From: Bradymonas sediminis
GTDB lineage: Bacteria > Myxococcota_A > Bradymonadia > Bradymonadales > Bradymonadaceae
DNA: 64,000 nucleotides
NCBI RefSeq assembly: GCF_003258315.1
Contig: NZ_CP030032.1
Coordinates: 1,340,001-1,404,000 of the forward strand
Direction: 5' to 3'
In this document: positions 1 through 64,000 of the stretch, in pieces
Layout of the letters: each line of letters opens with the position of its first letter
Numbering within the stretch: position 1 is the first letter of the stretch
Program-made: the position numbers and the translations under genes
The notes under the pieces: generated by a model
Databases searched by the model: none
What the model was told of the DNA's origin: nothing
The model's input: the letters and a program-made list of their open reading frames with translations, nothing else

Positions 1-985
1 CGATTACGCTCGCACTGAGAACCGCGGCCCCTTTGGCATTCCCGGTGATAGTGTTTTCGCTGAACTCCGAGAATTTGGAGCGATCATTAGCATACACACC
101 CCAGTTGGCGCTGTTGCGCAGGGTTGTGTGGCTCATCGAGACTTTGGTGTCTTGGTTCCAAACGCCAAGCATGAGGTTGGCTGGCTGTACACCGCTGAAG
201 GTCGAGTCGGCCCCGCCGCCGTCAATGGTGACGTAGGCGAGTTTGTTGTCGATGCTGTTGCTCGCGGCGAAGCGAATCCCGATCCAATAGCCTGGGGCAT
301 CATTCTGCCCGGCGAATAGGATGCCTTTGTTGGACTCGCCAACCGCCGTGAGTTTGCCGCCATCGACTTCCATGCCGGTGCCTTCGGCGAACAGGACGAT
401 GGAGCCGGGCTTGACCGTCAGGTGGCCACCTTGGCGAATATCGATGGTCTCAGTGGCCTTATAGCAGCCATCTAGGGACACTTCGGTTTCGATCGGGGTC
501 TCGATGACCTCGTAGGTTGTACAGTCGTTGGGCTCCGGGGTGTTATTGCCCGGCGTGTTGTTATCGGGGGTGTTATTGTCCGGCGTATTGTTGCTCTGGC
601 CGCCACCGCCGTAACTGCATGCGTTGGTGGCTACCCATTCGCCGCCCTGGCATCGCTCGGGTTGCAGGCCTTTGTCGTCTTCGCCACAGACCGCTGCGCG
701 GGTGGCGCCGTCCTCACAATTCTCGAGGGTGCCCCATCGGTCGTCTTCGTGACGGGTGCCGTCGGAGTTGGCGCAGAAGCTGGTCGAATACCAGCTGCCG
801 TCGACGCAGGTTTGGGGCTGGGAGCCGCTTTTGTCGTTCCCGCAGGTGAATGAGCGCTGCTCGCCGTGCACGCAGGACTTCGCTCCGCCATCATCATCGC
901 CGCAACCGCTTGCGACCACGGCCCCGCCAAGGATCAATAGGTTAAGCGCCCAGAGCTTATAATTTAGCGATAATTTGGATTTCAT
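1..985 (-). CDS. Beta-helix type surface lipoprotein, C-terminus cut by window edge
   Basis: The frame is open from an ATG at 985 to the window edge, so only the first about 328 residues are visible. The N-terminus is a lipoprotein signal: hydrophobic run LNLLILGGAVVASGC with the lipid-bearing Cys at residue 28, followed by GDDD. A Cys-rich stretch comes next, with two similar units of the type C-x-DG-x-W or C-x-GG-x-W, then an Asn/Thr/Pro linker built from NNTPD repeats (about 539-595). The remainder (…GGHLTVKPGSIVLFAEG…, AYVTIDGGG, TTLRNSANWG) has the rhythm of right-handed parallel beta-helix proteins that carry a 'choice of anchor' leader. I infer an outer-surface adhesin-like or scaffold lipoprotein. 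No catalytic residues can be named. It is divergent from the MFS gene next door (no shared transcript). Confidence 0.75.
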   Translation of the reverse strand, partial: MKSKLSLNYKLWALNLLILGGAVVASGCGDDDGGAKSCVHGEQRSFTCGNDKSGSQPQTCVDGSWYSTSFCANSDGTRHEDDRWGTLENCEDGATRAAVCGEDDKGLQPERCQGGEWVATNACSYGGGGQSNNTPDNNTPDNNTPGNNTPEPNDCTTYEVIETPIETEVSLDGCYKATETIDIRQGGHLTVKPGSIVLFAEGTGMEVDGGKLTAVGESNKGILFAGQNDAPGYWIGIRFAASNSIDNKLAYVTIDGGGADSTFSGVQPANLMLGVWNQDTKVSMSHTTLRNSANWGVYANDRSKFSEFSENTITGNAKGAAVLSASVI

Positions 986-1269
986 TGCAGTGTGCCCTTC
1001 GTTCGATGTTATTTAAATTGGCTGTCACTTCTTAATACGTCACCTTGGCCGTTAATCATTATGATGTGGTCGGGTGAAATCGCGTGCAATGCAGTGGCTG
1101 ATATTGCAGGCAATCTTCGGGTTTTGAGGTGCTGCCTTCCACCTAAAGTTGTTGGCCTTGATTGACTGAGACGTATGCGGCCACAGATAATTCAAAAGGC
1201 CACACAAATCAATCGCGGACTGCGTTTGGGGCGCGACGCGCGGCGCAGGTGCCGCGTCGAATCGGCGAC

Positions 1270-2742
1270 TTAATGCGTCATGGGTGTGGGTTTTTGCAGG
1301 CGCTGGCGCTGGTCGATATAGGCGACGGCGGTGGCGGCCAGGGTGATGATCAGGGCGACGACGAGTCCGGCGATAAAGGCCTGGGACCAGTCATTGGTGG
1401 CGTGATAGCTGGCGAAGGCGGTGGCGGTCAAAATCGAGATGCCGACGGTGGCGCCGATGCGTTGGCCGGTCTGCATGATGCCGCCGGAGCTGCCGGCGTA
1501 GCGAACCGGGACTTCGTCGAGGGTGAGGGTCTGGTTGGGGCTGACGACAAAGCCCTGGCCGATGCCCAGGACGCCGAGGCTTCCCCACAGGAACCATTCG
1601 CTGGCGAGCCCTTGAGAGCGCAGCCAGACGACCAGGATGCTCAAGGCGATGCCGAGGGCTGCGAGATACATGCCGCCCAGGACGACGGCGCGTCCGCGGG
1701 TGTTGACGACCTTTCCGCCCCACAGCGCGGCCAAGCTCGACAGGATGGAGCCGGGGATGCCGACCGAGCCCGAGGCAAACGCGGTGTGTCCCAGGCCGCT
1801 TTGTAGGTAGAGCGCGACGAGCACCCAGATGCCGGTGTTGCTGGCAAAGAACAGTGAGATCATCAGGGTGCCGTTGGAGAAGCTTTTGACCTTGAAGATT
1901 GCAAGGTCGACCATCGGCTGCAGGCCAAGGCGTTTGCGGCGCTTCTCCCACCATACCCACACGGCGAAGAGCCCTAAGCCCAGCGGCAATGAGAGCCATA
2001 CGAGCGCGGCGCCGCGTCCCTCGACGAAGGGGAGCATGACGCAGAGCACGGCAAAGCCGAGCAGCAGCGCGCCGACGGGGTCGAGGCTGCGCTCGGCGTT
2101 GGCGTCCGGGTCGCGCGGCGTCCACAGCGGGCGCGGGAGCCATCGCCAGGCCAGGAATGTGGCTAAAATACCGATGGGGAGGTTGATCAAAAACGTCCAT
2201 CGCCAGCCGGTCTCGACGCCAGCGACCATGATGATATAGCCGCCGGTCAGCGGTCCCACGACGAAAGATGCGGCGGCGGCGGCGCCAAAGATGCCGAAGG
2301 CGCGGCCGCGCTCGGTGCCGCGGAAATGTTGTTGTATCATGCCCACGACTTGGGGGGCGATTAGACATGAGCCGACGCCCTGGACGGCGCGGCCGATATT
2401 GAGCAGCAGGGCGCTCTGGGCGAGCCCGCAGGCCACCGATGAGGCGGTAAAGACGATGATCCCGATGATGAAGAGCGGCCCGCGTCCGTAGATATCGCCT
2501 GCGCGCCCCGAGGTGACCAGGCCCACGCCAAAGGTCAGCGCATAGCCGGCCAAGACCCATTGGATCTCGGCGTCGCTCGCGCCGAGTCCTTCCTGAATGG
2601 AAGGCACCGCGACGTTTACGATGCCTACGTCGATCAGCGACATGAAGAGCACGACAATGAGGAGACCGAGGAGGCGCCAGCGGTGCGGGTCGGGGGTGTA
2701 ACTGGCGTCTTCCATCAGGAGACTTGGTGAGGATTGTGTCAT
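1270..2742 (-). CDS. DHA2-family (14-TM) MFS multidrug exporter
   Basis: The 490-residue protein has about 14 hydrophobic segments, the size and topology of the EmrB/QacA (DHA2) branch of the major facilitator superfamily. These are proton-driven inner-membrane exporters of lipophilic drugs. Visible hallmarks are the first-helix pattern LFMSLIDVGIVNVAVPSI (D1 motif of DHA2 members), motif A in the TM2-3 loop (GRAGDIYGRGPLF) and motif C-like glycines in FGAAAAASFVVGPLTGG with a following GWRW-x-FLINLPIG, which is typical of the family. The start at 2742 has no clear Shine-Dalgarno; Met10 at 2715 is an alternative. No TetR or MarR regulator and no membrane-fusion partner lies beside it, so the substrate is unknown. 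The family call is firm. Confidence 0.93.
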   Translation of the reverse strand: MTQSSPSLLMEDASYTPDPHRWRLLGLLIVVLFMSLIDVGIVNVAVPSIQEGLGASDAEIQWVLAGYALTFGVGLVTSGRAGDIYGRGPLFIIGIIVFTASSVACGLAQSALLLNIGRAVQGVGSCLIAPQVVGMIQQHFRGTERGRAFGIFGAAAAASFVVGPLTGGYIIMVAGVETGWRWTFLINLPIGILATFLAWRWLPRPLWTPRDPDANAERSLDPVGALLLGFAVLCVMLPFVEGRGAALVWLSLPLGLGLFAVWVWWEKRRKRLGLQPMVDLAIFKVKSFSNGTLMISLFFASNTGIWVLVALYLQSGLGHTAFASGSVGIPGSILSSLAALWGGKVVNTRGRAVVLGGMYLAALGIALSILVVWLRSQGLASEWFLWGSLGVLGIGQGFVVSPNQTLTLDEVPVRYAGSSGGIMQTGQRIGATVGISILTATAFASYHATNDWSQAFIAGLVVALIITLAATAVAYIDQRQRLQKPTPMTH

Positions 2743-3077
2743 GAGCTTGCTTCGGTTTTGAGCACGGCGGCAGAGCCGCCTTGGCGTGGGGCCGAAGGGA
2801 TCGGCCCGAGGACAACACGCCTTGGTATTTTGGGGCTACGCCCGGCGGGGTTTTCTGTCAACCCAAAGGGCGGAATCTGGGTGCACCGACGTATTCGCTG
2901 GCCTTGCCCGAAGTTGGCCCTGGTGTCTTCTTGCATCACGATAAATCTGAACTTCGCCACGGATCGCCTTTGTGCAGGGCGGTGGGTTTGGACTAGGATA
3001 TCCGAGAAATCAATGCCTTTCTCGGGCCGCGCGATACGCGGCCCACATATATGCAAGCCACCGCCCAAGGAATCTAG
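2743..3077. other. Intergenic region between two divergent transporters
   Basis: This 335-bp spacer separates divergent genes and must hold both promoters. It is GC-rich at 2770-2900, with several short inverted repeats (for example around 2785-2810), then more AT-rich at 2935-2960. Both strands contain open frames of about 110 codons, but their translations are Pro/Arg/Gly-rich with no ribosome site and look like chance frames. No operator was recognised. Confidence 0.5.
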
Positions 3078-4574
3078 ATGGACGCGTTGAAGCAGTTTTT
3101 AGAGAACGCGAGTTCGATAATCTGGGGCCCCTTTTTGCTCATCCCGCTACTTTTGGGCGTGGGTGTTTTCCTCACGCTTCGGCTGGGGGGGATTCAGTTT
3201 CGGATGCTCTTTCCGGCGCTTCGGCTCGGGTTGATTAAGAGGGCGGACCCGCAGGCGAAGGGCGATATTTCGCAATACCAGGCGCTGGCGACGGCGCTGG
3301 CTGCGACGGTAGGCACCGGCAATATCGTAGGCGTTGCGACCGCGATTGCCATCGGCGGGCCGGGGGCGTTGTTCTGGGTGTGGGTGACCGGTCTGGCCGG
3401 CATGGCGACTAAATACGCGGAGACCTTTTTGGCGGTGCGTTTTCGGGGCACGGATGAGGCCGGCGAGAAGTCGGGTGGGCCGCAATATTATCTGGAGCGG
3501 GGCATTCGCGGGCGGCTCGGGAAGGTGCTGGGGGTGTCTTTTGCGGTATTCACCACGATTGCCTGCTTTGGCATTGGCAATATGACCCAGGGGAACGCCA
3601 TCGCCTCGAATCTTGAGGCGAGTTGGTCGCTTCCGGTGGGCGCGGTCGGCGTGGGTCTGGCGCTGATGACCTTCGTTGTGTTGGTGGGAGGCATCAAATG
3701 GATTGGGCGGGTGACGGCGACTCTGGTGCCACTGATGATCGTGTTTTATGTCACCGGCGGTCTATATATTTTGGCCGTGAATGTGTCCGCGCTACCGGCG
3801 GCGCTTTCCCTTATTCTGAGCGACGCGTTCACGGGAACCTCAGCGGTGGGCGGGTTCGCGGGCTCGACCATTCTGATCGCGATGCGCACCGGCGTGGCGC
3901 GAGGGCTGTTCTCGAACGAGTCGGGGCTTGGGTCGGCGGCGATGGCAGCGGCTGCGGCGAAGACGACGCATCCGGTGCGCCAGGGACTGGTCGCCATGAC
4001 GCAGACCTTTATCGACACGATTATCGTGGTGAGCATCACGGGTTTGACGATCGTGGTCACCGGCACGTGGCAGCAAACCGACCCGGTCTCGGGTGAGCAG
4101 ATCAGCGCGGCGGTGATGACCGGCGAGGCGTTCGCGCATGGATTGCCCGGTCAATGGGGGCATTGGGTGGTGACCATGGGGATTGTGCTCTTCGCTTATT
4201 CCACGATTCTCGGTTGGTCCTACTATGGCGAGCGCAACGTGGAGCGGCTGGTGGGGCGTCGCGGGGTGATGCCGTATCGCGTGCTCTATTCGATGGTGGT
4301 CTTTGTTGGGTGCACCTCGGAGCTGACGACGGTGTGGACGTTCTCGGACGTGGCGAACGGCCTGATGGCGTTGCCGAACCTGGTTGGGCTTATCCTATTG
4401 TCCGGGTTGGTGATGCGCGAGACGAGCTATTATCTGCGCCACGACCCGACCCTGATCGCGACGCGTGATGAGGTCGAGGCGTTTATGGCGGGTCGGCCCG
4501 GCTGGGCCCAGTGGAAGGCCGGCGACGTCATCGGTTCCTCTCGTCGGGGATTGGGGCAGCGTGGGGGCGAATAA
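3078..4574 (+). CDS. Alanine/glycine:cation (sodium) symporter, AGCS family
   Basis: The 498-residue protein is a multi-pass inner-membrane carrier of the AGCS (AlsT/DagA) family, which imports alanine or glycine with sodium. The family signature GTGNIVGVATAI is at about residues 79-90, followed by GGPGALFWVWVTGL and ATKYAETFLAVRFR. Later conserved pieces include GVARGLFSNESGLGSAAMAAA and the closing FAYSTILGWSYYGERN, all characteristic of AGCS members. About 10-11 hydrophobic segments are visible. The start is supported by AAGGA seven to ten bases upstream of the ATG. The length matches the family (450-540). The next gene begins about 90 bp later and is unrelated, so the gene is probably its own unit. 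Confidence 0.96.
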   Translation: MDALKQFLENASSIIWGPFLLIPLLLGVGVFLTLRLGGIQFRMLFPALRLGLIKRADPQAKGDISQYQALATALAATVGTGNIVGVATAIAIGGPGALFWVWVTGLAGMATKYAETFLAVRFRGTDEAGEKSGGPQYYLERGIRGRLGKVLGVSFAVFTTIACFGIGNMTQGNAIASNLEASWSLPVGAVGVGLALMTFVVLVGGIKWIGRVTATLVPLMIVFYVTGGLYILAVNVSALPAALSLILSDAFTGTSAVGGFAGSTILIAMRTGVARGLFSNESGLGSAAMAAAAAKTTHPVRQGLVAMTQTFIDTIIVVSITGLTIVVTGTWQQTDPVSGEQISAAVMTGEAFAHGLPGQWGHWVVTMGIVLFAYSTILGWSYYGERNVERLVGRRGVMPYRVLYSMVVFVGCTSELTTVWTFSDVANGLMALPNLVGLILLSGLVMRETSYYLRHDPTLIATRDEVEAFMAGRPGWAQWKAGDVIGSSRRGLGQRGGE

Positions 4575-4664
4575 ATTCGCTCGAATTCATTGCTCGGGGA
4601 TCGTCTTCGGGCTAGCTTGTTATTATCCGACTGACCGAATGTTCCTAATAAAGATGAGTTTGCG

Positions 4665-6152
4665 ATGAAACGATCGGCTCTGAAGCGAAAATATATCTCA
4701 TTGCTCGGGGCTTTGCTGCTCGTGGCATCTGCGGCCGGCTGTGATTATAGCGGGGCCGACGATAAGCTGGCGGATGCAGGGCCGGACGCTGGTGTGTTGG
4801 ATACTGGCGGTCGCTCCGACGCAGCGGGTAGCGATGCGACCGGCAGCGATGCCACCGGCAGTGATGCGACGGGCAGTGATGCGACGGGCAGCGACGCGAC
4901 GGGCAGCGACGCGACGGGCAGCGATGCGACGGACGTGGTTGATGACGCGGATATAAGCGACACGGGGGATGCTAGAGATGCCGACACGGCGGACACGACG
5001 CCGGACCCGGTGGAAGACCCCTGCGAGAACCCCATCGCGCCGGGGCCGATTCACGATATAGATATTTCGGCGACGGTCTTTGTGGGGCCGGTCCCCGTGT
5101 CGGGCGCTCAGCGGCCAGTCGAAGTCGATAGCTACGCGGCGTATCAGAGCCAATTTGGCGTTGGTTCCACCGCCGGTCCGCCCGCGGACGCCGATGCGAT
5201 GGCCTGGTCAGTCTATCTCTACTTCGAGAACGGCGGCGAGCGGGCCTTTGTCGCACCAACGGCCTCGGATGTTCCGACATCAGTGGAGCTTGAGCGGCTC
5301 GCCGGGATTGGTGAACCCGCGATGATCGTGGTGCCGGGGCTCTCCGGGATCCAGGACGCCGGCGAGCGAGCGTTGGCCTATGGGCGCATGGGAACCTTTA
5401 TTCAGGGAGCGCAGGCCACTGATTTGTTGTGGATCAGCGACCTACCCGCAGGGTTAAGCGTCGAGGAGATTACCACCACACAGAGCTTCAACGCGCCGGT
5501 GACCATTCATAGTAACCGCGTCGCGCTATACCACCCGTGGCTTAAAGTCAGCACCGCTGGGGCGACGCCCCTGGAGGTCGCACCATCCGGAGCGGTCGCC
5601 GGGGTCATCGCCCGCCTGGGGCTCGAACGGGGTATTTGGACGGCGCCGGCGGGGCCAACCGCGACTTTTCAGAGCATCGATGGCTTCGCTCAGGCCCTCG
5701 ATAATAGCGAGATTAGTGATCTTCTATCTTTGAATATCAACGCGCTGCGCGTTTTGTCGGGCGCCCCGGTTATCTGGGGCGCGCGCACCCTTGAGCGCGA
5801 CGATAACCATATGAAATATGTGTCAGTGCGCCGGTTCGCCACTCTTATCGACGCGAGCATGCGCGCCGGGGTCCGCGATATTTTTTGGCGCGTCAACGAC
5901 GCGAGTCTCCGCCAGGAGTTGGAGGAGCGCATGGATGACTATATGAGCGGTCTCTTTCGAAGCGGCGCCTTTGAGGGGGCGAGCGCCGGGCAATCCTATT
6001 TTGTCCAGGACTTCGTCAACTCAACATCGATGCCCGATATTCAGGCGGGCAAGCTCACCTTCGAGTATGGCTTTGCGCCGATTCGGCCGGCTGAGTTTCA
6101 TCTGGGGCGCTTCGAGCGCACCGTTGGCTCCTGCTTGTCCGACAGCCCATGA
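4665..6152 (+). CDS. Lipoprotein carrying a contractile-tail sheath domain
   Basis: The protein (495 aa) begins with a lipoprotein signal (LLGALLLVASAAGC, lipid Cys 26, Asp at +2). A low-complexity linker with seven GSDAT repeats follows (residues 55-89), then many Asp/Ala/Thr residues to about 110. The remaining about 380 residues read as a phage-type tail sheath protein. SATVFVGPVPV matches the start of the sheath core. VYLYFENGGERAFVAP matches the usual 'FFENGG-RAYVVR' element, and RVALYHPWLKV with SGAVAGVIARLGLERGIWTAPAG matches the 'YPW-V…PPSG-VAGV-AR-D-ERGVWKAPA' block. NALRVLSGAPVIWGARTL (359-376), KYVSVRRF (from 384) and GASAGQSYFVQ (about 439) match the C-terminal sheath domain. Known sheath proteins are cytoplasmic and lack signal peptides; lipidation is the odd feature. 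No tube, baseplate, spike or ClpV-like gene lies nearby. The function on the cell surface or in the periplasm is unknown. Confidence 0.85.
   Translation: MKRSALKRKYISLLGALLLVASAAGCDYSGADDKLADAGPDAGVLDTGGRSDAAGSDATGSDATGSDATGSDATGSDATGSDATGSDATDVVDDADISDTGDARDADTADTTPDPVEDPCENPIAPGPIHDIDISATVFVGPVPVSGAQRPVEVDSYAAYQSQFGVGSTAGPPADADAMAWSVYLYFENGGERAFVAPTASDVPTSVELERLAGIGEPAMIVVPGLSGIQDAGERALAYGRMGTFIQGAQATDLLWISDLPAGLSVEEITTTQSFNAPVTIHSNRVALYHPWLKVSTAGATPLEVAPSGAVAGVIARLGLERGIWTAPAGPTATFQSIDGFAQALDNSEISDLLSLNINALRVLSGAPVIWGARTLERDDNHMKYVSVRRFATLIDASMRAGVRDIFWRVNDASLRQELEERMDDYMSGLFRSGAFEGASAGQSYFVQDFVNSTSMPDIQAGKLTFEYGFAPIRPAEFHLGRFERTVGSCLSDSP
4827..4931 (+). repeat. 15-bp coding tandem repeat (GSDAT x7)
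   Basis: Seven in-frame 15-bp units encode Gly-Ser-Asp-Ala-Thr inside the linker of the sheath-domain lipoprotein. Third positions vary (gat/gac, gcg/gcc, agc/agt), so the array is older than a fresh slippage event yet still prone to length change. It acts as a flexible acidic spacer between the lipid anchor and the folded domain. Confidence 0.9.
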
Positions 6153-6155
6153 ACG

Positions 6156-6467
6156 ATGCGCTTTGAACTTCAACATCCCGACGCCCCGCACCTTCGGGCT
6201 GAGTACGGCTGCGACGAAGGTGCGGGGTTCTTCTTCGCCATCTATGCCCGGCAAGAGATCTACCGCGGCTATGACATAAGCCGCGAGGATTCGCGGGCTC
6301 TTGAGCGGGTCCTAAACGCGCTGGTCGCGCATGGTTTTGTGACGCGGACCAGCGTGGAGGAGGCCGAGTATTGGCTGCAATATTATTGGGTCGACGAGAT
6401 TGAGAACCCGGCGGCGCGGCGTTCGGCTCGGATCATTGTGAACCTGATGCGCGCGTTGAAGAGTTGA
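6156..6467 (+). CDS. Small hypothetical protein
   Basis: A 103-residue protein begins four bases after the stop of the sheath-domain lipoprotein, so the two are probably cotranscribed. The composition is that of a real soluble protein (aromatic-rich, e.g. EYWLQYYWVDEI, with amphipathic helices such as SREDSRALERVLNALVAHGF). It has no signal peptide, membrane segment or recognised domain. There is no strong ribosome site, so translation may depend on termination of the upstream gene. A 13-bp perfect hairpin followed by TTCTTCTT lies inside its 5' end (6184-6235), which could terminate or attenuate readthrough. I do not recognise the family. Confidence 0.6.
   Translation: MRFELQHPDAPHLRAEYGCDEGAGFFFAIYARQEIYRGYDISREDSRALERVLNALVAHGFVTRTSVEEAEYWLQYYWVDEIENPAARRSARIIVNLMRALKS
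6184..6235 (+). promoter_or_regulatory. Terminator-like hairpin inside the start of the small ORF
   Basis: Bases 6184-6196 (CCCCGCACCTTCG) pair perfectly with 6215-6227 around an 18-nt loop, and the stem is followed by TTCTTCTTC. The strength of the stem suggests an attenuator or terminator for the sheath-lipoprotein transcript. It lies 32 bp downstream of that gene's stop and within codons 10-25 of the following small gene. Confidence 0.5.
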
Positions 6468-6491
6468 ACTTCGACCCGGCGCTCGCGGGCT

Positions 6492-7142
6492 CTAAAAGAG
6501 TTCGTTCAAGGGTGTGCGGGAGTTCTTCGAGGGGCGGTCGGGGTCGCGAAAATGGTCGAATTTTAGGGGGAGGCGCACGCCTCGGGCGGAGATGCTGATT
6601 TTTAGCAGAGGCGTGCCGATGCGGAGCGCGGGCTCATCGCCTTTGCTGAAGCGGTCGTTGGAGACGATGATGCATTTTTTATTCTTGCGCGCGTATTGTA
6701 GCAGCACATCGTCGGCGGATTTGCCGTGGGTTTCGAAGAAGCGCGGCTTTCGGCGCTCGACCTCGGCGATGAACTTAGGCTGGTCGGTTTTATTGAGTTT
6801 ATAGCGAAGGTTGGCGTCGCAGAAGACCTTGATTTTGGCGTTCTTAAAGCGATGCTCCAATACACGCAGGACCTCCATCAAATAGTCTAAGCGCACCTTT
6901 GTCGTGCCACCTTTAGCGTCGCGATGCGCGAAGTTGCTGCCGTCGACCAGCAGCGTCCACCCCGCGGCGTTGAGGCGGGCTTTGGACGCGCGACGCTTGG
7001 GGCGAGCGGGTTTTTGGGGCCTGCCGGGTCGCCATTGCAAAAGTCTAAAGACGACGCGGCCGATGATCGCGAGCAGCAGGGCGATGAGGATGATCTCGAG
7101 CAATGAGAGCGGCATCGCAGGCATATATTGGGTCAGGTCCAT
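6492..7142 (-). CDS. Membrane-anchored NYN/PIN-like ribonuclease (Zc3h12a type)
   Basis: The 216-residue protein has one N-terminal membrane helix (about 12-34), a basic linker (RPQKPARPKRRASKAR) and a NYN-domain nuclease fold. The acidic residues expected for metal binding are visible: Asp67 in LLVDGSNFAH, Asp109 in VFCDANLRY, Asp144-Asp145 in KSADDVLLQYA and Asp163 in IIVSNDRFSKGDE. The SADD…VSNDRF pattern is that of the Zc3h12a-like (regnase) RNase branch. I infer an RNase tethered to the cytoplasmic face of the inner membrane, acting on single-stranded or structured RNA; the substrate is unknown. It converges with the small ORF at 6156-6467, leaving 24 bp between stops. The start at 7142 gives the membrane helix; no better start is apparent. 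Confidence 0.85.
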   Translation of the reverse strand: MDLTQYMPAMPLSLLEIILIALLLAIIGRVVFRLLQWRPGRPQKPARPKRRASKARLNAAGWTLLVDGSNFAHRDAKGGTTKVRLDYLMEVLRVLEHRFKNAKIKVFCDANLRYKLNKTDQPKFIAEVERRKPRFFETHGKSADDVLLQYARKNKKCIIVSNDRFSKGDEPALRIGTPLLKISISARGVRLPLKFDHFRDPDRPSKNSRTPLNELF

Positions 7143-7285
7143 CGGTGCTATCTCTTTGGTGGAGCGCGCGACGCGAGGTAAAGCGGGGCGTTGTAGGTTC
7201 CGGGCGCGTCTTGTATTGCAACGCGTCGGCGATGCGTCATTCTATATCGCATCGTCGGACAAATCCCAAAACCCGCAAAATCATC

Positions 7286-8302
7286 ATGAAAGACTTTGAA
7301 TACAATATAGATATCGCCCCCTTTACTACTTTCGGGGTGCGGGCGAGAACGCAATATTTCGCGGCGTTTTCCTCCGTCGAAGCGCTACGCGCGCTGCTCA
7401 GCGATGTCGGTGAGCGAGAATTGCTCATCCTGGGCGGGGGCAGCAATATGCTCTTTGTGCGCGACTTCCAGGGGGTCACCCTGCGCAATTTGATCACCGG
7501 GATTGAGCGGGTTGACGAGGACAAAGACTCGGTCGTTTTAAATGTTGGCGCGGGGGAGAATTGGCATGAATTCGTGCTCTTCGCGATCGCACAGGGGCTG
7601 GGCGGCGTCGAGAATTTGTCGCTTATCCCGGGGAGCGTTGGGGCGAGTCCGATTCAGAATATCGGCGCCTATGGGGTCGAGATTAAGGACGTTTTTGAGT
7701 CGCTGGAGGCGGTCGAAATTGCCACGGGCGCCGCGCGCACTTTCGACCTGGATGCCTGCGATTTTGGGTATCGCGATAGTATTTTTAAGCGGGAGCTAAG
7801 GGGGAAATATGTCATAACCTCCGTGAGTTTTCGCTTATCGAAGGCGCCGGTGCTCAACACCAGTTATGGCACGATTGAGCAGGAACTGGCGGCGCGCCAG
7901 ATCGCGCAGCCGACGATTAAGAATGTGAGCGACGCGGTCATCGCGATTCGCCGCTCCAAGCTCCCGGACCCCGCCGAGATCGGCAACGGCGGCAGCTTTT
8001 TTAAGAACCCGATTATCCCGCACGCGCAATTCCTTGCGTTGAAGAAACGCTTTGAGGAGATGCCGTCTTATCCCGTCGATGAAGACTCGGTGAAGGTCCC
8101 CGCGGGTTGGTTGATCGACCAGGCGGGATGGAAGGGGAAGACCTTCGGGGCTTGCGGCGTGCACAAAAGGCAGGCGTTGGTCCTGGTGAATTATGGCGAC
8201 GCGACGGGGGCCGAGATCTATGCGTTATCCGAGCGAATTATCGACGATATTTTTGAGCGCTACGGGATTCGCCTGGAGCGGGAAGTCAATATGATCGGTT
8301 GA
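7286..8302 (+). CDS. murB: UDP-N-acetylenolpyruvoylglucosamine reductase
   Basis: MurB is the cytoplasmic FAD enzyme that reduces UDP-GlcNAc-enolpyruvate to UDP-MurNAc in peptidoglycan synthesis. At 338 residues it is the E. coli-like (type I) form. FAD-binding motifs are GGGSNMLF (50-57) and IPGSVGASPIQNIGAYG (114-130). The type I tyrosine loop is GYRDSIFK (161-168). The catalytic Ser is in GNGGSFFKNP (Ser237), and the Glu is near the C-terminal EREVNMIG (Glu332). AGWLIDQAGWKGKTFGACGVH is the usual C-terminal signature. The frame stays open upstream to 7103, but family homology begins at the ATG at 7286. There is no clear Shine-Dalgarno. It stands alone here, far from murA at 58 kb and from any visible mur cluster. 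Confidence 0.97.
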   Translation: MKDFEYNIDIAPFTTFGVRARTQYFAAFSSVEALRALLSDVGERELLILGGGSNMLFVRDFQGVTLRNLITGIERVDEDKDSVVLNVGAGENWHEFVLFAIAQGLGGVENLSLIPGSVGASPIQNIGAYGVEIKDVFESLEAVEIATGAARTFDLDACDFGYRDSIFKRELRGKYVITSVSFRLSKAPVLNTSYGTIEQELAARQIAQPTIKNVSDAVIAIRRSKLPDPAEIGNGGSFFKNPIIPHAQFLALKKRFEEMPSYPVDEDSVKVPAGWLIDQAGWKGKTFGACGVHKRQALVLVNYGDATGAEIYALSERIIDDIFERYGIRLEREVNMIG

Positions 8303-8324
8303 GGCGGGGCCGAAGCGAGTGGGT

Positions 8325-8352
8325 GCCCCCGACGACCGAAGTCGCCGGGGGC
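8325..8352. terminator. Hairpin between convergent murB and di-haem oxidoreductase
   Basis: GCCCCCGACGAC pairs with GTCGCCGGGGGC (one bulge) in the 55-bp gap between two convergent stops. It has no T-run on either side, so it could be an intrinsic terminator of poor quality or a pause site. Confidence 0.4.
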
Positions 8353-8357
8353 GGAGC

Positions 8358-9866
8358 CTAGAGCGAGCGTACGAATTCGAGCAGCGCCCGGCGCCCGTCA
8401 TCGTTGAGCGCCTCGACATAGCGGCGCGCCGGGTCGGCTTCGCCGCCGTGCCATAAGATCGCCTCTTCCAAGTTTTGGGCGCGCCCATCGTGCAGGAATC
8501 GCGCGTTTGGGTTGAGCGATTCGACTAGTCCCAATCCCCACAAAGGCGCGGTTCTCCACTCCCGCGCGCCGGCGTTTCCTTCGCCGGCGGGGTCGCTTAA
8601 ACCTTCGCCCATATCGTGGAGCAGCAGATCGGTGAACGGGTGCAAGATCTGCTCGGAGAGCAGCGGTCGGTCCGGCAGCGCGCGCGTGACCAACTTCGGG
8701 CGGTGGCAGCCGGTGCAACCTGCGGCGTCAAAGTGGCGCGCCCCGGCTTCGAGCGTCGCTCTGCCCGCGTGGCGCCTTACCGCCGGAACCCCGATATAGC
8801 GCTGGTATTCAACCAGGGCGGCGAGCCCCTGTTCGTCGACTTCGGGGGAGCCACCGCTTGGGCTTTGCAGGCAATCGTGCTGAGACGCGCTGCAATTTTC
8901 GGCCATGACTTCGGGTGAGGTGATGCCCATATCCTGGGCGAGCGCCATGGCGCTTTGTCCGCGCAGCGTGGGCTGCAGTGCTTTCCAACCGAAGCGGCCG
9001 AGGCGGCCGTCGTCGAGGATATTCGGGCGCCCCGAGATGCCGTCGCCGTCGGCGTCCTCGGGGTCGGCGGCCTCCAGGATGGTCGCGTCTGCGACGAGAT
9101 CCAATAAACCCAGACCGACCAGATGCGGCGACGCACGTCCGAGCGCGCGCGTGTCGGGGTGCAACGCGCCGTAGCTTGGGTGTGGCTCGATGGAGAAGCG
9201 GGGCGCGCCATGGTTGTTGTCGCTGCTGGTGGCGGTCGGGTACCAAGACACGTGCCCCTCGGCGGCAACACCGGCGATGCTTCGAGGCTGGAATTGCGGG
9301 CCGAAGACGGGATCGGGGAGTCTTCCCTGGTCGGTTTCGCGGACAAGACGAATCAACAACCCTGGGTGGACCTGGCCGTCGGGGCCAAGCGTCGCCGGGC
9401 GCCCCGACGATGGGTGGCATCCCGCGCAGGAAACCTCGTTAAAGTGAGGACCGAGTCCGTCGATGACGGGCCGCGAACTGGGCGCAGGCTCCCATTCGGC
9501 CACGAATAATTCGCGCCCCTGTGAGAATCGTAGTGTCTGCTCGAGCCCCAGGGTGTCCGCCAGCTCCATGAATCGCCACTGAGTCGAGTCGCTGGTTAAT
9601 GCGCCGCCGGTCTGCTCCACCGGTGGCAGTAGATGTTCGACCGATACCGGCGGCGTCGAGGTGTCGGAGCTATCCGAGCTCTCCCGAGTATCGCTGGCGT
9701 CGCCAGCATCCGGACGCGAAGTTGCGTCTGCGAGGTCGCTGGTTGTGTCAAAGTTGGCGTCCGTGGTCGACGCTGGCGCCGGCGCGTCCGAGCAACCTGC
9801 CCAGAGCGCCGCCGCGACCGCCGCCCACGCCAACCGCTGAAGGTGGTTGAGGTGGGTAGTGCTCAT
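8358..9866 (-). CDS. Di-haem oxidoreductase (DUF1111/DHOR) lipoprotein
   Basis: The 502-residue protein starts at the ATG at 9866, which overlaps the stop of the upstream RCC1 gene as ATGA (translational coupling). The lipobox ALWAGC puts lipid Cys at 25, followed by an Asp/Ser/Thr-rich linker. The body is the 'thiol oxidoreductase'/di-haem family related to MauG and cytochrome c peroxidases. The two covalent haem sites are CAGCH at about 146-150 and CTGCH at about 384-388. Conserved family phrases include FNEVSCAGCHPSSGRP, GRFGWKALQPTLRGQSA and FLHDGRAQNLEEAILWHGGEA near the C-terminus. The DHOR family is often iron-regulated and found beside imelysin-like lipoproteins. Here the operon has a Fur-like box (11839-11853), consistent with that, but the partner is an RCC1 protein. 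The substrate is unknown. Confidence 0.92.
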   Translation of the reverse strand: MSTTHLNHLQRLAWAAVAAALWAGCSDAPAPASTTDANFDTTSDLADATSRPDAGDASDTRESSDSSDTSTPPVSVEHLLPPVEQTGGALTSDSTQWRFMELADTLGLEQTLRFSQGRELFVAEWEPAPSSRPVIDGLGPHFNEVSCAGCHPSSGRPATLGPDGQVHPGLLIRLVRETDQGRLPDPVFGPQFQPRSIAGVAAEGHVSWYPTATSSDNNHGAPRFSIEPHPSYGALHPDTRALGRASPHLVGLGLLDLVADATILEAADPEDADGDGISGRPNILDDGRLGRFGWKALQPTLRGQSAMALAQDMGITSPEVMAENCSASQHDCLQSPSGGSPEVDEQGLAALVEYQRYIGVPAVRRHAGRATLEAGARHFDAAGCTGCHRPKLVTRALPDRPLLSEQILHPFTDLLLHDMGEGLSDPAGEGNAGAREWRTAPLWGLGLVESLNPNARFLHDGRAQNLEEAILWHGGEADPARRYVEALNDDGRRALLEFVRSL

Positions 9867-11749
9867 TCTGCGAACTCCACGAGCACTGGGATTCGGTAGC
9901 TCCACCGGTCAATCGAACTTTCGCCGGCGCCCAGTGAACCCTGAAAACTCCAGCCCCAGGCAAAGACGCGGCCATCGGCCCGAAGCGCCACTGAGTGCAG
10001 CGCGCCGACGGTGACGTCGACCAGGTTCTCGACGCCGAAGACAGGTTCGACCGGGCCTGTGAGGTCTTCTTCGGAGGGGATGCCCAGGTTGCCAAACCCG
10101 TTTTGCCCCCAGCCATAGACGCGGGCGTTGTCGCCGTACACGAAGCTCTGATTGGCCCCGGCGAGCACGCCGGTGACGGTCATATTCGGCGACAGCAGCG
10201 TTGGCTCAAGCACGTCGTCCTCGAAGCCGCCGATGCCCTCGGGGCCGACCTGGGCCGAGCGGTTGAGCCCCCATCCATAGAGCTGCCCGTCGGCGTTGAG
10301 CGCGAGCGCGTGGTCCTTGCCTGCGGCAATCTCGACGATGTCCGCCAGCGCGTCGATCTTGGTCGGTTGGCTGTGTGGGTCCCGGTCGCTGGTTCCCAGA
10401 CCGAGGTTCCCATCGGCGTTGTCGCCCCACGCGAATACTTCGCCGTCTTTTGTCAGGGCATAGGAAGCAGAGGATGAAGCGGTCATCGCGATGACCTCTT
10501 CGAGACCAATGACCTCGACGGGGGTGTCGCTCGTGGTGGTGGTGCCGTCGCCGAGTTGACCGTCGGCGTTGTCGCCGCAGGCGTAGGGTTTGCCCTGGTC
10601 GGTCAGCAATAGCGTGTGATCGTAGCCGCGCGCGATCGCGACGACGGTGTGCTCGAAGTCGACCTTTTCGGGGGCGTAGCGATGGGTCTCATCGAGGTCG
10701 CCGTCATTGGCCTCGCCCAGGCATAGCTGGCCGTCGGCGTTGTCCCCCCAAGCGTAGACCTCGCCGGCGGCGTTGAGCGCGAACGAGCTATTTTGGCTAA
10801 ACACGATGGAGATGACTTCGCCCGGGACCTCGATATGGTGTGCGCTGACCGGATGCGCGGGATCGGTGTCGCCGAGCGATGAGTCATACCCGAGGCCAAC
10901 CTGACCGCGGTTATTTCGGCCCCAGGCGTAGACTTCGGAGTCGAGCAGCACACCGCTATGCGCGCCGCCAGCGGCGGTCTGAGCGCCGAAATACAGCGCG
11001 TGCGATAACTCGGCCTGATTGCCCGCAGCGTCTGTCGCGGCGACCGTGATTGCGTTCGGTCCCGGCGCCAGGTCGACCATCGCGCTGAAGCGTCCATCCG
11101 CGCTGAGCGTAGCGGGCGCGGGGGTGTCCCCAACGCTCAGCGTCACGGACGCGACGCCAAGGTTGTCGGCTGCTTGGCCGGTGATCATGACCCGGCGAGC
11201 GAGCACTGAGCGGGCGTAATGCGGCGATAGTCCGCTTAAGGTTGGGGCCTCGGTGTCCTCGGCGCGGGTGATTGAGATGCGCGCTTCGCCGCGCTCACCA
11301 TTGTCGGCGATGACCTCAACCGAGATGTCGTTGGCGCCGACCAGAAGCGGGATAATCGCTTCGAGCTGATAGCCACTTGTCGTGCTCGTCAGGCTGACGT
11401 CTTCGACCGGGCTGTCGTTGCGCGACACATGGTGCTCGATGAGCGCGCCGTCGAACTCGATAGCCGCCTTCAGGGGGAACTCTTGGGCGTAGAGCATCGT
11501 TTCCTCAGGGGCGTCGATCGTGACCACCGGGGCATCCGCGGCGTCTTCGAGCGCGTCCGGCGCCTCCGTTGCGTCCGATGCGTCTTCGCGCGCGGCCGGG
11601 GGCTCCGCGGTGTCATGGCTTCCCGCATCATGCGCCTCGTGGTGTGCATCGTATTTGTCGGCATCAGCATCGCCGCCACAGCCTACCAATGACGCGCTCA
11701 GTGCCGCGACAAAGATCCATCGAAATACGTTCTTGTTCCATCTCATCAT
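9863..11749 (-). CDS. Seven-repeat RCC1 propeller lipoprotein
   Basis: The 628-residue lipoprotein starts at the ATG at 11749, chosen for the GGAGAG seven bases upstream. The lipobox is SASLVGC, with Cys 24. A Glu/Asp/Ala-rich linker runs to about residue 95. Next come two beta-sandwich-like segments, the second (DTEAPTLSGLSP…AATDAAGNQAELS) being of the bacterial Ig or cadherin-like 'DxxGN' type. Then seven RCC1/BNR-type repeats run to the end, recognisable by V-Y/F-A-W-G-x-N-x-x-G-x-L-G, for example EVYAWGDNADGQLCLG. Seven repeats would close one seven-bladed propeller. It overlaps the di-haem gene by four bases and sits just downstream of a palindromic Fur-like box, so I infer an iron-responsive surface or periplasmic binding partner of the haem protein. 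Bacterial RCC1 proteins have no single known role. Confidence 0.9.
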   Translation of the reverse strand: MMRWNKNVFRWIFVAALSASLVGCGGDADADKYDAHHEAHDAGSHDTAEPPAAREDASDATEAPDALEDAADAPVVTIDAPEETMLYAQEFPLKAAIEFDGALIEHHVSRNDSPVEDVSLTSTTSGYQLEAIIPLLVGANDISVEVIADNGERGEARISITRAEDTEAPTLSGLSPHYARSVLARRVMITGQAADNLGVASVTLSVGDTPAPATLSADGRFSAMVDLAPGPNAITVAATDAAGNQAELSHALYFGAQTAAGGAHSGVLLDSEVYAWGRNNRGQVGLGYDSSLGDTDPAHPVSAHHIEVPGEVISIVFSQNSSFALNAAGEVYAWGDNADGQLCLGEANDGDLDETHRYAPEKVDFEHTVVAIARGYDHTLLLTDQGKPYACGDNADGQLGDGTTTTSDTPVEVIGLEEVIAMTASSSASYALTKDGEVFAWGDNADGNLGLGTSDRDPHSQPTKIDALADIVEIAAGKDHALALNADGQLYGWGLNRSAQVGPEGIGGFEDDVLEPTLLSPNMTVTGVLAGANQSFVYGDNARVYGWGQNGFGNLGIPSEEDLTGPVEPVFGVENLVDVTVGALHSVALRADGRVFAWGWSFQGSLGAGESSIDRWSYRIPVLVEFAE

Positions 11750-11808
11750 CGACTCTCCGTGGGTCGTTATTGTGTTCGAATACATTACGCAAAACTTGCG
11801 TGGGGCGG

Positions 11809-11837
11809 CTCATATACGCGTCTGATTGGAAATGCAA
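11809..11837 (-). promoter_or_regulatory. Putative sigma-70 promoter of the RCC1/di-haem operon
   Basis: On the minus strand a TTGCAT -35 element (11832-11837) and a TATGAG -10 element (11809-11814) are 17 bp apart. The -35 abuts the Fur-like palindrome. The predicted transcript would start near 11802 and leave a leader of about 50 nt before the RCC1 start. CATATA read one register over gives an alternative -10. Confidence 0.45.
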
Positions 11838-11838
11838 T

Positions 11839-11853
11839 TGATAATCATTATCA
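11839..11853. promoter_or_regulatory. Fur box (7-1-7 palindrome)
   Basis: The 15-mer TGATAATCATTATCA is an exact 7-1-7 inverted repeat identical to the core of the Fur consensus. It is extended to a 21-bp near-palindrome at 11836-11856. It lies between the divergent RCC1 and DUF924 genes. On the minus strand it abuts a TTGCAT (11832-11837) / TATGAG (11809-11814) promoter with a 17-bp spacer, where bound Fur would block RNA polymerase. The iron-control reading is inference from sequence match and position. Confidence 0.75.
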
Positions 11854-11987
11854 ATTAGGTTCCATCTCCGCGGTGCAGTCAGCCGCTGGGAGGTTTCGAA
11901 TCTTGGGCGGGCGTTGTAATGGTGGGGACGGGGCTCGGGCTCGCGAGTCATCCCCGACGAGTGTTCGGTGGAAATCGGAGTAGGATC

Positions 11988-12593
11988 ATGCAGGCAAAAA
12001 CAATCAATGAAGTTCTGGATTTCTGGTTCGGCGAGCTCGATCCTCAGGGGTCCGCGAGCCCCGAGATTATCGAGAGTTGGCGCCAGAAGGTGGCGGCGTT
12101 TGACCAGGAGATTCGCCGGCGTTTTGAGGGGCTCTACGAGGCCATTGTGGCCGGCGAGCGCGAGGATTGGTTGGAGACGCTCGAAGGGGTGATTGCGTAT
12201 GTGGTCGTCATCGACCAGCTCTCGCGCAATATGTATCGGGGCAGCGCGAAGATGTATGCCTCGGACGCGCAGGCGCTCGGCGTGGCGCTCGACGCCATTG
12301 ACCGCGGCCTCGACAAGCAGGCCGTGTTCGCCCACCGTAATTTTCTCTATATGCCGCTGATGCATAGCGAGGAGCTGGAGCTGCAAGATCGCTGCGTGGC
12401 GCTGTACCAGGCCTGGCATGAGGAGGTCGAAGGCGCCCAAAAAGAAGAGATCGCAAAGCGCATTGGCTTTGCGAATCGACACCGAGACGTGGTCGCCCAA
12501 TTCGGGCGTTTTCCCCACCGAAACGCCATCCTCGGGCGAGAATCAACGGCCGAAGAGGTGGAGTTTTTGAAGTCGCCGAGCGCCTGGTTTTAG
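11988..12593 (+). CDS. DUF924 family protein
   Basis: The 201-residue protein matches the DUF924 (YPO0702-like) family, a TPR-like all-alpha fold of unknown biochemical role. Visible family hallmarks are VLDFWFGELDP near the N-terminus, VVIDQLSRNMYRGSAKMYASD in the middle, FLYMPLMHSEELELQDRCV, and GRFPHRNAILGRESTAEEVEFL at the C-terminus. The start at 11988 is preceded by GGAG six to nine bases away; homology begins there, although the frame is open further upstream. The Fur-like box lies about 135 bp upstream, so the gene could share iron control with the divergent operon, but it has no obvious promoter of its own next to the box. A strong hairpin terminator follows directly (12597-12632). 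Confidence 0.93.
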   Translation: MQAKTINEVLDFWFGELDPQGSASPEIIESWRQKVAAFDQEIRRRFEGLYEAIVAGEREDWLETLEGVIAYVVVIDQLSRNMYRGSAKMYASDAQALGVALDAIDRGLDKQAVFAHRNFLYMPLMHSEELELQDRCVALYQAWHEEVEGAQKEEIAKRIGFANRHRDVVAQFGRFPHRNAILGRESTAEEVEFLKSPSAWF

Positions 12594-12596
12594 ACG

Positions 12597-12632
12597 CAAA
12601 AAGGCCCGGAACCACGTGGTTCCGGGCCTTTT
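12597..12632. terminator. Bidirectional intrinsic terminator
   Basis: A 14-bp perfect stem (AAGGCCCGGAACCA paired with its complement around CG) is flanked by A-run and T-run, so it can act on both strands. It closes DUF924 on the plus strand, and a possible minus-strand transcript ending at 12646. Confidence 0.85.
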
Positions 12633-12645
12633 GGCTGGGGGCTGA

Positions 12646-12876
12646 TTATTGTTCAACGCGCATAATATATTGCTCGTCGAGGCTTTTGGGCTTGCTGGCC
12701 GAGCCGCCGGTGTACATCGCGGTCAGGTCGCTGGAGTAAAAACTTCCGAGTCGAATATAATAGGTCCTGGCCTGGCTGGCGTTGAAGTTGCGGATGGCGA
12801 GGGCGCCGATATTGGGAGTTCTATGGTTGTGAATTTCGGCGAGCAAGGGGTTGTAGATGGCGATGCTCATGCGCAT
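12646..12876 (-). CDS. Small hypothetical protein downstream of the mannosidase
   Basis: This 76-codon frame lies 26 bp after the stop of the GH92 gene, on the same strand, and ends just before a bidirectional terminator. The translation (for example SIAIYNPLLAEIHNH, YYIRLGSFYSSDLTAMYTGG) has a protein-like composition with no signal peptide or known domain. No ribosome site precedes either ATG (12876 or 12870). It could be a small real gene or a fragment left from a larger one. It is kept with low confidence because the terminator placement argues for a transcript here. Confidence 0.35.
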   Translation of the reverse strand: MRMSIAIYNPLLAEIHNHRTPNIGALAIRNFNASQARTYYIRLGSFYSSDLTAMYTGGSASKPKSLDEQYIMRVEQ

Positions 12877-12902
12877 TGGCGAGGTTGGGCGGGCACTGCT
12901 GC

Positions 12903-15236
12903 TCAGTCCGCCGCCGGTGCTTCGGCAGCCATGTCGAAATAGACGGTGCTTCCCTGCAGTTCGGCGTGAGTAAAATACGGGCCGTCGTGGGCTTGGCCGT
13001 TCACATTCACGCCGACGACATAGGGGGTCTCCGGGCCTGCGCCAGGGGCCTCAATGCGCAGGGTTTTACCGTCGCCCAGGTCGACTTCGATCTCGGGGAA
13101 GAGCGGCGAGCCGAGCATATAGGTGTCGTGGCCGGCGACCGGCGAGAAGCCGAGAGCGCTGAAGATATACCAGGCCGACAGGGTGCCGCCGTCGTCATTG
13201 CCGACCAGCCCGTCCGGGCCGCTGCCGTAGGCGGTGGATTGGATGAGGCGCACCCATTTGCCGACCTCGGCGGGGCGGTCGGTGAAGTTGAATAGGTAGG
13301 GCGCGCCGATATCGTGCTCGTTGCCATGCCAATATTTGCCATCGGGGAGCAGCGGTAGATAGTCGTCGGTGTTGATGCCTGCGTCGTCGAAGAATTTGTG
13401 GAGTTGCTCGTAGAGCGCGCTTGGGCCGCCGAAGGCCTCGCTGAGCTGGGTGGGGTGCCAGATCGGGTAGAATCGCCAATGCCAGGCGTTGCCCTCGGTG
13501 TAGTGGTCTTCGCTAAAAGCGCCGTGGCTCATCATCACGACGAAGCTGCCATCGGCGTTTCGCGGGGTCATGAATTTCGTCGTCTCCTCAAATGTATTCT
13601 TCCAATTCTCCGAACGCTCACGCAGCGCGCTCGCCTCGGCGCGGCCGAGGTGATCGGCTAAATTGGCGAGCGCCCAATCGTTCCATGCGTATTCCAGGGT
13701 GCGGGAGACGGATTGGCTAAATTCGTCGTCGGGCACGTAGCCAAGCTCGAGGTAGCGAGCGACCGCGCGCCGGCCGGTGAAGATCGAGCCGGGGGGCGTT
13801 TGTTGGGTCGCTGTGATGAGTAGGGCGTCGAATGCCTCCTGGTAGTCGACGCCGTCGATTCCCTTGAGCGCGCTTTCGGCGAAGAGTTGGTCGGCGGGCG
13901 TCCCCAGCATGCTATTGGTATAGGTCTGGAGCGCCGGCCAGCGCGGGATAAAGCCGGTGGCGCGCTTCATCGCGAGCAATGAGTTCAGGCTATCGCGCTG
14001 CAGGTCCGGGTCGATGAGCGTGAGCAATGGGTGGAGGGTGCGGAACGTGTCCCACAGCGACAGATCTGAATAATATTTGGAGCCGTTGACCTGGTGAATC
14101 TGGTCGTCCATGCCGCGGTAGCGCCCGTCCGCCCCGTCGAGTCGGGTCGGCATGCGCCACACATTATAGAGGGCGGTGTAGAAGATGCGCAGGTCGTCTT
14201 CGGCGCCGCCGCGCACGCGCACGCGCCCGAGCTTGTCGAGCCAGGCGGCTTTGGCCTCTTCGCGCACGGCTTCAAAGGTCTTGGCGTCGAGCTCTTCGCT
14301 TCGGTGCAGCCGCGCCTGGTCGAGGTCGACGAAGGAGAGGCCGACGCGCAGCTCAACCTGCTCGGCGTCGCTGAAGTCGAGCACCGCGCCGCCTTCGACT
14401 CCCTGAGCGCTCGACGCGCCAGCGTTCACGCCGCTGTCATCCCAGGTGGAGACCGCGGTGGGGGCGGAGTCGCTGGTCGCCGAAAAGTAGAGGGTGAACG
14501 GGCCGCTTCGGGTCGCGAAATCACCGCCAAAGACCACATGACCCTCGATGGTCTGGCCGTCGACCGCCATCGTCACCTCGGTTTCGGCCGAAGTAACGAT
14601 GCTCGAGGCCGGGTTGAAGAGCAGGGTGATGCCGCCGGCGTCGCTGCGATAGCGATGAAAGCCCGCGCGAAGTGAGGCGGTAAGTTCGACGGTGACGCCG
14701 GCGTCGGGGAGGTGAACTGAATAATAGCCCGGAGCCGCCTGCTCGCTGTCTTTGTCGAGCGCGGTATATTGCGCCCAGGGCTTGGCAGCGTCGACGGTCG
14801 CGACCGGCAAAACGCTCAGGTTTCCAAGCCCCGGTGCGCCGGTGCCCACCAGGTGAAGATGGGTAAATCCGCGCACCTCCGGGTCATCATAATGATAGCC
14901 GCTGAAGTGGGATTGGGGGTAGTATTTGCCATCTTTCGAGGTGTCTGGGCCGAGCTTTACCAGTCCGTTGGGGACCTGGGCGGTCGGGGTGAGCGCGGCA
15001 TAGCCGAAGCCCAATCCTCCCGTGCCGATAAATGGGTCGACCAACGAAAAGGCCCGCTCGGCGTCGACCCACTGCGGCTTTGCGTCGAGCGTATCAGCGA
15101 CATCAACGGCGTCGGCGGTCGTGTCCGGTGAGGCGTCCGATATATCGGCCGCGGGCGTTGAGTTTTCGTCGCTGGCGCATCCCGCGAATACCGCGAGCGC
15201 GAAGAGGCTAAAAAGGAAGATGGTCTTTGGGTTCAT
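12903..15236 (-). CDS. GH92 family alpha-mannosidase lipoprotein
   Basis: The 777-residue protein is a calcium-dependent exo-alpha-mannosidase of glycoside hydrolase family 92, which trims alpha-mannosyl linkages of glycoproteins or yeast-type glycans. The signal ends in ALAVFAGC (Cys 20), followed by an Asp/Ala-rich linker. The N-terminal beta-sandwich begins VDPFIGTGG and includes GFTHLHLVGTGAPGLG. The catalytic alpha/alpha-barrel includes the general-acid region YTEGNAWHWRFYPIWH, GNEHDIGAPYLFNF, and the aspartate-rich GNDDGGTLSAWYIFSALGF, where the base residues lie. It is full length for the family. No SusC/SusD pair or other glycan gene is nearby, so it acts as a solitary surface enzyme, perhaps scavenging prey or environmental glycans (inference). 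Confidence 0.95.
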   Translation of the reverse strand: MNPKTIFLFSLFALAVFAGCASDENSTPAADISDASPDTTADAVDVADTLDAKPQWVDAERAFSLVDPFIGTGGLGFGYAALTPTAQVPNGLVKLGPDTSKDGKYYPQSHFSGYHYDDPEVRGFTHLHLVGTGAPGLGNLSVLPVATVDAAKPWAQYTALDKDSEQAAPGYYSVHLPDAGVTVELTASLRAGFHRYRSDAGGITLLFNPASSIVTSAETEVTMAVDGQTIEGHVVFGGDFATRSGPFTLYFSATSDSAPTAVSTWDDSGVNAGASSAQGVEGGAVLDFSDAEQVELRVGLSFVDLDQARLHRSEELDAKTFEAVREEAKAAWLDKLGRVRVRGGAEDDLRIFYTALYNVWRMPTRLDGADGRYRGMDDQIHQVNGSKYYSDLSLWDTFRTLHPLLTLIDPDLQRDSLNSLLAMKRATGFIPRWPALQTYTNSMLGTPADQLFAESALKGIDGVDYQEAFDALLITATQQTPPGSIFTGRRAVARYLELGYVPDDEFSQSVSRTLEYAWNDWALANLADHLGRAEASALRERSENWKNTFEETTKFMTPRNADGSFVVMMSHGAFSEDHYTEGNAWHWRFYPIWHPTQLSEAFGGPSALYEQLHKFFDDAGINTDDYLPLLPDGKYWHGNEHDIGAPYLFNFTDRPAEVGKWVRLIQSTAYGSGPDGLVGNDDGGTLSAWYIFSALGFSPVAGHDTYMLGSPLFPEIEVDLGDGKTLRIEAPGAGPETPYVVGVNVNGQAHDGPYFTHAELQGSTVYFDMAAEAPAAD

Positions 15237-15525
15237 GAGGGACGTCCGGCGCAGTCGAAAAAATGCGGTGAGCCATCGGAGGCTGAAGTCTAAAAAAGAA
15301 GAGTTCTTATGTTGCCATCAGAGCGTCGATAATGCATCCTAAGTGAATCAATTCACCACCTGCCTGCTCGTGATAGTAAGACGCGAGTATTTGTTCTTGG
15401 AAGTAGCTTCGACGATAGTATCGGTGATTCGTCGGGTTTTAGTGAAGAAGACTCTGGGTTCTTGGGGGAATTCGGGGCTGAATTGGAGGAATTCCACTTT
15501 TTCACTTTAACGACGAGTTTTCTCG

Positions 15526-16728
15526 ATGAACACATCGTTGCGCCTCAGTCGAAATCTTTTTCATCCACTCATTCTGGGTCTAACCATCGCCGCAGGGGCC
15601 TCCTCGGGATGTGCGCTCTACGACGCGTTTGGCGGCAGCACGGGCGGCGAGCCACAGGACGCGTTCGGCAATCTTGAGGATGATTTCGATGCTCAGGATA
15701 CTCAGGATGCTCAGGATGTCCGAGACCGCTGGGATACACTCAATGATACCCGAATAACGCCGGACACCCCTATCGAAGGAGATACGCAGCCGCCCTTCGA
15801 TGTCCTGGTCGCGCCGGACGCGGAGTCGCCACCGGATACCGTTGATGGCGGCACGGATACTGCGGCCGAGGCTGGGCCGAGTTGCACCGATACGGCGGTG
15901 GATTTTGAAGTCGTCCAGCCCAATATCTATATCATCCAAGATCGCACTCGCGATTTCGACCAAACCGGCAATTATAATTCGCTCAAGGTAGCCCTGAACC
16001 GGGCCGCTGATAAATATAGCGGGAGGATGAATTTTGGTATGTCGATATTCCCCGTAACTGGACCGCTGGCAGGTTGCGGTGGGTCCTGGGGGGAGAGCCT
16101 TGCGCTCGGCCAGCACAGTGCCGAGGCTATCAAAAGCTCCTATGCTTCAATGGGACGTGTTGCCCTGGTCCCCATGACTTCCACGGCAACTCTCATCGCC
16201 CTGGACTCGGTTATGTCACAGACCGTGTATAGGCACGCGAGCGACGCCTCTGTTCGATATCCGAAAAATATCGTGGTTCTCATCAGCGACGATAAAGCGA
16301 TAAGTTGTGGTAATTATATAATTACCGACTATTTGCCTCACTTTAACCAAGACAGCAGCACTTCTCTTGCGGTGATTGGGTACGGCGCTGACACGAGCAG
16401 CATGGATAATTATGAGTCCTTATCCCCTCAATTGTCCTATTATTACCCACCTGATGGAACGGCCTTGTTTCAGGCGCTCGACGAGATCATCGGCAGCATC
16501 GTGGACTGTCAAATTGAACTTCAAATATCGGAGGCAGATCGAGCGAGGCTTCGGGTGAAAGTTGATGGTGAGCAGGTTCAGGCGGACGAGCCCGATGGGT
16601 ATTCGCTGAATATTGAGCGAGGGATATTAACGCTTCGCGGAGATGCCTGTGACTCGTTGCTCGAGCTTTCACCTGAGCTCGACCGTGGGGAATCTGTCGA
16701 AATTTCATTGGCCTGCCCGAACCCCTAA
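15526..16728 (+). CDS. VWA-like lipoprotein with degenerate metal site
   Basis: The 400-residue lipoprotein (signal ending AAGASSGC, Cys 29) has an Asp/Thr/Pro-rich linker with DAQDTQDAQD repeats to about residue 120. A von Willebrand factor A-like domain follows. The strand PNIYIIQDRTRDF sits where related bacterial proteins have 'PNV-V-DRSGSM', so the MIDAS DxSxS is replaced by D-R-T-R-D. Later VWA features are KVALNRAADKYSGRMNFGMSIFP, KNIVVLISDDKAISCG and STSLAVIGYGAD. The C-terminal 90 residues (from about CQIEL) are a beta-rich tail common to these lipoproteins. Cysteines in the core may form disulfides. I infer a surface binding protein. Whether it still binds a divalent metal is unclear. 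Confidence 0.8.
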   Translation: MNTSLRLSRNLFHPLILGLTIAAGASSGCALYDAFGGSTGGEPQDAFGNLEDDFDAQDTQDAQDVRDRWDTLNDTRITPDTPIEGDTQPPFDVLVAPDAESPPDTVDGGTDTAAEAGPSCTDTAVDFEVVQPNIYIIQDRTRDFDQTGNYNSLKVALNRAADKYSGRMNFGMSIFPVTGPLAGCGGSWGESLALGQHSAEAIKSSYASMGRVALVPMTSTATLIALDSVMSQTVYRHASDASVRYPKNIVVLISDDKAISCGNYIITDYLPHFNQDSSTSLAVIGYGADTSSMDNYESLSPQLSYYYPPDGTALFQALDEIIGSIVDCQIELQISEADRARLRVKVDGEQVQADEPDGYSLNIERGILTLRGDACDSLLELSPELDRGESVEISLACPNP

Positions 16729-16740
16729 TGCAAATCTGCA

Positions 16741-16780
16741 GCCCTCGACTCCTCGAAATTAGTGGGGAGGCGAGGGCTTT
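16741..16780. terminator. Hairpin between convergent VWA lipoprotein and histidine kinase
   Basis: GCCCTCG (16741-16747) pairs with CGAGGGC (16771-16777), extended by CTCC/GGAG, and is followed by TTT on the plus strand. It lies 12 bp after the lipoprotein stop. It is a likely terminator for the plus-strand gene. Confidence 0.55.
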
Positions 16781-16941
16781 GAGGCCCGCGACCTGCCGGT
16801 TAATTCGTGTTCTTTCTGATCGGCGTATTTTCTCACCTGGGACAATAATTCTTCGAGGGGCGAGCCGCTGCCTGCGCGCTCGCCTCGGGTGGGCTCGTCG
16901 TCCTCGACGAGTAGGATATTGCGGAGTCTACGCGAGGGCTT
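16757..16941 (-). pseudogene. Remnant of a second receiver domain of the kinase
   Basis: Directly after the kinase stop (TGA at 16942-16944) the same reading frame continues without further stops to about 16757. It encodes [11 protein letters not shown], the first strand and acidic pocket of a receiver domain, then jumps to [15 protein letters not shown], the very C-terminus found in the two paralogous kinases. About 100 codons in between are missing relative to those paralogs. The second receiver has therefore been lost by an in-frame internal deletion plus a nonsense codon. The order of the two events cannot be told. Confidence 0.85.
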
Positions 16942-19074
16942 TCAGTAGCCGTCGAGGATGTCGACGAGTTTCTGGCGGTTGATGGGTTTGAGAAGATAGT
17001 GGTCGGCGCCCAGGGCATAGCCCCGCGCGCTCTCGGCGACCATCGTCACCATGATGACCGGGATGTCGCGCAGCTCCGAGTTCTCCTTGAGCCGAGACAG
17101 CAGGCTCCAGCCATCCATCGAGGGCATCATCACGTCGAGGGTGATGATATCGGGGCGCAGTTGTTCGGCCAGCAGCAAGCCCTCCGAGCCGCTGGCCGCG
17201 GTCGCCACCGCGAAGCCTTCGCGCTCCAAGATCCGGCGCAACAGATCGCGCATGGTCGGGTCGTCGTCGATCACCAAAACGGTGTCACCGGCGGCGGTCG
17301 TGTTGGTCAGTAGTTGGGGCGCGGGGGCGTCGAACTCAGCGGCGGACAGACGGCCCGAATCGCCGTCGGTGCCTTCGGCCGATGTCTCCAGATTGGCGCG
17401 AAGCCGCACGCGAAAGAGGCTGCCCTGGCCGAGGGTGGACTCGACCTCGACCTGGCCGCCCAGCAGCGCGGCGAAGTGCCGGGTGATGGTAAGCCCGAGG
17501 CCGGTGCCGCCGTATTGGCGCGTGGTCGAGTTGTCGGCCTGAGTGAACGCCTCGAAGATCTTCTCCAATTGTTCCTCGCTCATCCCGACGCCGGAATCTT
17601 CGACCTCAAAGACGATATGGGTGTAGTCCTCGTCGGGCTTCGCGCGGATGTCGATACGCCCTTGGCGCGTGAATTTGCAGGCGTTGCTCAGGATATTGAA
17701 TAGAATCTGGCGGACCTTCGTGATGTCCGAGTTCATGAAGCCCAGGCCGGCGTCGAGCTCGGCGGTGACGGTATTGTTGGACTTTTTGGCGAGCGGCGCG
17801 ATGGTGCTGCGGATATCGTCGATGAGCGAGGTGACCTCGAAGACTTCCATATGGATATTCATCTTTCCGGCCTCGATCTTCGACAGGTCGAGGATATCGT
17901 TGATCAGGGCGAGCAGGTGGGTGCCGGCGGTGCGAATGCGCGTGAGGTCGGGGAGAAACCCGGTGACGAGGGCGATATTGTCGACCTCGTCTTCTCTCAT
18001 CAGCTCGATTTCTTCTGTGATCATCTCGGAATAACCGATGACCGCGTTGAGCGGAGTGCGCAGCTCGTGGCTCATATTGGCCAGGAACGCGCTCTTGGCC
18101 CGGCTGGCCTCGATCGCCTCATCACGCGCGCTTCGCAGGGCCTCGTTGGCGACCTTTCGCTCGGTGATATCGCGAAGCACCATCACGATGCGCGCGTCGT
18201 GGCGCCCGAAGGCAATCTCCAGCGGGACCGGTTCGCCGTCGCATCGCAGGCCGCTGAATTCTAGGGAATCCCCAATATTTTGCGCGTTTCCTCGCATCGC
18301 GTCCACGAGGGCCTGGTCTTCGAAGTCAGCGATCAGCTCTCGGATATTTTGACCGATAATATCCTGTCGCTCGCCGCCGAAGATGCGGGCGGTGGCGCGG
18401 TTGGCGCGAATGATCTGTCCGTCCGTGTCAATTGTTATAATCGCGTCGGGTGCGGTCTCGAGCACGGCGCTGGTCTCGGTCTCTTTTTGGCGCAGGGCGT
18501 CGGTCAGCCAGATTTGCACATTATTTTTGAGGTGCAGGATCGCGAAGGTCGTCACTGCGGTCCCAACCAGGGCGACACCGAATTGCATATGCGCGACCTC
18601 GATGCTGTCGATGGGCGGGAAGAATTGAATCTCCAATAGGGTAATGAGCAAAATGCCCAAGAAGGTGACCACCACCACCGCCAGCCAGACAAGGGCTGTC
18701 TTGTTTTCCTGAAAGAGCGACGCCAATAGGGGCAATACGGGGAGCCAGAGGATGGGCGCCGCATAGAGCCCGCCGCCCACGTAGATGGTCCACAATAGCA
18801 CCGCATAGATGGGGGCCACGATGCAGTGCCCAGTCAGGCTCAGGTTGCCGGTTGCGCGAAGCACGAACGGGGCGCAGGCCACCAAGGCGGTGCCGATCAA
18901 CAGGCCAATGGTCGACGCATACCACTCGGTGATGATGCCCAAGCCCGAGGCTACGAGGGCCCAGAAGATCGCGAAGAAGGTAATCATCACGCCGATGCGA
19001 GCTCGCCGCACCTCGACCCCGGTGGGGTCTGGAAAGTTGTCGGGGATGAAATAATCGACGGTTCGAGCAAACAT
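16942..19074 (-). CDS. Hybrid sensor histidine kinase (6TM-PAS-HisKA-HATPase-REC)
   Basis: The start at 19074 is chosen because GAGG lies seven bases upstream and the paralogs begin here (F-A-R-x-x-DYFIPD). The 710 residues contain a short cytoplasmic start, six membrane helices (about 24-180), a coiled linker, a PAS domain (about 205-310), and HisKA with the phospho-accepting His336 in [18 protein letters not shown]. HATPase_c follows ([25 protein letters not shown]), then one receiver domain with Asp647 in TLDVMMPSMDGWSLL. It is an inner-membrane signal-transduction protein; the stimulus and the output partner are unknown, since no DNA-binding regulator is adjacent. It lies tandem with the 19262-21790 paralog but lacks that gene's second receiver, whose debris follows the stop codon. 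Confidence 0.95.
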   Translation of the reverse strand: MFARTVDYFIPDNFPDPTGVEVRRARIGVMITFFAIFWALVASGLGIITEWYASTIGLLIGTALVACAPFVLRATGNLSLTGHCIVAPIYAVLLWTIYVGGGLYAAPILWLPVLPLLASLFQENKTALVWLAVVVVTFLGILLITLLEIQFFPPIDSIEVAHMQFGVALVGTAVTTFAILHLKNNVQIWLTDALRQKETETSAVLETAPDAIITIDTDGQIIRANRATARIFGGERQDIIGQNIRELIADFEDQALVDAMRGNAQNIGDSLEFSGLRCDGEPVPLEIAFGRHDARIVMVLRDITERKVANEALRSARDEAIEASRAKSAFLANMSHELRTPLNAVIGYSEMITEEIELMREDEVDNIALVTGFLPDLTRIRTAGTHLLALINDILDLSKIEAGKMNIHMEVFEVTSLIDDIRSTIAPLAKKSNNTVTAELDAGLGFMNSDITKVRQILFNILSNACKFTRQGRIDIRAKPDEDYTHIVFEVEDSGVGMSEEQLEKIFEAFTQADNSTTRQYGGTGLGLTITRHFAALLGGQVEVESTLGQGSLFRVRLRANLETSAEGTDGDSGRLSAAEFDAPAPQLLTNTTAAGDTVLVIDDDPTMRDLLRRILEREGFAVATAASGSEGLLLAEQLRPDIITLDVMMPSMDGWSLLSRLKENSELRDIPVIMVTMVAESARGYALGADHYLLKPINRQKLVDILDGY

Positions 19075-19261
19075 GACAGGTCCTCGATAGCAATAATCCC
19101 TGGCGCTCAACACCTTCGAGGGATGAATTGGCTCGGTGGAATGCCCCCTTATTGTGGGCTTTGATTGAGCTTCTATACCGGAGAAAATTAAAAACCGCAA
19201 TTTAGCGCTTGGCGACAGTATGATTTCCGAACAGAGATAAACGGCGGTCGCCTGTGCCTGG

Positions 19262-21790
19262 TTAGCCTCCTAACTTCGCACTCGCATATTTTCGCACCTG
19301 AGAGAGCAATTCCTCCAGGGGATTTCCGCCGCCCGCGCGCCCGCCCTTGGCGAGCACCTCGTTGGCGTCGCGCTGCAGCTGGATCTTCTCATCGTCGGTC
19401 AACTCCTTGGCGGTGACGACGATGACCGGCGTGTTCTGAAATGCCTCGATTTCGCGAAAGCGGCGCAGGAACTCGAAGCCGTCCATCTGAGGCATCATGA
19501 GGTCGAGCAGGACCAGGTCGGGGGCGAAGTCATCGAGCAGGTCCAGGGCGAGTTGGCCGTTCTCGGCCTCGCGGATCTCCCAGCCGCTGTCGTCCAGGGT
19601 GCGCCGGACCATGGTGCGATTGGGCTCGTCGTCCTCGACCAGCAGGATATTTTTGAAGTCCGCCGAGCTGTTGCGGTACTTGTTCAGGATGCCGACGAGC
19701 TTTTTGCGGTTGATGGGTTTGAGCAAATAGTGGTCGGCGCCCAGGGCGAAGCCGCGCTCGCTCTCGGCGACCATCGTCACCATGATGACCGGAATGTCCT
19801 GGAGATCGGCGTTTTCTTTTAGCCGCGACAGCAGGCTCCAGCCGTCCATCTGCGGCATCATCACGTCGAGGGTGATGACGTCGGGGCGCAGATGTTCGGC
19901 CAGCAAGAGGCCCTCGGAGCCGCTGGCCGCGGTGGCCACGGCGAAGCCCTCGCGCTCCAGGATCCGGCGCAGCAGGTCGCGCATGGTGGGGTCATCGTCG
20001 ATGACCAGCACGGTGTCGGCGCCGGTATTTGGGGTGGCTTCTGCGGCGCCATTGGCGCCGGCGTTGTGGGTCTCCGAGGCGTCATGATGCGTGTCGTCGG
20101 CTTCTTCGCGCTCCATATTTGTGCGCAGGCGCACCTTAAACAGGCTTCCCTCGCCGAGGGTTGACTCAACCTCGACCTCGCCGCCGAGCAGGGCGCAGAA
20201 GTGGCGCGTGATGGTCAGCCCGAGGCCGGTGCCGCCGAATTGGCGAGTGGTCGAGCCGTCGGCCTGGATGAAGGCGTCGAAGATCTTGCCGAGCTGCTCC
20301 GGGCTCATGCCGACGCCGGTGTCCTCGACCTCGAAGATCAGGTGTTCGTAGTCGGTGTCGGGCGTCACGCGGATGGTGATGTCGCCGTCTTTGGTGAATT
20401 TGCAGGCGTTGCTCAGCAGGTTGAAGAGGATCTGGCGGACCTTGGTGGCGTCCGAATTCATATAGCCCAGGCCCGGGTCGAGCTCGACGTTCAGGGTGTT
20501 ATTCGACTTGGTGGCCAGCGGCGCGATGGTGCTGCGGATATCCTCGATGAGCGCCGCGACCTCGAAGACCTCAAGGTGCAGGTTCATCTTGCCGGCCTCG
20601 ATCTTCGACAGGTCGAGGATGTCGTTGATGAGGGCGAGCAGGTGGGTGCCGGCGGTGCGGATGCGCATGAGGTCGGGGAGGAAGCCGGTGACGGCCTCGA
20701 TATTGTCGACCTGGTCTTCGCGCATGACCTCGATCTCTTCTTTGATCATCTCCGAATAGCCGATGACCGCGTTGAGCGGCGTGCGCAATTCATGGCTCAT
20801 ATTGGCCAAAAACGCGCTCTTCGCCCGGCTCGCCTCGATGGCCTGGTCGCGCGCGCTGCGAAGCGCCTCGTTGGCGACCTTTCGCTCGGTGATATCGCGA
20901 AGCACCAGCACGATGCGCGCGTCAAGCCGGCCGAAGGCGATCTCCAGGGGAATCGAGTTCCCCTTGCTGCATTGCCCGTCAAATTCGACCGACTCGCCCT
21001 GGGCGTGGGACTCGACGGCGCGCACCAGGGCCTGGGCCTCAAGGTCGGCGATGAGGGCGCGGATATTCTGGCCAACGATCTCGTCGCGGTCGCAGCTAAA
21101 GATGCGGGCGGTCGCGCGGTTTGCGCGCAGGATCTGGCCATCGGTGTCGACGGTGATGATCGCGTCTGGCGCGGTCTCGAGCACCGCGCTGGTCTCGGCT
21201 TCTTTTTGGCGAAGGGCGTCGGTCAGCCAGATCTGGACGTTATTCTTGAGGTGGAGGATGGCGAAGGTGGTCACCCCCATGCCGATGAGCGCGATTCCGA
21301 ATTGCATGTCGGAGGCCCGGGTTTTCGGGTTGTCCGGGAAGGGAAAGCCAGTCAAGTTGGCGGCTATCAGGGCGATAAAGGTGACGACGACCAACCCAAG
21401 CCATACGACCGCGGAGCGGTTCTTCTGAAAGAGGGAGGCCAACAGCGGCATGATCGGCAGCCAGAGAGTCGGGGCAGCGTAGAGCCCTCCGTTGAGGTAG
21501 ATCGTCCACAAAAGAACCGCATAGATCGGCGCCACCGTGAAGTGACCGGTCAGGCTCAAGTTGCCGGTTGCGCGCAGCACAAAGGGCGCGCACCCTACCA
21601 GGAGCATCCCAACCAACAACCCCAAGACCGACTCATAGGCCCCGGAAAGCACCCCCAACCCCGCAGCAATCATCGCCCAGAAGATGGTCACGAACGTGAT
21701 CATGACCCCGATGCGCGCCCGTCGCACCTCGACTCCCGTGGGATCGGCGAGGTCTTGGGGGATAAAATATTCGGTCAATCGAGCGATCAT
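19262..21790 (-). CDS. Hybrid sensor histidine kinase with two receiver domains
   Basis: The ATG at 21790 has GAGG nine bases upstream; the frame also allows an in-frame TTG at 21802. The 842 residues comprise six membrane helices (about 24-180), PAS, HisKA with His333, HATPase_c ([24 protein letters not shown]), a His/Asn/Ala-rich linker, receiver 1 with Asp642 ([15 protein letters not shown]) and receiver 2 with Asp763 ([15 protein letters not shown]). The tail [12 protein letters not shown] is shared with the 25660-28182 paralog. Two receivers on one kinase suggest an internal phosphorelay or two outputs. It lies 187 bp upstream of the truncated paralog in the same direction, as expected from tandem duplication. 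Confidence 0.96.
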
Positions 21791-22069
21791 TCGATGCCTC
21801 AAAACAGGGGTAGGCGGAAGTCCGTAGGGTATAGATAGGACAGGATCGAATTCAGCTCAGGCATATCCCAACCCTAGTTTAGTTTCGCTGTGGAAGGTTG
21901 GTAATATCAGGGAAGGCGGGGTTTGTGCAAATGCGGGGGAGGGGGGGGGACCAGCCTGATCGACTCAAGGGGCGCGGAGTTTGAAGTGCAATCATGAATA
22001 AATTACTTCTTGCTGCGTATTTGAAGGGGAACGGACATCGTTTCCGTTCCTCGTGTAAGGAGTTGAACT

Positions 22070-23206
22070 GTGAATCTAATGATGGAGAATTGGATGCAAA
22101 CCGGACGAACACTACTTATTTTATTGCTTTTGTTTTCCCCGCTTGGCCTTGCCTGTTCCGATGACTCAGACACGAGTGAAAATATTGAAGCGGATGCCGG
22201 TGATCAGAGCGATGCCGGTGAAAAAAGCGATGCTGGCGACCAAAGTGATGCCGGCGAGGACGCGCACTCCTCACCGGACGGGGTCTCCGATGATGTCGGC
22301 GATGACCCGACTCCCAGCTTTGCGTTGAGCAAAAGCGAGACATCTTTTACCGAGAGCACCACCCATATGGTCTGGGTGGGTTCGAAACTCTACACTGCCT
22401 ATTCGGAGAGATGCACGACCAAGTGTATCGAGGGTTGGGATACTTCTGGGGGGAGCGCGTCGAGCATCGATGATGCGCGCATGACCAGTCTGGATGAGTA
22501 TTCGATGGGTGGCCTCTATGTGCTCGACGAGAATACGCTGCTGTACGGAACCAATTATTATACGCATCGAGTCGATATCTCGAGCGGAGTCGACCTGGGT
22601 GAGAGCAGCGGTCGCAGCGGCGAGCGCCAGGACTATGTGGGCCTGAGCGACGGGCGCATCGTGGGCGCCGAGACCAACCACGGGTTGGCGCTTTTTGGGC
22701 CTGACCTGAGCGTCGACGCGAGCCTTAACCTGCAGGATGATATCCGTTCGGTGACCAACTTCGGCGCCAATAAGGTGCTCGCCGGCGGCTTCCGCTCGGG
22801 GACGCTTTATGAAGTCTCGGTCGCCGGGAATCAGCTGATCGCCAACGACTCCTGGTCAGTCGAGGGCGACTACGTCTGGCGCTTGGATAGTCTGGAAGAC
22901 GGGACCATCTTGCTCGCCGCAGGCACGGGTGGGTTGGGGGTCTTTGATAGTGAGGTCAATAATCTCGCCTATTTAAGTGACGGCAATGAAGTCTACGATA
23001 TCGAGGTGATTGATCAGAACCACGTGCTGACCGCCGGTCAGGCCGGGGTGCAGTTGGTTGACCTGAGCGACCGAAGCAACCCGAAGGTGATTGATGAAAT
23101 TCCGATGTCGGAGGGCGCCTGGCGGGTGGCGGCAAATCAGGATGGGGACCTCGCCATTTCGGACGACTCCGGTGATGGAGTGACCTATTTGGGGCGCTAT
23201 CGCTGA
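22070..23206 (+). CDS. Beta-propeller (LVIVD-like) lipoprotein
   Basis: The GTG at 22070 is the likely start: AGGAG ends seven bases before it, whereas the ATG at 22079 has no such site. The lipobox is SPLGLAC (Cys 29). A linker of repeated (G)DQSDAGE/KSDAGD units follows. The remaining about 300 residues contain regularly spaced beta-strand pairs (MGGLYVLDENTLLYG, RIVGAETNHGLALFG, KVLAGGFRSGTLYEV, ILLAAGTGGLGVFD, HVLTAGQAGVQLVDLS). The last is a good match to LVIVD/propeller blades. I infer a six- or seven-bladed propeller anchored in a membrane, probably a binding module. No catalytic residues are evident. A strong terminator follows the gene. Confidence 0.8.
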   Translation: MNLMMENWMQTGRTLLILLLLFSPLGLACSDDSDTSENIEADAGDQSDAGEKSDAGDQSDAGEDAHSSPDGVSDDVGDDPTPSFALSKSETSFTESTTHMVWVGSKLYTAYSERCTTKCIEGWDTSGGSASSIDDARMTSLDEYSMGGLYVLDENTLLYGTNYYTHRVDISSGVDLGESSGRSGERQDYVGLSDGRIVGAETNHGLALFGPDLSVDASLNLQDDIRSVTNFGANKVLAGGFRSGTLYEVSVAGNQLIANDSWSVEGDYVWRLDSLEDGTILLAAGTGGLGVFDSEVNNLAYLSDGNEVYDIEVIDQNHVLTAGQAGVQLVDLSDRSNPKVIDEIPMSEGAWRVAANQDGDLAISDDSGDGVTYLGRYR

Positions 23207-23239
23207 TCAAGCGTAGCGCGACAGCTCTCAAATGAAAAC

Positions 23240-23270
23240 GCCGCCCTCACAGCCGTGAGGGCGGCTTTTT
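23240..23270. terminator. Intrinsic terminator
   Basis: An 11-bp perfect stem (GCCGCCCTCAC with its complement, loop AGCC) is followed by five T on the plus strand and preceded by A-rich sequence. It separates the propeller lipoprotein from the convergent deaminase and may serve both. Confidence 0.85.
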
Positions 23271-23290
23271 CATCGCACAGCATCAACTTC

Positions 23291-23758
23291 TCACCACCCA
23301 TAATCCTTATGAATCCGCATACCTTCGCTATGCAGCAGTGGGCCGACGACCTGGGTGACGCCCTCCAAAATCGCGGCGGAGCGCACCGGGGTGTGGTAGC
23401 CGTTGAGCTCGGTGAGGTCGTGGCTCGCCACGCTATAGTAGACCCGGGCCAGGCCGGCGGCGCGGATGCCGCCGGCGCACATCGGGCAGGGCTCGGTGCT
23501 GGTGTACATGACCATGCGCGCGCGCTCTTCGACCGAGAATTTTTGGCAGGCAAGGTGGGCAAGGTGCAGCTCGGGGTGGCGGCGGATGTCGTTCTCGGTG
23601 ACGACCCGATTGGAGTCGGTCAGCACGATCTCATCGTCCAGGACCAGCACCGAGCCGAAGGGGTGATCGCCGCGCTCGGCGGCCTCGTTGGCGAGTTCAA
23701 AGGCGCGGCGCAGGTGGGCGCCGTGGTCGAATTCGTCGAAGTTTGAGCTAAAGAGCAT
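23291..23758 (-). CDS. Nucleoside/base deaminase (guanine deaminase/TadA-like fold)
   Basis: The 155-residue cytoplasmic protein carries the cytidine deaminase-like zinc signature: His-Pro-Glu in RRHPELHLAHLACQ (instead of the more usual His-Ala-Glu) and PCPMCAGGI with the two zinc cysteines. The N-terminal RAFELANEAAERGDHPFGSVLVLDDEIV and the C-terminal segment resemble the short stand-alone guanine or nucleoside deaminases rather than TadA, because the TadA C-terminal signature is absent. The expected reaction is hydrolytic deamination of a purine or pyrimidine base or nucleoside; the substrate cannot be fixed from sequence. It is followed upstream, in the same direction, by a cytochrome-like lipoprotein gene 35 bp away. 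Confidence 0.88.
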   Translation of the reverse strand: MLFSSNFDEFDHGAHLRRAFELANEAAERGDHPFGSVLVLDDEIVLTDSNRVVTENDIRRHPELHLAHLACQKFSVEERARMVMYTSTEPCPMCAGGIRAAGLARVYYSVASHDLTELNGYHTPVRSAAILEGVTQVVGPLLHSEGMRIHKDYGW

Positions 23759-23793
23759 TTTTTACTCGTCTCGTGTCGGTGGGGCGTTGGGGG

Positions 23794-24423
23794 TCAGTAG
23801 CGGTATTGGGTGTGGCAATCGGTGCAACCCTGGATGACGTCGGCGTATTTTTCGGTGGTGAGCTTCAGGTCATCTTTTTTGGCAGCGTTGACCAGCTCGA
23901 CCAGGTCGGCGTGGAAGGCTTCGTCGAGCTTCATGAAGCCGTCGAGGTCGTCGCTATTTTTGGGCGTCTTGTATTTTCCGGCGGCGAGGGTGCGCTCGGT
24001 GAGGTCGCGGGCGTCGTGGACGCTATAGATGGTGGCCGGGATATTCTCGAGTTGGTTGGCGATGATGAGGCTGAAGACGCCGATCATCGCGTTATTGAGC
24101 AGGAGCATCTCGTGCTCGACCACGTTGATGCCTTCGGGAAGGTCCTCGATCGATTCCGGGGTTTTGACCGCGTAATTATCGTGGTCGTGCCCGTGCTCTC
24201 CCTCGACATGACTGTGGTGGTCGCCTTTGGGCTTCTCGGCGTGCTCATCGTCGTGGTCATGGTCGTCATCATCATCATCATGCTTCTCTGGCGCTTGATT
24301 GTCTGCTTCGGCCGACGCCGCGCTGGGAGCCGGGTCGCCCGGTGTTTTTGCATTGTCGCAGGCGCTGAGCGCCCCGAGAGCCATCACCAACAATATAAGC
24401 AGCGTGCGATTCATCGCGTTCAT
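23794..24423 (-). CDS. His/Asp-rich lipoprotein with C-terminal cytochrome c'-type haem motif
   Basis: The start at 24423 has GGAGG eight bases upstream. The 209-residue product has a lipobox (ALGALSAC, Cys 22, Asp at +2). A very acidic, His-rich segment follows at about 45-85 (runs of D and H such as DDDDDDHDHDDEH and HHSHVEGEHGHDHD). Then a helical domain ends in CTDCH at 200-204, four residues from the C-terminus. A haem motif at the end of a four-helix domain is the arrangement of cytochrome c'/c556. The His/Asp segment looks like a metal-binding region (zinc, nickel, copper or iron). I infer a periplasmic or membrane-attached haem protein, perhaps metal sensing or buffering. It could be cotranscribed with the deaminase, but the functions do not obviously connect. 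Confidence 0.8.
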   Translation of the reverse strand: MNAMNRTLLILLVMALGALSACDNAKTPGDPAPSAASAEADNQAPEKHDDDDDDHDHDDEHAEKPKGDHHSHVEGEHGHDHDNYAVKTPESIEDLPEGINVVEHEMLLLNNAMIGVFSLIIANQLENIPATIYSVHDARDLTERTLAAGKYKTPKNSDDLDGFMKLDEAFHADLVELVNAAKKDDLKLTTEKYADVIQGCTDCHTQYRY

Positions 24424-24668
24424 ATAGTGCCTCCGGGTCGTGTCGAGATGCGCGCGACATTTGGAGAAACCACGCGCGATAGTGTGGAGCAGACATCGGT
24501 GTATCGTGGCCAATCTACTCTTTAATCGTGCGAAGGGCCAACCCGTTATCTGGCGCCGCGAATCAGCCAGCGGGGAGGAGACTAAAACCGGCGGGGTAGG
24601 TGTCTAGACTTAGGGGCGTTCGCGCGGCCGCATTGCGGCTGCACCATCTAGGATTGAGGAGGCACACC

Positions 24669-25631
24669 ATGGCCCATCGAGAAGTGAGCGCCGGAATTAG
24701 CGCGGAGCAATGGCCTGAGCTGCCGCTTGCGCAGTGGAAGGACACCTACGCGACGCTGCATATGTGGACCCAGATCGTCGGAAAGATTCGCCTGGCCTGC
24801 ACGCCGAAGATCAATCATTGGTGGAACTCGACCTATTATATCACCCCGCGCGGCATGACGACGTCCACGATGTATCGGGACGGCGGCGCCTTCCAGATTG
24901 ACTTCGATTTTATCGACCACCTGCTGCGTTTTGAGACTTCGTCGGGGCGCAGGGCAGATATCGAGCTGACCTCGAAGACCACCGCGACGTTTTATCGTGA
25001 GGTGATGGAGACCCTGGACGCGCTGGGCATTGAGGTCGAGATTTGGCCGCACCCGGTCGAGATTGAGGACCCGATTCCCTTCGCCGAAGATGAGCAACAC
25101 GCCACCTATATACCGGAGCATGCCCACCGGTTCTGGCAGGTGCTCTTGGCCTCGGAGCAGGTCTTTCAGGAGGTCCGCGCGGGCTTCGTCGGCAAGAGCA
25201 GCCCGGTTCATTTCTTCTGGGGGAGCTTTGACCTGGCGCTGACGCGCTTTTCGCTGCGCGAGGCGCCGCCGCACCCGGGCGGCGTGCCGAATATGGCAGA
25301 TTGGGTCACCCGCGAGGCGTATTCGCACGAATGCAGCAGTTGCGGGTTCTGGCCGGGCACCGAGGGCGGCCTGGCGGAGCCGGCATATTATAGTTACGCC
25401 TACCCGGAGCCGGACGGGTTTAAGGATTATCCGGTGCGCCCGCGGCACGCGTTTTATAGCGAGGAGTTGGGGGAGTTTGTGCTGCTCTACAAAGACCTTC
25501 GCCGCTGCGCGGACCCGGCGGCGGTGCTGCGCCAATTCCTGGAGAGCACCTACGAGGCCGCCGCCACTTGCGGCGCCTGGCCGCGCGACTTGCTCGAGCC
25601 CGAAGACCCGTCGCGCTCGCTGCGGGCGTGA
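24669..25631 (+). CDS. DUF5996 family protein
   Basis: The ATG at 24669 has GAGGAGG upstream and coincides with the beginning of family homology. The 320 residues match the DUF5996 family of uncharacterised bacterial proteins. Typical blocks are WKDTYATLHMWTQIVGKIRL near the N-terminus, HWWNSTYYITPRGMTTS, VHFFWGSFDLALTRFSLR, YSHECSSCGFWPG and a C-terminal FVLLYKDLRR region with an acidic patch. The conserved Trp/His/Cys residues hint at an enzyme or metal site, but no reaction is established. There is no signal peptide and no membrane segment. It converges with a kinase gene at 25660, leaving 28 bp between the stops. Confidence 0.88.
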   Translation: MAHREVSAGISAEQWPELPLAQWKDTYATLHMWTQIVGKIRLACTPKINHWWNSTYYITPRGMTTSTMYRDGGAFQIDFDFIDHLLRFETSSGRRADIELTSKTTATFYREVMETLDALGIEVEIWPHPVEIEDPIPFAEDEQHATYIPEHAHRFWQVLLASEQVFQEVRAGFVGKSSPVHFFWGSFDLALTRFSLREAPPHPGGVPNMADWVTREAYSHECSSCGFWPGTEGGLAEPAYYSYAYPEPDGFKDYPVRPRHAFYSEELGEFVLLYKDLRRCADPAAVLRQFLESTYEAAATCGAWPRDLLEPEDPSRSLRA

Positions 25632-25659
25632 CCCGGGGCGAGCTGATGCGCCGCGTGGC

Positions 25660-28182
25660 CTACTTCTCGTTAGCGTATTTTCGCACCTGCGAGAGGAGCT
25701 CTTCGAGCGGGTTTTGCCCGGCCACGCGGCCCGCCTTCGTGAGGATTTCGTCGGCGTCCTTGCGCAACCTGATCTTTTCTTGGTCGGTGAGCTCTTTGGC
25801 GGTCACCACGATGACCGGCACGCCCCGGTAGGCATCGAGGGTGCGGAAGCGGCGCAGGAATTCGAAGCCGTCCATCTGGGGCATCATCAAGTCGAGCAGG
25901 ACCAGGTCGGGCTCGAAATGCTCCAGCGCGTCCAGGCCCAGCTGACCGTTCTCGGCCTCGCGCACCTCCCAGCCATTGTCGTCGAGGGTGCGCCGCACCA
26001 GCTCGCGGGTCGGCTCGTCATCTTCGACGAGCAGGATATTTCGAAACGCGCTCGACGTGTTTCGGTACCGATTCAGGATGCCGACGAGCTTCTGGCGGTT
26101 AATCGGTTTGACCATATAGTGGTCGGCCCCGAGCGCGAAACCGCGCGCGCTCTCCGAGACCATCGTGACCATAATGACCGGGATGTCCTGGAGGTCGGGG
26201 TTCTCTTTGAGCAGTGACAGCAGGCTCCAGCCGTCCATAGAGGGCATCATCACGTCGAGGGTGATGATGTCAGGGTGCAGCTGCTCGGCGAGCAGCAGTC
26301 CCTCGGAGCCGCTGGCGGCGGTGGCCACGGCGAAGCCCTCGCGCTCAAGCATGCGGCGCAGCAGGTCGCGCATGGTCGGGTCGTCGTCGATGACCAGCAC
26401 GGTGTGGCTGGCGTCAGTAAGGTCGAGCGCCTGGGGGGGAGCGTCGAAGGAGGGGGCGGAGTCTGCGTCGGCGAGTTCGGCGGCATGCAGGCTATGGGCG
26501 CCGCCCATATTGGTGCGCAGGCGCACCCGAAATAGGCTTCCCTCGCCGAGGGTCGACTCGACCTCGACATCGCCGCCGAGCAGGGTGCAGAAGTGACGGG
26601 TGATGGTCAGGCCGAGGCCGGTGCCGCCGAACTCGCGGGTCGTCGAGGAGTCGGCCTGCGTGAACGCTTCAAAGATGGTCTCGACCTGTTCCTCGCTCAT
26701 GCCCACGCCGGTGTCTTCGATCTCGAAGACGATTTGCTCATATGTATCATCCGGCGCCACGCGAATGGCGATGCGCCCGTTGGCGGTGAATTTGCAGGCG
26801 TTGCTCATCAGGTTAAAGAGAATCTGTCGGACCTTGGTGGCGTCCGAATTCATATAGCCCAGGCGCTCGTCAAGTTCGACGCTGACCGCGTTATTGGACT
26901 TCTTTGCCAGCGGCGCGATGGTGCTGTGGATGTCGTCGATGAGCGCGGCGACCTCGAACTCTTCGAGGTGCAGGGTCATCTTTCCTGCCTCGATTTTGGA
27001 GAGGTCCAGGATGTCGTTGATCAGCGAGAGCAGGTGGGTGCCGGCGGTGCGGATGCGGTTTAAGTCGGGCAAGAATTCGGTGACCGCGTCGATGCTCTCG
27101 ATGCCCTCGTCGCGCATCAGCTCGATCTCTTCTTTGATCATCTCGGAGTAGCCGATGACCGCGTTGAGCGGGGTGCGCAGTTCATGGCTCATATTGGCCA
27201 AAAACGCGCTCTTCGCCCGGCTCGCCTCGATGGCCTGGTCGCGCGCGTCGCGCAGGGCCTGGTTTGCGACCTGGCGCTCGGTGATGTCCCGGAGCACCAG
27301 GACGATGCGGGAGTCGTGGCGCCCGAAGGCGACCTCCAGGGGGAATTCGTGCGCGGCATCGCGCCGGCCGATATATTCGACAGGTTCGCCGAAGACGCGA
27401 TTTTCAAAGGCCTCGCCCAGGGCATTGGGGTCGAGCTCGGCGATGAGGTCGCGGATATTCTGGGCGACAATATTGGGGCGCTCGCGCCCGAAAATGCGCG
27501 CGGTCGCCCGGTTTGCGCTTAGAATCTGTCCATCCGGGTCAAGGGTAAGGATGGCGTCGGGGGCGGTCTCAAGCACCGCGCTGGTCTCGGCCTCTTTGTG
27601 GCGAAGCGCATCGGAGAGCCAGACTTGCAGCGAGTTTTTAAGATGCAAGATGGTGAAGGTGATGATGAGCAGGCCGATCAACGCGATACCGAATTGGATA
27701 TAGGAGACCAGCGGTGCGTCGGTGCGTTTGAAATTATAGCCCAGCACGGTCGCGGTCGTGATGGACGCGAAGGTCAGGCATACCGCGATGAGCCAGCCCA
27801 GCGCGGCGCGGTTCGACTGTAGCAGGGAGGCCAGAAGGGGCATCACCACCAGCCAGAGGAGCGCGGGGGAGTAGAGGCCGCCGGTCAGAAACGTGATCCA
27901 CAGCAGCGTGGAGTACAGCGGCAGGATGATGCAGTGGCCGGCGAGGGTGAGGTTCGAGGTGGCGCGCAATACGAAGGGCGCGGTCGCGATCAGCGCGGTG
28001 CCGGCGAGCAAGCTCAGGCCGACGTGATAGGTGCCCGCGAGCAGCGCGACCCCCGCCGACATGCTCGCCCAGAAGACCGCGAAGATGGTGACCGTCACCC
28101 CGATGCGCGCGCGCCGCGTTTCGATGCCGGTAGGGTCCGGAAAGTCCTCGGGGATAAAATAGTCGATCAATTTAGCGATCAT
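25660..28182 (-). CDS. Hybrid sensor histidine kinase with two receiver domains
   Basis: The 840 residues have the same plan as the 19262-21790 gene: start peptide IDYFIPEDFPDPTG, six membrane helices, PAS, HisKA with His333 ([19 protein letters not shown]), HATPase_c ([24 protein letters not shown]), receiver 1 with Asp643, receiver 2 with Asp764 and the tail [19 protein letters not shown] lies 8-11 bases upstream of the ATG. A 67-bp stretch around the His box (27181-27247) is identical to 20789-20855 of the paralog, while surrounding DNA differs, which suggests recent gene conversion or strong constraint. The stimulus is unknown; no partner regulator is adjacent. Confidence 0.96.
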   Translation of the reverse strand: MIAKLIDYFIPEDFPDPTGIETRRARIGVTVTIFAVFWASMSAGVALLAGTYHVGLSLLAGTALIATAPFVLRATSNLTLAGHCIILPLYSTLLWITFLTGGLYSPALLWLVVMPLLASLLQSNRAALGWLIAVCLTFASITTATVLGYNFKRTDAPLVSYIQFGIALIGLLIITFTILHLKNSLQVWLSDALRHKEAETSAVLETAPDAILTLDPDGQILSANRATARIFGRERPNIVAQNIRDLIAELDPNALGEAFENRVFGEPVEYIGRRDAAHEFPLEVAFGRHDSRIVLVLRDITERQVANQALRDARDQAIEASRAKSAFLANMSHELRTPLNAVIGYSEMIKEEIELMRDEGIESIDAVTEFLPDLNRIRTAGTHLLSLINDILDLSKIEAGKMTLHLEEFEVAALIDDIHSTIAPLAKKSNNAVSVELDERLGYMNSDATKVRQILFNLMSNACKFTANGRIAIRVAPDDTYEQIVFEIEDTGVGMSEEQVETIFEAFTQADSSTTREFGGTGLGLTITRHFCTLLGGDVEVESTLGEGSLFRVRLRTNMGGAHSLHAAELADADSAPSFDAPPQALDLTDASHTVLVIDDDPTMRDLLRRMLEREGFAVATAASGSEGLLLAEQLHPDIITLDVMMPSMDGWSLLSLLKENPDLQDIPVIMVTMVSESARGFALGADHYMVKPINRQKLVGILNRYRNTSSAFRNILLVEDDEPTRELVRRTLDDNGWEVREAENGQLGLDALEHFEPDLVLLDLMMPQMDGFEFLRRFRTLDAYRGVPVIVVTAKELTDQEKIRLRKDADEILTKAGRVAGQNPLEELLSQVRKYANEK

Positions 28183-28490
28183 GGTGGAGCTCCCGCCAGC
28201 TACTTATTTTTAAAATTATAGGTGCTTCTACACATCCTCACGTGGCGTCGCTCAGCGCTTGCGTCGAGCGTCATTACCCGGACCGTCGACCTATCTTTCT
28301 GAAAAAGTAAGTGCGCGAGGTCATCATGCGACCGGCGCCGCGTCTGCGTCGTGCCGAAATTGAGCAGCGTTTGGCGCGATCCGCAGTGTTGAGTTTACTT
28401 TATTCAATGTGCAGGGTGCAACTTTGCATTGGAAACAAAGATTTTTAATTGCGCCCCCGGGCCTATCGAACCCGGGGGTGCAAAAACAAC
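28183..28490. other. Spacer upstream of kinase and downstream of TIM-barrel lipoprotein
   Basis: This stretch is AT-richer at 28200-28215 and 28385-28450, as expected for the kinase promoter. A GC hairpin at 28454-28478 is the only structure seen. No open frame has protein-like content. Confidence 0.5.
28452..28480 (-). terminator. GC-rich hairpin after the TIM-barrel lipoprotein
   Basis: CCCCCGGG (28454-28461) pairs with CCCGGGGG (28471-28478) around a 9-nt loop, 11 bp past the stop of the gene at 28491. The minus-strand side lacks a clear T-run, so termination efficiency is uncertain. Confidence 0.4.
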
Positions 28491-29879
28491 CTACGGCTCC
28501 ATCGCGATATAACCTCCCCACGAATGGACCGCATAACCCATCACCCGGGCGCGTCGATACCCGGCGGTGAGCGTGTCAATTACCGCGAACGTGGCGTTAT
28601 AGCCCTCTTCGTCAAAGGTCATGAAGTGATACTCGGTGGGCAGCGGGTTGACCTCCACGCCGAAGACCAGCGGGGTATTTGTCCACAGGGCGAGGTTTTG
28701 CTCGACGCCGCCGGTCATCGCTTCGCCGTCGTGCCAGCCAAAGAAGAAGGAGGGCTGGTCGTTCTGGTTGGGGGTGTTGTCGTAATAATTCATCAGCGCG
28801 ATATAATCGACGGGGCTGTCGGGCGCGTTCAAAAAACTGAGCAGGGGTTTGTTGTAGTAGGCGATGTCTGCGCCGAGATCGAGGGATAGGGTCATATAAT
28901 GGCCGGTCTCTTGTGCGTAGGCGTCGAGGGTGGCCCGACACGAGGTCATGATGTCCATCCAGCGCTGGGTCCACGCGGCGTTGTAGCCCCCGGGCAGGCG
29001 GTCTTGCCACCAGTGGCCGTCCCAGCGGGTGCCGCCGACGGTATGCGGTTCGATGTCGAAGTGGACGCCGGCGAGGCGCTCGGCGTTGAGCGAGGTCGTC
29101 TTATTGAAGGTGACCACGTCGCGGCAGACCTGCTTGGGCCACTGGGCGTTGGCGTCACTCGCCAGCCAGATGGCCTGGCCGTCGAGGTATTCGACCGCGA
29201 TGCCGGCGGCGTGCGCGCGGGCGTTAAACGCGCGCAGATGCGCTTGCTCGCCCGGGGTCAGCAGCGGGTCGTAGGTGATCGGGCGCATCGCGTCGAAGAT
29301 ATTATCGCGCGAATAGGTGCGGGCCTCAAAATAGAAGCGATTGATCGCATGCGCGCTCGAGCCGTGCGGCGCGCTGGCGAAATTGATGAGGTTTTCGGCC
29401 ATATTCCAGCGGTTGGTCGTGAAGGCGTGGGCGGTCTCGGCGTCGGCCCAGACCCACAGGGCGCTGGTGTCGTGGCGGCTCAAAAACTCTGGCTTTTCTG
29501 GGGGAAGTGGCGCGCTGGTATCGGGCGTATGCGCGGTGTCCGAGGTATCTGAAGTGGCGGCGTCCGCGGTCGCGTCGGCGGCGGTGTCGGGCGGCGAGTG
29601 GGTGTCTGCGGAGGCGTCATCTTTGGGCGAGGTGTCGCGCCCCGAATCCTGGGCGACGGTCGAATCCGGCGAGTCAAGCGCGTCGTGTGGGGGCGAGATG
29701 CCCTGAGCATCGCGCGCGCTCGCGTCCAGGTCCCCCGGGCCCGCGTCATGCCCGCGACCTGTGTCGGCTTCAAGGGTGGTGGAGCGATTCTTACCCGTAT
29801 CGCTCAAGCAACTCGTCAATAGAATGCAGCTTACCAGAAGAGGCGCGGAGACGAGTCTCCAGCCAATTATTAGCTTCAC
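28491..29879 (-). CDS. TIM-barrel glycosidase-like lipoprotein
   Basis: The GTG at 29879 is the start, with AGGAG eight bases upstream. The 462-residue protein has a lipobox ILLTSC (Cys 24) and a very long Asp/Ser/Thr/Ala linker (about 30-125). The folded part begins around ALWVWADAE. It shows strand motifs of a (beta/alpha)8 barrel: HAINRFYFEAR, AGIAVEYLDG, GVHFDIEPH (Asp275 and Glu277, the DxE pattern seen at the active site of GH18-like enzymes), YMTLSLDLGAD, DYIALMNYYDN, LVFGVEVNP and ARVMGYAVHSWGGY. The order of strands and the acid pair support a glycoside hydrolase-type fold, but I cannot assign a family or a sugar. It is presumably exposed at the cell surface or in the periplasm. Confidence 0.7.
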   Translation of the reverse strand: MKLIIGWRLVSAPLLVSCILLTSCLSDTGKNRSTTLEADTGRGHDAGPGDLDASARDAQGISPPHDALDSPDSTVAQDSGRDTSPKDDASADTHSPPDTAADATADAATSDTSDTAHTPDTSAPLPPEKPEFLSRHDTSALWVWADAETAHAFTTNRWNMAENLINFASAPHGSSAHAINRFYFEARTYSRDNIFDAMRPITYDPLLTPGEQAHLRAFNARAHAAGIAVEYLDGQAIWLASDANAQWPKQVCRDVVTFNKTTSLNAERLAGVHFDIEPHTVGGTRWDGHWWQDRLPGGYNAAWTQRWMDIMTSCRATLDAYAQETGHYMTLSLDLGADIAYYNKPLLSFLNAPDSPVDYIALMNYYDNTPNQNDQPSFFFGWHDGEAMTGGVEQNLALWTNTPLVFGVEVNPLPTEYHFMTFDEEGYNATFAVIDTLTAGYRRARVMGYAVHSWGGYIAMEP

Positions 29880-30248
29880 TATAGAACTCCTAAAACCTGC
29901 TTGTTGCGAATCGAACTACAAATGGAGTTGAGGAAATCGCGTCGGTTCGCCCCGGAGAAACCGCGGCGCAAAGACCCGCTCCTTCTCGTCCTGTTCTAGG
30001 TCATCTGACTGAGCACGACCGAGAAAGAAGAGAACATTATTTATTCCTAAGTGCAAGTAATCGTTGGGTTTTGTGTGGGTTGCGTGATTCCATGGCGTGT
30101 CTAGGTTGCGTAGGTGACAGCCCTGCGAGGTTGTTCGACACACCTATGATACGCGACAGCTCGCCGGGTTGGCGCGCGTTGCGTGAGGCGCGCCGCGCCG
30201 ACGCGGGCATCAGCGCCGCTTGGATCCTTGAGTAAGCAGGGGGAGTAT
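29880..30248. other. Divergent spacer before the mechanosensitive channel
   Basis: A 369-bp region between divergent genes should hold two promoters. It is AT-richer at 30030-30060. Short open frames on the minus strand have no ribosome site and unlikely composition. I see no operator or RNA structure of note. Confidence 0.5.
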
Positions 30249-31289
30249 ATGGAACAGGCATTGAACGAACTCATCGCGTTTCTTCCCAGGCTGCTCGGCG
30301 CCCTGTTATTGGTGGCGGTGGCGGGGTTGGTCGCGTGGGGCGCGCGCTTTCTGACGCGCAAGGGGATGGAGAAGGCTCGAGTCGACGAGCGGCTCATGAA
30401 GGGGGACGCCAAGGACCCGTCTGCGCCGTCGTTGACCAAGGCGGTGTCCACGGCGGTGTTCTGGATCGTCCTGGTGCTCTTTTTGCCGTTGATCCTCGAC
30501 GTGCTGGCCCTGCAGGGCTTGCTGGCGCCGGTCACCGCGATGCTCAACGATATTCTGGTCGCGTTGCCGGCGGTGTTCGGGGCGATCGTGGTGGTGGCGG
30601 CGGCCTATGTCGTCGGGCGCCTGGTGCGCGTCCTTGTCACCCAGGCGCTGATGCGCATGGGGTTCGACCGCTTTGGCGAGCGCCTCGGCCTGTCGTCGGC
30701 GCATACGTCGACGTCGGCGAGGGAAGCCTATAACCATGGTGAATATGCCGGGAACCTCGGCGACCATGAGCGCGCGCAGGTCGCGCGCGCCCACAGCGAG
30801 GAAGTCGACGGGATGGATATCTCGACGACCCCGTCGAGCATCGTCGGCTCGCTGGCCTTCGTCGGCATCCTGCTCTTCGGCGTGACCGCGGCGCTGCGCC
30901 TGATGGGTTTTGGCGCCCTGGAGGCAATCGTCGCCGACTTTATCGTCTTCGCCGGCGAGATTATCACGGGTCTACTGGTCTTCGCCGTCGGCCTGTGGTT
31001 GGCCAATTGGGCGGCTCGCGTGATCCACGCAGGCGACTCCCAGCACTCCCATATTTTGGGGCAATTGGCGCGCGCCGCTATTCTGGTTCTGGCCGGCGCG
31101 ATGGCCCTTCGTCAGATGGGTCTGGCCAACGAAATCATCACCCTGGCGTTTGCGTTCTTTATCGGCGCCATCGCGGTCGCCGCGGCGATTGCCTTCGGCA
31201 TCGGCGGGCGCGACGCGGCACACGAGCTGCTCGAGCGCTGGCGCCACCGCATCGAGCGCGATGATATGCAGCCGCCGCTTGCGCATTGA
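30249..31289 (+). CDS. Mechanosensitive channel-like protein with TM-helix repeats
   Basis: The ATG at 30249 has GGGGGAG upstream. The 346-residue membrane protein has about five hydrophobic segments. The paired elements LLGALLLVAVAGLVAWGARF, ALPAVFGAIVVVAAAYVVGRLV and FAGEIITGLLVFAVGLWLANWAARV match the 'TM helix' repeat (PF05552) found in CmpX-like members related to MscS channels. FAFFIGAIAVAAAIAFGIGGRDAAHELLERW near the C-terminus is a typical closing element. There is a His/Ser-rich soluble segment at about 145-190. It lacks the full MscS beta domain, so it is either a small-conductance channel or a related membrane scaffold responding to osmotic or membrane stress (inference). It forms a single gene unit. 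Confidence 0.85.
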   Translation: MEQALNELIAFLPRLLGALLLVAVAGLVAWGARFLTRKGMEKARVDERLMKGDAKDPSAPSLTKAVSTAVFWIVLVLFLPLILDVLALQGLLAPVTAMLNDILVALPAVFGAIVVVAAAYVVGRLVRVLVTQALMRMGFDRFGERLGLSSAHTSTSAREAYNHGEYAGNLGDHERAQVARAHSEEVDGMDISTTPSSIVGSLAFVGILLFGVTAALRLMGFGALEAIVADFIVFAGEIITGLLVFAVGLWLANWAARVIHAGDSQHSHILGQLARAAILVLAGAMALRQMGLANEIITLAFAFFIGAIAVAAAIAFGIGGRDAAHELLERWRHRIERDDMQPPLAH

Positions 31290-31352
31290 TGGGTCTCCCA
31301 CCGCCCACCCAAAGCCCCCCGCTAGCGCAACAGTAGATCTTCCCCGCTGGGG

Positions 31353-31433
31353 AAGATGTCGCGAAGCGACAGAAGGGGGGCTGCGAATCAGCGAAGCGCC
31401 GCCAGATCAAGATGTCGCGAAGCGACAGAAGGG
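31353..31433. repeat. Two 25-bp direct repeats containing a GAA-loop hairpin
   Basis: A 25-bp sequence containing GTCGCGAAGCGAC occurs perfectly at 31353-31377 and 31409-31433. Each copy folds into a 5-bp stem with a GAA loop. Just upstream, ATCTTCCCCGCTGGGGAAGAT (31337-31357) is another hairpin. The block sits between the mechanosensitive channel gene and phnA and looks like an extragenic palindromic repeat cluster. Two copies only, so it is not a CRISPR array. Confidence 0.7.
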
Positions 31434-31520
31434 CGAAACACGTCGATTCTACTCCATGTCGGACTATGCTATAGGCCCCGGAGCTTTACTTCCTATATAT
31501 TTAGACCGACGAGCATTAAA

Positions 31521-32099
31521 ATGAGCATCGAACAAGCCCTCCTCGAGCGCGCTGAGCACCAATGTGAGCTTTGTACTTCGACGACCCTATTGCGCCAATT
31601 TGACGTCCCCTCCGAAGAGCCGCGCGACGACGCGAGCATCGTGATTTGCGAGGTCTGCGCCAACCAACTCGCCGCCGAAGACGCCAGTGAGCTCGATTCG
31701 ACGCATTGGTATTGCCTGCAGGGCTCAGTTTGGAGCGTGGTCCCGGCGGTGAAGGTCCTGAGCTGGCGCGTGCTCAATAAATTGCGCGGCGAGACCTGGG
31801 CGCGGGACCTGATGGACCAGGTCTATCTGATGGACGATGAGATGGCCTGGGCAAAGGAGGGCGTCGTGGAGGTGTCGGATGACGCGCCGCCCACGCTCGA
31901 CAGCAACGGCACACAGATTAACGACGGCGACGACGTGACCCTGGTGCGAAACCTCGACGTGAAGGGCACCAACTTCATCGCCAAGCAGGGAACCCGCGTG
32001 AAGGGTGTCCGCCTGATCGACGGCGACCCCGAGAATGTGGAGGGCAAGGTCAACGGCATCACGCTGGTGCTCAAGACGAAATTCCTGAAGCGCGCCTGA
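31521..32099 (+). CDS. PhnA (YjdM-like) domain protein
   Basis: The protein (192 aa from the ATG at 31521) has an N-terminal zinc-ribbon-like part with CELC and CEVC pairs, then the PhnA C-terminal domain. The conserved stretches are NGTQINDGDDVTLVRNLDVKGTN, KQGTRVKGVRLIDGD and VEGKVNGITLVLKTKFLKRA. The name is historical: the family is associated with phosphonate genes in enterics, but a phosphonoacetate hydrolase role does not apply to this zinc-ribbon type, and its function is unknown. Open frame exists upstream to 31356, but that part crosses the repeat block and is not protein-like. A very strong terminator follows. Confidence 0.93.
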   Translation: MSIEQALLERAEHQCELCTSTTLLRQFDVPSEEPRDDASIVICEVCANQLAAEDASELDSTHWYCLQGSVWSVVPAVKVLSWRVLNKLRGETWARDLMDQVYLMDDEMAWAKEGVVEVSDDAPPTLDSNGTQINDGDDVTLVRNLDVKGTNFIAKQGTRVKGVRLIDGDPENVEGKVNGITLVLKTKFLKRA

Positions 32100-32127
32100 T
32101 CGCGAGGGCGGTTCTGAGGAGATAGTG

Positions 32128-32172
32128 ACGCGCCGGCCGGACTCATCGCTGAGTCCGGCCGGCGCGTTTTTT
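32128..32172. terminator. Intrinsic terminator (18-bp perfect stem)
   Basis: Arms at 32128-32145 and 32150-32167 are fully complementary around TCGC and are followed by a run of T. It ends phnA on the plus strand. The convergent kinase gene stops 13 bp beyond it. Confidence 0.93.
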
Positions 32173-32184
32173 CTCTGTGAAGTT

Positions 32185-33891
32185 TTAGGCGGCGATTTCG
32201 GCCGGGATATCGGTGGAGTTATCGCGAGGCAGGTGAACGCGGAAGACGCTTCCCTGGCCCAGAGATGATTCGACCTCGACCTCGCCGCCGAGAAGGGAGC
32301 AGAAATGGCGCGTGATGGTCAGCCCGAGGCCGGTGCCGCCGTATTGGCGGGTGGTGGAGGCGTCGGCCTGCGTGAACGCCTCGAAGATTTTTTGAAGCTG
32401 TGACTCGCTCATGCCTACGCCGGTGTCTTCGATCTCGAAGATGAGTTTTGCGTTATTCTCGGCGGGGCTGATCCGGACGGTGACGCTCCCCTCTTTGGTG
32501 AATTTGCAGGCGTTGCTCAGGAGGTTGAGCAGGATCTGGCGGACCTTGGTGATATCGGAATTCATGGTGCCGAGTGCGTCGCTTCGCTCGATGACGACGC
32601 GGTTATTTCCCTTCTTCGCCAGCGGTGCGATGGTGCTCTCGATCTCCTCGATCAGGGCGTCGACCTCGAATTCTTCGAGGTGCAGATCCATCTTGCCTGC
32701 CTCGATTTTGGACAGGTCCAGGATATCGTTAATGAGCGCGAGCAGGTGGGCGCCGGCGGTGCGGATACGGGTTAGATCAGGCAGGAAGTCGGTGATAACC
32801 TCGATATTTTCGACCTTCTCATCGTACATGATCTCGATCTCTTCCTTGATCATCTCCGAGTACCCGATGACCGCGTTGAGCGGGGTGCGCAGTTCGTGGC
32901 TCATATTGGCCAAAAATGCGCTCTTTGCGCGGCTCGCCTCGATGGCCTGGTCGCGCGCGCTTCGAAGCGCCTGGTTGGCGACTTTGCGCTCGGTGATATC
33001 GCGCAGCACCAGCACGATGCGCGAGTCGTGGTGACCGAAGGCGATCTCGACCGGAAACTCGCTTCCCGCGCGGGTGCTGGTGAGCTCCACTGACTCGCCG
33101 AAGCCGCGCGTCTTGAGCAGGGCGTTCAGCGAGACCGGGTCCAGGTCTGCCACCAGGTCCTGGATATTGAGCGCGAGAATCTCCTCCCGGCTGGCGTTAA
33201 ACATGCGCGCGGTGGCGCGGTTTACGCTCAAGATTTGCCCGTCCCCGCCGACCGTGAGGATGGCGTCGGGGGCGGTCTCAAGGACGGCGCGCGTCTCGGC
33301 TTCCTTCTCGCGCAGCGCGTCGCTAAGCCAGATCTGGACATTATTCTTGAACTGAAGCAGGGCATAGGTGGTGCCCATCATGCCGATGAGCGCCACGCCA
33401 AATTGGATGTAGGAGCCGACGCGCGACTTCGCCTGGGGGAATGGGTAGTCCACCAGCATGCCAACGGTCATCAGCGCGATGGTCGCGCCGACGACAAAGA
33501 CCCAGGCCAGGGCGTTGCGGTTGCTCTGGTAAATGGTCGCGAGCAGCGGCAACAGCGGCAGCCAGAGGATGGCGGCCGAGTAGAGCCCGCCGGTCGAATA
33601 AACCATCGCCACGATGGTCACGTAGGCCGGGATGATGATGCAGTGGCCAGCGAGGCTCAGGTTCCCGGTGTTGCGTAGGACGAAGGGCGCCAGGCTCATC
33701 ACGACCGCGCCGATCAGCAGGCCAACGCCGACGTGGATATTTCCCGAGGCCAACCCCAGCGTACCCGCAACAAACGCCCAGAAATTGGCGATGATGGTGA
33801 TGATGACGCCGATGCGCGCGCGCCGCGTCTCGACCCCTGTGGGGTCGGGGAAGTCATCCGGGATAAAGTAGTCGATTAATCGCTCGAGCAT
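32185..33891 (-). CDS. Sensor histidine kinase, same family, no receiver domain
   Basis: The 568 residues have the same N-terminal peptide ([14 protein letters not shown]), six membrane helices, PAS, HisKA with His332 and HATPase_c ([24 protein letters not shown]) as its three paralogs. It ends soon after the ATPase domain in a short IPAEIAA tail, with no receiver. Unlike the 16942 gene, no receiver debris follows: the terminator of phnA comes within 13 bp. It must signal through a separate response regulator, or its receiver was removed cleanly. The start has only a weak AAGG upstream. Confidence 0.95.
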
Positions 33892-34289
33892 CTGCGGCCT
33901 TTCAACAGGTTCTGTCGAATTTATCTAGGGTTGCGCCTCAAGCAGGCGTGAGCGCCACTTAGCGGTGTTTTGGGGGTCCCCGCGCGCGACGAATAGACGC
34001 GCGAATGGCTACGGTTTCGGCGAGACCCTACTTTAAATGAGCGTCTTGAATCAATCATTAAAGTTGGATCTGGGCGGCGCAGGATTGCGCGCTTTTAAAA
34101 TATGCTTTTGCTTGTTTGTGTGATGTGCTAATTCCCGTGCAATAATACCATTTAGGCAGGTTGGCGCGCGGAGGCGTGAGGGTTTGTCTTGTGGGGCATA
34201 TTCAATGCGCCTTGTTTGTCGGGGCGCAATGGCGTTATGCGATTGTTCAACAATCGCATATTTTAATATTTTAACTTAGGAGAGGGACT
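33892..34289. other. Long divergent spacer upstream of the TMEM43-like gene
   Basis: Nearly 400 bp without a gene. It becomes AT-rich from about 34040 onward, with TTTTAAAATATGC (34093-34105), and ends in a perfect 25-bp dyad (34236-34260) followed by ATTTTAATATTTTAA. No coding content is seen. It must carry promoters for both flanking genes. Confidence 0.55.
34236..34260. promoter_or_regulatory. Perfect 12-bp-arm dyad before the TMEM43-like gene
   Basis: TATGCGATTGTT and AACAATCGCATA are exact complements separated by a single C, ending 29 bp before the GTG start. The one-base centre cannot form an RNA hairpin with all arms paired, so a dimeric repressor or activator site is the better reading. 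No T-run expected of a terminator directly follows; the next bases are ATTTTAATATTTTAA. Confidence 0.6.
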
Positions 34290-35486
34290 GTGGACGAGTT
34301 TGTTGAGTTTAGCGAGCCTGCAGGGTGCTTTGCGACCATTAAGGATGCCTTTGCCAAGGTTGGCACTGGTTTTTTTCTGATCATTATCGCGTTCCCGCTG
34401 CTGTTTTGGAACGAAGGTCGCGCGGTCAAACGCGCCAAGGACCTGGCGGTCGGAAAGGGTTCGGTCGTCAGCATCGAGGCCGACAAATACGACAAACAAC
34501 ACGAGGGTAAATTGGTGCATGTCACCGGCCCGGTGTCGGTCGAGAAGAACGCCGTGGATACGGAATTCGGCGTCGAAGCGCCCGCAGTTGTCATGCGACG
34601 CGTCGTCGAGATGTATCAGTGGAAAGAGACCAAGAAGACCGAGAAGACCAAGGTGGAGGGTAAGAAAAAGAAGAAGACCACCTATCGCTACAATAAGGAG
34701 TGGTCGGCGACCGAAATTAACTCCTCGAATTTCAAAAAAGCGACCGACCATCAGAACCCCGCGATGCCATTTAAGAGCAAGACCTTCGTGGCGAAAAAGG
34801 TCACCCTTGGGGCGTATGACGTCTCGGACGGTTTGAAGAAAAGCTGGAGCGCCAAGGACGTCCACCCCCTCGAGGAAGATGACGTCGCTGGCTTCAAACC
34901 GATCAGTCGGGGCGAGGCGTCGCTTAACGGGAATGAAATTTATTATGGGGATTCGGCCAAGCCGCTTATCGGTGACGTTCGCATCCGCTATGAGGTCGCG
35001 CTCCCCGGAGAAACCAGCATCGTCGCCGGGGTGACCGGCAAATCGCTGGGCGCCTATACCTCCGACAAGATGAACTCTACGCTGGCGCTGGTCGAGATGG
35101 GTACGAAATCCGCCGACGCGATGTTCCAAAAAGCCGAGTCGGATAACGCGACGATGACCTGGATTCTTCGCGGTCTCGGGTTCTTCATGATGTTCGCGGG
35201 CTTCCGTCTGATCTTCGGCCCGTTCACGGCGCTGGCTGGAATGGTGCCGCTGCTTGGCGGCCTGGTCGAGATGGGCGCGTCGCTGGTGGCCGGATTCCTG
35301 GCGGTTGGCCTGAGCTTCGTGACCATCTCGGTGGGTTGGGTCTTCTACCGCCCCCTCATCGGCATCCCGCTGCTCCTATTAGGCATGGGTGTGCTCGGCG
35401 GCGGTGCGTTCCTGGCCTTTAAGAAGTTCAAGGAGATGCAGGCGAAGAAGAAGGTCAATCAGCCTACATTTGATGGGGCTGTCTGA
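34290..35486 (+). CDS. TMEM43 family membrane protein
   Basis: The GTG start at 34290 is supported by AGGAGAGG upstream. The 398 residues match the TMEM43/LUMA family (PF07787): an N-terminal membrane helix (about 25-41, FFLIIIAFPLLFWNEGRAV), with the conserved 'FWNEGRAV' motif. A large extracytoplasmic beta domain follows (about 50-260), with KLVHVTGPVSV and AVVMRRVVEMYQWKE, then a cluster of three or four C-terminal membrane helices (about 285-375). The bacterial function is unknown; the eukaryotic relative is an inner nuclear membrane protein. The gene stands alone, has an operator-like dyad upstream and a strong terminator downstream, which suggests a regulated monocistronic transcript. 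Confidence 0.92.
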   Translation: MDEFVEFSEPAGCFATIKDAFAKVGTGFFLIIIAFPLLFWNEGRAVKRAKDLAVGKGSVVSIEADKYDKQHEGKLVHVTGPVSVEKNAVDTEFGVEAPAVVMRRVVEMYQWKETKKTEKTKVEGKKKKKTTYRYNKEWSATEINSSNFKKATDHQNPAMPFKSKTFVAKKVTLGAYDVSDGLKKSWSAKDVHPLEEDDVAGFKPISRGEASLNGNEIYYGDSAKPLIGDVRIRYEVALPGETSIVAGVTGKSLGAYTSDKMNSTLALVEMGTKSADAMFQKAESDNATMTWILRGLGFFMMFAGFRLIFGPFTALAGMVPLLGGLVEMGASLVAGFLAVGLSFVTISVGWVFYRPLIGIPLLLLGMGVLGGGAFLAFKKFKEMQAKKKVNQPTFDGAV

Positions 35487-35513
35487 GGCTTAAATAGCCG
35501 CAGCTAAAGCATC

Positions 35514-35556
35514 GAAGCCCGGAACGCGCGTGTGACGCGCGTTCCGGGCTTCTTCT
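35514..35556 (+). terminator. Intrinsic terminator
   Basis: A 17-bp perfect stem (35514-35530 with 35536-35552, loop TGTGA) followed by TCTTCT ends the TMEM43-like gene. Confidence 0.85.
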
Positions 35557-35760
35557 ATTTAGGAGGACTCATCGCGCTGTGCTTCATCCTCGTTCGCCGC
35601 AGCGCACACATCCGTATGCCACAGATCCGGGGCGTCGGCCGGGGCGTCGCGGGTCGATTATCTTTGCTTGCCACGCATTTAGCGGCGTTTAGGTTGGCTA
35701 CGCACGGCATTTTGACGGCGTTCTTTTACGCATTTTTGTTCAATGATCTCAGGAGAAATC

Positions 35761-36441
35761 ATGAGTCGAATCGCGACTTATTTAAGTGTATTGAGCCTAT
35801 TTCTGGGCATCACGGGGTGCAAAGGGCAGGCGGTGCGCGACGCGGATCAGCTGGGGACGAATGTGCAGGGCGCTCGCGCTGGAGACAAAGGCGATGAACT
35901 CGGGGATTGGGACGGCGCAGAAACGCAGGAACAGGTGCGCGATGAGCCGTTGACCGAAGGGGGGCGCGACGACTTCGCGATGATTACGGTGCAGCTAAAG
36001 GCGCCGTATGGGGAGTATCTGGCCGACTCAAGCGGGATGAGCCTGTATATTTTTGAGGCCGATAAGGGGGGCGAGTCGAGCGAGTGCTATGACGACTGCG
36101 CCGAGGCTTGGCCGCCGTTCATCCTGGAGGGCGGCACGGGGTTGGCCGGCGAGCTGCGGGTGCCCGCGCAGATCGATGCCTCGATCGTAGGCAGCGTGGC
36201 GCGTCGCGACGGGAGCATGCAGATGACCTATAATGGCTTGCCCCTCTATTATTCTCAGCGCGACGAGAGCCCCGGGGACACCGAAGGCCAAGGGGTCGAA
36301 GGCTTTGGCGATAAATGGTATCTTATTGGCCCTAATGGCGACGATATCGATGATATCGATGATATCGATGATATCGATGATATCGATGATATCGATGATA
36401 TCGATGAGGATGACGCTGAAGTGAGCGATGAGGTTAATTAA
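35761..36441 (+). CDS. Lipoprotein with 'secreted repeat' domain and acidic DDI tail
   Basis: The ATG at 35761 follows AGGAGAAATC. The 226-residue lipoprotein has the lipobox LGITGC (Cys 20), then an acidic linker and the PF03640-type domain. That domain contains YLADSSGMSLYIFEADKGGES, CYDDCAEAWPPF, DASIVGSVARRDGSMQMTYNGLPLYYS and DTEGQGVEGFGDKWYLI, all of which fit the family's two-copy pattern around a CxxxC. The family is widespread but has no established activity; some members bind metals or haem. The C-terminus is an unusual run of seven Asp-Asp-Ile units followed by DEDD. It is probably exported and anchored on the periplasmic side or surface. Confidence 0.9.
   Translation: MSRIATYLSVLSLFLGITGCKGQAVRDADQLGTNVQGARAGDKGDELGDWDGAETQEQVRDEPLTEGGRDDFAMITVQLKAPYGEYLADSSGMSLYIFEADKGGESSECYDDCAEAWPPFILEGGTGLAGELRVPAQIDASIVGSVARRDGSMQMTYNGLPLYYSQRDESPGDTEGQGVEGFGDKWYLIGPNGDDIDDIDDIDDIDDIDDIDDIDEDDAEVSDEVN
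36340..36402 (+). repeat. 9-bp coding tandem repeat (DDI x7)
   Basis: Seven copies of GATGATATC (the first unit has GAC) encode Asp-Asp-Ile at the C-terminus of the 'secreted repeat' lipoprotein. Units are identical apart from the first, so copy number is likely to vary between strains by slippage without frameshifting. Confidence 0.92.
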
Positions 36442-36585
36442 ACTGGGCAGAATTTCGGAGTTGGCGCGAATCTCGATTTTGCGGCAGCCCTAAGGGTGTG
36501 CTACTCGGGAGGTCGCTCACGTCTCTTGGGCTATTTGATATGATGATGGGCGTGAGTTTTGTAATCTGTTGTATGGCGGATGTGA

Positions 36586-37371
36586 ATGCTCAATAAGGCA
36601 AAGTCCGGGGTGGAGAATGTAGGCAACCGCGCGATCGCTTTTGTCGAAGAGCTTGGTCAGATGATGATCATGCTCGGCGAGGCGATCGTCTGGGCGTTTC
36701 GGCCTCCTTATCGGCTCCGTATTTGGGCGCAGGCCCTGGATATGGTCGGCGTGGGCAGCTTGCCCATCGTCCTATTAACCGGTGTCTTCTCGGGCCTGGT
36801 CCTGGCCTACCAATCGTTCTACGCCTTCCGAATGTTCAACGCCGAGAGCCTGGTGGGCGGTACGGTCGCGGTCTCGCTGATTCGCGAGCTCGGGCCTGTG
36901 CTCGCCGGATTGATGGTCGCCGGGCGAACCGGCAGCGCGATGACCACCGAGCTTGGCACCATGCGGGTGACCGAGCAGATCGACGCGATGGCGGTCATGG
37001 CGGTCAACCCCATCCAATATCTGGTGACCCCGCGCATCATCGCCAGCGTGCTGATGCTCCCGGTGCTCACCATGCTCTTTAACCTGGTGGGCATCAGCGC
37101 GGCGTATGTGCTGTCGGTCTTCGTGCTCGAGGTCGATCCGGGCATTTTTCTGAGCAAAATCCGTGACTTCGTCGCGCCCATCGACCTGCTCAAATCCGGC
37201 GTGAAGGCCGCCGCCTTCGGGATGGTTATCGCTTTGGTTGGCTGTTATAAAGGCTTTTACGCATCGGGCGGCGCCAAGGGCGTCGGCGAGGCGACGACGT
37301 CATCGGTGGTCACCAGCAGCGTGTCAATTTTGTTTATCGACTATATTTTCACGGTGCTGATGTGGGATTGA
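36586..37371 (+). CDS. mlaE: MlaE-type ABC transporter permease
   Basis: The 261-residue integral membrane protein is the permease of an Mla/MCE phospholipid transporter. It has an N-terminal amphipathic part, then five or six membrane helices. Conserved elements are VGVGSLPIVLLTGVFSGLVLAYQS, LGPVLAGLMVAGRTGSAMTTELGTMRVTEQIDAM and NPIQYLVTPRIIASVLMLPVL, all diagnostic of the MlaE family. Five bases separate its stop from the MCE-domain gene, so the pair is cotranscribed. The ATP-binding partner (MlaF) that normally accompanies this pair is missing here. The start has only a weak purine-rich site (GCGGA). Confidence 0.95.
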   Translation: MLNKAKSGVENVGNRAIAFVEELGQMMIMLGEAIVWAFRPPYRLRIWAQALDMVGVGSLPIVLLTGVFSGLVLAYQSFYAFRMFNAESLVGGTVAVSLIRELGPVLAGLMVAGRTGSAMTTELGTMRVTEQIDAMAVMAVNPIQYLVTPRIIASVLMLPVLTMLFNLVGISAAYVLSVFVLEVDPGIFLSKIRDFVAPIDLLKSGVKAAAFGMVIALVGCYKGFYASGGAKGVGEATTSSVVTSSVSILFIDYIFTVLMWD

Positions 37372-37376
37372 AGTAG

Positions 37377-38933
37377 ATGAAACTGGAAAATATTATAACG
37401 CCTTTTAAGGTCGGCTTGTTGGTGATCGCCGCGACGCTGGGCACGATTTTTATGATCGTGCAATTTACCAGCGGCGTGGCCATGAACGAGGACGACCGCT
37501 ATCAGGTCTACGCCTATTTCGACGATGTCACGGGTCTGGCGGTGCGCTCGCGCGTGGTCATGTCGGGCATCCCGGTGGGCTATATCAAGTCGATTCGCCT
37601 GGAGAATCAAAAGGCGCGCGTCGACATTATGGTCGACGAGAGCCTGGAGCTGCACGAGGGCGTCAAGAAGCCGGACGGCTGGAATAAGAACGGCGCCACG
37701 GTTGCCCGCAAGCAAGCCAGCCTGATCGGCGACTATTATCTCGAGCTGTCGCCCGGCACCCAGGGGCCCCCTCTAAAAGACGGCGACCAGATTGAAAATG
37801 TCGTCACCGCGGTGGGCCCCGAAGAGTTGATGGAGAACTTCAACACCATCACCAAGGATATTCAGAAGGTGACCGAGTCGCTGGCCGAGGTCTTCGGCGG
37901 CGATAAGGGCGCGGCTCGCATTGATCAGATGGTCGCGGACCTTCAGGAAGTCTTAAGTACGGTTCGCGTTTTCGTCGAAACCAATAGTGATAGCCTCGGG
38001 CGCATCGTGACCAACGCCGAGATGACCTCGGCGGAGGTGCGTCAATTCGCGGCCGTCGGCACCGAGTTGATGGAGTCGATGATCCGCGACGCCCGCGCCG
38101 TGGTTCAGGAGGTGAAGTTCATCATCGGGCAGTCCTCCGGCGATCTCCAGGCCGGACTCGGCACGCTTCAGGGCACCCTGTCGAGGCTGCAATCCACCCT
38201 CGACTCGCTCAACTATAGTCTCCAAAACGTTCAGGATATCACCGACAAGGTCAACGAAGGGGAGGGCACCGTCGGTAAGCTCATCAACGACCCGTCCATC
38301 GCGGATCGCACCGACCGAATCCTGGCCGACGCCGAGGAGTACGTCGACAGCCTTGCGCGCCTCAAGACCATCGTGGAGCTTCGCTCGGCGTATTATGTCA
38401 AGAACGCGCGCTTCAAGAATACGGTGGGCCTGAAGTTGCAGCCGGCGCTTGATAAATATTATCTGATTCAGCTGGTCGACGACTTTAGGGGCACCACCCG
38501 TGTGGTGCGCGACGACGTCAACACCACGCAGTCGGGCAGCCAGGACCCGCTCTACCGCGAGACGCGCGTCACCACGACCGACGAGTTTAAGTTCAGCGCG
38601 CAGCTCGCGCGCGGCTGGGAGATCTCGCCGTCGATGATGTTATTCGGGCGTTTCGGCATCATGGAGAGCTCCGGCGGCCTGGGCGCCGACCTCTATTTGA
38701 CCGAGGGCTATGACTTCAAGATTGCCACCGACCTCTTTGACTTTGGCCGCAATACGAACCCCCGATTTAGAGCGCGCGCCACCTACGAATTCTTCGAGTT
38801 CGCCTATATTATGGGCGGCGTCGATGACGTCTTTAACGGCGACCAGCGCGACTACTATTTCGGAATCGGGCTTGAGTTTAATGACGAAGACCTCAAGGCG
38901 CTGATCTCAACGACCGGCGTCCCCACGCCCTGA
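37377..38933 (+). CDS. MlaD/MCE-domain lipid-transport protein
   Basis: The 518-residue protein has one N-terminal anchor helix (about 11-31) and an MCE domain (about 42-130: VYAYFDDVTGLAVRSRVVMSGIPVGYIKSI… YLELSPGTQGPPLKDGDQI). A long helical region of coiled-coil type follows (about 150-320, MVADLQEVLSTV…TLQGTLSRLQSTLDSL, then GTVGKLINDPSI, typical of MCE proteins). The C-terminal 150 residues are beta-rich (for example GADLYLTEGYDFKIATDLFDF, YYFGIGLEFN) and resemble an outer-membrane beta-barrel or barrel-docking segment. I infer a bridge that carries phospholipids between the membranes, working with the MlaE permease just upstream. Confidence 0.93.
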   Translation: MKLENIITPFKVGLLVIAATLGTIFMIVQFTSGVAMNEDDRYQVYAYFDDVTGLAVRSRVVMSGIPVGYIKSIRLENQKARVDIMVDESLELHEGVKKPDGWNKNGATVARKQASLIGDYYLELSPGTQGPPLKDGDQIENVVTAVGPEELMENFNTITKDIQKVTESLAEVFGGDKGAARIDQMVADLQEVLSTVRVFVETNSDSLGRIVTNAEMTSAEVRQFAAVGTELMESMIRDARAVVQEVKFIIGQSSGDLQAGLGTLQGTLSRLQSTLDSLNYSLQNVQDITDKVNEGEGTVGKLINDPSIADRTDRILADAEEYVDSLARLKTIVELRSAYYVKNARFKNTVGLKLQPALDKYYLIQLVDDFRGTTRVVRDDVNTTQSGSQDPLYRETRVTTTDEFKFSAQLARGWEISPSMMLFGRFGIMESSGGLGADLYLTEGYDFKIATDLFDFGRNTNPRFRARATYEFFEFAYIMGGVDDVFNGDQRDYYFGIGLEFNDEDLKALISTTGVPTP

Positions 38934-39044
38934 GTGGGCGACGAGCCGGGCTTGATTTAATCGGCATGAAGGTCGGACTAAAAGGACGCAAACGCGCGTT
39001 AAAAACGACGCGCCGCCTTGCTGCCTCACCACCCGGGATCTTCC

Positions 39045-41021
39045 ATGCGTTTTCACCGCCACATTAAAATCACTCGCCGCGCCGCGACTCGCGGGGCGGC
39101 GTTGCTGTGTCTGGTGCTGCTCGGCGCAGGCGGGGTCGCCGGGGCGAGTAAGCCCGGGTGGGCGCAGCAGAGCGGGGCGGGCGATGCGAGTGCTTCGTCG
39201 ACGCGTCGCGATTCGCGGCGCGTTTTGCATGAGTATTTCGACCCGTGGAGCGTCAATCTCAGCGGCCAAACATCGGTCGGTGGTAGCGGAGCTTCCGCAG
39301 ACGCCGCCAGCAGCGCGTTCATCGGGATGCCCGGGCAGCCGCCCGGGTTGTCGCTGGAGCCGGCCACCGATGAGATGATCCTGGGTAATCAGGGCCCGGT
39401 TGACGCCGGTAAAACCGCGACGCCCTGGGGGCCACTCGACCCGGGTTCGGGGGCGCCAAGTCGGCTTGATTCGGCGACCGACCGGGTGGACCAGCTTAAT
39501 TATTGGGCTAATTTCGAGCCCAGCGTGGTGCCCTATAAGCGCGTCGTCGTGCAGAATCAGGTGCGCAGCGCCGATGGCCAATATTCCCTGCATCTGGCGC
39601 CGGGCCGCTATCGGAGCGTGGCGATTGAGGGCGGGGCCGAGCGGGGCAACGAGGACGTCTTCTGGGGCTCCTTCTTGCTGCGCGCGCGCGCCGGCGAGCG
39701 CCACCCCATCCCGAGCGTCGCTCCGCAACAGCGCATCCTGTCGGTGCAGGCCGCGCCGATGGTGGGGCTGCGGGTGGAGCGCGATGAGGCCGATAATTTC
39801 TATATCGTTCCGGCCAGCGATGGGTTGCTTCGCGTCAATATGAAGCTCGCCGTGCCTCGGGTGTATTTCGACGGTGAGCTCAGCGCGACGACCACTTGGC
39901 GCGAGTTCTCCCAGGCCGCCCAGGCGCGCGACGCTCGGTTGTCGCCGCATATCAAAGATGTCGCCGCCAATGTCCTTAAGCTCAACGGGGCGTCGCACCA
40001 GATGGCGCCGCGTGACGCGCTCTTTGCGCTTATCGAGTATTATCGTGACTTTGAGGCGCGCCCCTTTCCCGAATCCCTGGCCAAAGATGACCTTTATACG
40101 GCTATCTCGGCGGCTCAGATTGGCGTCTGCCGGCACCGCAGCCTCGCGTTCGTGATCTCGGCGCGCGCGCTCGGGATTCCGGCCCGCTATATCTATAACG
40201 AGGCGCACGCCTTCGTTGAGATTTACTGGCCGAAGTTGGGGTGGCGGCGCGTTGATCTGGGCGGCGCGGCCGAGCAGCTCGACTATAGCGGCCGCCGCGG
40301 CGGGGGCGTGCATCAGGCGGCCCCCGACGCGCTGCCGCAACCGCCGAATTATATCTCGGAGTTGGAGCGGATGGGCGCCGATATTCCGGGCTATCAGAGC
40401 GATGAGTCCGGCGACACGAGTGACGCCCAGGTCGCGGCGAACGGGCTCGACGCGCCCGATGCCGAGGAGCAATTCGCTGAAGACTCGGTCGGCGCGACCG
40501 ATCAGGGCGAAGCCTTGAGCGGCGAGGTTGAACCCGGCACGACTGCTGCCGAAGATGATGCTCTCGCCGCGGCTTCGGAATTGATGCAGGATCGCGGCGA
40601 GTTGCCGACGGACGAGGCGCCGGCAATGAATGCTGAGGAGCACGCGCAGGATATATCCGACCAGACGGAACACGCTGGCGCCTCGGCGCCCCCCGAACCC
40701 GAGGCCGACCCGCGCCAGGCGGTTCGCATCGACGTCGTCGCGAGCAACCCGGAGATCTTTCGAGGCACCGCGCTTCAGCTCAACGGCAGTATCTTCAGCC
40801 TGCAGGGGCGCGCTATATCGCGCGCGTTGCTCAAGGTTTATCTGGGGCCGCTCGGCGCCGATTCCACCGATGGCCTGGTGTTATTGGGCGAAATCGAGAG
40901 CGACGCCGGCGGTCGGTTTTCCGGGCAATTTCCCATCGCCGAGGATATTTCGATCGGGCGCTGGTCGGTGATCTTGCGCTACGACGGCAGTGATAAATAT
41001 TTGCCCGCGCAGGTTGATTGA
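39045..41021 (+). CDS. Exported transglutaminase-like cysteine protease-fold protein
   Basis: The start at 39045 gives a basic N-terminus and a hydrophobic signal (GAALLCLVLLGAGGVAGA) that may be cleaved or act as an anchor; no lipobox Cys follows. The 658 residues include an unknown N-terminal half and a transglutaminase-like core with the expected triad: Cys in IGVCRHRS (about 362), His in EAHAFVEIYW (about 389) and Asp in RRVDLGG (about 404). A long acidic Ala/Glu/Asp linker follows (about 450-560), then a beta-sandwich domain of the bacterial Ig type (IFRGTALQLNGSI…GRFSGQFPI). It acts in the periplasm or outside, perhaps cleaving or crosslinking peptides. The downstream TPR gene starts about 70 bp later. 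Confidence 0.85.
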   Translation: MRFHRHIKITRRAATRGAALLCLVLLGAGGVAGASKPGWAQQSGAGDASASSTRRDSRRVLHEYFDPWSVNLSGQTSVGGSGASADAASSAFIGMPGQPPGLSLEPATDEMILGNQGPVDAGKTATPWGPLDPGSGAPSRLDSATDRVDQLNYWANFEPSVVPYKRVVVQNQVRSADGQYSLHLAPGRYRSVAIEGGAERGNEDVFWGSFLLRARAGERHPIPSVAPQQRILSVQAAPMVGLRVERDEADNFYIVPASDGLLRVNMKLAVPRVYFDGELSATTTWREFSQAAQARDARLSPHIKDVAANVLKLNGASHQMAPRDALFALIEYYRDFEARPFPESLAKDDLYTAISAAQIGVCRHRSLAFVISARALGIPARYIYNEAHAFVEIYWPKLGWRRVDLGGAAEQLDYSGRRGGGVHQAAPDALPQPPNYISELERMGADIPGYQSDESGDTSDAQVAANGLDAPDAEEQFAEDSVGATDQGEALSGEVEPGTTAAEDDALAAASELMQDRGELPTDEAPAMNAEEHAQDISDQTEHAGASAPPEPEADPRQAVRIDVVASNPEIFRGTALQLNGSIFSLQGRAISRALLKVYLGPLGADSTDGLVLLGEIESDAGGRFSGQFPIAEDISIGRWSVILRYDGSDKYLPAQVD

Positions 41022-41091
41022 CGTTCGGGCCGGTTGCTCTAAAATAATCGAGTTCTCTCATTGCCAAATCCCTCGACTTTGGACGCGCATC

Positions 41092-43338
41092 ATGTCGGAA
41101 ATCGACGAGTTAGAAGCCACATCCGCCGCTGCAACCCCCTCCGAGCCCGTCGAGGAGGTCGTGGATTTCGCCGAGCTTAAGGCCGACGTCGCCGCCCTGA
41201 TTGAATCAGGCGAGGTCGACGCAGCGATTCAGCGTCTCCAAACCGCCGGCGAGCAGCCGGACTCCACGCGTTATCTCGATGATAATATCTGGCTCTATCA
41301 GCAGCTCGCTGAACTTTGCCAGGCGTTTGACCGCGAGCCGGACGCGCTCGTGGCATATGAGCGCGCGTATTCGCTGGACCCGCGAAACCTCGCGGTTCTC
41401 CAGCCCTATGCGCGTCTTCTGATGCAAGAGAAGAAGTCGGGCGTGGCGGCGGAGGTGCTTCGCGCGCTGCTGGTCCATCATAAGACTGAGCTCGACGCGG
41501 CCGCGCTGGTCTGGGTCTACCGCAGCCTTGGCGCGCATTATGAAGAGAATGGGGAGCTAGAAAAGTCCCGTCACGCATACGAAAAGGCGCTGCTCCAGGA
41601 CGCCGAAGACGCGCGCTCGCTCACCGGTCTATTGCGGGTGGTCGGCGCCGTGGGTGAACCCGGCGATGTCATCGAGGTGCGCCGCAAGCTGATCAAATCG
41701 CTCGACGACGCCTCCGCGCGCTCGATGGCCCTGGTGGCGATGGGCGATGATTGGAAGAAGACATTTAACGACGCCTGGCGCGCCCTGGATACCTACGAGG
41801 AGGCGCTTGAGGAAGACCCGACGAATACCCGGGCGCTGGAGTCGATCGCGAAGGTCGCGCGCGAAATCGGCGATTGGCGTCGGCTTAGCCGGGCGTATTT
41901 CACCTTGCATCGCCTCGCCGAGACGCCCCAGGAAAAGGCTAATTGGCTGATCGAATCGAGCACGGTCGCCCGCCAGGAGTTGTGGGAGCCCGAGAAGGCG
42001 TTGGCCGGCTTCCGCATGGCCTTGGAGCTCGACCCCACGCGCCTCGACGCGTTCAAGGTGGTCACGGCGCTGCTCGTTGACGCGAAGGATTGGGAGGGGC
42101 TCGAGGTCGCATATTTGCAATTGATCGCGGCCAATCAGGAGATCGAAGAGCCCGACCAAAAGCTGCTCATCGTGTTGTGGCAAAAGCTCGGCGACCTCTA
42201 TCTCAATCACCTCGAGCGCCCCGGCGAAGCCCTCACCGCCTACACGCAGGCCTCGGAGCTGTTCCCGCATAGCTATGAGCTCCACGAAAGGGTCGTTGAG
42301 TTGGCCGAGGTGAACGCCGAGCACGCGGACCTGGCGCTGAGCCATCTGCACGCGATGAATGAGCTGGACCCCTCCAAGATCGAGACCTATGAGCGTATCG
42401 GGCGGGTGTTGCTGCGCCGAAAAGAGGTCGACGCGGCCTATCTCTATTTGCGGACCTATCAATTTTTGGGAGGACAGCTCGGCGACAAGGCCGCGACATT
42501 TGTCGAGCGCCTGAATTCGCCGATGGTTCGGGTCGCCAAGCGCCCGTTGAGCATGGATTTGCTCAAGCGCTTTGTATTTTCGACCAAGATGCCCGGCGAT
42601 GTGTCGCGCGTCTTCGGCACGATCAAACCCGCGCTGACCGAATGGGTCGGCGAGAGCCGCAGCAAATACGACCTTAAGCGCCGCGACCGCGTGAAGTTAA
42701 ACGACCCGCTCGCCTTCAATAACCTCTATCGCCAGATCGGCGCGTCCTTGGGCTATACCGAGCTGCCGGAGTTATGGCGAAAAGCCGACCAGCCCGGGCT
42801 TATCAACGGCGCGTTGGTCCCCGAGGGGATGATCGTGGGCGACGAGTTGCTGGGCAGCGGGCGCGAAAAACATATCGCGTTCAGCGTGGGTAAACAGCTC
42901 TTCTTATTCCTCGCGCCGTTTTATCTTGCGGCGATTCGCCCGCTGTCGGATATGCAGACCTTCTTCTTGCTCGCGGCGGTGCTGGTGAAGCCGGAGTTGG
43001 ACTTCGAGAAGGACGAGGCGAGTAAGCAGGTGATCAAGCAGCTCACCAAGAATGTGCGCGGCGAGGATCTCAAGCGCCTGGAGCACGCGGTCAATAAGGT
43101 GCTGGCGACCCAGGGCGACATCGACGTGGCGACCTGGGTTGAGTCGGTCGAGGACACCGCCAACCGCGTCGGCTTTATCTATTGCGATGACCTGGAGGTC
43201 GCCCGAGACTACCTTGAGAACGAGCCGCAGCGATTCAGCGCGCGCACAGTCGAGCAGCGAATGGAGTCGCTGGCGGCCTACGCGGTGAGCCCGCGATACC
43301 GGACGTTGCGCCGCGAACTGAACCTCACCGTGGATTGA
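41092..43338 (+). CDS. Large TPR-repeat protein
   Basis: The ATG at 41092 is the first start after the previous stop that leads into the conserved part. The 748 residues begin with an acidic stretch, then a tetratricopeptide array from about 50 to 460. ALVAYERAYSLDPRNLAVL, ARHAYEKALL-like units and EALTAYTQASELFPHSY are clear repeats. The C-terminal about 270 residues are all-alpha, with no recognised domain. The C-terminal part contains HIAFSVGKQLFLFLAPFYLAAIRP, which could be a buried hydrophobic segment rather than a membrane span. There is no signal peptide, so it is cytoplasmic. The role is unknown; TPR arrays usually assemble protein complexes. Confidence 0.88.
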   Translation: MSEIDELEATSAAATPSEPVEEVVDFAELKADVAALIESGEVDAAIQRLQTAGEQPDSTRYLDDNIWLYQQLAELCQAFDREPDALVAYERAYSLDPRNLAVLQPYARLLMQEKKSGVAAEVLRALLVHHKTELDAAALVWVYRSLGAHYEENGELEKSRHAYEKALLQDAEDARSLTGLLRVVGAVGEPGDVIEVRRKLIKSLDDASARSMALVAMGDDWKKTFNDAWRALDTYEEALEEDPTNTRALESIAKVAREIGDWRRLSRAYFTLHRLAETPQEKANWLIESSTVARQELWEPEKALAGFRMALELDPTRLDAFKVVTALLVDAKDWEGLEVAYLQLIAANQEIEEPDQKLLIVLWQKLGDLYLNHLERPGEALTAYTQASELFPHSYELHERVVELAEVNAEHADLALSHLHAMNELDPSKIETYERIGRVLLRRKEVDAAYLYLRTYQFLGGQLGDKAATFVERLNSPMVRVAKRPLSMDLLKRFVFSTKMPGDVSRVFGTIKPALTEWVGESRSKYDLKRRDRVKLNDPLAFNNLYRQIGASLGYTELPELWRKADQPGLINGALVPEGMIVGDELLGSGREKHIAFSVGKQLFLFLAPFYLAAIRPLSDMQTFFLLAAVLVKPELDFEKDEASKQVIKQLTKNVRGEDLKRLEHAVNKVLATQGDIDVATWVESVEDTANRVGFIYCDDLEVARDYLENEPQRFSARTVEQRMESLAAYAVSPRYRTLRRELNLTVD

Positions 43339-43379
43339 TTAGGTTGTTGATTTTGCAGGGAAATTTGCTGTGATTTATT

Positions 43380-43412
43380 GCCGGGACGCTCACGCGTCCC
43401 GGTATTTTTTTT
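43380..43412 (+). terminator. Intrinsic terminator
   Basis: CCGGGACG pairs with CGTCCCGG and is followed, after TA, by eight T. It ends the TPR gene, 42 bp past its stop. Confidence 0.85.
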
Positions 43413-43632
43413 GCAAAAACGAATAAAATCACCCGCATGCAGGTTGACTTGCCGGCATTTAATCCCCTAATGCCATCAACTCTGTGAGTAGGGTCCTCGA
43501 TTTGTCGAAGTCTGCACGTTAGATTTTCTACCATTTCTCAGACCGTGCTCGATGACCTTCAATCGATTTGGCCTCCATGAATGGCCCCCGGACGCGATTT
43601 AGTCGTGTGCGTAACAAATTGGACCCGGCAGT

Positions 43633-45438
43633 ATGAAAGATATTCGTAATATCGCAATCGTGGCTCACGTTGACCACGGAAAGACGACAATGATCGACCA
43701 GATGCTTCGTCAGTCAGGCACGATCCAAGCGCATCGTGAAATGGCGGAGCGTGCGATGGACAGCAACCAGCTCGAGCAAGAGCGTGGGATTACCATCGTG
43801 TCGAAGTGTACCGCAGTTATCTATAAAGGCACCGAGATTAACATCGTCGACACCCCTGGCCATGCCGATTTCGGCGGCGAGGTTGAGCGCGTGCTCAAGA
43901 TGGTCGACTCGGTCCTGCTCGTCGTCGACGCGTTTGAGGGCCCGATGCCCCAGACCAAATTCGTGCTTCGTCGCTCGCTGGCGCTCGGCCATCAGCCGAT
44001 CGTCGTCATCAACAAGATCGACCGGCCGAACGCGCGCCCCGACGAAGTGCTCGACGAGGTCTTCGACCTCTTCGTGGACCTGGGCGCCAACGACGACCAG
44101 CTTGAGTTCCCGGTGGTCTACGCCTCCGGTCGTGACGGCTACGCCATGCTGGACCCCAATGAGGAGTCCGACGATATGACGCCGCTCTTCGACGCGATTC
44201 TTCGGGAGATTAAACCCCCGGGAGACGACCCCGAAGCGCCGCTGAAGATGCAGGTGGCGACCCTTAACTACGACGACTATATGGGGCGCGTCGCCATCGG
44301 TCGTGTTTTCGCCGGCCGCATGCGCGTGGGCGATAAAGTTGTCCTGGTTCGCCGCGATGGCACCAAGAGCAACGCAAAAATTACGAAACTCTTCTCCTTC
44401 GTCGGCCTGGAAAAGGTCGAGACCGAGATGATCGAAGCCGGCGACCTGTGCGCCGTCACCGGCATGGACGACATCCTCCCCGGCGAGACCATCTGCGACC
44501 CGGATCACCCGGTGTCGATGGATATGATCGAGATTGGCGAGCCGACGCTGTCGATGATCCTGATGGTCAACACCAGCCCGTTCGCCGGCCAAGAGGGTAA
44601 ATTCCTCACCAGCCGTCAGATCCGCGAGCGTCTGGACCGCGAGCTTGAGCATAACGTGGCGCTTCGCGTCGAAGACACCGACCGTCCGGAGGCCTTCAAG
44701 GTCTCGGGTCGTGGTGAGTTGCACCTGTCGGTTCTGCTTGAGCAGATGCGCCGCGAAGGCTTCGAGATGCAGGTCTCGCAGCCCGAGGTTATCGTGCGCG
44801 TCGACGAGAATGGCAAAAAGACCGAGCCGCTCGAAGAGGTCGTCATCGAGGCACCCTCCGAGTACGCCGGCACCGTCATTCGCAAGATGCAGGAGCGAAA
44901 GGGCGAGATGACGCATATGATGCAGAACTCCGACGGCACGCAGCGCGTCGAGTTCCTCATCCCGTCGCGCGCCTTGATCGGCTATCGCACCGAGTTCCTG
45001 ACCGACACCCGCGGCGCGGGCATCATGCACACGAACTTCCATTCCTACGGCGAGTATCGCGGGGATATCGAGCGTCGTCGCGGTGGTGCGATGGTCGCGC
45101 TTGAGCAGGGCGCAACGACCGCCTACTCGCTCTTCAGCTTGCAGGATCGTGGCACCATGTTCGTCGGCCCGGGCGAGACCGTCTACGGCGGCCAGGTCAT
45201 CGGCGAGAATAACCGTGAGAACGAGCTGGTCATCAACCCCACCAAGGGCAAGAAACTCAGCAATATGCGTTCCTCGGGGACCGATGAAGCGTTGACGCTG
45301 GCTCCGCCGGTTCGCTTCTCCCTGGAGAAGGCCATCGAGTTCATCAGTGAAGACGAGTATGTGGAGATCACGCCGGAGTCGATTCGACTTCGCAAGAGCG
45401 TGTTGCACCACGGAAAGCGCAAAGCTAGTTCGCGATAA
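43633..45438 (+). CDS. typA: Ribosome-associated translational GTPase TypA/BipA
   Basis: At 601 residues this is full-length BipA/TypA, a GTPase of the EF-G class that binds the ribosome and supports 50S assembly and growth under stress or cold. G1 is AHVDHGKTT (about 11-19). The switch I/G2 region is [10 protein letters not shown]3 is [17 protein letters not shown], and G4 is [13 protein letters not shown]. The characteristic C-terminal domain follows: [21 protein letters not shown] and [36 protein letters not shown]. Start and length are consistent with the family. It is followed by a terminator and stands as a single unit. All catalytic motifs are intact. Confidence 0.98.
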
Positions 45439-45464
45439 GCGAGCGGTAGCCTGAGCTGAATAGA

Positions 45465-45499
45465 CCGGCGAGCGCCTCAGGTGCTCGTCGGTTTTTTTT
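45465..45499 (+). terminator. Intrinsic terminator
   Basis: CCGGCGAGCGCC pairs with GTGCTCGTCGG (one mismatch) around TCAG and is followed by eight T. It ends typA. Confidence 0.85.
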
Positions 45500-45670
45500 G
45501 TAATGAACTCAGTTGCTTAGGGGGAGGGTGTGGGCCGGCGTCGCGCGAAATCGGGCCTGCCGGGGCCAAAGCCTATGGTAATTGGGGGGCGAAAGCCTAT
45601 ACTTGGGCTATTAGGCGAGGCGCGAAGAAGTGCTCGCCTATTGGACACTCTAACTCAGGTATATCCACGT

Positions 45671-46309
45671 ATGAAGACCATCAAATCCGAGCCGAACTCC
45701 AGTCTGAAATCACAGGTCGACGAAGTCGTCGACGTCCTCAATGATGGCGGCGTTGTCTGCATGCCATGTGGTGGCTCTTATCGTTTACTGGCCGACCTCT
45801 ATAATGAGCAGGCCGTGATGAATATGATGCAGGCGAAGCGGCGGATCGCCACGGCGCCTTCGCTGGTTTTTGTCGCCGAAGAGAAGATGCTCGAGCAGGC
45901 GGCGGCGGACGTGGACGCGAGCGCGCGTCCCTTGATGGATAAATTGTGGCCGGGGCCGCTGACGATTCGGTTTAACGCGTCGCGCGAGATTCCCAAGAAG
46001 GTACGAAAGATTCTGACGAAGGCGACCGGAAAGGTCGGCATCCGCGTGCCCGACGAGCAATTGCTGCGCCAGGTGGTCAAGGCGCTGGGACGCCCGGTGT
46101 TGGTGTCGAGCGCGAATAAGGAGAAGAAGCACGGCTCGGCGTCGCCGGCCCAGATCCGCAATACGTTTTTTGGGCGAATCTCGCTGTTTATTGACGCCGG
46201 CGACCTGCCCGAGGCGCCGAGTTCAACGGTGATCGAGGTCAAGAACGGAAAGATTAAAGTGCTGCGCGAGGGCAATATGTCGCTGGAACAGATTAAAGCG
46301 GCGCTATAG
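45671..46309 (+). CDS. YciO/YrdC-family threonylcarbamoyl-AMP synthase-like protein
   Basis: The ATG at 45671 marks the beginning of homology; the upstream open frame is not protein-like. The 212 residues form a single YrdC/Sua5-type domain without the Sua5 C-terminal extension, so it is closest to the short YciO/YrdC branch. Conserved parts are GGVVCMPCGGSYRLLADLYN (the usual 'PTDT' is replaced by PCGG), MMQAKRRIATAPSLVFV, LWPGPLTIRFN, VGIRVPDEQL and GRPVLVSSANKE. The full Sua5-type enzyme of the window is at 49348-50364. The altered substrate loop (PCGG for PTDT) suggests this paralog may not make threonylcarbamoyl-AMP, as also proposed for YciO. Function is uncertain. Confidence 0.88.
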   Translation: MKTIKSEPNSSLKSQVDEVVDVLNDGGVVCMPCGGSYRLLADLYNEQAVMNMMQAKRRIATAPSLVFVAEEKMLEQAAADVDASARPLMDKLWPGPLTIRFNASREIPKKVRKILTKATGKVGIRVPDEQLLRQVVKALGRPVLVSSANKEKKHGSASPAQIRNTFFGRISLFIDAGDLPEAPSSTVIEVKNGKIKVLREGNMSLEQIKAAL

Positions 46310-46404
46310 GGTTAGAGACCTCGCAGAGTCGGGCGTCGCGCCGGTCGCGGCGCCCCGTGGCGCGCATGGATGGCACTTAACTATTGAAGTTCGACCTGGC
46401 GAAG

Positions 46405-46980
46405 ATGGATACGACACAATTTTTCGAACAAGCCAATGACGTTGTGGGCTCACTCTTTAGTGGCGGCTCGCGCTATCAGATCGAGAAAGTCGTCACGGTC
46501 GTTGTCTACGTGGTCATCTCGGCGGCGAGCCTGGTCTGGGCGTTCAGCGGCGAGGGGGCGGCGAACCAATTGGACGCCAGCTTCGTGGTCGGTCAGCTCA
46601 GCGAGATCGACGACCAGAATCTTCATCTCATCAATAATGGCAAAGACTGGAGCACCGTGCGGGTGGTGCTGAATAAAAAATATCTCTGGACCGCGCCCGC
46701 GGTGAAGGCGAATAGTCAGGTCACGTTAAACCCCGAGGATTTCAATTATTATTATCATATCCCGCGCTCCTGGGGCCGCCAGGGGTGGGAGAAGTTAGCG
46801 ACGACCGAGAAATTGCCGGCGGGTGCGCCCGGTACGCTGAAGATTAAAGAAGTGGGTATCTGGGCGCGAGAAGGCCGCTCGGATATGAAGATTGGGTTGG
46901 ACGGCAAGCCGGTGCCCGCGGGCGGCGCGAAGGCAGAGCGTCCGGCGAGCGCGGAGCGGGAGGCGGCTGAGTCGCCCTGA
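46405..46980 (+). CDS. Single-pass membrane protein, unknown function
   Basis: The start may be the ATG at 46405 (191 aa) or a TTG at 46384; neither has a good ribosome site. The protein has a short cytoplasmic N-terminus, one membrane helix (about 28-48 from the ATG; VVTVVVYVVISAASLVWAFSG), then an extracytoplasmic beta-rich part of about 110 residues (FVVGQLSEIDDQNLHLIN, VRVVLNKKYLWTAP, YYYHIPRSWGRQGW, GTLKIKEVGIWAREG). It ends in an Ala/Glu/Pro-rich tail. I recognise no family. Confidence 0.72.
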   Translation: MDTTQFFEQANDVVGSLFSGGSRYQIEKVVTVVVYVVISAASLVWAFSGEGAANQLDASFVVGQLSEIDDQNLHLINNGKDWSTVRVVLNKKYLWTAPAVKANSQVTLNPEDFNYYYHIPRSWGRQGWEKLATTEKLPAGAPGTLKIKEVGIWAREGRSDMKIGLDGKPVPAGGAKAERPASAEREAAESP

Positions 46981-47053
46981 ACCCGACGTTTGTTTTCTAC
47001 TAAAGTGCGTGTTCCGATTTCGGGCACGCATTTCCAGTTTTAAGGAGGAAAAT

Positions 47054-47503
47054 ATGACCATCTGGGTGGACGCAGATTCGGCGCCAAACGCGGTCACGGC
47101 CATCTTGGTGCGCGCCTCATTGGCCCGCGAGGTCGACGTGGTGCTGGTGGCCAATCGTTGGATCCAAAAGCCGAAGTCCCTGCGCGTCTCCGTGGTCACG
47201 GTGGGCGCGGGCGACGATGTCGCCGACGATTATATCGTGGAGCAATGTGGCCCGGGAGATATGGTCATCACCTTCGACATACCGCTGGCGGCGCGGGCGG
47301 TGGAGCAGGGCGCGCGGGTGGTGACGCCGCATGGGGTGGAGCTCGACGCGTCGAATGTGCGTGAGCGGCTGAGCAAGCGCGACTTCGCCGAGCAATTGCG
47401 CAGCATGGGCATCGAGACCGGCGGCCCCGACGCCTTTAATAACGCCCATAAGGAAGCCTTCGCCAATGCCCTGGACCGCTGGCTCACCGCCCAGGGCAAA
47501 TAG
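47054..47503 (+). CDS. DUF188 (YaiI/YqxD) family protein
   Basis: The ATG at 47054 has an excellent site (AAGGAGG) seven bases away. The 149 residues match the YaiI/YqxD family throughout: MTIWVDADSAPNAVTAIL at the start (Asp-rich PIN-like pocket), VVTVGAGDDVADDYIVEQCGPGDMVITFDIPLAARAVEQGA, VVTPHGVELDASNVRERLSKRDF and the closing FANALDRWLTAQGK. The family is predicted to have a PIN-like nuclease fold, but no activity has been firmly shown. The end overlaps the convergent quinone reductase gene by 20 bp. Confidence 0.96.
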   Translation: MTIWVDADSAPNAVTAILVRASLAREVDVVLVANRWIQKPKSLRVSVVTVGAGDDVADDYIVEQCGPGDMVITFDIPLAARAVEQGARVVTPHGVELDASNVRERLSKRDFAEQLRSMGIETGGPDAFNNAHKEAFANALDRWLTAQGK

Positions 47504-48476
47504 ACGCAGATAACTCGAAACGGTCGCGGTCGTGGGGGGCGTCATAGTCGATGACGAATCCGCGCGCGATGATTCCGGTGGGGTTCACGGTCGGGTGGCT
47601 GCAATAATAGTGATGCTTGATATGGCGCAGGTTGACCGTCTCGGCGACATGCGGCGTCTGGTAGATATCGAGCAAATAATTCCACAGGTTGGGGTATTCC
47701 GAGAGCCGGCGGATATTGCATTTGAAATGGGTCGAGTAGACCGGTTCAAAGCGCACCAGGGTCGTGAATAGGCAGATGTCGGCCTCGGTGAGGCGCGCGC
47801 CGCACAGGTAGCGCTGTTTGGAGAGGTGCTCATCCCAATAGTCGAGCGCCTCGAAGACCTCGGTCACGGCCTCGTCGTAGGCTTCCTGCGAGGAGGCGAA
47901 GCCTGCGCGGTACACACCGTTATTGATGGGGGTGTAGATGGCATCGGTGATGCGGTCGATCTCGGCGCTCAGGTCGCTCGGGTAGAGGTCGAATTCGCGG
48001 GTGGCCAGCGCGCTGAATTGAGTGCTCATCATGCGCAGAATATCGCGCGACTCGTTATTGACGATCGTGTTGGTCTTCTTGTCCCAGAGCACGGGCACGG
48101 TGACGCGACCGGTATAATTGGGGTCGGACTTGGCATAGACCTCACGCAGATAGCGCGTGCCGTTGGCGAAGTCTTCGGTGGCGTCGGGGTCGTCGCCGGG
48201 CAGAAACTCCCAGCCATCATCGGCCATCAGCCAATGCACCACCGAGACCGAGATGACGTCCTCCAGGCCGAGCAGCGCACGCGCGATCAGGGTGCGGTGC
48301 GCCCAGGGGCAGGCCAGCGAGACATAGAGGTGATAGCGCCCGGCTTCCACGGGGAAGTCGGTGGAACCATCGGCGCGAATTTGGCCGTCAAAGACGGTGT
48401 CTTCGCGAATGAAATGGCCCTTGGTGTCGGCTGAATACCACTCGGTGCTCCACTTGCCATCGATCATTTTACCCAT
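47484..48476 (-). CDS. Glutathionyl-hydroquinone reductase (Xi-class GST)
   Basis: The ATG at 48476 is preceded by GAGAGGG; homology begins with W-x-x-E-W-Y, and the open frame further upstream is not protein-like. The 330 residues are a Xi-class GST (YqjG/ECM4/PcpF type), which reduces glutathionyl-hydroquinones with glutathione. The catalytic motif SLACPWAHR (Cys56) is present, as are VPVLWDKKTNTIVNNESRDILRMM, LYPSDL and NNGVYRAGFASSQEAYDEAV, and C-terminal helices with LTEADICLFTTLVRFEPVYSTHFKCN. It is cytoplasmic. A TetR-type regulator gene lies 115 bp upstream in the same direction and could control it. Confidence 0.97.
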   Translation of the reverse strand: MGKMIDGKWSTEWYSADTKGHFIREDTVFDGQIRADGSTDFPVEAGRYHLYVSLACPWAHRTLIARALLGLEDVISVSVVHWLMADDGWEFLPGDDPDATEDFANGTRYLREVYAKSDPNYTGRVTVPVLWDKKTNTIVNNESRDILRMMSTQFSALATREFDLYPSDLSAEIDRITDAIYTPINNGVYRAGFASSQEAYDEAVTEVFEALDYWDEHLSKQRYLCGARLTEADICLFTTLVRFEPVYSTHFKCNIRRLSEYPNLWNYLLDIYQTPHVAETVNLRHIKHHYYCSHPTVNPTGIIARGFVIDYDAPHDRDRFELSASICPGR

Positions 48477-48591
48477 AAATTTTCCCTCTCTTTTATTATG
48501 TTCTGAATCAATATCCTCCGGCGAAGCATGCGCGTTCCGACGCGGATGCAGGGTAGAGCCGGTGCTCCAACCCGCCATTAAGGCCGATTTA

Positions 48592-49275
48592 TCAGCGCTC
48601 GTGCCGGTCAAACTCGCCGAGCAAAAACGTCTCGACAAGGTCGATATAGAACGCTTCCGAGCGCGCGCGCCCATCACGGCTGCCAAGGCCCGGCTCGCCC
48701 AACCAACTCGGTTTGGTGCGGCCAGTCATATGCCAGGTGGTGAAGGAGGCGATGATAAATGAGACGAACGCTCGGGTGTCGATTTCGCGGATGATACCAC
48801 GCTCCGAAAGATCATCGAAGATGCTGGCGATGGTCGTGATGGCCACCGATTGCAGGGAGTCTTCCAGCGGAATGATCTCGCTGGAATCTTCGAGGATGCG
48901 ATAGAGCGCCAGGCGGATAAAGCTGAGGTTGGAGGCGACGAATTCGTGCATTTCAACGATGAAGTCATCCAATACATCTCGCAGCTCAGCCCGCGAGTCG
49001 ACGCGGCGCAGTCGCATCAGTAAAGGATTGAGGACCGCCAAAAATTCCAGGTGTCCCAGGCGATAGACCTCGGCGAAGAGCCCGGCCTTGTCGCCGAAGT
49101 GATAGAGGAGGGTGGCCGCGTCGATCTCGGCGGCCTGGGCGATCTGGCGCACCGAGGTCGCTTCGTAGCCGGTGTCGGCGAAGAAGCGCGTGGCTTCGGT
49201 CAGGATGCGGGTGCGGGTGGCGCGGCCATTGGCGCGGGTGTTTCGTCTGGACTTTTTTTTAGGGGGTTGGGTCAT
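48592..49275 (-). CDS. TetR/AcrR-family transcriptional regulator
   Basis: The 227 residues have a basic N-terminal tail (PPKKKSRRNTRANGR) and a TetR DNA-binding domain: TRTRILTEATRFFADTGYEATSVRQIAQAAEIDAATLLYHFGDKAGLF at about 20-68, with the recognition helix near AATLLYHFG. The C-terminal helical ligand/dimer domain (about 75-225) is not assignable to a known inducer. TetR proteins usually repress an adjacent gene; the quinone reductase 115 bp downstream is the obvious candidate, with self-regulation likely. The start has no strong ribosome site. No palindromic operator was identified in the 115-bp gap. Confidence 0.94.
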   Translation of the reverse strand: MTQPPKKKSRRNTRANGRATRTRILTEATRFFADTGYEATSVRQIAQAAEIDAATLLYHFGDKAGLFAEVYRLGHLEFLAVLNPLLMRLRRVDSRAELRDVLDDFIVEMHEFVASNLSFIRLALYRILEDSSEIIPLEDSLQSVAITTIASIFDDLSERGIIREIDTRAFVSFIIASFTTWHMTGRTKPSWLGEPGLGSRDGRARSEAFYIDLVETFLLGEFDRHER

Positions 49276-49347
49276 TTCGGAACTTCTCAGAAATTAAAAT
49301 AATACGAGGATTTGCGCCGCCAACGACTAATGAAGCCGCGTCATGGG

Positions 49348-50364
49348 TCAGTCTTGGGCGCGCTCCAGGCGGTCGTGGATCGCGCGCCAGCGGTCGTCAT
49401 CCGGCGGACGTTGCACGATAATGGTTCCGAATTGCTCCGCGTCAAGCTCGTGCAGGGCGGCGTAGAGGTTTCGCGCGTAGAGCAGTGGGTCGCGCCCGAG
49501 CACCCGGACCGCGCCGGCAAGCGAGGTTGTCAGGGCGTCGGCAGGGTCCACCAGGATGCAGGCGCAGTCGGGCGGGTTGGGCATCTGTTGGAGCAGGGAG
49601 GACGGCTGCCCGACGATCTTGAGCGCGGCGCGCGGCGAATAATGTTTGCGCGCTAGTCCGGGGGATGGGCGGTTTTCTGGGCCCACCAAGAAGGTCGGCG
49701 CGGCGTAGCAGACGTCGGGGGCAACCTCGGCAATCTGGGCCAGAGTAATCATCCCGGGGCGTAGAATTTGCGGTGGGCTGTCGATCAGCGAGAGCACCGT
49801 GGATTCAAGCCCCACCGATGTCGGGCCGGCGTCGATCACAAAGTCAATCGCGTCGCCCAGGCCGTCTAAGACATGGGCCGCGGTGGTGGGCGAAACCTCG
49901 GTATAGCGGTTGGCGCTGGGAGCAGCGATGGGGACGCCGGCCTGGCGAATTAAGGCGCGGGCGACCGGGTGCGCGGGCATGCGAACCGCGACGGTGTCGA
50001 GCCCGGCGCTGACCAAATCCGCGACCGATTCGTGGCGCTTTAAGATGAGCGTCAACGCGCCGGGCCAGAAGGTTTTGGCGAGTTCTTGGGCCAGGGGTGG
50101 GAAGTCGGCGACGACCCGGTGGATGTCTTCGAGATCGGCGATATGCACGATCAGCGGGTTATTGGACGGGCGTCCCTTGGCCACAAAGATCTTGGCGACC
50201 GCGGCGTCTTCGAGGGCGTTGGCGCCCAGGCCATAAACGGTGTCGGTGGGGAAGGCCGCCAGATGCCCGGCGGCGAGCGCGCGCGCCGGAGCGGCGAGGG
50301 CGGTGGGATCGGGCAGGGCGGCGTCGACTTCGACAAGCGTCGCGCGATAGGCGTCTTTGTTCAC
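49348..50364 (-). CDS. L-threonylcarbamoyladenylate synthase (Sua5-type)
   Basis: The 338-residue enzyme makes threonylcarbamoyl-AMP from threonine, bicarbonate and ATP, the first step of the universal t6A tRNA modification. It has the long Sua5 form. The catalytic YrdC domain spans about 20-210: FPTDTVYGLGANALED, KIFVAKGRPSNNPLIVHI, FWPGALTLIL, VAVRMPAHPVARAL, SANRYTEVSPTTAAHVLDGL, STVLSL and ILRPGMIT. A C-terminal Sua5 domain (about 230-338) contains SPGLARKHYSPRA. It begins with a GTG that overlaps the stop of the HAD gene (GTGA), so the two genes are translationally coupled. It is probably the essential t6A enzyme, as opposed to the short paralog at 45671-46309. Confidence 0.97.
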   Translation of the reverse strand: MNKDAYRATLVEVDAALPDPTALAAPARALAAGHLAAFPTDTVYGLGANALEDAAVAKIFVAKGRPSNNPLIVHIADLEDIHRVVADFPPLAQELAKTFWPGALTLILKRHESVADLVSAGLDTVAVRMPAHPVARALIRQAGVPIAAPSANRYTEVSPTTAAHVLDGLGDAIDFVIDAGPTSVGLESTVLSLIDSPPQILRPGMITLAQIAEVAPDVCYAAPTFLVGPENRPSPGLARKHYSPRAALKIVGQPSSLLQQMPNPPDCACILVDPADALTTSLAGAVRVLGRDPLLYARNLYAALHELDAEQFGTIIVQRPPDDDRWRAIHDRLERAQD

Positions 50365-51392
50365 GGGCGTTCTCCCGAGGGTTCGCTTTGCTGAAAGGGT
50401 AAAATATCGGAGTGAGTGAGCAGCTCCTGGGGTTGCATCGCCCAGCCGCGCGCCTTCGCTTCGCGTTGAAGCTCGGGTTCTCCGCGGTCGATGAGGACGG
50501 CGAGCTCAGAGGCGTCGGCGAGCATCTCAAAATCGGTGGTGGTGTCGCCGAAGGCCAGGGCGGGGCGGCGCCCGATCTCCTGGCGGATGATGTCGACCTT
50601 GCCCTGGCGGTATAGGACCGGCAGGCAGGTCGTGGAGCTGAGCCGATCCTCGGCGCTCTGGCAGAGTTGCAGGGGCTCATCGACGCCGGATTGGCGATAG
50701 ATTTGATTGCCCAGCACGCGCTCCGGCGGCACGCCGAAGCTATATTCGGCGAAGACCTCCACGGTCCATCGGTTGGTCGCCGACACGATCCAGACGTCGA
50801 ATCCGGCGCGCTCCAGCGCGGGGATAAGCTTTCGCATCTCCTGGTGGACCCGAATGCCGCGGCTGATGGACACCTGATCGCCGCGCGGGCTCTGGCGGAT
50901 TTCGACGCCGATCGGCGTGCGGAGCTCGCGCTTCATCGCCGCCAGGCTCAAGCGATAGATCTCGGCCGGGGTCATGCCGACGTGCAGGCGCACGGCCCAC
51001 TCATAGCAGGGCGAGGGGCCTTCGCGGCGGTATTTGCGGGTATAAACGGCGCCCATCTCGGCGAGGTATTCGCGGTAGAGCGGCGAGGTCGCGCGCTCGG
51101 CGGGGGCGAGTTTGCGAACCGCGTCGACCAGGGTGCGAATGCGATCGCGGCCGTCTCGCGGGTCGATCAGCGCCCAGAACTCGTCGAGATCGAAGTGGTA
51201 GGCGACCTCGTCGACTAAATAATGCGAAAATAATTCGCCGATATCGCCGAAGATGCAGGTCTGGTCGAAGTCGAAGACCGCGACGGGCCGCTCGGTGGCG
51301 TCGCGTAAACTACGCTCGACGGCGTCACGTATTTTCGTATATACGGTCGGCGTCCAGCCATCTTGATCGATTTCAAAAAGTTTGGATTGCAT
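50361..51392 (-). CDS. HAD-superfamily phosphatase (class IB-like)
   Basis: The 343-residue protein has the HAD motifs in order: motif I VFDFDQTCIFGD (nucleophile Asp41 and Asp43), a helical cap, motif II IVSATNRWTVEVFA, and motif IV ALAFGDTTTDFEML. The large helical cap and the 'DFDQT…GD' form place it with phosphoserine phosphatase-like class IB members, including phosphorylcholine-type phosphatases. The substrate cannot be fixed. It has no signal peptide, so it is cytoplasmic. It is coupled by overlap to the downstream Sua5 gene; the functional link is unclear. The 5' end lies at 51392, with a divergent rpmE2 gene 212 bp away. Confidence 0.9.
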   Translation of the reverse strand: MQSKLFEIDQDGWTPTVYTKIRDAVERSLRDATERPVAVFDFDQTCIFGDIGELFSHYLVDEVAYHFDLDEFWALIDPRDGRDRIRTLVDAVRKLAPAERATSPLYREYLAEMGAVYTRKYRREGPSPCYEWAVRLHVGMTPAEIYRLSLAAMKRELRTPIGVEIRQSPRGDQVSISRGIRVHQEMRKLIPALERAGFDVWIVSATNRWTVEVFAEYSFGVPPERVLGNQIYRQSGVDEPLQLCQSAEDRLSSTTCLPVLYRQGKVDIIRQEIGRRPALAFGDTTTDFEMLADASELAVLIDRGEPELQREAKARGWAMQPQELLTHSDILPFQQSEPSGERP

Positions 51393-51604
51393 AGTGACGG
51401 GCTGTTAATTAACGGTGCGGTGACGAAGAAGCGCGGGTCGAACGATATTCGACCACCGTGTCCTACATGGCCACCGCGCCCATGGGCAACCGGGAAATCT
51501 CGGGGCCTTGAAATTGGCGCATAAATTCGCTATCAGTCCTCGCCTTGAACGGTTAGGTTCAAATTAAGCTATCCATTATTGACCCACATATAAAAGGATT
51601 AAAC

Positions 51605-51877
51605 ATGAAGCCTGAAACACATCCCGAGTATCGCCCCGTCATTTTCAAAGACGGCGAGCACGAAATCATGACGCGTTCGACCATGACCGGCAAAGAGACC
51701 CGCGAAGTCGACGGCGTCGAGTACCAGGTCATCCCGGTGGACATCAGCGCGTTCTCGCACCCCTTCTACACCGGTAAGCAGAAATTGGTCGACACCGAAG
51801 GTCGTGTTGATCGCTTCATGAAGCGCTACAACCTCAAAGCCGCTGACGCGGACAAAGGTGAAGAAAAAGAGGGTTAA
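51605..51877 (+). CDS. rpmE2: 50S ribosomal protein L31 type B
   Basis: The 90-residue protein is bL31 of the B type (C-minus): KPETHPEYRPVIFKD at the start, the family block SAFSHPFYTGKQKLVDTEGRVDRFMKRY, and no zinc-binding CxxC pair. It lacks cysteine altogether. In many bacteria the C-minus form replaces zinc-containing L31 when zinc is scarce and is repressed by Zur; I see no clear Zur box. A TTGAAA/TATCAG pair 17 bp apart (51509-51537) is a plausible promoter, and an inverted repeat TTGAAC-6-GTTCAA lies at 51545-51562. The ribosome site is AAGGA, 12 bp upstream of the ATG. Confidence 0.96.
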   Translation: MKPETHPEYRPVIFKDGEHEIMTRSTMTGKETREVDGVEYQVIPVDISAFSHPFYTGKQKLVDTEGRVDRFMKRYNLKAADADKGEEKEG

Positions 51878-52561
51878 TTCTCTCGGCCTGCCGCCGACGG
51901 ACGGTATCTGAGAGGATATCGACCGAAGGCGGCCGCGGTGCGGATGCTGGTAGAGAGCATTCGCATCGCCCCGGGCTTTTGCTGAAAAGATTTTAAATAG
52001 GAATGGAATCCCGGCGCTTTCGGTTATCACGTAGGAAGCGCAGCGTACCTGCTAGAGGTGGGCGCGCCAGGGCTGAGCTCGCTGACCCGCGGTCTTATTC
52101 GACTGATTTGCTTCCCAAGATGAAGCCATCGGTCTGAGAAAGAGCCGCGAGATCGTCAGTAATCTTAAATTCCATTCACGAAGACCGTAGCAAAAATTTA
52201 TGCAGGACGCGCCAAGACGGCGTGAAGAACATTTTCATTCATTATTCGAGGACTTTCAGCTCCTCTGTGCCGAATCGACGACGTCGCCCGAGAGGACTCG
52301 GTCGGCGGCGGGTTTCGGCAGTGAATCGACGAGTAAGCGCGAAGCGCGACTGCGTCGAGGGTACGCCAGCTTGCTGGTCAGACACGACCGTTTTTTTTGC
52401 CTATGAATCAGACATTCCAAATGGGTTCCCCGAGACGCATATCTCCGGGGGGGGACGGTTTAGACGACGCGATCGAAAAGGTCGCGGGCGTGCCGTTTCA
52501 TCTGAATTTCTGGGCGTGGTTGCGGAGCTGATGGGTCCTCATTCCTTAGAGGAGCCTGAGC
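51878..52561. other. Long intergenic region after rpmE2
   Basis: These 684 bp contain no convincing gene. A hairpin ending rpmE2 lies near 51936-51970. From 52190 to 52400 there are Arg-rich chance frames and, at 52389-52396, a run of eight T preceded by short inverted repeats (CCAGC-TT-GCTGG near 52368-52380). This might be the end of a small RNA. The last about 150 bp form the leader of the HARE-HTH gene, with TTAGAGGAG just before its start. Confidence 0.45.
51934..51980 (+). terminator. Probable terminator of rpmE2
   Basis: CGGTGCGGATGCT pairs with AGCATTCGCATCG (one or two mismatches) around a 7-nt loop, followed by CCCCGGGCTTTT. It starts about 58 bp after the rpmE2 stop. Confidence 0.5.
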
Positions 52562-54340
52562 ATGACATTTTTTGAAGCCGCAATTGAAGTCCTTAGACAA
52601 GCAGGACGCCCCCTCCATTATAAAAAGATCGCCGAATTCGCGATGCGCGACGACTTGCTTTCGCATATGGGCAAGAATCCCGACGCGACCATGGCTCAGC
52701 GCCTTACCCAGGAGATCAAAAGCCAGGGTGAGTCGGTGATCGTGGAGACCCGTCCGGGCGTTTATGGCCTGCGCGAGAGCGAGGTCGAGCGGATCAACGA
52801 AGAGGCTGAGCAACGACTTAAACGCGAAGAAGCCCGTCGTAAGCGCCGCGAAGAGGCCAAGGGCCAGGAAATTGAGGGCGACGAGGACGAAGAGAAGTCG
52901 GAAGACGAGCAGCCCAAGCGTCGTCGCAACCGCCGGCGCTCCAATCGATCGAAGAAATCCTCGGGGAGCTCGTCTTCGCGCAAGTCTTCGTCGCGCGGCA
53001 GCTCGGTGAGCGATGAGTCCTCGGATGATGACGCCTCGGAGAAGAAATCATCGCGCCGTAAATCATCGCGCCGTAAATCCTCGCGCCGAAAGTCCTCGCG
53101 CAGCCGCTCGTCGAAGTCCGAGCCCAACGGCAACGCGATTCCGGTCGACGCCGAGAATATCTCCGACGAAAAGCTCGACACCATCGTCAACGGCAATCTG
53201 ATCACCGACTCGGCGCCGGCCGCCAGCGGCGGTCGCCGCCGTGCACGTGGCGCGGCCCGGCGTCAATTGCCCAAGCCCAGCATTTCGAAGCGTCGTTCGA
53301 CCGCGAAGAAGAGCGTCACGCCTGTTGAAGAGGCCGCGCCGGTCGCGGACGTCGTCGCAGAGACGCCCGAGAAAACCTCGAAGCGCTCCAGCGACTCGAC
53401 CTCGAGCGTGCGCGAATCGGGCCGCAAGCGCAGCCGCAGCCGTCGCTCCGCCCGCTCCTCGAAGTCGCAGAGCACGCGTTCGCAGAGCTCGCGTTCGCAG
53501 AAGCGCTCCGAGAGCGCGCCGCAATCGGCGCCCGCCAGCACCCGTCACCTGAAGAGCGGCCCGGTCCGCCTCGATGGTATCGCGCAGGCTGCCTATACCG
53601 TGCTGCAGGACGGCGAAAAACGCGCCTATAAGATCGCTGATTTGGCCGACGAGATTTTCGAGCGCAAGCTCGTGAAATTCCACACCCATGACGCCTCGGC
53701 CACCGTGCAGGCCGCGCTGGCGAACGACAATCAAATTCGCCAAAAGCGCGGGCATCGTCCGCTCTTTAGCCTGAATAGTGACTCCAAATGGGGGCTGTCC
53801 GAGTGGGGCCTGCCGGCCGCCGCGATTCAGAAAGAGCAGACCATCCTGAGCCTGTCCGAAGAGATTCGCCAGGCGACGCTTGGCGACCTCGGCGAGGCGT
53901 TGCTGGGCGTGAAGAACGAGGCGCTTGAGCATATCGCGCTGACGCTCTTGGAGCGCTTGAGCTACCAGAATATCAAGGTCTCCAAGCGCTCCTCCAGCGG
54001 CGACGTCTACTTCACCGCGGACTGGCGCCAGGGCCTGTCGGATGTGCGCGTATGCATCCAGGTCACGCTGGAGGCGGCCGATGAATTGGGCGCCGACGCG
54101 GTCACCGCGATTCGCGAAACCCTGCACCATTATTCGGCCGCAGAGGGTGTGATTATTCACCTCGGTGAGATCACCCGCGATGCGATCAACGAGAGCCGTC
54201 AGGACGCCAAGGCGCCGATTACCTTGATCGACCGCAAGACCTTCGTTGAGCTTCTCATTCGTCACGGCATCGGCGTCCAAACCTACACGACCCCGATTCT
54301 GATGGTGGATACCGAGTTTATCGAAACCCTGAAGTCATGA
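52562..54340 (+). CDS. Double HARE-HTH protein with degenerate Mrr-type endonuclease domain
   Basis: The ATG at 52562 follows GAGGAG. The 592 residues contain: a HARE-HTH domain (1-73, MTFFEAAIEVLRQAGRPLHYKKIAEFA…VYGLRES), an acidic then very basic histone H1-like linker (about 80-325, with SSRRKSSRRKS repeats), a second HARE-HTH (about 332-415, QAAYTVLQDGEKRAYKIADLADEIF), and a C-terminal Mrr-like restriction endonuclease fold (about 440-592). In that fold, LTLLERLSYQNIKVSKRSSSGDV and ITLIDRKTFVELLIRHGIGV align well with Mrr. However, the metal-site motif 'QxK' reads IQVT, so the lysine is lost, and the acidic strand is weak. I infer a DNA-binding protein that has lost nuclease activity. Its stop overlaps lipB (ATGA). 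Confidence 0.82.
   Translation: MTFFEAAIEVLRQAGRPLHYKKIAEFAMRDDLLSHMGKNPDATMAQRLTQEIKSQGESVIVETRPGVYGLRESEVERINEEAEQRLKREEARRKRREEAKGQEIEGDEDEEKSEDEQPKRRRNRRRSNRSKKSSGSSSSRKSSSRGSSVSDESSDDDASEKKSSRRKSSRRKSSRRKSSRSRSSKSEPNGNAIPVDAENISDEKLDTIVNGNLITDSAPAASGGRRRARGAARRQLPKPSISKRRSTAKKSVTPVEEAAPVADVVAETPEKTSKRSSDSTSSVRESGRKRSRSRRSARSSKSQSTRSQSSRSQKRSESAPQSAPASTRHLKSGPVRLDGIAQAAYTVLQDGEKRAYKIADLADEIFERKLVKFHTHDASATVQAALANDNQIRQKRGHRPLFSLNSDSKWGLSEWGLPAAAIQKEQTILSLSEEIRQATLGDLGEALLGVKNEALEHIALTLLERLSYQNIKVSKRSSSGDVYFTADWRQGLSDVRVCIQVTLEAADELGADAVTAIRETLHHYSAAEGVIIHLGEITRDAINESRQDAKAPITLIDRKTFVELLIRHGIGVQTYTTPILMVDTEFIETLKS
53048..53107 (+). repeat. 15-bp coding tandem repeat (SSRRK units)
   Basis: Three to four in-frame copies of a 15-bp unit (TCATCGCGCCGTAAA and close variants) encode Ser-Ser-Arg-Arg-Lys in the basic linker of the HARE-HTH protein. 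The pattern resembles histone H1/HU tails and could bind DNA non-specifically. Confidence 0.85.
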
Positions 54341-55068
54341 GCAAACGCCTCGAGATCATCCGCCTTGGGGTCGTCCCATACGGCCAGGCGCTCGCGCTGC
54401 AGATGAAGCTGCGCGAGCGCCTCAAGGCGCAGCGCGATGAGGACCTCGTCGGTTATCTCATCGCGCTTGAGCACCCTCCGACCGTCACGCTGGGAAAACG
54501 CGGCAGCTTCGAAGACCTCGTCAATCACGCCTGGCTCCATGCCAACGGCGTTGAGGTCTTTAAGATCGACCGCGGCGGCGAGGCGACCTTTCACGAACCC
54601 GGACAATTAGTGGTCTACCCCATCCTGCGCCTCAGCGCGCTGGGGAAGGGCGTCGTCGACGTGATTCGTGGCATGGCAGCGTGCCTGGGTGAGTCGGTGG
54701 CAGAATATGGCAAGGTCGCGGCCTATGACCTCGAGCACCCCGGCCTGTGGACTCAGGACGAGACCCCGTCGCGCAAACTCGCCAGCGTCGGCATGCGCGT
54801 GCAGTCCGGCGTGACGACCCACGGCGTGGCCATGAATCTGGTGAACCAGATGATCGGGTTTTCGATGATCGTGGTGTGCGGCATGCCGAATACGCCGATG
54901 GCCAGGCTATGCGATTATTTAGACGATGACCTCGATTTCGACACGTTTCGGGATGATTTTCTGGCGCGATTCGGCGCGTTTTTGGAGGTGAATTGCGTGG
55001 ACGGTAAGCTTGAATTACCGCCCCCAGAAGATTGGGTGCTTCCGGACCAGGAGTGGTCGAAGGCGTAG
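54337..55068 (+). CDS. lipB: Octanoyl-[ACP]:protein N-octanoyltransferase
   Basis: LipB moves the octanoyl group from acyl carrier protein to lipoyl domains of 2-oxoacid dehydrogenases and the glycine cleavage system, in the cytoplasm. The 243 residues include RGGEATFHEPGQLVVYPI (79-96; most LipB have Gly where this has Glu87), catalytic Lys147 in SRKLASVGMRV and the thioester Cys181 in IVVCGMP, with GVTTHGVAMNL between. The start ATG overlaps the stop of the HARE-HTH gene by four bases, so translation is coupled. No lipA is nearby. Length is typical for the longer LipB members. Confidence 0.96.
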   Translation: MSKRLEIIRLGVVPYGQALALQMKLRERLKAQRDEDLVGYLIALEHPPTVTLGKRGSFEDLVNHAWLHANGVEVFKIDRGGEATFHEPGQLVVYPILRLSALGKGVVDVIRGMAACLGESVAEYGKVAAYDLEHPGLWTQDETPSRKLASVGMRVQSGVTTHGVAMNLVNQMIGFSMIVVCGMPNTPMARLCDYLDDDLDFDTFRDDFLARFGAFLEVNCVDGKLELPPPEDWVLPDQEWSKA

Positions 55069-55481
55069 ATTAGAGCTAACACAGGACGATCTCGTAGCAC
55101 GCCGGAGGCTCATGATTGGTCACAAATATACCGTGCCAACCGACCGCCGCGTGGGGCGAAGGCCCCACGCTCTTGTAGGGCTTTGGTCCGCAATTCGGGC
55201 TAAGGCCCGGCGGACCTTTTGATGATCGCGATTTAGACCAACCGGCCCCCACGCATTGGCGTGGAATGAGGCTGAGAGCCCTGCAAGAGCCCCAGGGCTA
55301 GCCCTGGGGTGGTGGACGATCGGACAGAATCTGGATTGCATACCGAGGTGTGACCAATTATGAGCGCTGGACCGTATCGGAACAATGCGGTTAGGCGTGG
55401 CGAGAACTTTAAGCCGGTCGGTGACTATTCCAAGGGTTTGCGGATTCGTGATTTCAACTAAAACGAGCCGACGCCAGACCA
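55069..55481. other. Intergenic region containing a palindrome-rich MITE-like element
   Basis: A 413-bp gap between lipB and a small lipoprotein gene is mostly occupied by the element at 55108-55365. The rest (55366-55481) is AT-richer and holds nothing recognised. The open frame covering it on the minus strand follows the palindromes and does not look like a gene. Confidence 0.6.
55108..55365. mobile_element. MITE-like element with 17-bp terminal inverted repeats
   Basis: GCTCATGATTGGTCACA at 55108-55124 and TGTGACCAATTATGAGC at 55349-55365 are inverted copies with one mismatch. The 258 bp between them lack a gene but carry strong internal palindromes: GTGGGGCGAAGGCCCCAC (about 55152-55169), a GGTCCG/CGGACC stem enclosing CGGGC…GCCCG (about 55184-55217) and CCCCAGGGCTAGCCCTGGGG (about 55290-55309). 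Such short elements are mobilised by transposases encoded elsewhere or act as structured RNA. No target duplication was identified. Confidence 0.6.
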
Positions 55482-55919
55482 TCACTTGGCGACTCCAGGA
55501 AGTCCCTGACAGTCAACGGCGTAGAACTCCAGGGTAAACCCTCCATCACGAAATTTGATTGAATTTCTCGTGATTTCCTGAAGCTGAAAAACTTGGGATC
55601 GCTTCTCAGGATTCATTACAATTTGATTATCTTCAATTGCATATATCCGCTTGCTTGGACCATCAACACTGCCGTCGTGATGCACGGAATAGGTCAAGTA
55701 GCTACCATCTGAACGAAAGTCGCAATAGTCTATGGGTGGAGTGTTTGACATGTCGTCAAATATGGGTGGACAATACTTCCACTGGCCCACAATGGCGGAG
55801 TCCAAAGAGGCCGAAGTATCCAAGTTCCGCTTTGTACACGTCACCAATGGTTCATCGGAAAACCCACAACCTTGAACTAAACAGCAGTACAAAATTATAA
55901 GATGATTAAAATATTTCAT
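55482..55919 (-). CDS. Small lipoprotein, unknown function
   Basis: The 145-residue product starts at the ATG at 55919 (AGGAGAA upstream) and has a lipobox LVQGC (Cys 18). The mature part has a beta-rich pattern: SAIVGQWKYCPPIF, DYCDFRSDGSYLTYSVHHDGSV, RIYAIEDNQIVMN, NSIKFRDGGFTLEFYAVDCQG. This is suggestive of a small lipocalin-like barrel stabilised by cysteines. It lacks the long Asp/Thr linker of the other lipoproteins here, and codon use is AT-richer, so recent acquisition is plausible. I cannot name a family. Confidence 0.65.
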   Translation of the reverse strand: MKYFNHLIILYCCLVQGCGFSDEPLVTCTKRNLDTSASLDSAIVGQWKYCPPIFDDMSNTPPIDYCDFRSDGSYLTYSVHHDGSVDGPSKRIYAIEDNQIVMNPEKRSQVFQLQEITRNSIKFRDGGFTLEFYAVDCQGLPGVAK

Positions 55920-56331
55920 CGGTTATTTCTCCTGGTGATGTTCTCGGGGCTTTTTGAAGTGTTTTTGAACAGCCGTTGGTCTCGGTTGCAATATGTGTAT
56001 ATGCGTAAAAATCCTGTTCGCTTAACCGGTCAAATCTCGCACACTCGCCGCGGTTCAATATTTGGGAACGAAGTTCCGAAATACGTGTGGGAAGAGAAAT
56101 ATTTACGGTTGGGTAGATGCGTAAATTTGCCGCCGAATTTTCTATAAATATATATCCAAGACCGAAAGTATCTCCGTTATTTTCACGCACACCCATCGCT
56201 AAACGGCGATTCTTTTTAATATCCCTATGTGCAGTGTCTTTTGCGAGCAAAACGATTTTCTTAATTAAACCTTCATTGGTTTCGAGTTCTAGTTTGCGAT
56301 ATGAGCCAGAGTAGGGATAGGTCGTCAGGGC
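55906..56331 (-). pseudogene. 5'-truncated gene interrupted at the insertion sequence
   Basis: The minus-strand frame ending at 55906 runs back into the left end of the insertion sequence, where it would use IS bases for its first about 20 codons. The native part reads SYRKLELETNEGLIKKIVLLAKD and MGVRENNGDTFGLGYIFIENSAANLRIY, with protein-like content, AT-rich codons and no known domain. No 5' half is visible on the far side of the IS, where the murA terminator begins within about 55 bp. The original N-terminus was therefore probably removed by IS insertion and adjacent deletion. It overlaps the start of the small lipoprotein gene downstream by 14 bp. Confidence 0.55.
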
Positions 56332-57852
56332 GTGGATCTCGTATTGGGTGTGAATCTCATATTGATCACGCCGCCTGAGCTGCTGGCTCAACGCACCGCT
56401 TAAAGCTCGGCATCATCACCTGCATCGCGTCCTCCCATCTGGCGTCCGTCGCCAAGCTTCGCAGCGTCAAAATGGACTGTCCTCCACGGGGCTTCCAGCG
56501 CTGCCCGTTTCGCTTCATTCCCGTCTGCACCAGTTGTTTACAGCAGGCCTCGACGTGTCCGCTGCCGATGGGATGGCCTTTGGCGCGCGCCTCGGCATAG
56601 TTCATTTGGGCCTTGTGATTCGCAATGTAGGTCAACGCCTGGTGGACCGGTTTTTGCCCGCCGACCTCGAGGTTCACAGCTCGCCAGCGTTTGATCGTTC
56701 GCTCTATATTCTCAATGGCATTCGGTGTGTTGAGCAATTCGGTTTTCCATTTGGCCAATAGTTCCTTCGCCTTTTTCGACGTGGAGCGCTTATTGCAAAA
56801 CGCAGTGAGGGCGGCCGAGAGCTTTTCGACAACGTGATAATAGTCGATATAGCGCGCCGCTTCGGGATAATCGGCATCGAGGATGTTGCATAATTCGGCC
56901 GCCCCATCGCTTAAGGTGACGACCTCTAAATCCTCTCGGCGCCCGCCAATCGCCGCCACATGCCACTTCATCTGCTCGCGTAAAATATGGGCACCTTCGC
57001 CCGGCATACGCCCGTATCGAAGCGTTTTAAGTGGCTCGCCTGTGCCGTCGTAAAGAGTCAGCGTGCCGCAATACGCCATGCGCCAGTTCAGCTTCTGCTC
57101 TTCATCGATCAGCAGGCTCACTCGGTCGATGGACACCGCGAGTCGGGCGGCCGCATCGGGTATTTTAAAAGCTTGAATCGTGGCCTCTTCGTGCTGATCC
57201 CGGTCCGCTTCCCAGCGCGCCCCAAGGGTGCGCGCGACGCGCTTAAAGCTATTAAAGGAGTACGCCATTGCTCCCAATTTTTGGGCGACTTTTGAGGCCG
57301 CGCGCTCGGGAAGTTCCTGGGCGATATAGGCCATCGCCTCGGCGCAGCCGGGTGTCCACTTTTTGTGCACCATCCCGACCTTCGCCTCCAGTGGGCAGAC
57401 AATCGCGCCGTTGTGCTCGCCGCTGGGACGATAGACATGGCGCGCCAGCCGAACCTCGCCGCGCTGTGTGTGGTAGGTTTTTTCGACGGGTTTGCTCATC
57501 CGATAATGACACGCCCCATCGACATTAATAAGTGATGCGTCGAGGTCATAGCCGAGTAACCATCGGCCGATTGCCTCAGCTCCGAGCCGGTCGCCCACGC
57601 GGGCAATCTTTAGCTCGGTAATCCTTGGTTCCTCGCTGCTTCGAGCCTGGATGACCGTCTCGATCAGGTCTTCGAAAAACGGCTGAAGTTGCTTGCGAAT
57701 CTCGTCTCGTTCATGCGATTGTTGGACCATGGGGCGCCTCCTTGGCAGTAACTGAGTTCTTGGTCGAAAACAGTTTTGCCATAGACGGCGCTCCTTTTTC
57801 AATTCAACCGGCGGCGACTACGCGTTCAGGCCTTGATAAATACGAGATCCAC
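56332..57852 (-). mobile_element. Insertion sequence, ISKra4 family
   Basis: Inverted ends GTGGATCTCGTATT (56332-56345) and AATACGAGATCCAC (57839-57852) bound a 1521-bp element with a single transposase gene on the minus strand. The left end carries a second, imperfect internal copy (GTGAATCTCATATT) 17 bp further in. No direct target duplication was seen, which may mean flanking deletion. Size, single gene and transposase type fit ISKra4. Confidence 0.8.
56366..57730 (-). CDS. ISKra4 family transposase
   Basis: The start is set at the ATG at 57730 (AGGAGG seven bases upstream), giving 454 residues. The DDE-type catalytic acids fit SIDRVSLLIDEEQK (first Asp), VVTLSDGAAEL (second Asp) and PIGSGHVEACCKQLV (Glu). 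The C-terminal signature YAEARAKGHPIGSGHVEA and MKRNGQRWKPRGGQSILTLRSL is typical of ISKra4. The gene is intact and in frame from start to stop, so the element may be active. An in-frame TTG upstream (57802) adds 24 residues with no ribosome site. Confidence 0.93.
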   Translation of the reverse strand: MVQQSHERDEIRKQLQPFFEDLIETVIQARSSEEPRITELKIARVGDRLGAEAIGRWLLGYDLDASLINVDGACHYRMSKPVEKTYHTQRGEVRLARHVYRPSGEHNGAIVCPLEAKVGMVHKKWTPGCAEAMAYIAQELPERAASKVAQKLGAMAYSFNSFKRVARTLGARWEADRDQHEEATIQAFKIPDAAARLAVSIDRVSLLIDEEQKLNWRMAYCGTLTLYDGTGEPLKTLRYGRMPGEGAHILREQMKWHVAAIGGRREDLEVVTLSDGAAELCNILDADYPEAARYIDYYHVVEKLSAALTAFCNKRSTSKKAKELLAKWKTELLNTPNAIENIERTIKRWRAVNLEVGGQKPVHQALTYIANHKAQMNYAEARAKGHPIGSGHVEACCKQLVQTGMKRNGQRWKPRGGQSILTLRSLATDARWEDAMQVMMPSFKRCVEPAAQAA

Positions 57853-57905
57853 ACCCGACCAGGATTGGTCCGTGGAGAAGATGGGTTGTTAAGAAAGAGC
57901 GCAAA

Positions 57906-57943
57906 TAAAAAGGCCGAGCGATAGAATCGCTCGGCCTTTTTTA
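57906..57943. terminator. Bidirectional terminator of murA
   Basis: AGGCCGAGCGAT pairs with ATCGCTCGGCCT around AGA; an A-run precedes and a T-run follows on each strand. It lies 30 bp beyond the murA stop and about 55 bp from the IS end. Confidence 0.9.
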
Positions 57944-57972
57944 TGCTTTAAAGATGCTGCTGCATCTGTCGG

Positions 57973-59259
57973 TTATTCGACCGGCAGGCGCTCGATCTGC
58001 GCGCCGATGGCCTTAAGCTTTTTGTCGATATTCGCATAACCGCGGTCAATCTGGCGCACGTTATAGATCGTGGACTCGCCTTTGGCGGCGAGCGCCGCGA
58101 TCAACAGCGACATACCGGCGCGGATATCGGGCGACTCAAGGGTGGTGCCGTAGAGTTGGCTTGGGCCGACGACCACGACGCGGTGCGGGTCGCACAAGAC
58201 GATCTCGGCGCCCATGCCGATCAGGTTATCCACGAAGAACATGCGGCCTTCGAACATCTTCTCGAAGAAGAGCATCGTGCCGTGGCATTGGGTCGCCACC
58301 GTGATCGCCACCGACATCATATCGGTGGGGAAGGCGGGCCAGGGAGCGTCGTCGATTTTCGGGATCGCGCCGTGCAGGTCGCGTTTGACCTTCAGCTCGC
58401 GGTCGCCGTGCACGATCATATCGTTGCCCTTGAGCTCGGTCTCAACGCCGAGTTTCGCAAAGACGATGCGGATCATGCGCAGGTCTTCGGGGACCACGTC
58501 CTTGATGGTGAGCTTGCTGCCGGTGACGGCGGCCAGGCCGGCGAAGCTGCCGATCTCGAGGTAATCGGGGCCGATGCGGTGCTCGCAGCCCCACAGGCTC
58601 TTGCTGCCCTTGATGCGCAGGATATTGGTGCCGATGCCGTCGATGCGCGCGCCCATTTTGACGAGCATGCGACACAGACCCTGGACATGCGGCTCGCAGG
58701 CGGCGTTGCGGATGACCGTCTCGCCCTTGGCTGCGGCGGCTGCCATCAGCGCGTTCTCGGTGCCGGTGACCGAGGCCTCGTCGAGGAAGATCTCGGTGCC
58801 GACCAGCCCGTCGGTCTCGAAGATATAGGCTTTCTCGCCGACTTCGATATGGGTGCCGAGCGCTTCGAGCGCCAGGAAGTGAGAGTCGAGTCGACGCCGG
58901 CCGATGACGTCGCCGCCGGGGGGCGGCAATTCGCAGCGACCGGTGCGACCGAGCATCGAGCCCGCGAAGAGGATCGAGGCGCGGATGCGCTGGCATAACT
59001 CGCGGTCGAGATCGGTCTTATTGACCTGTCCAGCCTGAACTTTGACGACGTCGTCAGCCAGCCATTCGAAGGTGCCGCCGAGGTCGGCGATGACCTCGAG
59101 CATGACCTCGACGTCGGCGATGCGGGGGATGTTGTGGAAGGTCACCGGCTCATCGGTGAGGACCGCAGCCGCCAGGCACGGAAGCGCCTCGTTCTTGCTG
59201 CCGCCGGGGGTGACTGAACCGCTGAGCTGGTGGGCTCCCTGAATGACAAATTTTTCCAT
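57973..59259 (-). CDS. murA: UDP-N-acetylglucosamine 1-carboxyvinyltransferase with Asp in place of active-site Cys
   Basis: MurA transfers enolpyruvate from PEP to UDP-GlcNAc, the first committed step of peptidoglycan synthesis, in the cytoplasm. At 428 residues it is full length. Conserved parts include [28 protein letters not shown] (here with EAL rather than NAA), [13 protein letters not shown] and [20 protein letters not shown]. The active-site loop reads [17 protein letters not shown], so position 117 is Asp where most bacteria have the Cys that is alkylated by fosfomycin. This natural substitution is known in Mycobacterium and Chlamydia, where it confers fosfomycin insensitivity. The start at 59259 has a weak GAAGTGAG upstream. 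Confidence 0.97.
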
Positions 59260-59645
59260 GACTCACTTCAATGCAAAAGTTCTTTGATAACGATGGGATA
59301 AGGACCATCCCCACCCGCAAGATGGCGACCTTTTAGCACGCCGGAGCGTGAACGAACAATGCGGCTTCGCCCGCGCCAGATACTAGCGGTTGGCGTGGGT
59401 ATTCTGAAGCATGATTTCGGCTGGAAATCGACTTCGCGAAATGACGAAAAACAGGGTGGGTTAGCGCGTCCTTCGCCCCTTCGTTGCGATGAGACGCGTG
59501 TTATATCGGTTTGGTGGGGGCGATTATTCCGGTCATTTATATAAAAAAATGGGGGCCACCGGGTGGCCCCCATTATCGCTGCGCTACCTATGTCCGAAGG
59601 GGCGATAGGCGGAGGATTTCCGGCCTATTCTTGCGCTGCGTTAGC
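59260..59645. other. Spacer upstream of murA and downstream of the 5'-nucleotidase
   Basis: A 386-bp gap with no protein-like frame. It should carry the murA promoter in its left part, and holds the nucleotidase terminator at 59541-59575. Nothing else stands out. Confidence 0.5.
59541..59575 (-). terminator. Intrinsic terminator of the 5'-nucleotidase gene
   Basis: ATGGGGGCCACC (59549-59560) pairs with GGTGGCCCCCAT (59562-59573) and is followed on the minus strand by a run of T. It lies about 70 bp beyond the stop. Confidence 0.8.
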
Positions 59646-61475
59646 TCAGGGATCGAGGCGCGTGATGCGCACGTCGTCGGGCCGGGCGATCGGCGAGTGC
59701 AGGCGCAGGTATTGGGCGAACATCTCGACCTCTGCGGGGCCCTGCACGCGGTTGGTGCCCTCGGAAAGAACCGCCAAAAAGTCGCCGCCCTCTGCCATAT
59801 AGCTGTTGACGGTGACGCGATAATTCGCGCTCGGGTCGATGGTCACGCCGTTGAGCTTGATGCTGGCCGGGTCCACGTGGTTTCCGACCGTGGTGTTGAG
59901 CGTATAGGAGTAGGTGAATCCGCTGGAAACCTGGACGATCGAGTATTCGGTGGCGCTGAATTGCTGCTCAAGAAGTTGGTGAATCTGGGCGCCGGTCAGG
60001 GTCATGGTCACCAGGGTGTTGCCGAAGGGCAGCACGTCGAAGACCTGCGAGTAGGTGATCTCACCGGGATTCTCGGGGGTCGCGCCGGGGCTGGTCAGGT
60101 TGGCGCGGATGCCGCCGGCGTTGGCCATCGCGATCTGGGCGCTGTCCTCTCCGGTCTCGCTGGTGGCCCACAGGTGGCTGTCGGCGATGAGGCGGCCCAG
60201 GGGGGATTCGCCGGCGTCATTATAGTCGCGTCGGATGCTCTTGTTGATCTCGGCGACCACCGGGTCGGCTTCGGCGGCCAGCGTGGCGAGGTCGGTGACG
60301 AAGGTAGTGAGGTCCGTGTTCGGGCTGAGGGTGTCGTTTCGCACGACGTGGTTGACCGCGGTCTTCTCGGTGATGTCGCCGCTGGCCGAGTCGATGACCA
60401 GGTCAACTTCGGTCAGCACGCGGCCGTAGGAGAACGCGCTGGTGACCAGGCGGCCTTCGATATCGCAGATATAGGTGCGGTGGGTGTGTCCGCTGATGAA
60501 GACGTCGACGGCGTCGCTCGAGTTGCGCACGATGTCGACGATCGGTCCCTGCACGTCGCCGCAGTCGCTGACGCTGGTCTGCGGAGTGGTCGCGTGGCCG
60601 CCCTCGTGGATGAGCACGACGATGGCCTCAATTCCCTGGGCCTGAAGCTTGGCGACCTCGCGGTCGATTGTCTCGACTTCGTCGTCGAAGGTCAGCCCGG
60701 CGGTGGCGCTGGGGCGCGTGATGCGGCCGGTGCCTTCGAGGGTGAGGCCGATGAATCCGACCTTCACGCCCTCATAGGTTTTGACCACGGTCGACGGCAG
60801 CAGGGTGTCACCGCTCTCGGTCATGACGTTGGCGGCGAGGATCGGGAACTCAGCCCCGTCGAAGGACTCGGTCCAATCGCATCCATCGGCGTGGCAGCCG
60901 CCATTTTGTAGGCGAAGAAGCTCTTCCCAGCCGGCGTCGAATTCGTGGTTGCCCACCGCGGTGACCTCCAGGCCGAGCATATTCAGCGCCACGATCGTCG
61001 GTTCGTCGTGGTACATCGCCGACATCATCGGCGTCGCGCCCACGATATCGCCGGCCGACACCAGGATGCTATTGTCGGCGTCCTGGGTAAGCTCGTCGGC
61101 CCAGGCCTTCAGGTAGGCGATGCCGCCGGCGTCATGGGTCTCCGTGCCGTCAGTAATGCGGCCGGCAGGTGCTTCCAGGCGGCCGTGAAGGTCGTTGAAC
61201 GCGATGACTTTTAGGGAGATGGGATCGCCGGTCTGCTGCGTGGTGTCCGCTTCGGCGTCCGAATCGGCGTCTGCACCCGCATCGGGCTCGGTCGCGTCGG
61301 CGTCGCCATCCGTGGAATCCGGCGTCTCGGTGACGTCCGAGGTCGTCGCGTCCGCTTGAACGCCCGTGTCCTTCTCGGAGTTGTCCGAGCCCGAGTCCGA
61401 GCACGCGCCGATGAAGGCCAGTGACGCGATGAGAAAAATTAGATGGTGTCGCGAAAAGATCGATGAGTACTTCAT
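59646..61475 (-). CDS. 5'-nucleotidase/metallophosphoesterase lipoprotein (UshA-like)
   Basis: The 609-residue lipoprotein has a signal ending SLAFIGAC (Cys 25) and an Asp/Ala/Thr-rich linker to about 88. The N-terminal metallophosphoesterase domain carries the metal ligands FNDLHGR, VSAGDIVGATP and AVGNHEFDAGWEELL, plus HEGGH and FISGHTHR further on. The C-terminal 5'-nucleotidase domain includes MANAGGIRANL and SYMAEGGDFLAVL. This family hydrolyses nucleoside 5'-phosphates or UDP-sugars outside the cytoplasm, for phosphate and nucleoside scavenging. The extra Cys pair GGCHADGCDW near the metal site is found in a sub-branch. It is probably anchored in the outer membrane; single gene with its own terminator. 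Confidence 0.95.
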   Translation of the reverse strand: MKYSSIFSRHHLIFLIASLAFIGACSDSGSDNSEKDTGVQADATTSDVTETPDSTDGDADATEPDAGADADSDAEADTTQQTGDPISLKVIAFNDLHGRLEAPAGRITDGTETHDAGGIAYLKAWADELTQDADNSILVSAGDIVGATPMMSAMYHDEPTIVALNMLGLEVTAVGNHEFDAGWEELLRLQNGGCHADGCDWTESFDGAEFPILAANVMTESGDTLLPSTVVKTYEGVKVGFIGLTLEGTGRITRPSATAGLTFDDEVETIDREVAKLQAQGIEAIVVLIHEGGHATTPQTSVSDCGDVQGPIVDIVRNSSDAVDVFISGHTHRTYICDIEGRLVTSAFSYGRVLTEVDLVIDSASGDITEKTAVNHVVRNDTLSPNTDLTTFVTDLATLAAEADPVVAEINKSIRRDYNDAGESPLGRLIADSHLWATSETGEDSAQIAMANAGGIRANLTSPGATPENPGEITYSQVFDVLPFGNTLVTMTLTGAQIHQLLEQQFSATEYSIVQVSSGFTYSYTLNTTVGNHVDPASIKLNGVTIDPSANYRVTVNSYMAEGGDFLAVLSEGTNRVQGPAEVEMFAQYLRLHSPIARPDDVRITRLDP

Positions 61476-61600
61476 AATGAGCTCATTTTAGAAAAACAGA
61501 ACGAACAATGCTGAACGGTTTTAATTTGTAGGGACAACGAGAAAGCGTTGGTTTTCTGGGCACTTCAGGTGGTTCTTCTATTCGCTATGACTCCTAATGA

Positions 61601-61648
61601 GAGGGCCGAGCGATTGTCAAGTTCTTGCTGACAATGCTCGGCCCTTTT
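61601..61648. terminator. Strong hairpin between 5'-nucleotidase and M32 carboxypeptidase
   Basis: The arms at 61603-61619 and 61629-61644 pair over about 16 bp, with a T4 tract on the plus strand and CTCTCATTAG on the minus side. Both neighbours are on the minus strand: the carboxypeptidase ends at 61673, so this hairpin would end its transcript before the nucleotidase promoter. Confidence 0.55.
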
Positions 61649-61672
61649 GCCGCTAAAACTCTGCGCGCGCGA

Positions 61673-63169
61673 TCATTTGCTGGGCAAATAACGCTGACGA
61701 AGATGCGCCTTGAAGACCTCGACGTCGAGCGCCTTGCCGGTGGCTTCCTTCACCAACTCGACCGTGCTCTTGCTCGACGCCTTGGCGTGGATATTGTCGC
61801 GCAGCCAGGTGCGCAGCGGGGCGAAGTCGCCGGTTTTGACGCCCGGGACGATCGTGGGGTCTTGCTCGCGGGCGGCGGCGTAGAGCTGGGCGGCGGTCAT
61901 CGCGCCCAGGGTATAGGTGGGGAAATACCCGAAGGCGCCGCTCATCCAGTGGACGTCCTGCATGCAGCCGTCGCGGTCGCTGTCCGGGGTGATGCCGACT
62001 AATTCCTTCATGCCGGTGTTCCACGCCTGCGGCAGGTCTTCGACGCTGAGCTCACCACCGATGAGTTTGCGCTCGAGCTGGTAGCGAAGGATCACGTGGG
62101 CCGGGTAGGTGACTTCGTCGGCGTCAATGCGGATCAGGCTTCGCTCGACGCGGGTCGACAGGGCGAAGATATTCTCGACCGACCACTCGGCTGAGTCGCT
62201 GCCCGGGGCAAAGGCCTCGCGCATCATCGGGGCGGCATATTCCAAAAAGTCGCGGCTGCGGCAGACCTGCATCTCCATGAGCAGTGATTGGCTCTCGTGG
62301 ATGCTCATGCCCCGGGCCCTTCCGACCGGTTGGTATCGCCACTCGGTGGGCAGTCCCATGCTATAGAGGGCGTGGCCGGTCTCGTGGATGGTGCCCATGA
62401 TGGAGCGGGCGAAGTCCTGCTCGTCGTAGTTGGTGGTCAGGCGCACGTCGTCGGTGGTGCCGCCGCAAAATGCGTGGGCGCTGGTGTCCAGGCGGCCGTG
62501 GTTGAAGTCGAAGCCGAGGGTCTTCATCAGGGAGTGCGACAGTTCGCGCTGCGCCGCCTCGGGGAATGGTCCCTGGGGTTGAATCGGCGCCGGAGCGCTC
62601 GCCTGGTGGGCGAGGACTTCGTCGATGAAGCCGGGCAAAAACGCGACGAGCTCTTCGAAGATGGGGTCGATGGTCGCGGCGCTCATGCCGGGGTCGAATT
62701 GGTCGAGCAGGGCGTCGTAGGCCGAGCACCCGAGCGCCTCGCCCTTGGCGACGGCGCCCTCGCGGATCAGGTCGATTTGGCGCTTGAGATACGGGGCGAG
62801 TTTGGCGAAGTCATCCTCGGCGCGCGCCTGCATCCATACGGTTTCGCATTCGGAGACCGCGCGGCTGGTGGCCTCAACGAGGTCGGAGGGCAGCGCGTTT
62901 GCGTGGACCCAGTCGCGGCGCATCTCGCCAAGGTTTGCTTGTTGCCACTCGCTCAACTCGATGTCGGCCGCCTGCTCCAAGAGGTCTGCGAGCGCGGGGT
63001 CGGTCAGCCCTTCGTGGGCCAGCACGGAGAGCGTGGCGATCTGCTCGGCGCGCCCGGCGGCGCCGCCCTCGGGCATCATCGTCGCGCGGTCCCATCCGAG
63101 CACGCCAATTGCCTCTTCGATCTTGGACAGGCGCTCGAAACGTTTTTCTAATTGCTTATAGGCGTTCAT
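61673..63169 (-). CDS. M32 family metallocarboxypeptidase
   Basis: The start at 63169 has GAGGAA upstream and begins the family homology; the frame runs further up to 63217 without protein-like content. The 498 residues form a zinc carboxypeptidase of the thermostable Taq/Pfu type (M32), which removes C-terminal residues in the cytoplasm. The zinc motif HETGH is at 262-266, with the third ligand in IHESQSLLMEMQVCRS. Other family blocks are LGWDRATMMPEGGAAGRAEQIATLS, IRIDADEVTYPAHVILRYQLERKLI and MQDVHWMSGAFGYFPTYTLGAMTAAQLYAAA. Length is typical (about 500). No signal peptide is present. Confidence 0.97.
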   Translation of the reverse strand: MNAYKQLEKRFERLSKIEEAIGVLGWDRATMMPEGGAAGRAEQIATLSVLAHEGLTDPALADLLEQAADIELSEWQQANLGEMRRDWVHANALPSDLVEATSRAVSECETVWMQARAEDDFAKLAPYLKRQIDLIREGAVAKGEALGCSAYDALLDQFDPGMSAATIDPIFEELVAFLPGFIDEVLAHQASAPAPIQPQGPFPEAAQRELSHSLMKTLGFDFNHGRLDTSAHAFCGGTTDDVRLTTNYDEQDFARSIMGTIHETGHALYSMGLPTEWRYQPVGRARGMSIHESQSLLMEMQVCRSRDFLEYAAPMMREAFAPGSDSAEWSVENIFALSTRVERSLIRIDADEVTYPAHVILRYQLERKLIGGELSVEDLPQAWNTGMKELVGITPDSDRDGCMQDVHWMSGAFGYFPTYTLGAMTAAQLYAAAREQDPTIVPGVKTGDFAPLRTWLRDNIHAKASSKSTVELVKEATGKALDVEVFKAHLRQRYLPSK

Positions 63170-63373
63170 GGGGATTCCTCGCAGGTAGGCGATGAATGAA
63201 AATAAAACTCGGCGCATTCAAGCCGAGCGGGGCGCCCGTCGTCAACTAAAAAACGAGCGCTGGCTTGACGTAAAACCCGCGTTTCCCTGCCCAGACCCAA
63301 AGGTGTTATGTAAGACGCCGATGGTTCGGCCGCGGATCATGCGATTCGACCCTTCGCTCACTAAGGAGAAATG

Positions 63374-63724
63374 ATGAGTCTTAAACAATTTTCATCCTGG
63401 TTTCCGCTCGACGCAGATGGCGTCGCGGCGCACGCGCCCGAAGGGGCAGCCGCGCTGCAGGTTCGGGTGGCTGAGGGGTTGATCGAATACGCGTCGGGGC
63501 AGGCGAGCGCGATGGTATTTTATTGCTACGCCAGCGACAACGCCCGTGAAACGCTGCAAAAACTCTTCGCCGACGAGCTCGCCGAACCCGGCGCGCGCGG
63601 GCACGGTGAATTGTGGTTTCGCTATATCCAGGGCGATGAGGTGCTCGAAACCTTAAAGCGTCGGATGCACAAATTTCAGAGCAATTTCGGCGAGTTTCCG
63701 CTCTTTAATCAGCCCGACAAATAG
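63374..63724 (+). CDS. Small hypothetical protein
   Basis: A 116-residue product from the second of two adjacent ATGs (63371, 63374), with AAGGAG eight bases upstream. It has an even, soluble composition with alternating strand and helix (ALQVRVAEGLIEYASGQASAMVFYCYAS, NARETLQKLFADELAEPG, GELWFRYIQGDEVLETLKRRMHKFQSNFGEFPLFN). The layout (an R near 'LQVR', a tyrosine strand, and a C-terminal 'F-G-x-x-P-L-FN') faintly recalls GIY-YIG-like small domains, but the catalytic residues are not clear. It is probably real given the ribosome site and codon pattern. Function unknown. Confidence 0.72.
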   Translation: MSLKQFSSWFPLDADGVAAHAPEGAAALQVRVAEGLIEYASGQASAMVFYCYASDNARETLQKLFADELAEPGARGHGELWFRYIQGDEVLETLKRRMHKFQSNFGEFPLFNQPDK

Positions 63725-63739
63725 GGCGCGCGGCCGGGT

Positions 63740-64000
63740 TTAATCTCGATATTCCTTGAGCTTATATTGCACTTTTCGCACGCTGATCCCCAGGATTCTA
63801 GAGGTCTCCGCGGAGTTGCCGCCGGTGGCCTCGTAGGTCTCTAAGATGGCGTAGCGCTCGATATCCTCCAGCGTGGAGCCGGGGATGCGGATTTCGTCGT
63901 TGGGCACGAAATGTTGTTGGCCGAAGTTATCGGAGAGTTGGCTTGACTCGATGCGCGACCCGGTCGCCAGCACGACCGCGCGCTCCACAGTATTTTCTAG
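63740..64000 (-). CDS. C-terminal part of a sigma-54-dependent (NtrC-type) regulator
   Basis: Only the last 86 residues are in the window. They begin LENTVERAVVLATG, the conserved end of the AAA+ sigma-54 interaction domain, and continue to a Fis-type helix-turn-helix: EDIERYAILETYEATGGNSAETSRILGISVRKVQYKLKEY. The protein would activate transcription at -24/-12 promoters. Its N-terminal receiver or other sensory domain lies outside the window. The stop is 15 bp from the stop of the convergent small gene. Confidence 0.93.
   Translation of the reverse strand, partial: LENTVERAVVLATGSRIESSQLSDNFGQQHFVPNDEIRIPGSTLEDIERYAILETYEATGGNSAETSRILGISVRKVQYKLKEYRD

Follow-up and report, generated by a model that had tools for sequence, protein, structure and literature searches.

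Organization of the Locus

We analyzed a window of 64,000 nucleotides, positions 1340001-1404000 of the Bradymonas sediminis genome (G000), which is complete in a single contig of 5,045,683 bases. An ORF with an ATG start at 4665-6152 of this window (plus strand) encodes a protein of 495 aa that we describe, from Pfam, PHROG, and PDB matches, an AlphaFold2 model, and fold searches, as an exported sheath-fold lipoprotein. All of its features are on the plus strand. The signal peptide (MKRSALKRKYISLLGALLLVASAAGC; 4665-4742) ends in the lipobox AAGC, with Cys26 (codon 4740-4742) the predicted lipidated residue, and is followed by an acidic linker of Asp, Ala, Gly, Ser, and Thr with GSDAT repeats (residues 27-117; 4743-5015), whose repeat units differ at synonymous positions. 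Where the canonical N-arm strand PGVYVEE would sit, the alignment and the start of the VIA structural match place a DPCENPIA segment (5016-5039) containing an invariant Cys120 (codon 5022-5024). The sheath body (residues about 128-478; 5046-6098), delimited by Pfam, the model, and the fold search, has no cysteine, and the C-arm (EFHLGRFERTVGSCLSDSP; 6093-6149) ends in an invariant Cys490 (codon 6132-6134).

A 103-aa ORF (6156-6467, plus strand) begins 4 bases past the sheath gene; it was considered as a partner and rejected, since no homologue turned up in the class (57 genomes) and searches of Pfam, NCBIfam, and PHROG gave no match. Beyond it lies a gene for an NYN-type ribonuclease (6492-7142, minus strand; PF11977, barely over the cut-off) with an N-terminal hydrophobic helix.

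Seven further ORFs of the window passed a simple lipobox scan, several of them with Asp-rich linkers. Long Asp-rich linkers follow the lipobox in the candidate lipoproteins at 9863-11785, 12903-15236, 59646-61475, and 28491-29879 (all minus strand), of which the first carries RCC1 repeats and the second a GH92 domain. The RCC1-repeat and GH92 proteins have the same arrangement of lipobox, long Asp/Ala-rich linker, and folded domain as the product of 4665-6152, whereas the passenger in the latter is a phage-tail sheath. Because several lipoproteins of the window have such linkers, this seems to be a layout common among lipoproteins of this genome, here fitted with a sheath domain.

Sheath Homology and Fold

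The product matches two Pfam families, PF04984 (E 3.9e-10; 40.3 bits against a cut-off of 31.4) and PF17482 (E 3.4e-7; 30.7 bits against 26.9), as well as PHROG tail-sheath families (down to E 4.3e-33) and, in a sequence search, sheaths of contractile injection systems (CIS) in the PDB (down to E 9e-29). Judged by sequence, its homology to sheaths is far above chance. We modeled residues 118-495 with AlphaFold2 from an alignment with 63 sheaths from related loci, obtaining a sheath domain with pLDDT 87.9 and pTM 0.88 and with both termini at low confidence. The top match among solved structures is the CIS sheath of Streptomyces coelicolor (9gts; Foldseek E 1.7e-27), to which VIA aligns model residues 6-371 with Z 40.1 and rmsd 2.0 over 344 residues. 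All of the 50 chains listed per fold search either are sheaths or have titles that refer to phage tails. The model and the fold searches leave no doubt about the sheath fold, and the preliminary description, which had read this gene as a sheath-like lipoprotein, is borne out by comparison with known sheath structures (Z 40.1 to 9gts) as well as by the family matches and by the lipobox-bearing orthologues described below.

The lipoprotein is a variant of a known fold, not a new fold. CIS and contractile tail sheaths (9gts, 8bky, Pvc2, Afp2, R-pyocin) share with it a subtilisin-like domain, a C-terminal domain, and a C-arm strand. Unlike these, it has a signal peptide with a lipobox, an acidic stalk, and a terminal pair of cysteines, and it is without the PGVYVEE N-arm, without cysteines in the body, and without CIS partner genes found in its genome. 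In a phylogenetic tree, the lipoprotein and its two orthologues form a trio (support 100/96) nested, with modest support, in a branch of long CIS- and phage-type sheaths.

Export Signal and Orthologues

Orthologues are found only in two other genera of the same family, at L036:7669-9048 (minus strand) in genome G013 and at L037:6970-8361 (plus strand) in G008, in searches of the class (57 genomes) and of a phylum sample (379 genomes). A family profile run on the phylum sample scores these orthologues at 660-704 bits and the next sheath at 196 bits. The three proteins are 40-42% identical in the core, and all conserve the n-region, the h-region, and the lipobox cysteine; the lipoboxes of the two orthologues (FTAC and TAAC) are slightly off-consensus, and the acidic linkers that follow them are rich in Asp and unrelated in sequence. 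The gene is patchy and accessory, occurring in 3 of the 21 genomes of the family and missing from two near-complete congeners of G013. Neighboring genes differ around the three copies; a conserved operon was ruled out, with no common neighbors seen across the three genomes.

We screened 185 sheath ORFs whose 5′ end lay inside their locus, a set that still counts some genes more than once through repeat cuts. The strongest hydrophobic N-terminal signals belong to the three lipoproteins and to a protein of another Myxococcota genome (G331), and all four lack the N-arm. The next-ranked export-like hit (L057) has an N-arm, and the signal it carries precedes its likely start codon. A true start downstream in 4665-6152 is unlikely because both orthologues carry lipoboxes and acidic linkers of their own, and because a canonical N-arm is not recovered from any start in the first ~117 residues. 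The preliminary description had noted the lipoprotein signal and the GSDAT linker, which are indeed present and have counterparts in both orthologues, and had named the possibility that the first 26 residues are untranslated; the orthologues, with unlike signal peptides and with lipoboxes and linkers of their own, disfavor that possibility.

We conclude, from sequence conservation, that the product is exported and that its export is conserved in three genera. Lipidation of Cys26 by Lgt and LspA is predicted. Asp at position +2 of lipoproteins is an inner-membrane retention signal in E. coli, and by this rule the Asp of the B. sediminis protein would point to retention in the inner membrane, while the orthologues have Ser and Pro at this position.

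Exchange of the N-arm and Redistribution of Cysteines

In solved sheaths, the N terminus of each subunit pairs in parallel with the C terminus of its ring neighbor, and the paired termini extend a sheet in the ring beneath (PMC10457771). The lipoproteins keep one side of this handshake: the EF-hydrophobic strand of the C-arm is retained, with a different tail that ends in Cys490, and the N-arm motif PG[VI]YVEE is replaced by DPC....P in all three. The PG motif is present in 168 of the 185 sheath ORFs screened, and several of the 17 without it are long frames with a true start at a more internal position. Of the two handshake arms, therefore, the C-terminal one remains and the N-terminal one is lost in favor of the DPC segment.

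We compared cysteines in an alignment of the three lipoproteins with 51 other sheaths, taking residues 139-478 as the body. The lipoproteins have no body cysteine (0/0/0), against a median of 6 in the 51 others, only two of which have none; the canonical cysteines at 246 (40/51) and 449 (43/51) are lost. Conversely, C120 and C490, which bracket the body, are present in 3/3 lipoproteins and in 0/51 other sheaths. Loss of body thiols together with gain of a bracketing pair is a pattern that an oxidizing compartment would favor, and the exchange thus provides separate evidence for export. Because the AlphaFold2 model is a single chain with low-confidence termini, and its alignment left out the two orthologues, it does not separate an intrachain from an interchain disulfide.

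Disulfides between sheath subunits exist in phage Milano, where cysteines are likewise placed at sheath termini and intersubunit regions and serve as a structural device, with three intersubunit bonds inside a working tail sheath (PMC10811340). The sheath lipoprotein differs in having one conserved terminal cysteine pair, and a putative disulfide, in a membrane-anchored protein.

Search for Partner Genes

No match to the tube (PF06841), Baseplate_J (PF04865), or spike (PF04717) families was found anywhere in the complete B. sediminis genome, nor was a second PF04984 sheath; the preliminary observation that no tube or baseplate gene lies in the window thus extends to the whole genome for the tube, baseplate-J, and spike families tested. 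The G013 genome likewise has no tube or spike match, and G008 has a tube, a spike, and a canonical sheath together on one contig (C707). The tube search did find matches in G008 and in a further genome, G010. One Baseplate_J match was seen in G013 (C9:14197-14994, minus strand), a genome without tube or spike match. G010, of the same family, carries a locus resembling an extracellular CIS (eCIS), which encodes a pair of long sheaths and a pair of tubes (C1:4435000-4454000; L038), one of the sheaths being on a long branch (L042).

Of the features expected of a functional contractile sheath, the lipoprotein has the C-terminal arm strand; it is without the N-arm strand and without a match to the tube, Baseplate_J, or spike families in its genome, and it carries an export signal. 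It is not a contractile sheath.

A Separately Anchored Sheath in Another Myxococcota Genome

The G331 protein (453 aa; L087:8610-9995, minus strand, also seen in L072) has a Sec signal followed directly by the sheath domain, from TVPTAVAGFVG onward, with no N-arm. It resembles the lipoproteins in its export signal, its full sheath domain, and its missing N-arm, and differs in keeping body cysteines, in having no terminal cysteine pair and no lipobox, and in bearing a hydrophobic, Arg-rich, sorting-like C-terminal tail. Its gene sits in a housekeeping cluster, with pnp on one side and dut on the other and with infB, rbfA, and rpsO in the same run (named by eye from the sequences), and no CIS genes were seen among the flanking ORFs read. 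The G331 genome gave no match to the tube family and one to the spike family, on a contig other than that of the sheath. No close relative of this sheath was found among the 91 genomes of the class of G331. The free tree sets it apart from the lipoprotein trio. A tree uniting the four proteins scores higher, however (p-AU 0.62), so that a common clade is neither shown nor rejected.

Several other candidates proved ordinary. The tandem sheath pairs of G275, G029, and G051 are canonical and were ruled out as exported sheaths. On viral contigs, none of the related sheath ORFs whose 5′ end lay inside the locus was conspicuous for an export signal. Matches in phage and plasmid records look like ordinary tail sheaths; the one record examined whole, from Cupriavidus, is canonical.

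Interpretation

We favor, at a probability of about 0.6, a reading in which a CIS or phage sheath subunit has been domesticated as a stand-alone envelope lipoprotein, free of any machine, whose sheath domain is displayed for binding or scaffolding. A sheath subunit from a contractile injection system or phage tail would have been captured by the lineage. Sequence and model support that the protein keeps the complete fold and carries a Sec/SPII signal and a flexible acidic stalk of ~90 residues. They likewise support that the N-terminal handshake strand and the internal cysteines typical of its relatives are lost, that the C-arm is retained, and that a terminal cysteine pair is gained. Lgt and LspA would lipidate Cys26, the body would fold in the oxidizing periplasm, and a C120-C490 disulfide would fasten what is left of the N-arm to the C-arm. 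Because one arm is missing and every subunit is tied to the membrane, the protein would not be expected to build a contractile tube, and for the same reasons it is probably displayed at the cell envelope as a monomer or small assembly on its flexible stalk, in contact with other cells or matrix. Some sheath-like assembly could persist, given the conserved C-terminal domain and C-arm.

In an alternative to which we give roughly one chance in five, the C120-C490 bond forms between neighbors and links the membrane-bound subunits into rings, sheets, or short filaments. It fits the clasping of arms between ring neighbors in solved sheaths (PMC10457771), the position of C120 at the N-arm strand and of C490 at the end of the retained C-arm, and the intersubunit disulfides of phage Milano (PMC10811340). 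However, the N-arm strand is gone, its replacement (DPCENPIAP) is rich in Pro, tube growth would be restricted by the lipid anchor that each subunit carries, and no partner genes were found. A broader version, equally doubtful or slightly more so, proposes a family of machine-free anchored sheaths in which a disulfide replaces the arm handshake and the resulting ring or filament mediates cell-cell contact. An anchored sheath that binds a CIS sheath, baseplate, or cap, either tethering the cell's own eCIS or blocking a foreign one, is less likely than a displayed subunit and in our view improbable. The C-arm and C-terminal domain, used for sheath-sheath binding, are kept, the patchy distribution would suit a role in conflict, and in G008, one of the three hosts, tube and spike genes share a contig with a canonical sheath; yet the B. 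sediminis genome lacks matches to tube, baseplate-J, spike, and second sheath, and G013 lacks matches to tube and spike, so that docking of an own eCIS cannot be general, and a foreign sheath, once assembled, would have most of its joints occupied already.

Very improbable is an ordinary cytoplasmic sheath, or a decaying prophage remnant, with a fused or misread N terminus. Sheath genes are common in the phages and eCIS of the phylum, but three orthologues across genera, 40-42% identical in the core, all have the lipobox, acidic linker, and cysteine pair; moreover, no phage gene was found among the flanking ORFs scanned with Pfam, and no start in the linker restores an N-arm. The part of the preliminary description that saw an exported, lipid-anchored sheath holds, given the fold and the orthologues, and domestication follows from the finding of no CIS partner genes. 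Its suggestion of a sheath polymer or filament is a less likely one, unsupported by proteins that all lack the N-arm strand and have a terminal cysteine pair, and less likely still is a decoy or docking element, for a gene carried by two genomes without tube or spike matches and one with both.

Implications

Sheath proteins are described as cytoplasmic components of contractile machines, and full-text searches (preprints and most subscription journals outside their scope) listed no title or abstract reporting a lipidated or exported sheath. The sheath lipoprotein seems to be an injection-machine part reused on the cell envelope. Bradymonadales prey on bacteria, in one study on Algoriphagus (PMC7460792). 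One Algoriphagus species makes an eCIS (7adz, among the fold-search matches). Predation on a genus with an eCIS-making species makes a cell-contact role possible and worth testing, and is not itself evidence for that role. A sheath has here been rebuilt for extracytoplasmic life in at least one lineage of the predator-rich Myxococcota, and perhaps twice. These proteins offer a natural setting in which to ask how a sheath subunit functions when tube and baseplate are absent, and whether a disulfide can replace the handshake joint.

Follow-up and report, generated by a model that had tools for sequence, protein, structure and literature searches.

The window analysed here is a 64,000-nt stretch of the Bradymonas sediminis genome (GCF_003258315.1, contig NZ_CP030032.1, positions 1,340,001-1,404,000 of the forward strand). 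On its minus strand it carries the gene for an RCC1 lipoprotein (9863..11749, 628 aa), followed by the gene for a DHOR/DUF1111 di-haem oxidoreductase (8358..9866, 502 aa). An earlier, sequence-only reading had described the two as an operon joined by ATGA, and the stop and start codons indeed overlap in this way at 9863..9866 (minus strand); 4-nt overlaps are present in 10 of 18 aligned pairs. The ATG of the RCC1 gene is preceded by GGAG, and its product begins with a lipobox, LVGC (Cys24), which is invariant across 19 orthologues, followed by an Asp-rich tether, an Ig-like region and the RCC1 repeats. The predicted number of exactly seven repeats was reproduced by Pfam, in which PF00415 matched the protein in 7 stretches (203.5 bits). 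The repeats make up a seven-bladed propeller (9866..10984, minus strand, residues about 256-628), the predicted structure of the protein has a pLDDT of 87, and in a fold search the model matched UVR8 with a Z of about 50 over 346 residues at 1.8 Å. The seven-bladed RCC1 fold is shared with UVR8, RCC1 and BLIP-II; unlike these, the window protein is an exported bacterial lipoprotein with an Ig-like N-terminal region and a WGW...WxY tail, and neither a Ran nor a light-sensing role is expected for it.

The tail belongs to a C-terminal signature, WGW...GSLG...WxY (WGWSFQGSLGAGESSIDRWSY, 9896..9958, minus strand), which contains W598, W600, W616 and Y618, is a candidate site of oxidative modification and marks a subfamily of RCC1 proteins. 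None of 111 other RCC1 proteins carries the signature (0/111). We regard this count as the firmer test of specificity, because the column-wise comparison had just 10 near-full-length outgroup proteins and fewer at the C-terminus. The conserved aromatic residues may close the propeller, i.e. have a structural role. RCC1 genes are plentiful in the genome (74 repeat matches); its three DHOR genes have none of the others in their vicinity, and a plasmid search with the RCC1 protein gave no match.

The second gene had been taken to encode a di-haem DUF1111 protein, in agreement with a PF06537 match of 221 bits (cut-off 22) and two CxxCH haem sites at 9414..9428 (C147-H151) and 8703..8717 (C384-H388), both on the minus strand and both invariant in 18 relatives. 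It is a predicted lipoprotein with a lipobox-like AGC (Cys25), as are most relatives. Similarity to the di-haem cytochrome c peroxidases 1iqc and 3o5c is weak (E 0.002-0.013), comparing its profile with that of one bCCP gave no significant match (probability 1.3), and the model built from a five-row alignment is of low confidence (pLDDT 34.8). A Trp aligned with the inter-haem Trp of bCCP was dropped as a feature dividing RCC1-linked from other DHORs, since it is common in DHORs generally (25/36 of the others). The Met of the HDMG motif is doubtful as a haem ligand, because relatives carry Leu at this position.

Upstream of the RCC1 gene lies the putative Fur operator (11836..11856, not assigned to a strand), a perfect 10-1-10 palindrome AATTGATAATGATTATCAATT. 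Its core is the exact 7-1-7 Fur palindrome noticed in the initial reading (TGATAATCATTATCA, 11839-11853, by motif match); the corresponding inverted repeat TGATAATNATTATCA is matched exactly, 89 nt from the start of the RCC1 gene. The plausible promoter claimed next to it was not recovered, as scanning 8200-12000 for the sigma-70 consensus gave no hit, such scans being weak in this phylum. The PerR box reads TTATAATNATTATAA. Because the window site has TGA/TCA ends, we assigned it to the Fur type and rejected a PerR operator. We found the exact Fur 15-mer at two sites only when the whole genome was scanned (one contig, 5,045,683 bases, 5.05 Mb), and the second heads an operon of the haem-uptake type that encodes a DUF6607 protein, a periplasmic binding protein, a permease and an ATPase. 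The degenerate motif TGAWAATSATTWTCA yielded 21 genome sites with ≤2 mismatches, compared with 0 for the reversed control. Near-exact boxes head an operon of HmuY and a TonB receptor as well as the porin-imelysin-DHOR operon of the same genome (~4,888,660-4,892,870, Fur-like box at 4,892,747), and three PF01475 proteins score above cut-off, a candidate Fur among them. Predicted Fur control of the RCC1-DHOR operon is well supported by the identity of the motif, its rarity, its genomic company and its recurrence upstream of orthologues, and the operon is probably switched on when iron runs short.

The pairing proposed from this single locus recurs in relatives. We found the RCC1 subfamily in 29 species, belonging to several Myxococcota lineages and to the marine gammaproteobacteria, and a DHOR gene lies beside it in 29/29, directly adjacent in 24 and with one extra RCC1 gene in between in 5. 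An RCC1 gene without DHOR in Myxococcus dinghuensis is an extra copy and no exception, since the genome has a complete pair at another place. Judged by gene neighbourhood, this is the only RCC1 subfamily that pairs with DHOR. The DHORs linked to RCC1 fall into just two well-supported clades and may have a single origin. In the survey of upstream motifs that had been suggested, 15 of 19 orthologues have a Fur-like site ≤160 nt upstream that outscores shuffled sequence (p≤0.05); four gammaproteobacterial sites are weak against the strict Fur consensus, and the count of Fur motifs in the Oleispira genome is barely above the control. Across Thalassolituus, Oleispira and Myxococcus, genes for TonB receptors, imelysin, TonB and isochorismate synthase are likewise preceded by this class of motif. 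Two Lujinxingia-type genomes have the RCC1-DHOR pair oriented divergently from an adjacent imelysin operon, and one congener has lost both the pair and the imelysin operon.

The constant partnership in at least 29 species points to a previously undescribed iron-acquisition module. We propose that RCC1-DHOR is a Fur-repressed two-gene module of iron starvation, in which the propeller replaces imelysin beside the DUF1111 protein and DHOR serves as its redox enzyme (probability roughly 0.6). Taken separately, a Fur-controlled iron module is very likely, and an action of DHOR on or through the RCC1 protein, suggested by comparison with related systems, appears reasonably probable. Both proteins of the module would be exported and, in most cases, anchored by lipid. 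Under iron scarcity the palindrome would be vacated by Fur, and translational coupling would have the RCC1 lipoprotein made together with DHOR. At the cell surface the propeller would hold a ligand or partner, filling the place of imelysin in the usual porin-imelysin-DUF1111 operons, with DHOR as its dedicated redox enzyme, the haem pair of which would most likely use peroxide-type chemistry to oxidise either the propeller (at the C-terminal Trp/Tyr cluster) or its iron/haem source. The Fur box, the operon structure, the invariable pairing, the subfamily signature, the recurring Fur-like sites and the tie to the imelysin operon are observations; the surface location, iron or haem as the ligand and the action of DHOR on its partner are all three points that we infer. 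Both an iron- or haem-binding surface module and an RCC1 protein processed by DHOR would be consistent with the sequence evidence.

In a more specific and rather speculative version, which we consider unlikely, DHOR together with H2O2 would oxidise or cross-link the invariant W598, W600, W616 and Y618 of the RCC1 protein and so create a protein-derived iron/haem site on the beta-propeller. If true, the Trp/Tyr-modified propeller would be an iron-side counterpart of CorA/CorB and MauG in which the partner has a presumably unrelated fold. In the methanotroph copper proteins CorA/CorB and MopE/SACCP a metal-repressed surface protein is co-transcribed with a di-haem protein (PMC3912023). The likeness extends to a Trp-rich partner and to its suggested oxidative modification; the differences are that control in the window is of the iron rather than the copper type, that the window DHOR matches PF06537 and not CCP_MauG (PF03150), and that the partner is an RCC1 propeller by Pfam and by fold searches (RCC1 matches only) and probably lacks the MopE/CorA fold.

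The iron or haem itself could alternatively be what DHOR reduces, oxidises or frees, as proposed for EfeB-like enzymes beside imelysin, with an unmodified propeller capturing a ferric complex, haem or a haem protein. DUF1111 enzymes are nearly always found beside imelysin-type iron-uptake proteins, e.g. in the Fur-regulated operon PA4370-PA4373 of Pseudomonas aeruginosa (PMC3143127), and the Fur-like box of the imelysin-DHOR operon in B. sediminis itself fits this explanation as well. The window operon shares with such operons the DUF1111 di-haem enzyme, the Fur-type control and an exported lipoprotein partner; it differs in having an RCC1 propeller as that partner and in the absence of porin, imelysin (PF09375) and HTTM protein, RCC1 and DHOR being its sole genes. 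We consider this alternative possible at less than even odds, as it leaves the subfamily-specific Trp/Tyr signature without a reason.

Somewhat unlikely is a role in peroxide defence, in which DHOR would be a surface or periplasmic di-haem peroxidase clearing H2O2 in iron-starved cells short of catalase, with the RCC1 protein as a scaffold or docking partner for an electron donor. Besides the weak similarity of DHOR to 1iqc and 3o5c, this would agree with the Leptospira interrogans genes LIMLP_07150 and LIMLP_07145, which rise with 1 mM H2O2 (log2FC about 5 and 2.2, PMC7567364). The operator is nevertheless of the Fur and not the PerR type and keeps company with haem and iron uptake genes, and a plain peroxidase needs no constant propeller partner. 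Fur can also be inactivated by H2O2, so that induction by H2O2 does not discriminate between the readings. That two co-regulated exported proteins with separate functions stay together by chance or through a shared promoter is highly improbable: one Fur-type promoter region in common and the abundance of RCC1 genes in the genome would allow it, but the pairing holds in all 29 species of several lineages, with overlapping genes in many, and is restricted to this RCC1 subfamily.

Many Fur-regulated operons include a DUF1111 di-haem enzyme, and such enzymes are mostly studied together with imelysin. A constant second partner that is unrelated to imelysin and bears a family-specific Trp/Tyr signature offers a new approach to their function. 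The proposed iron-starvation module would also suggest a function for this bacterial RCC1 subfamily, the members of which receive names referring to chromosome condensation in automatic annotation. The view that the arrangement had not been described stands for the iron link and the family, and has to be qualified for the gene pair: beyond a passing mention in Leptospira we found no published description of an RCC1-DHOR module. There LIMLP_07150 (RCC1) and LIMLP_07145 (a two-haem 'thiol oxidoreductase') are given as a predicted bicistronic operon, without an iron link or a family (PMC7567364). Likened by the published description only, this pair has the same order of an RCC1-repeat gene and a two-haem gene; unlike the window operon it is reported as H2O2-induced rather than iron-regulated, and five RCC1 domains are annotated. 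The RCC1-DHOR module may explain this Leptospira RCC1 operon in stress data.

The RCC1 lipoprotein gene (9863-11749, minus strand, 628 residues) and the DHOR/DUF1111 gene (PF06537; 8358-9866, minus strand, 502 residues) form a coupled operon under a Fur-type operator. The exact 7-1-7 Fur palindrome noticed in the sequence-only reading was confirmed at 11839-11853 and lies at the centre of a longer, perfect palindrome of 10-1-10 form (AATTGATAATGATTATCAATT, 11836-11856), with the RCC1 start 89 nt downstream of the Fur box. The plausible promoter of that reading was not recovered, as a sigma-70 scan of the operon found no consensus promoter; as a whole, however, the observation was confirmed and strengthened. 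Behind the lipobox (Cys24) of the RCC1 protein come a tether rich in Asp and predicted to be disordered, an Ig-like region and, as claimed, seven RCC1 repeats. Its stop codon overlaps the start of the DHOR gene, and the two CxxCH haem motifs expected of a di-haem protein are present in DHOR, together with a lipobox-like Cys25.

The RCC1 protein is predicted to fold into a seven-bladed RCC1 propeller, with UVR8 as the closest fold to the model (Z about 50, 346 residues, 1.8 A). In 19 sequences of the DHOR-linked subfamily W598, W600 and W616 (numbering of the window protein) are invariant and Y618 nearly so, while W600, W616 and Y618 are absent from the outgroup proteins alignable there, which are few (8, 1 and 1, respectively). 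The signature WGW...G[ST][LF]...Wx[YFQ] occurs in 19/19 members and in 0/111 other RCC1 proteins. For DHOR no close solved relative was found; the best di-haem matches are the bacterial cytochrome c peroxidases 1iqc and 3o5c (E 0.002-0.013), and W294 of DHOR aligns there with the Trp that sits between the haems of these peroxidases. An equivalent Trp is common to many DHORs.

A profile from an alignment of five RCC1-DHOR pairs was scanned against GTDB genomes and gave 16 loci at E <=1e-86, below which the list falls sharply to generic RCC1 proteins with E values no better than 1e-50. Later searches added two gammaproteobacteria and eight other Myxococcota, and the subfamily is present in 29 species in all: Bradymonadales-type relatives, Myxococcus, Hyalangium, Citreicoccus, other Myxococcota families and marine gammaproteobacteria including Oleispira, Thalassolituus and Marinagarivorans. 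DHOR is the next gene in 24 of these species and is separated by a second RCC1 gene in the other five, so the pairing extends to relatives and a constant partnership is well supported. Four-base gene overlaps were found in 10/18 aligned pairs, and no other RCC1 gene of B. sediminis lies near its three DHOR genes. A Myxococcus dinghuensis RCC1 locus without DHOR was rejected as an exception, being an extra copy in a genome with a complete pair elsewhere. Some Myxococcota operons (L257-L261) carry two different RCC1 genes ahead of DHOR, the second without the WxY tail.

An iron link of the operon is also well supported. In the B. sediminis genome (5.05 Mb, single contig), whose Bradymonadales type is indicated by Lujinxingia vulgaris (L099, on the same contig as G028) belonging to the same family, the exact 15-mer Fur box occurs twice, the second time ahead of DUF6607 and the periplasmic binding protein, permease and ATPase of a transporter of haem-uptake type. 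With up to 2 mismatches TGAWAATSATTWTCA yielded 21 sites against 0 for the reversed control, and the next-best sites precede HmuY with a TonB receptor and the genome's porin-imelysin-DHOR operon. The motif alone is not proof, because the other near matches inspected head no recognisable iron genes. In 15 of 19 RCC1 orthologues, the 160 nt upstream hold a best 7-1-7 match that outscores shuffles (p<=0.05); the remaining four, all gammaproteobacteria, share an aligned TTGCG...TTMTCATT element at the same place. Sites such as TGAAAACGATTTTCA lie upstream of further Myxococcota loci. The motif TGCRWATNATTMTCA has few sites in Thalassolituus, Oleispira and Myxococcus, among them those before the RCC1 gene and before TonB receptors, an imelysin, TonB and isochorismate synthase; the excess over the reversed control is clear in Myxococcus (11 vs 0), moderate in Thalassolituus (12 vs 3) and weak in Oleispira (13 vs 11).

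No publication joining DUF1111 and RCC1 was found in the literature searched. In Leptospira interrogans a two-gene RCC1/two-haem operon (LIMLP_07150, LIMLP_07145) rises with H2O2 (PMC7567364), and an rcc1 gene is up in host-adapted cells alongside haem-uptake genes (PMC3953431); whether the two are identical is uncertain because the locus tag is listed differently elsewhere. The lipobox and long tether suggest that the RCC1 protein is displayed on the surface, where its propeller may bind iron or haem and DHOR could act on or through it. The closest mechanistic precedent would be CorA/CorB and MopE/SACCP, in which a surface protein repressed by metal shares its transcript with a di-haem protein proposed to convert a Trp to kynurenine by oxidation (PMC3912023), and the closest genomic one the imelysin-DUF1111 operon (PMC3143127). 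We class the RCC1-DHOR operon with neither, since it contains no imelysin and its enzyme is not PF03150.

A tree of 55 DHORs places the RCC1-linked sequences in two supported clades, Myxococcus/Hyalangium/Citreicoccus on one side and Bradymonadales with gammaproteobacteria on the other, although a single origin may still underlie both. L063, a Bradymonadales locus, groups with the gammaproteobacteria, which suggests transfer. The pair and the porin-imelysin-DHOR operon are divergently oriented in two Lujinxingia-type genomes, and each side has a Fur-like site; in a congener (L056, 4015-6179) only two DHOR C-terminal remnants are left between conserved flanks, with no RCC1, porin or imelysin where relatives carry both operons. 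In-frame tandem repeats (KFSPMGRNLPACA) closely follow the DHOR gene of one Lujinxingia-type genome (L054, from 14836). The third DHOR of B. sediminis (L050, 5040-8012) lies with a Rieske-type and a porin-like protein, another partner context that recurs in genome G007 (L053).

Elsewhere in the window, the predicted lipoprotein encoded at 4665-6152 (plus strand) combines phage tail-sheath domains (PF04984, PF17482) with a tandem GSDAT-rich linker; a sheath fold is unusual behind a lipoprotein signal. The GH92 family glycosyl hydrolase at 12903-15236 (minus strand) also has a lipoprotein signal, and two tandem paralogous hybrid histidine kinases of very similar sequence lie at 16942-21802 (minus strand).
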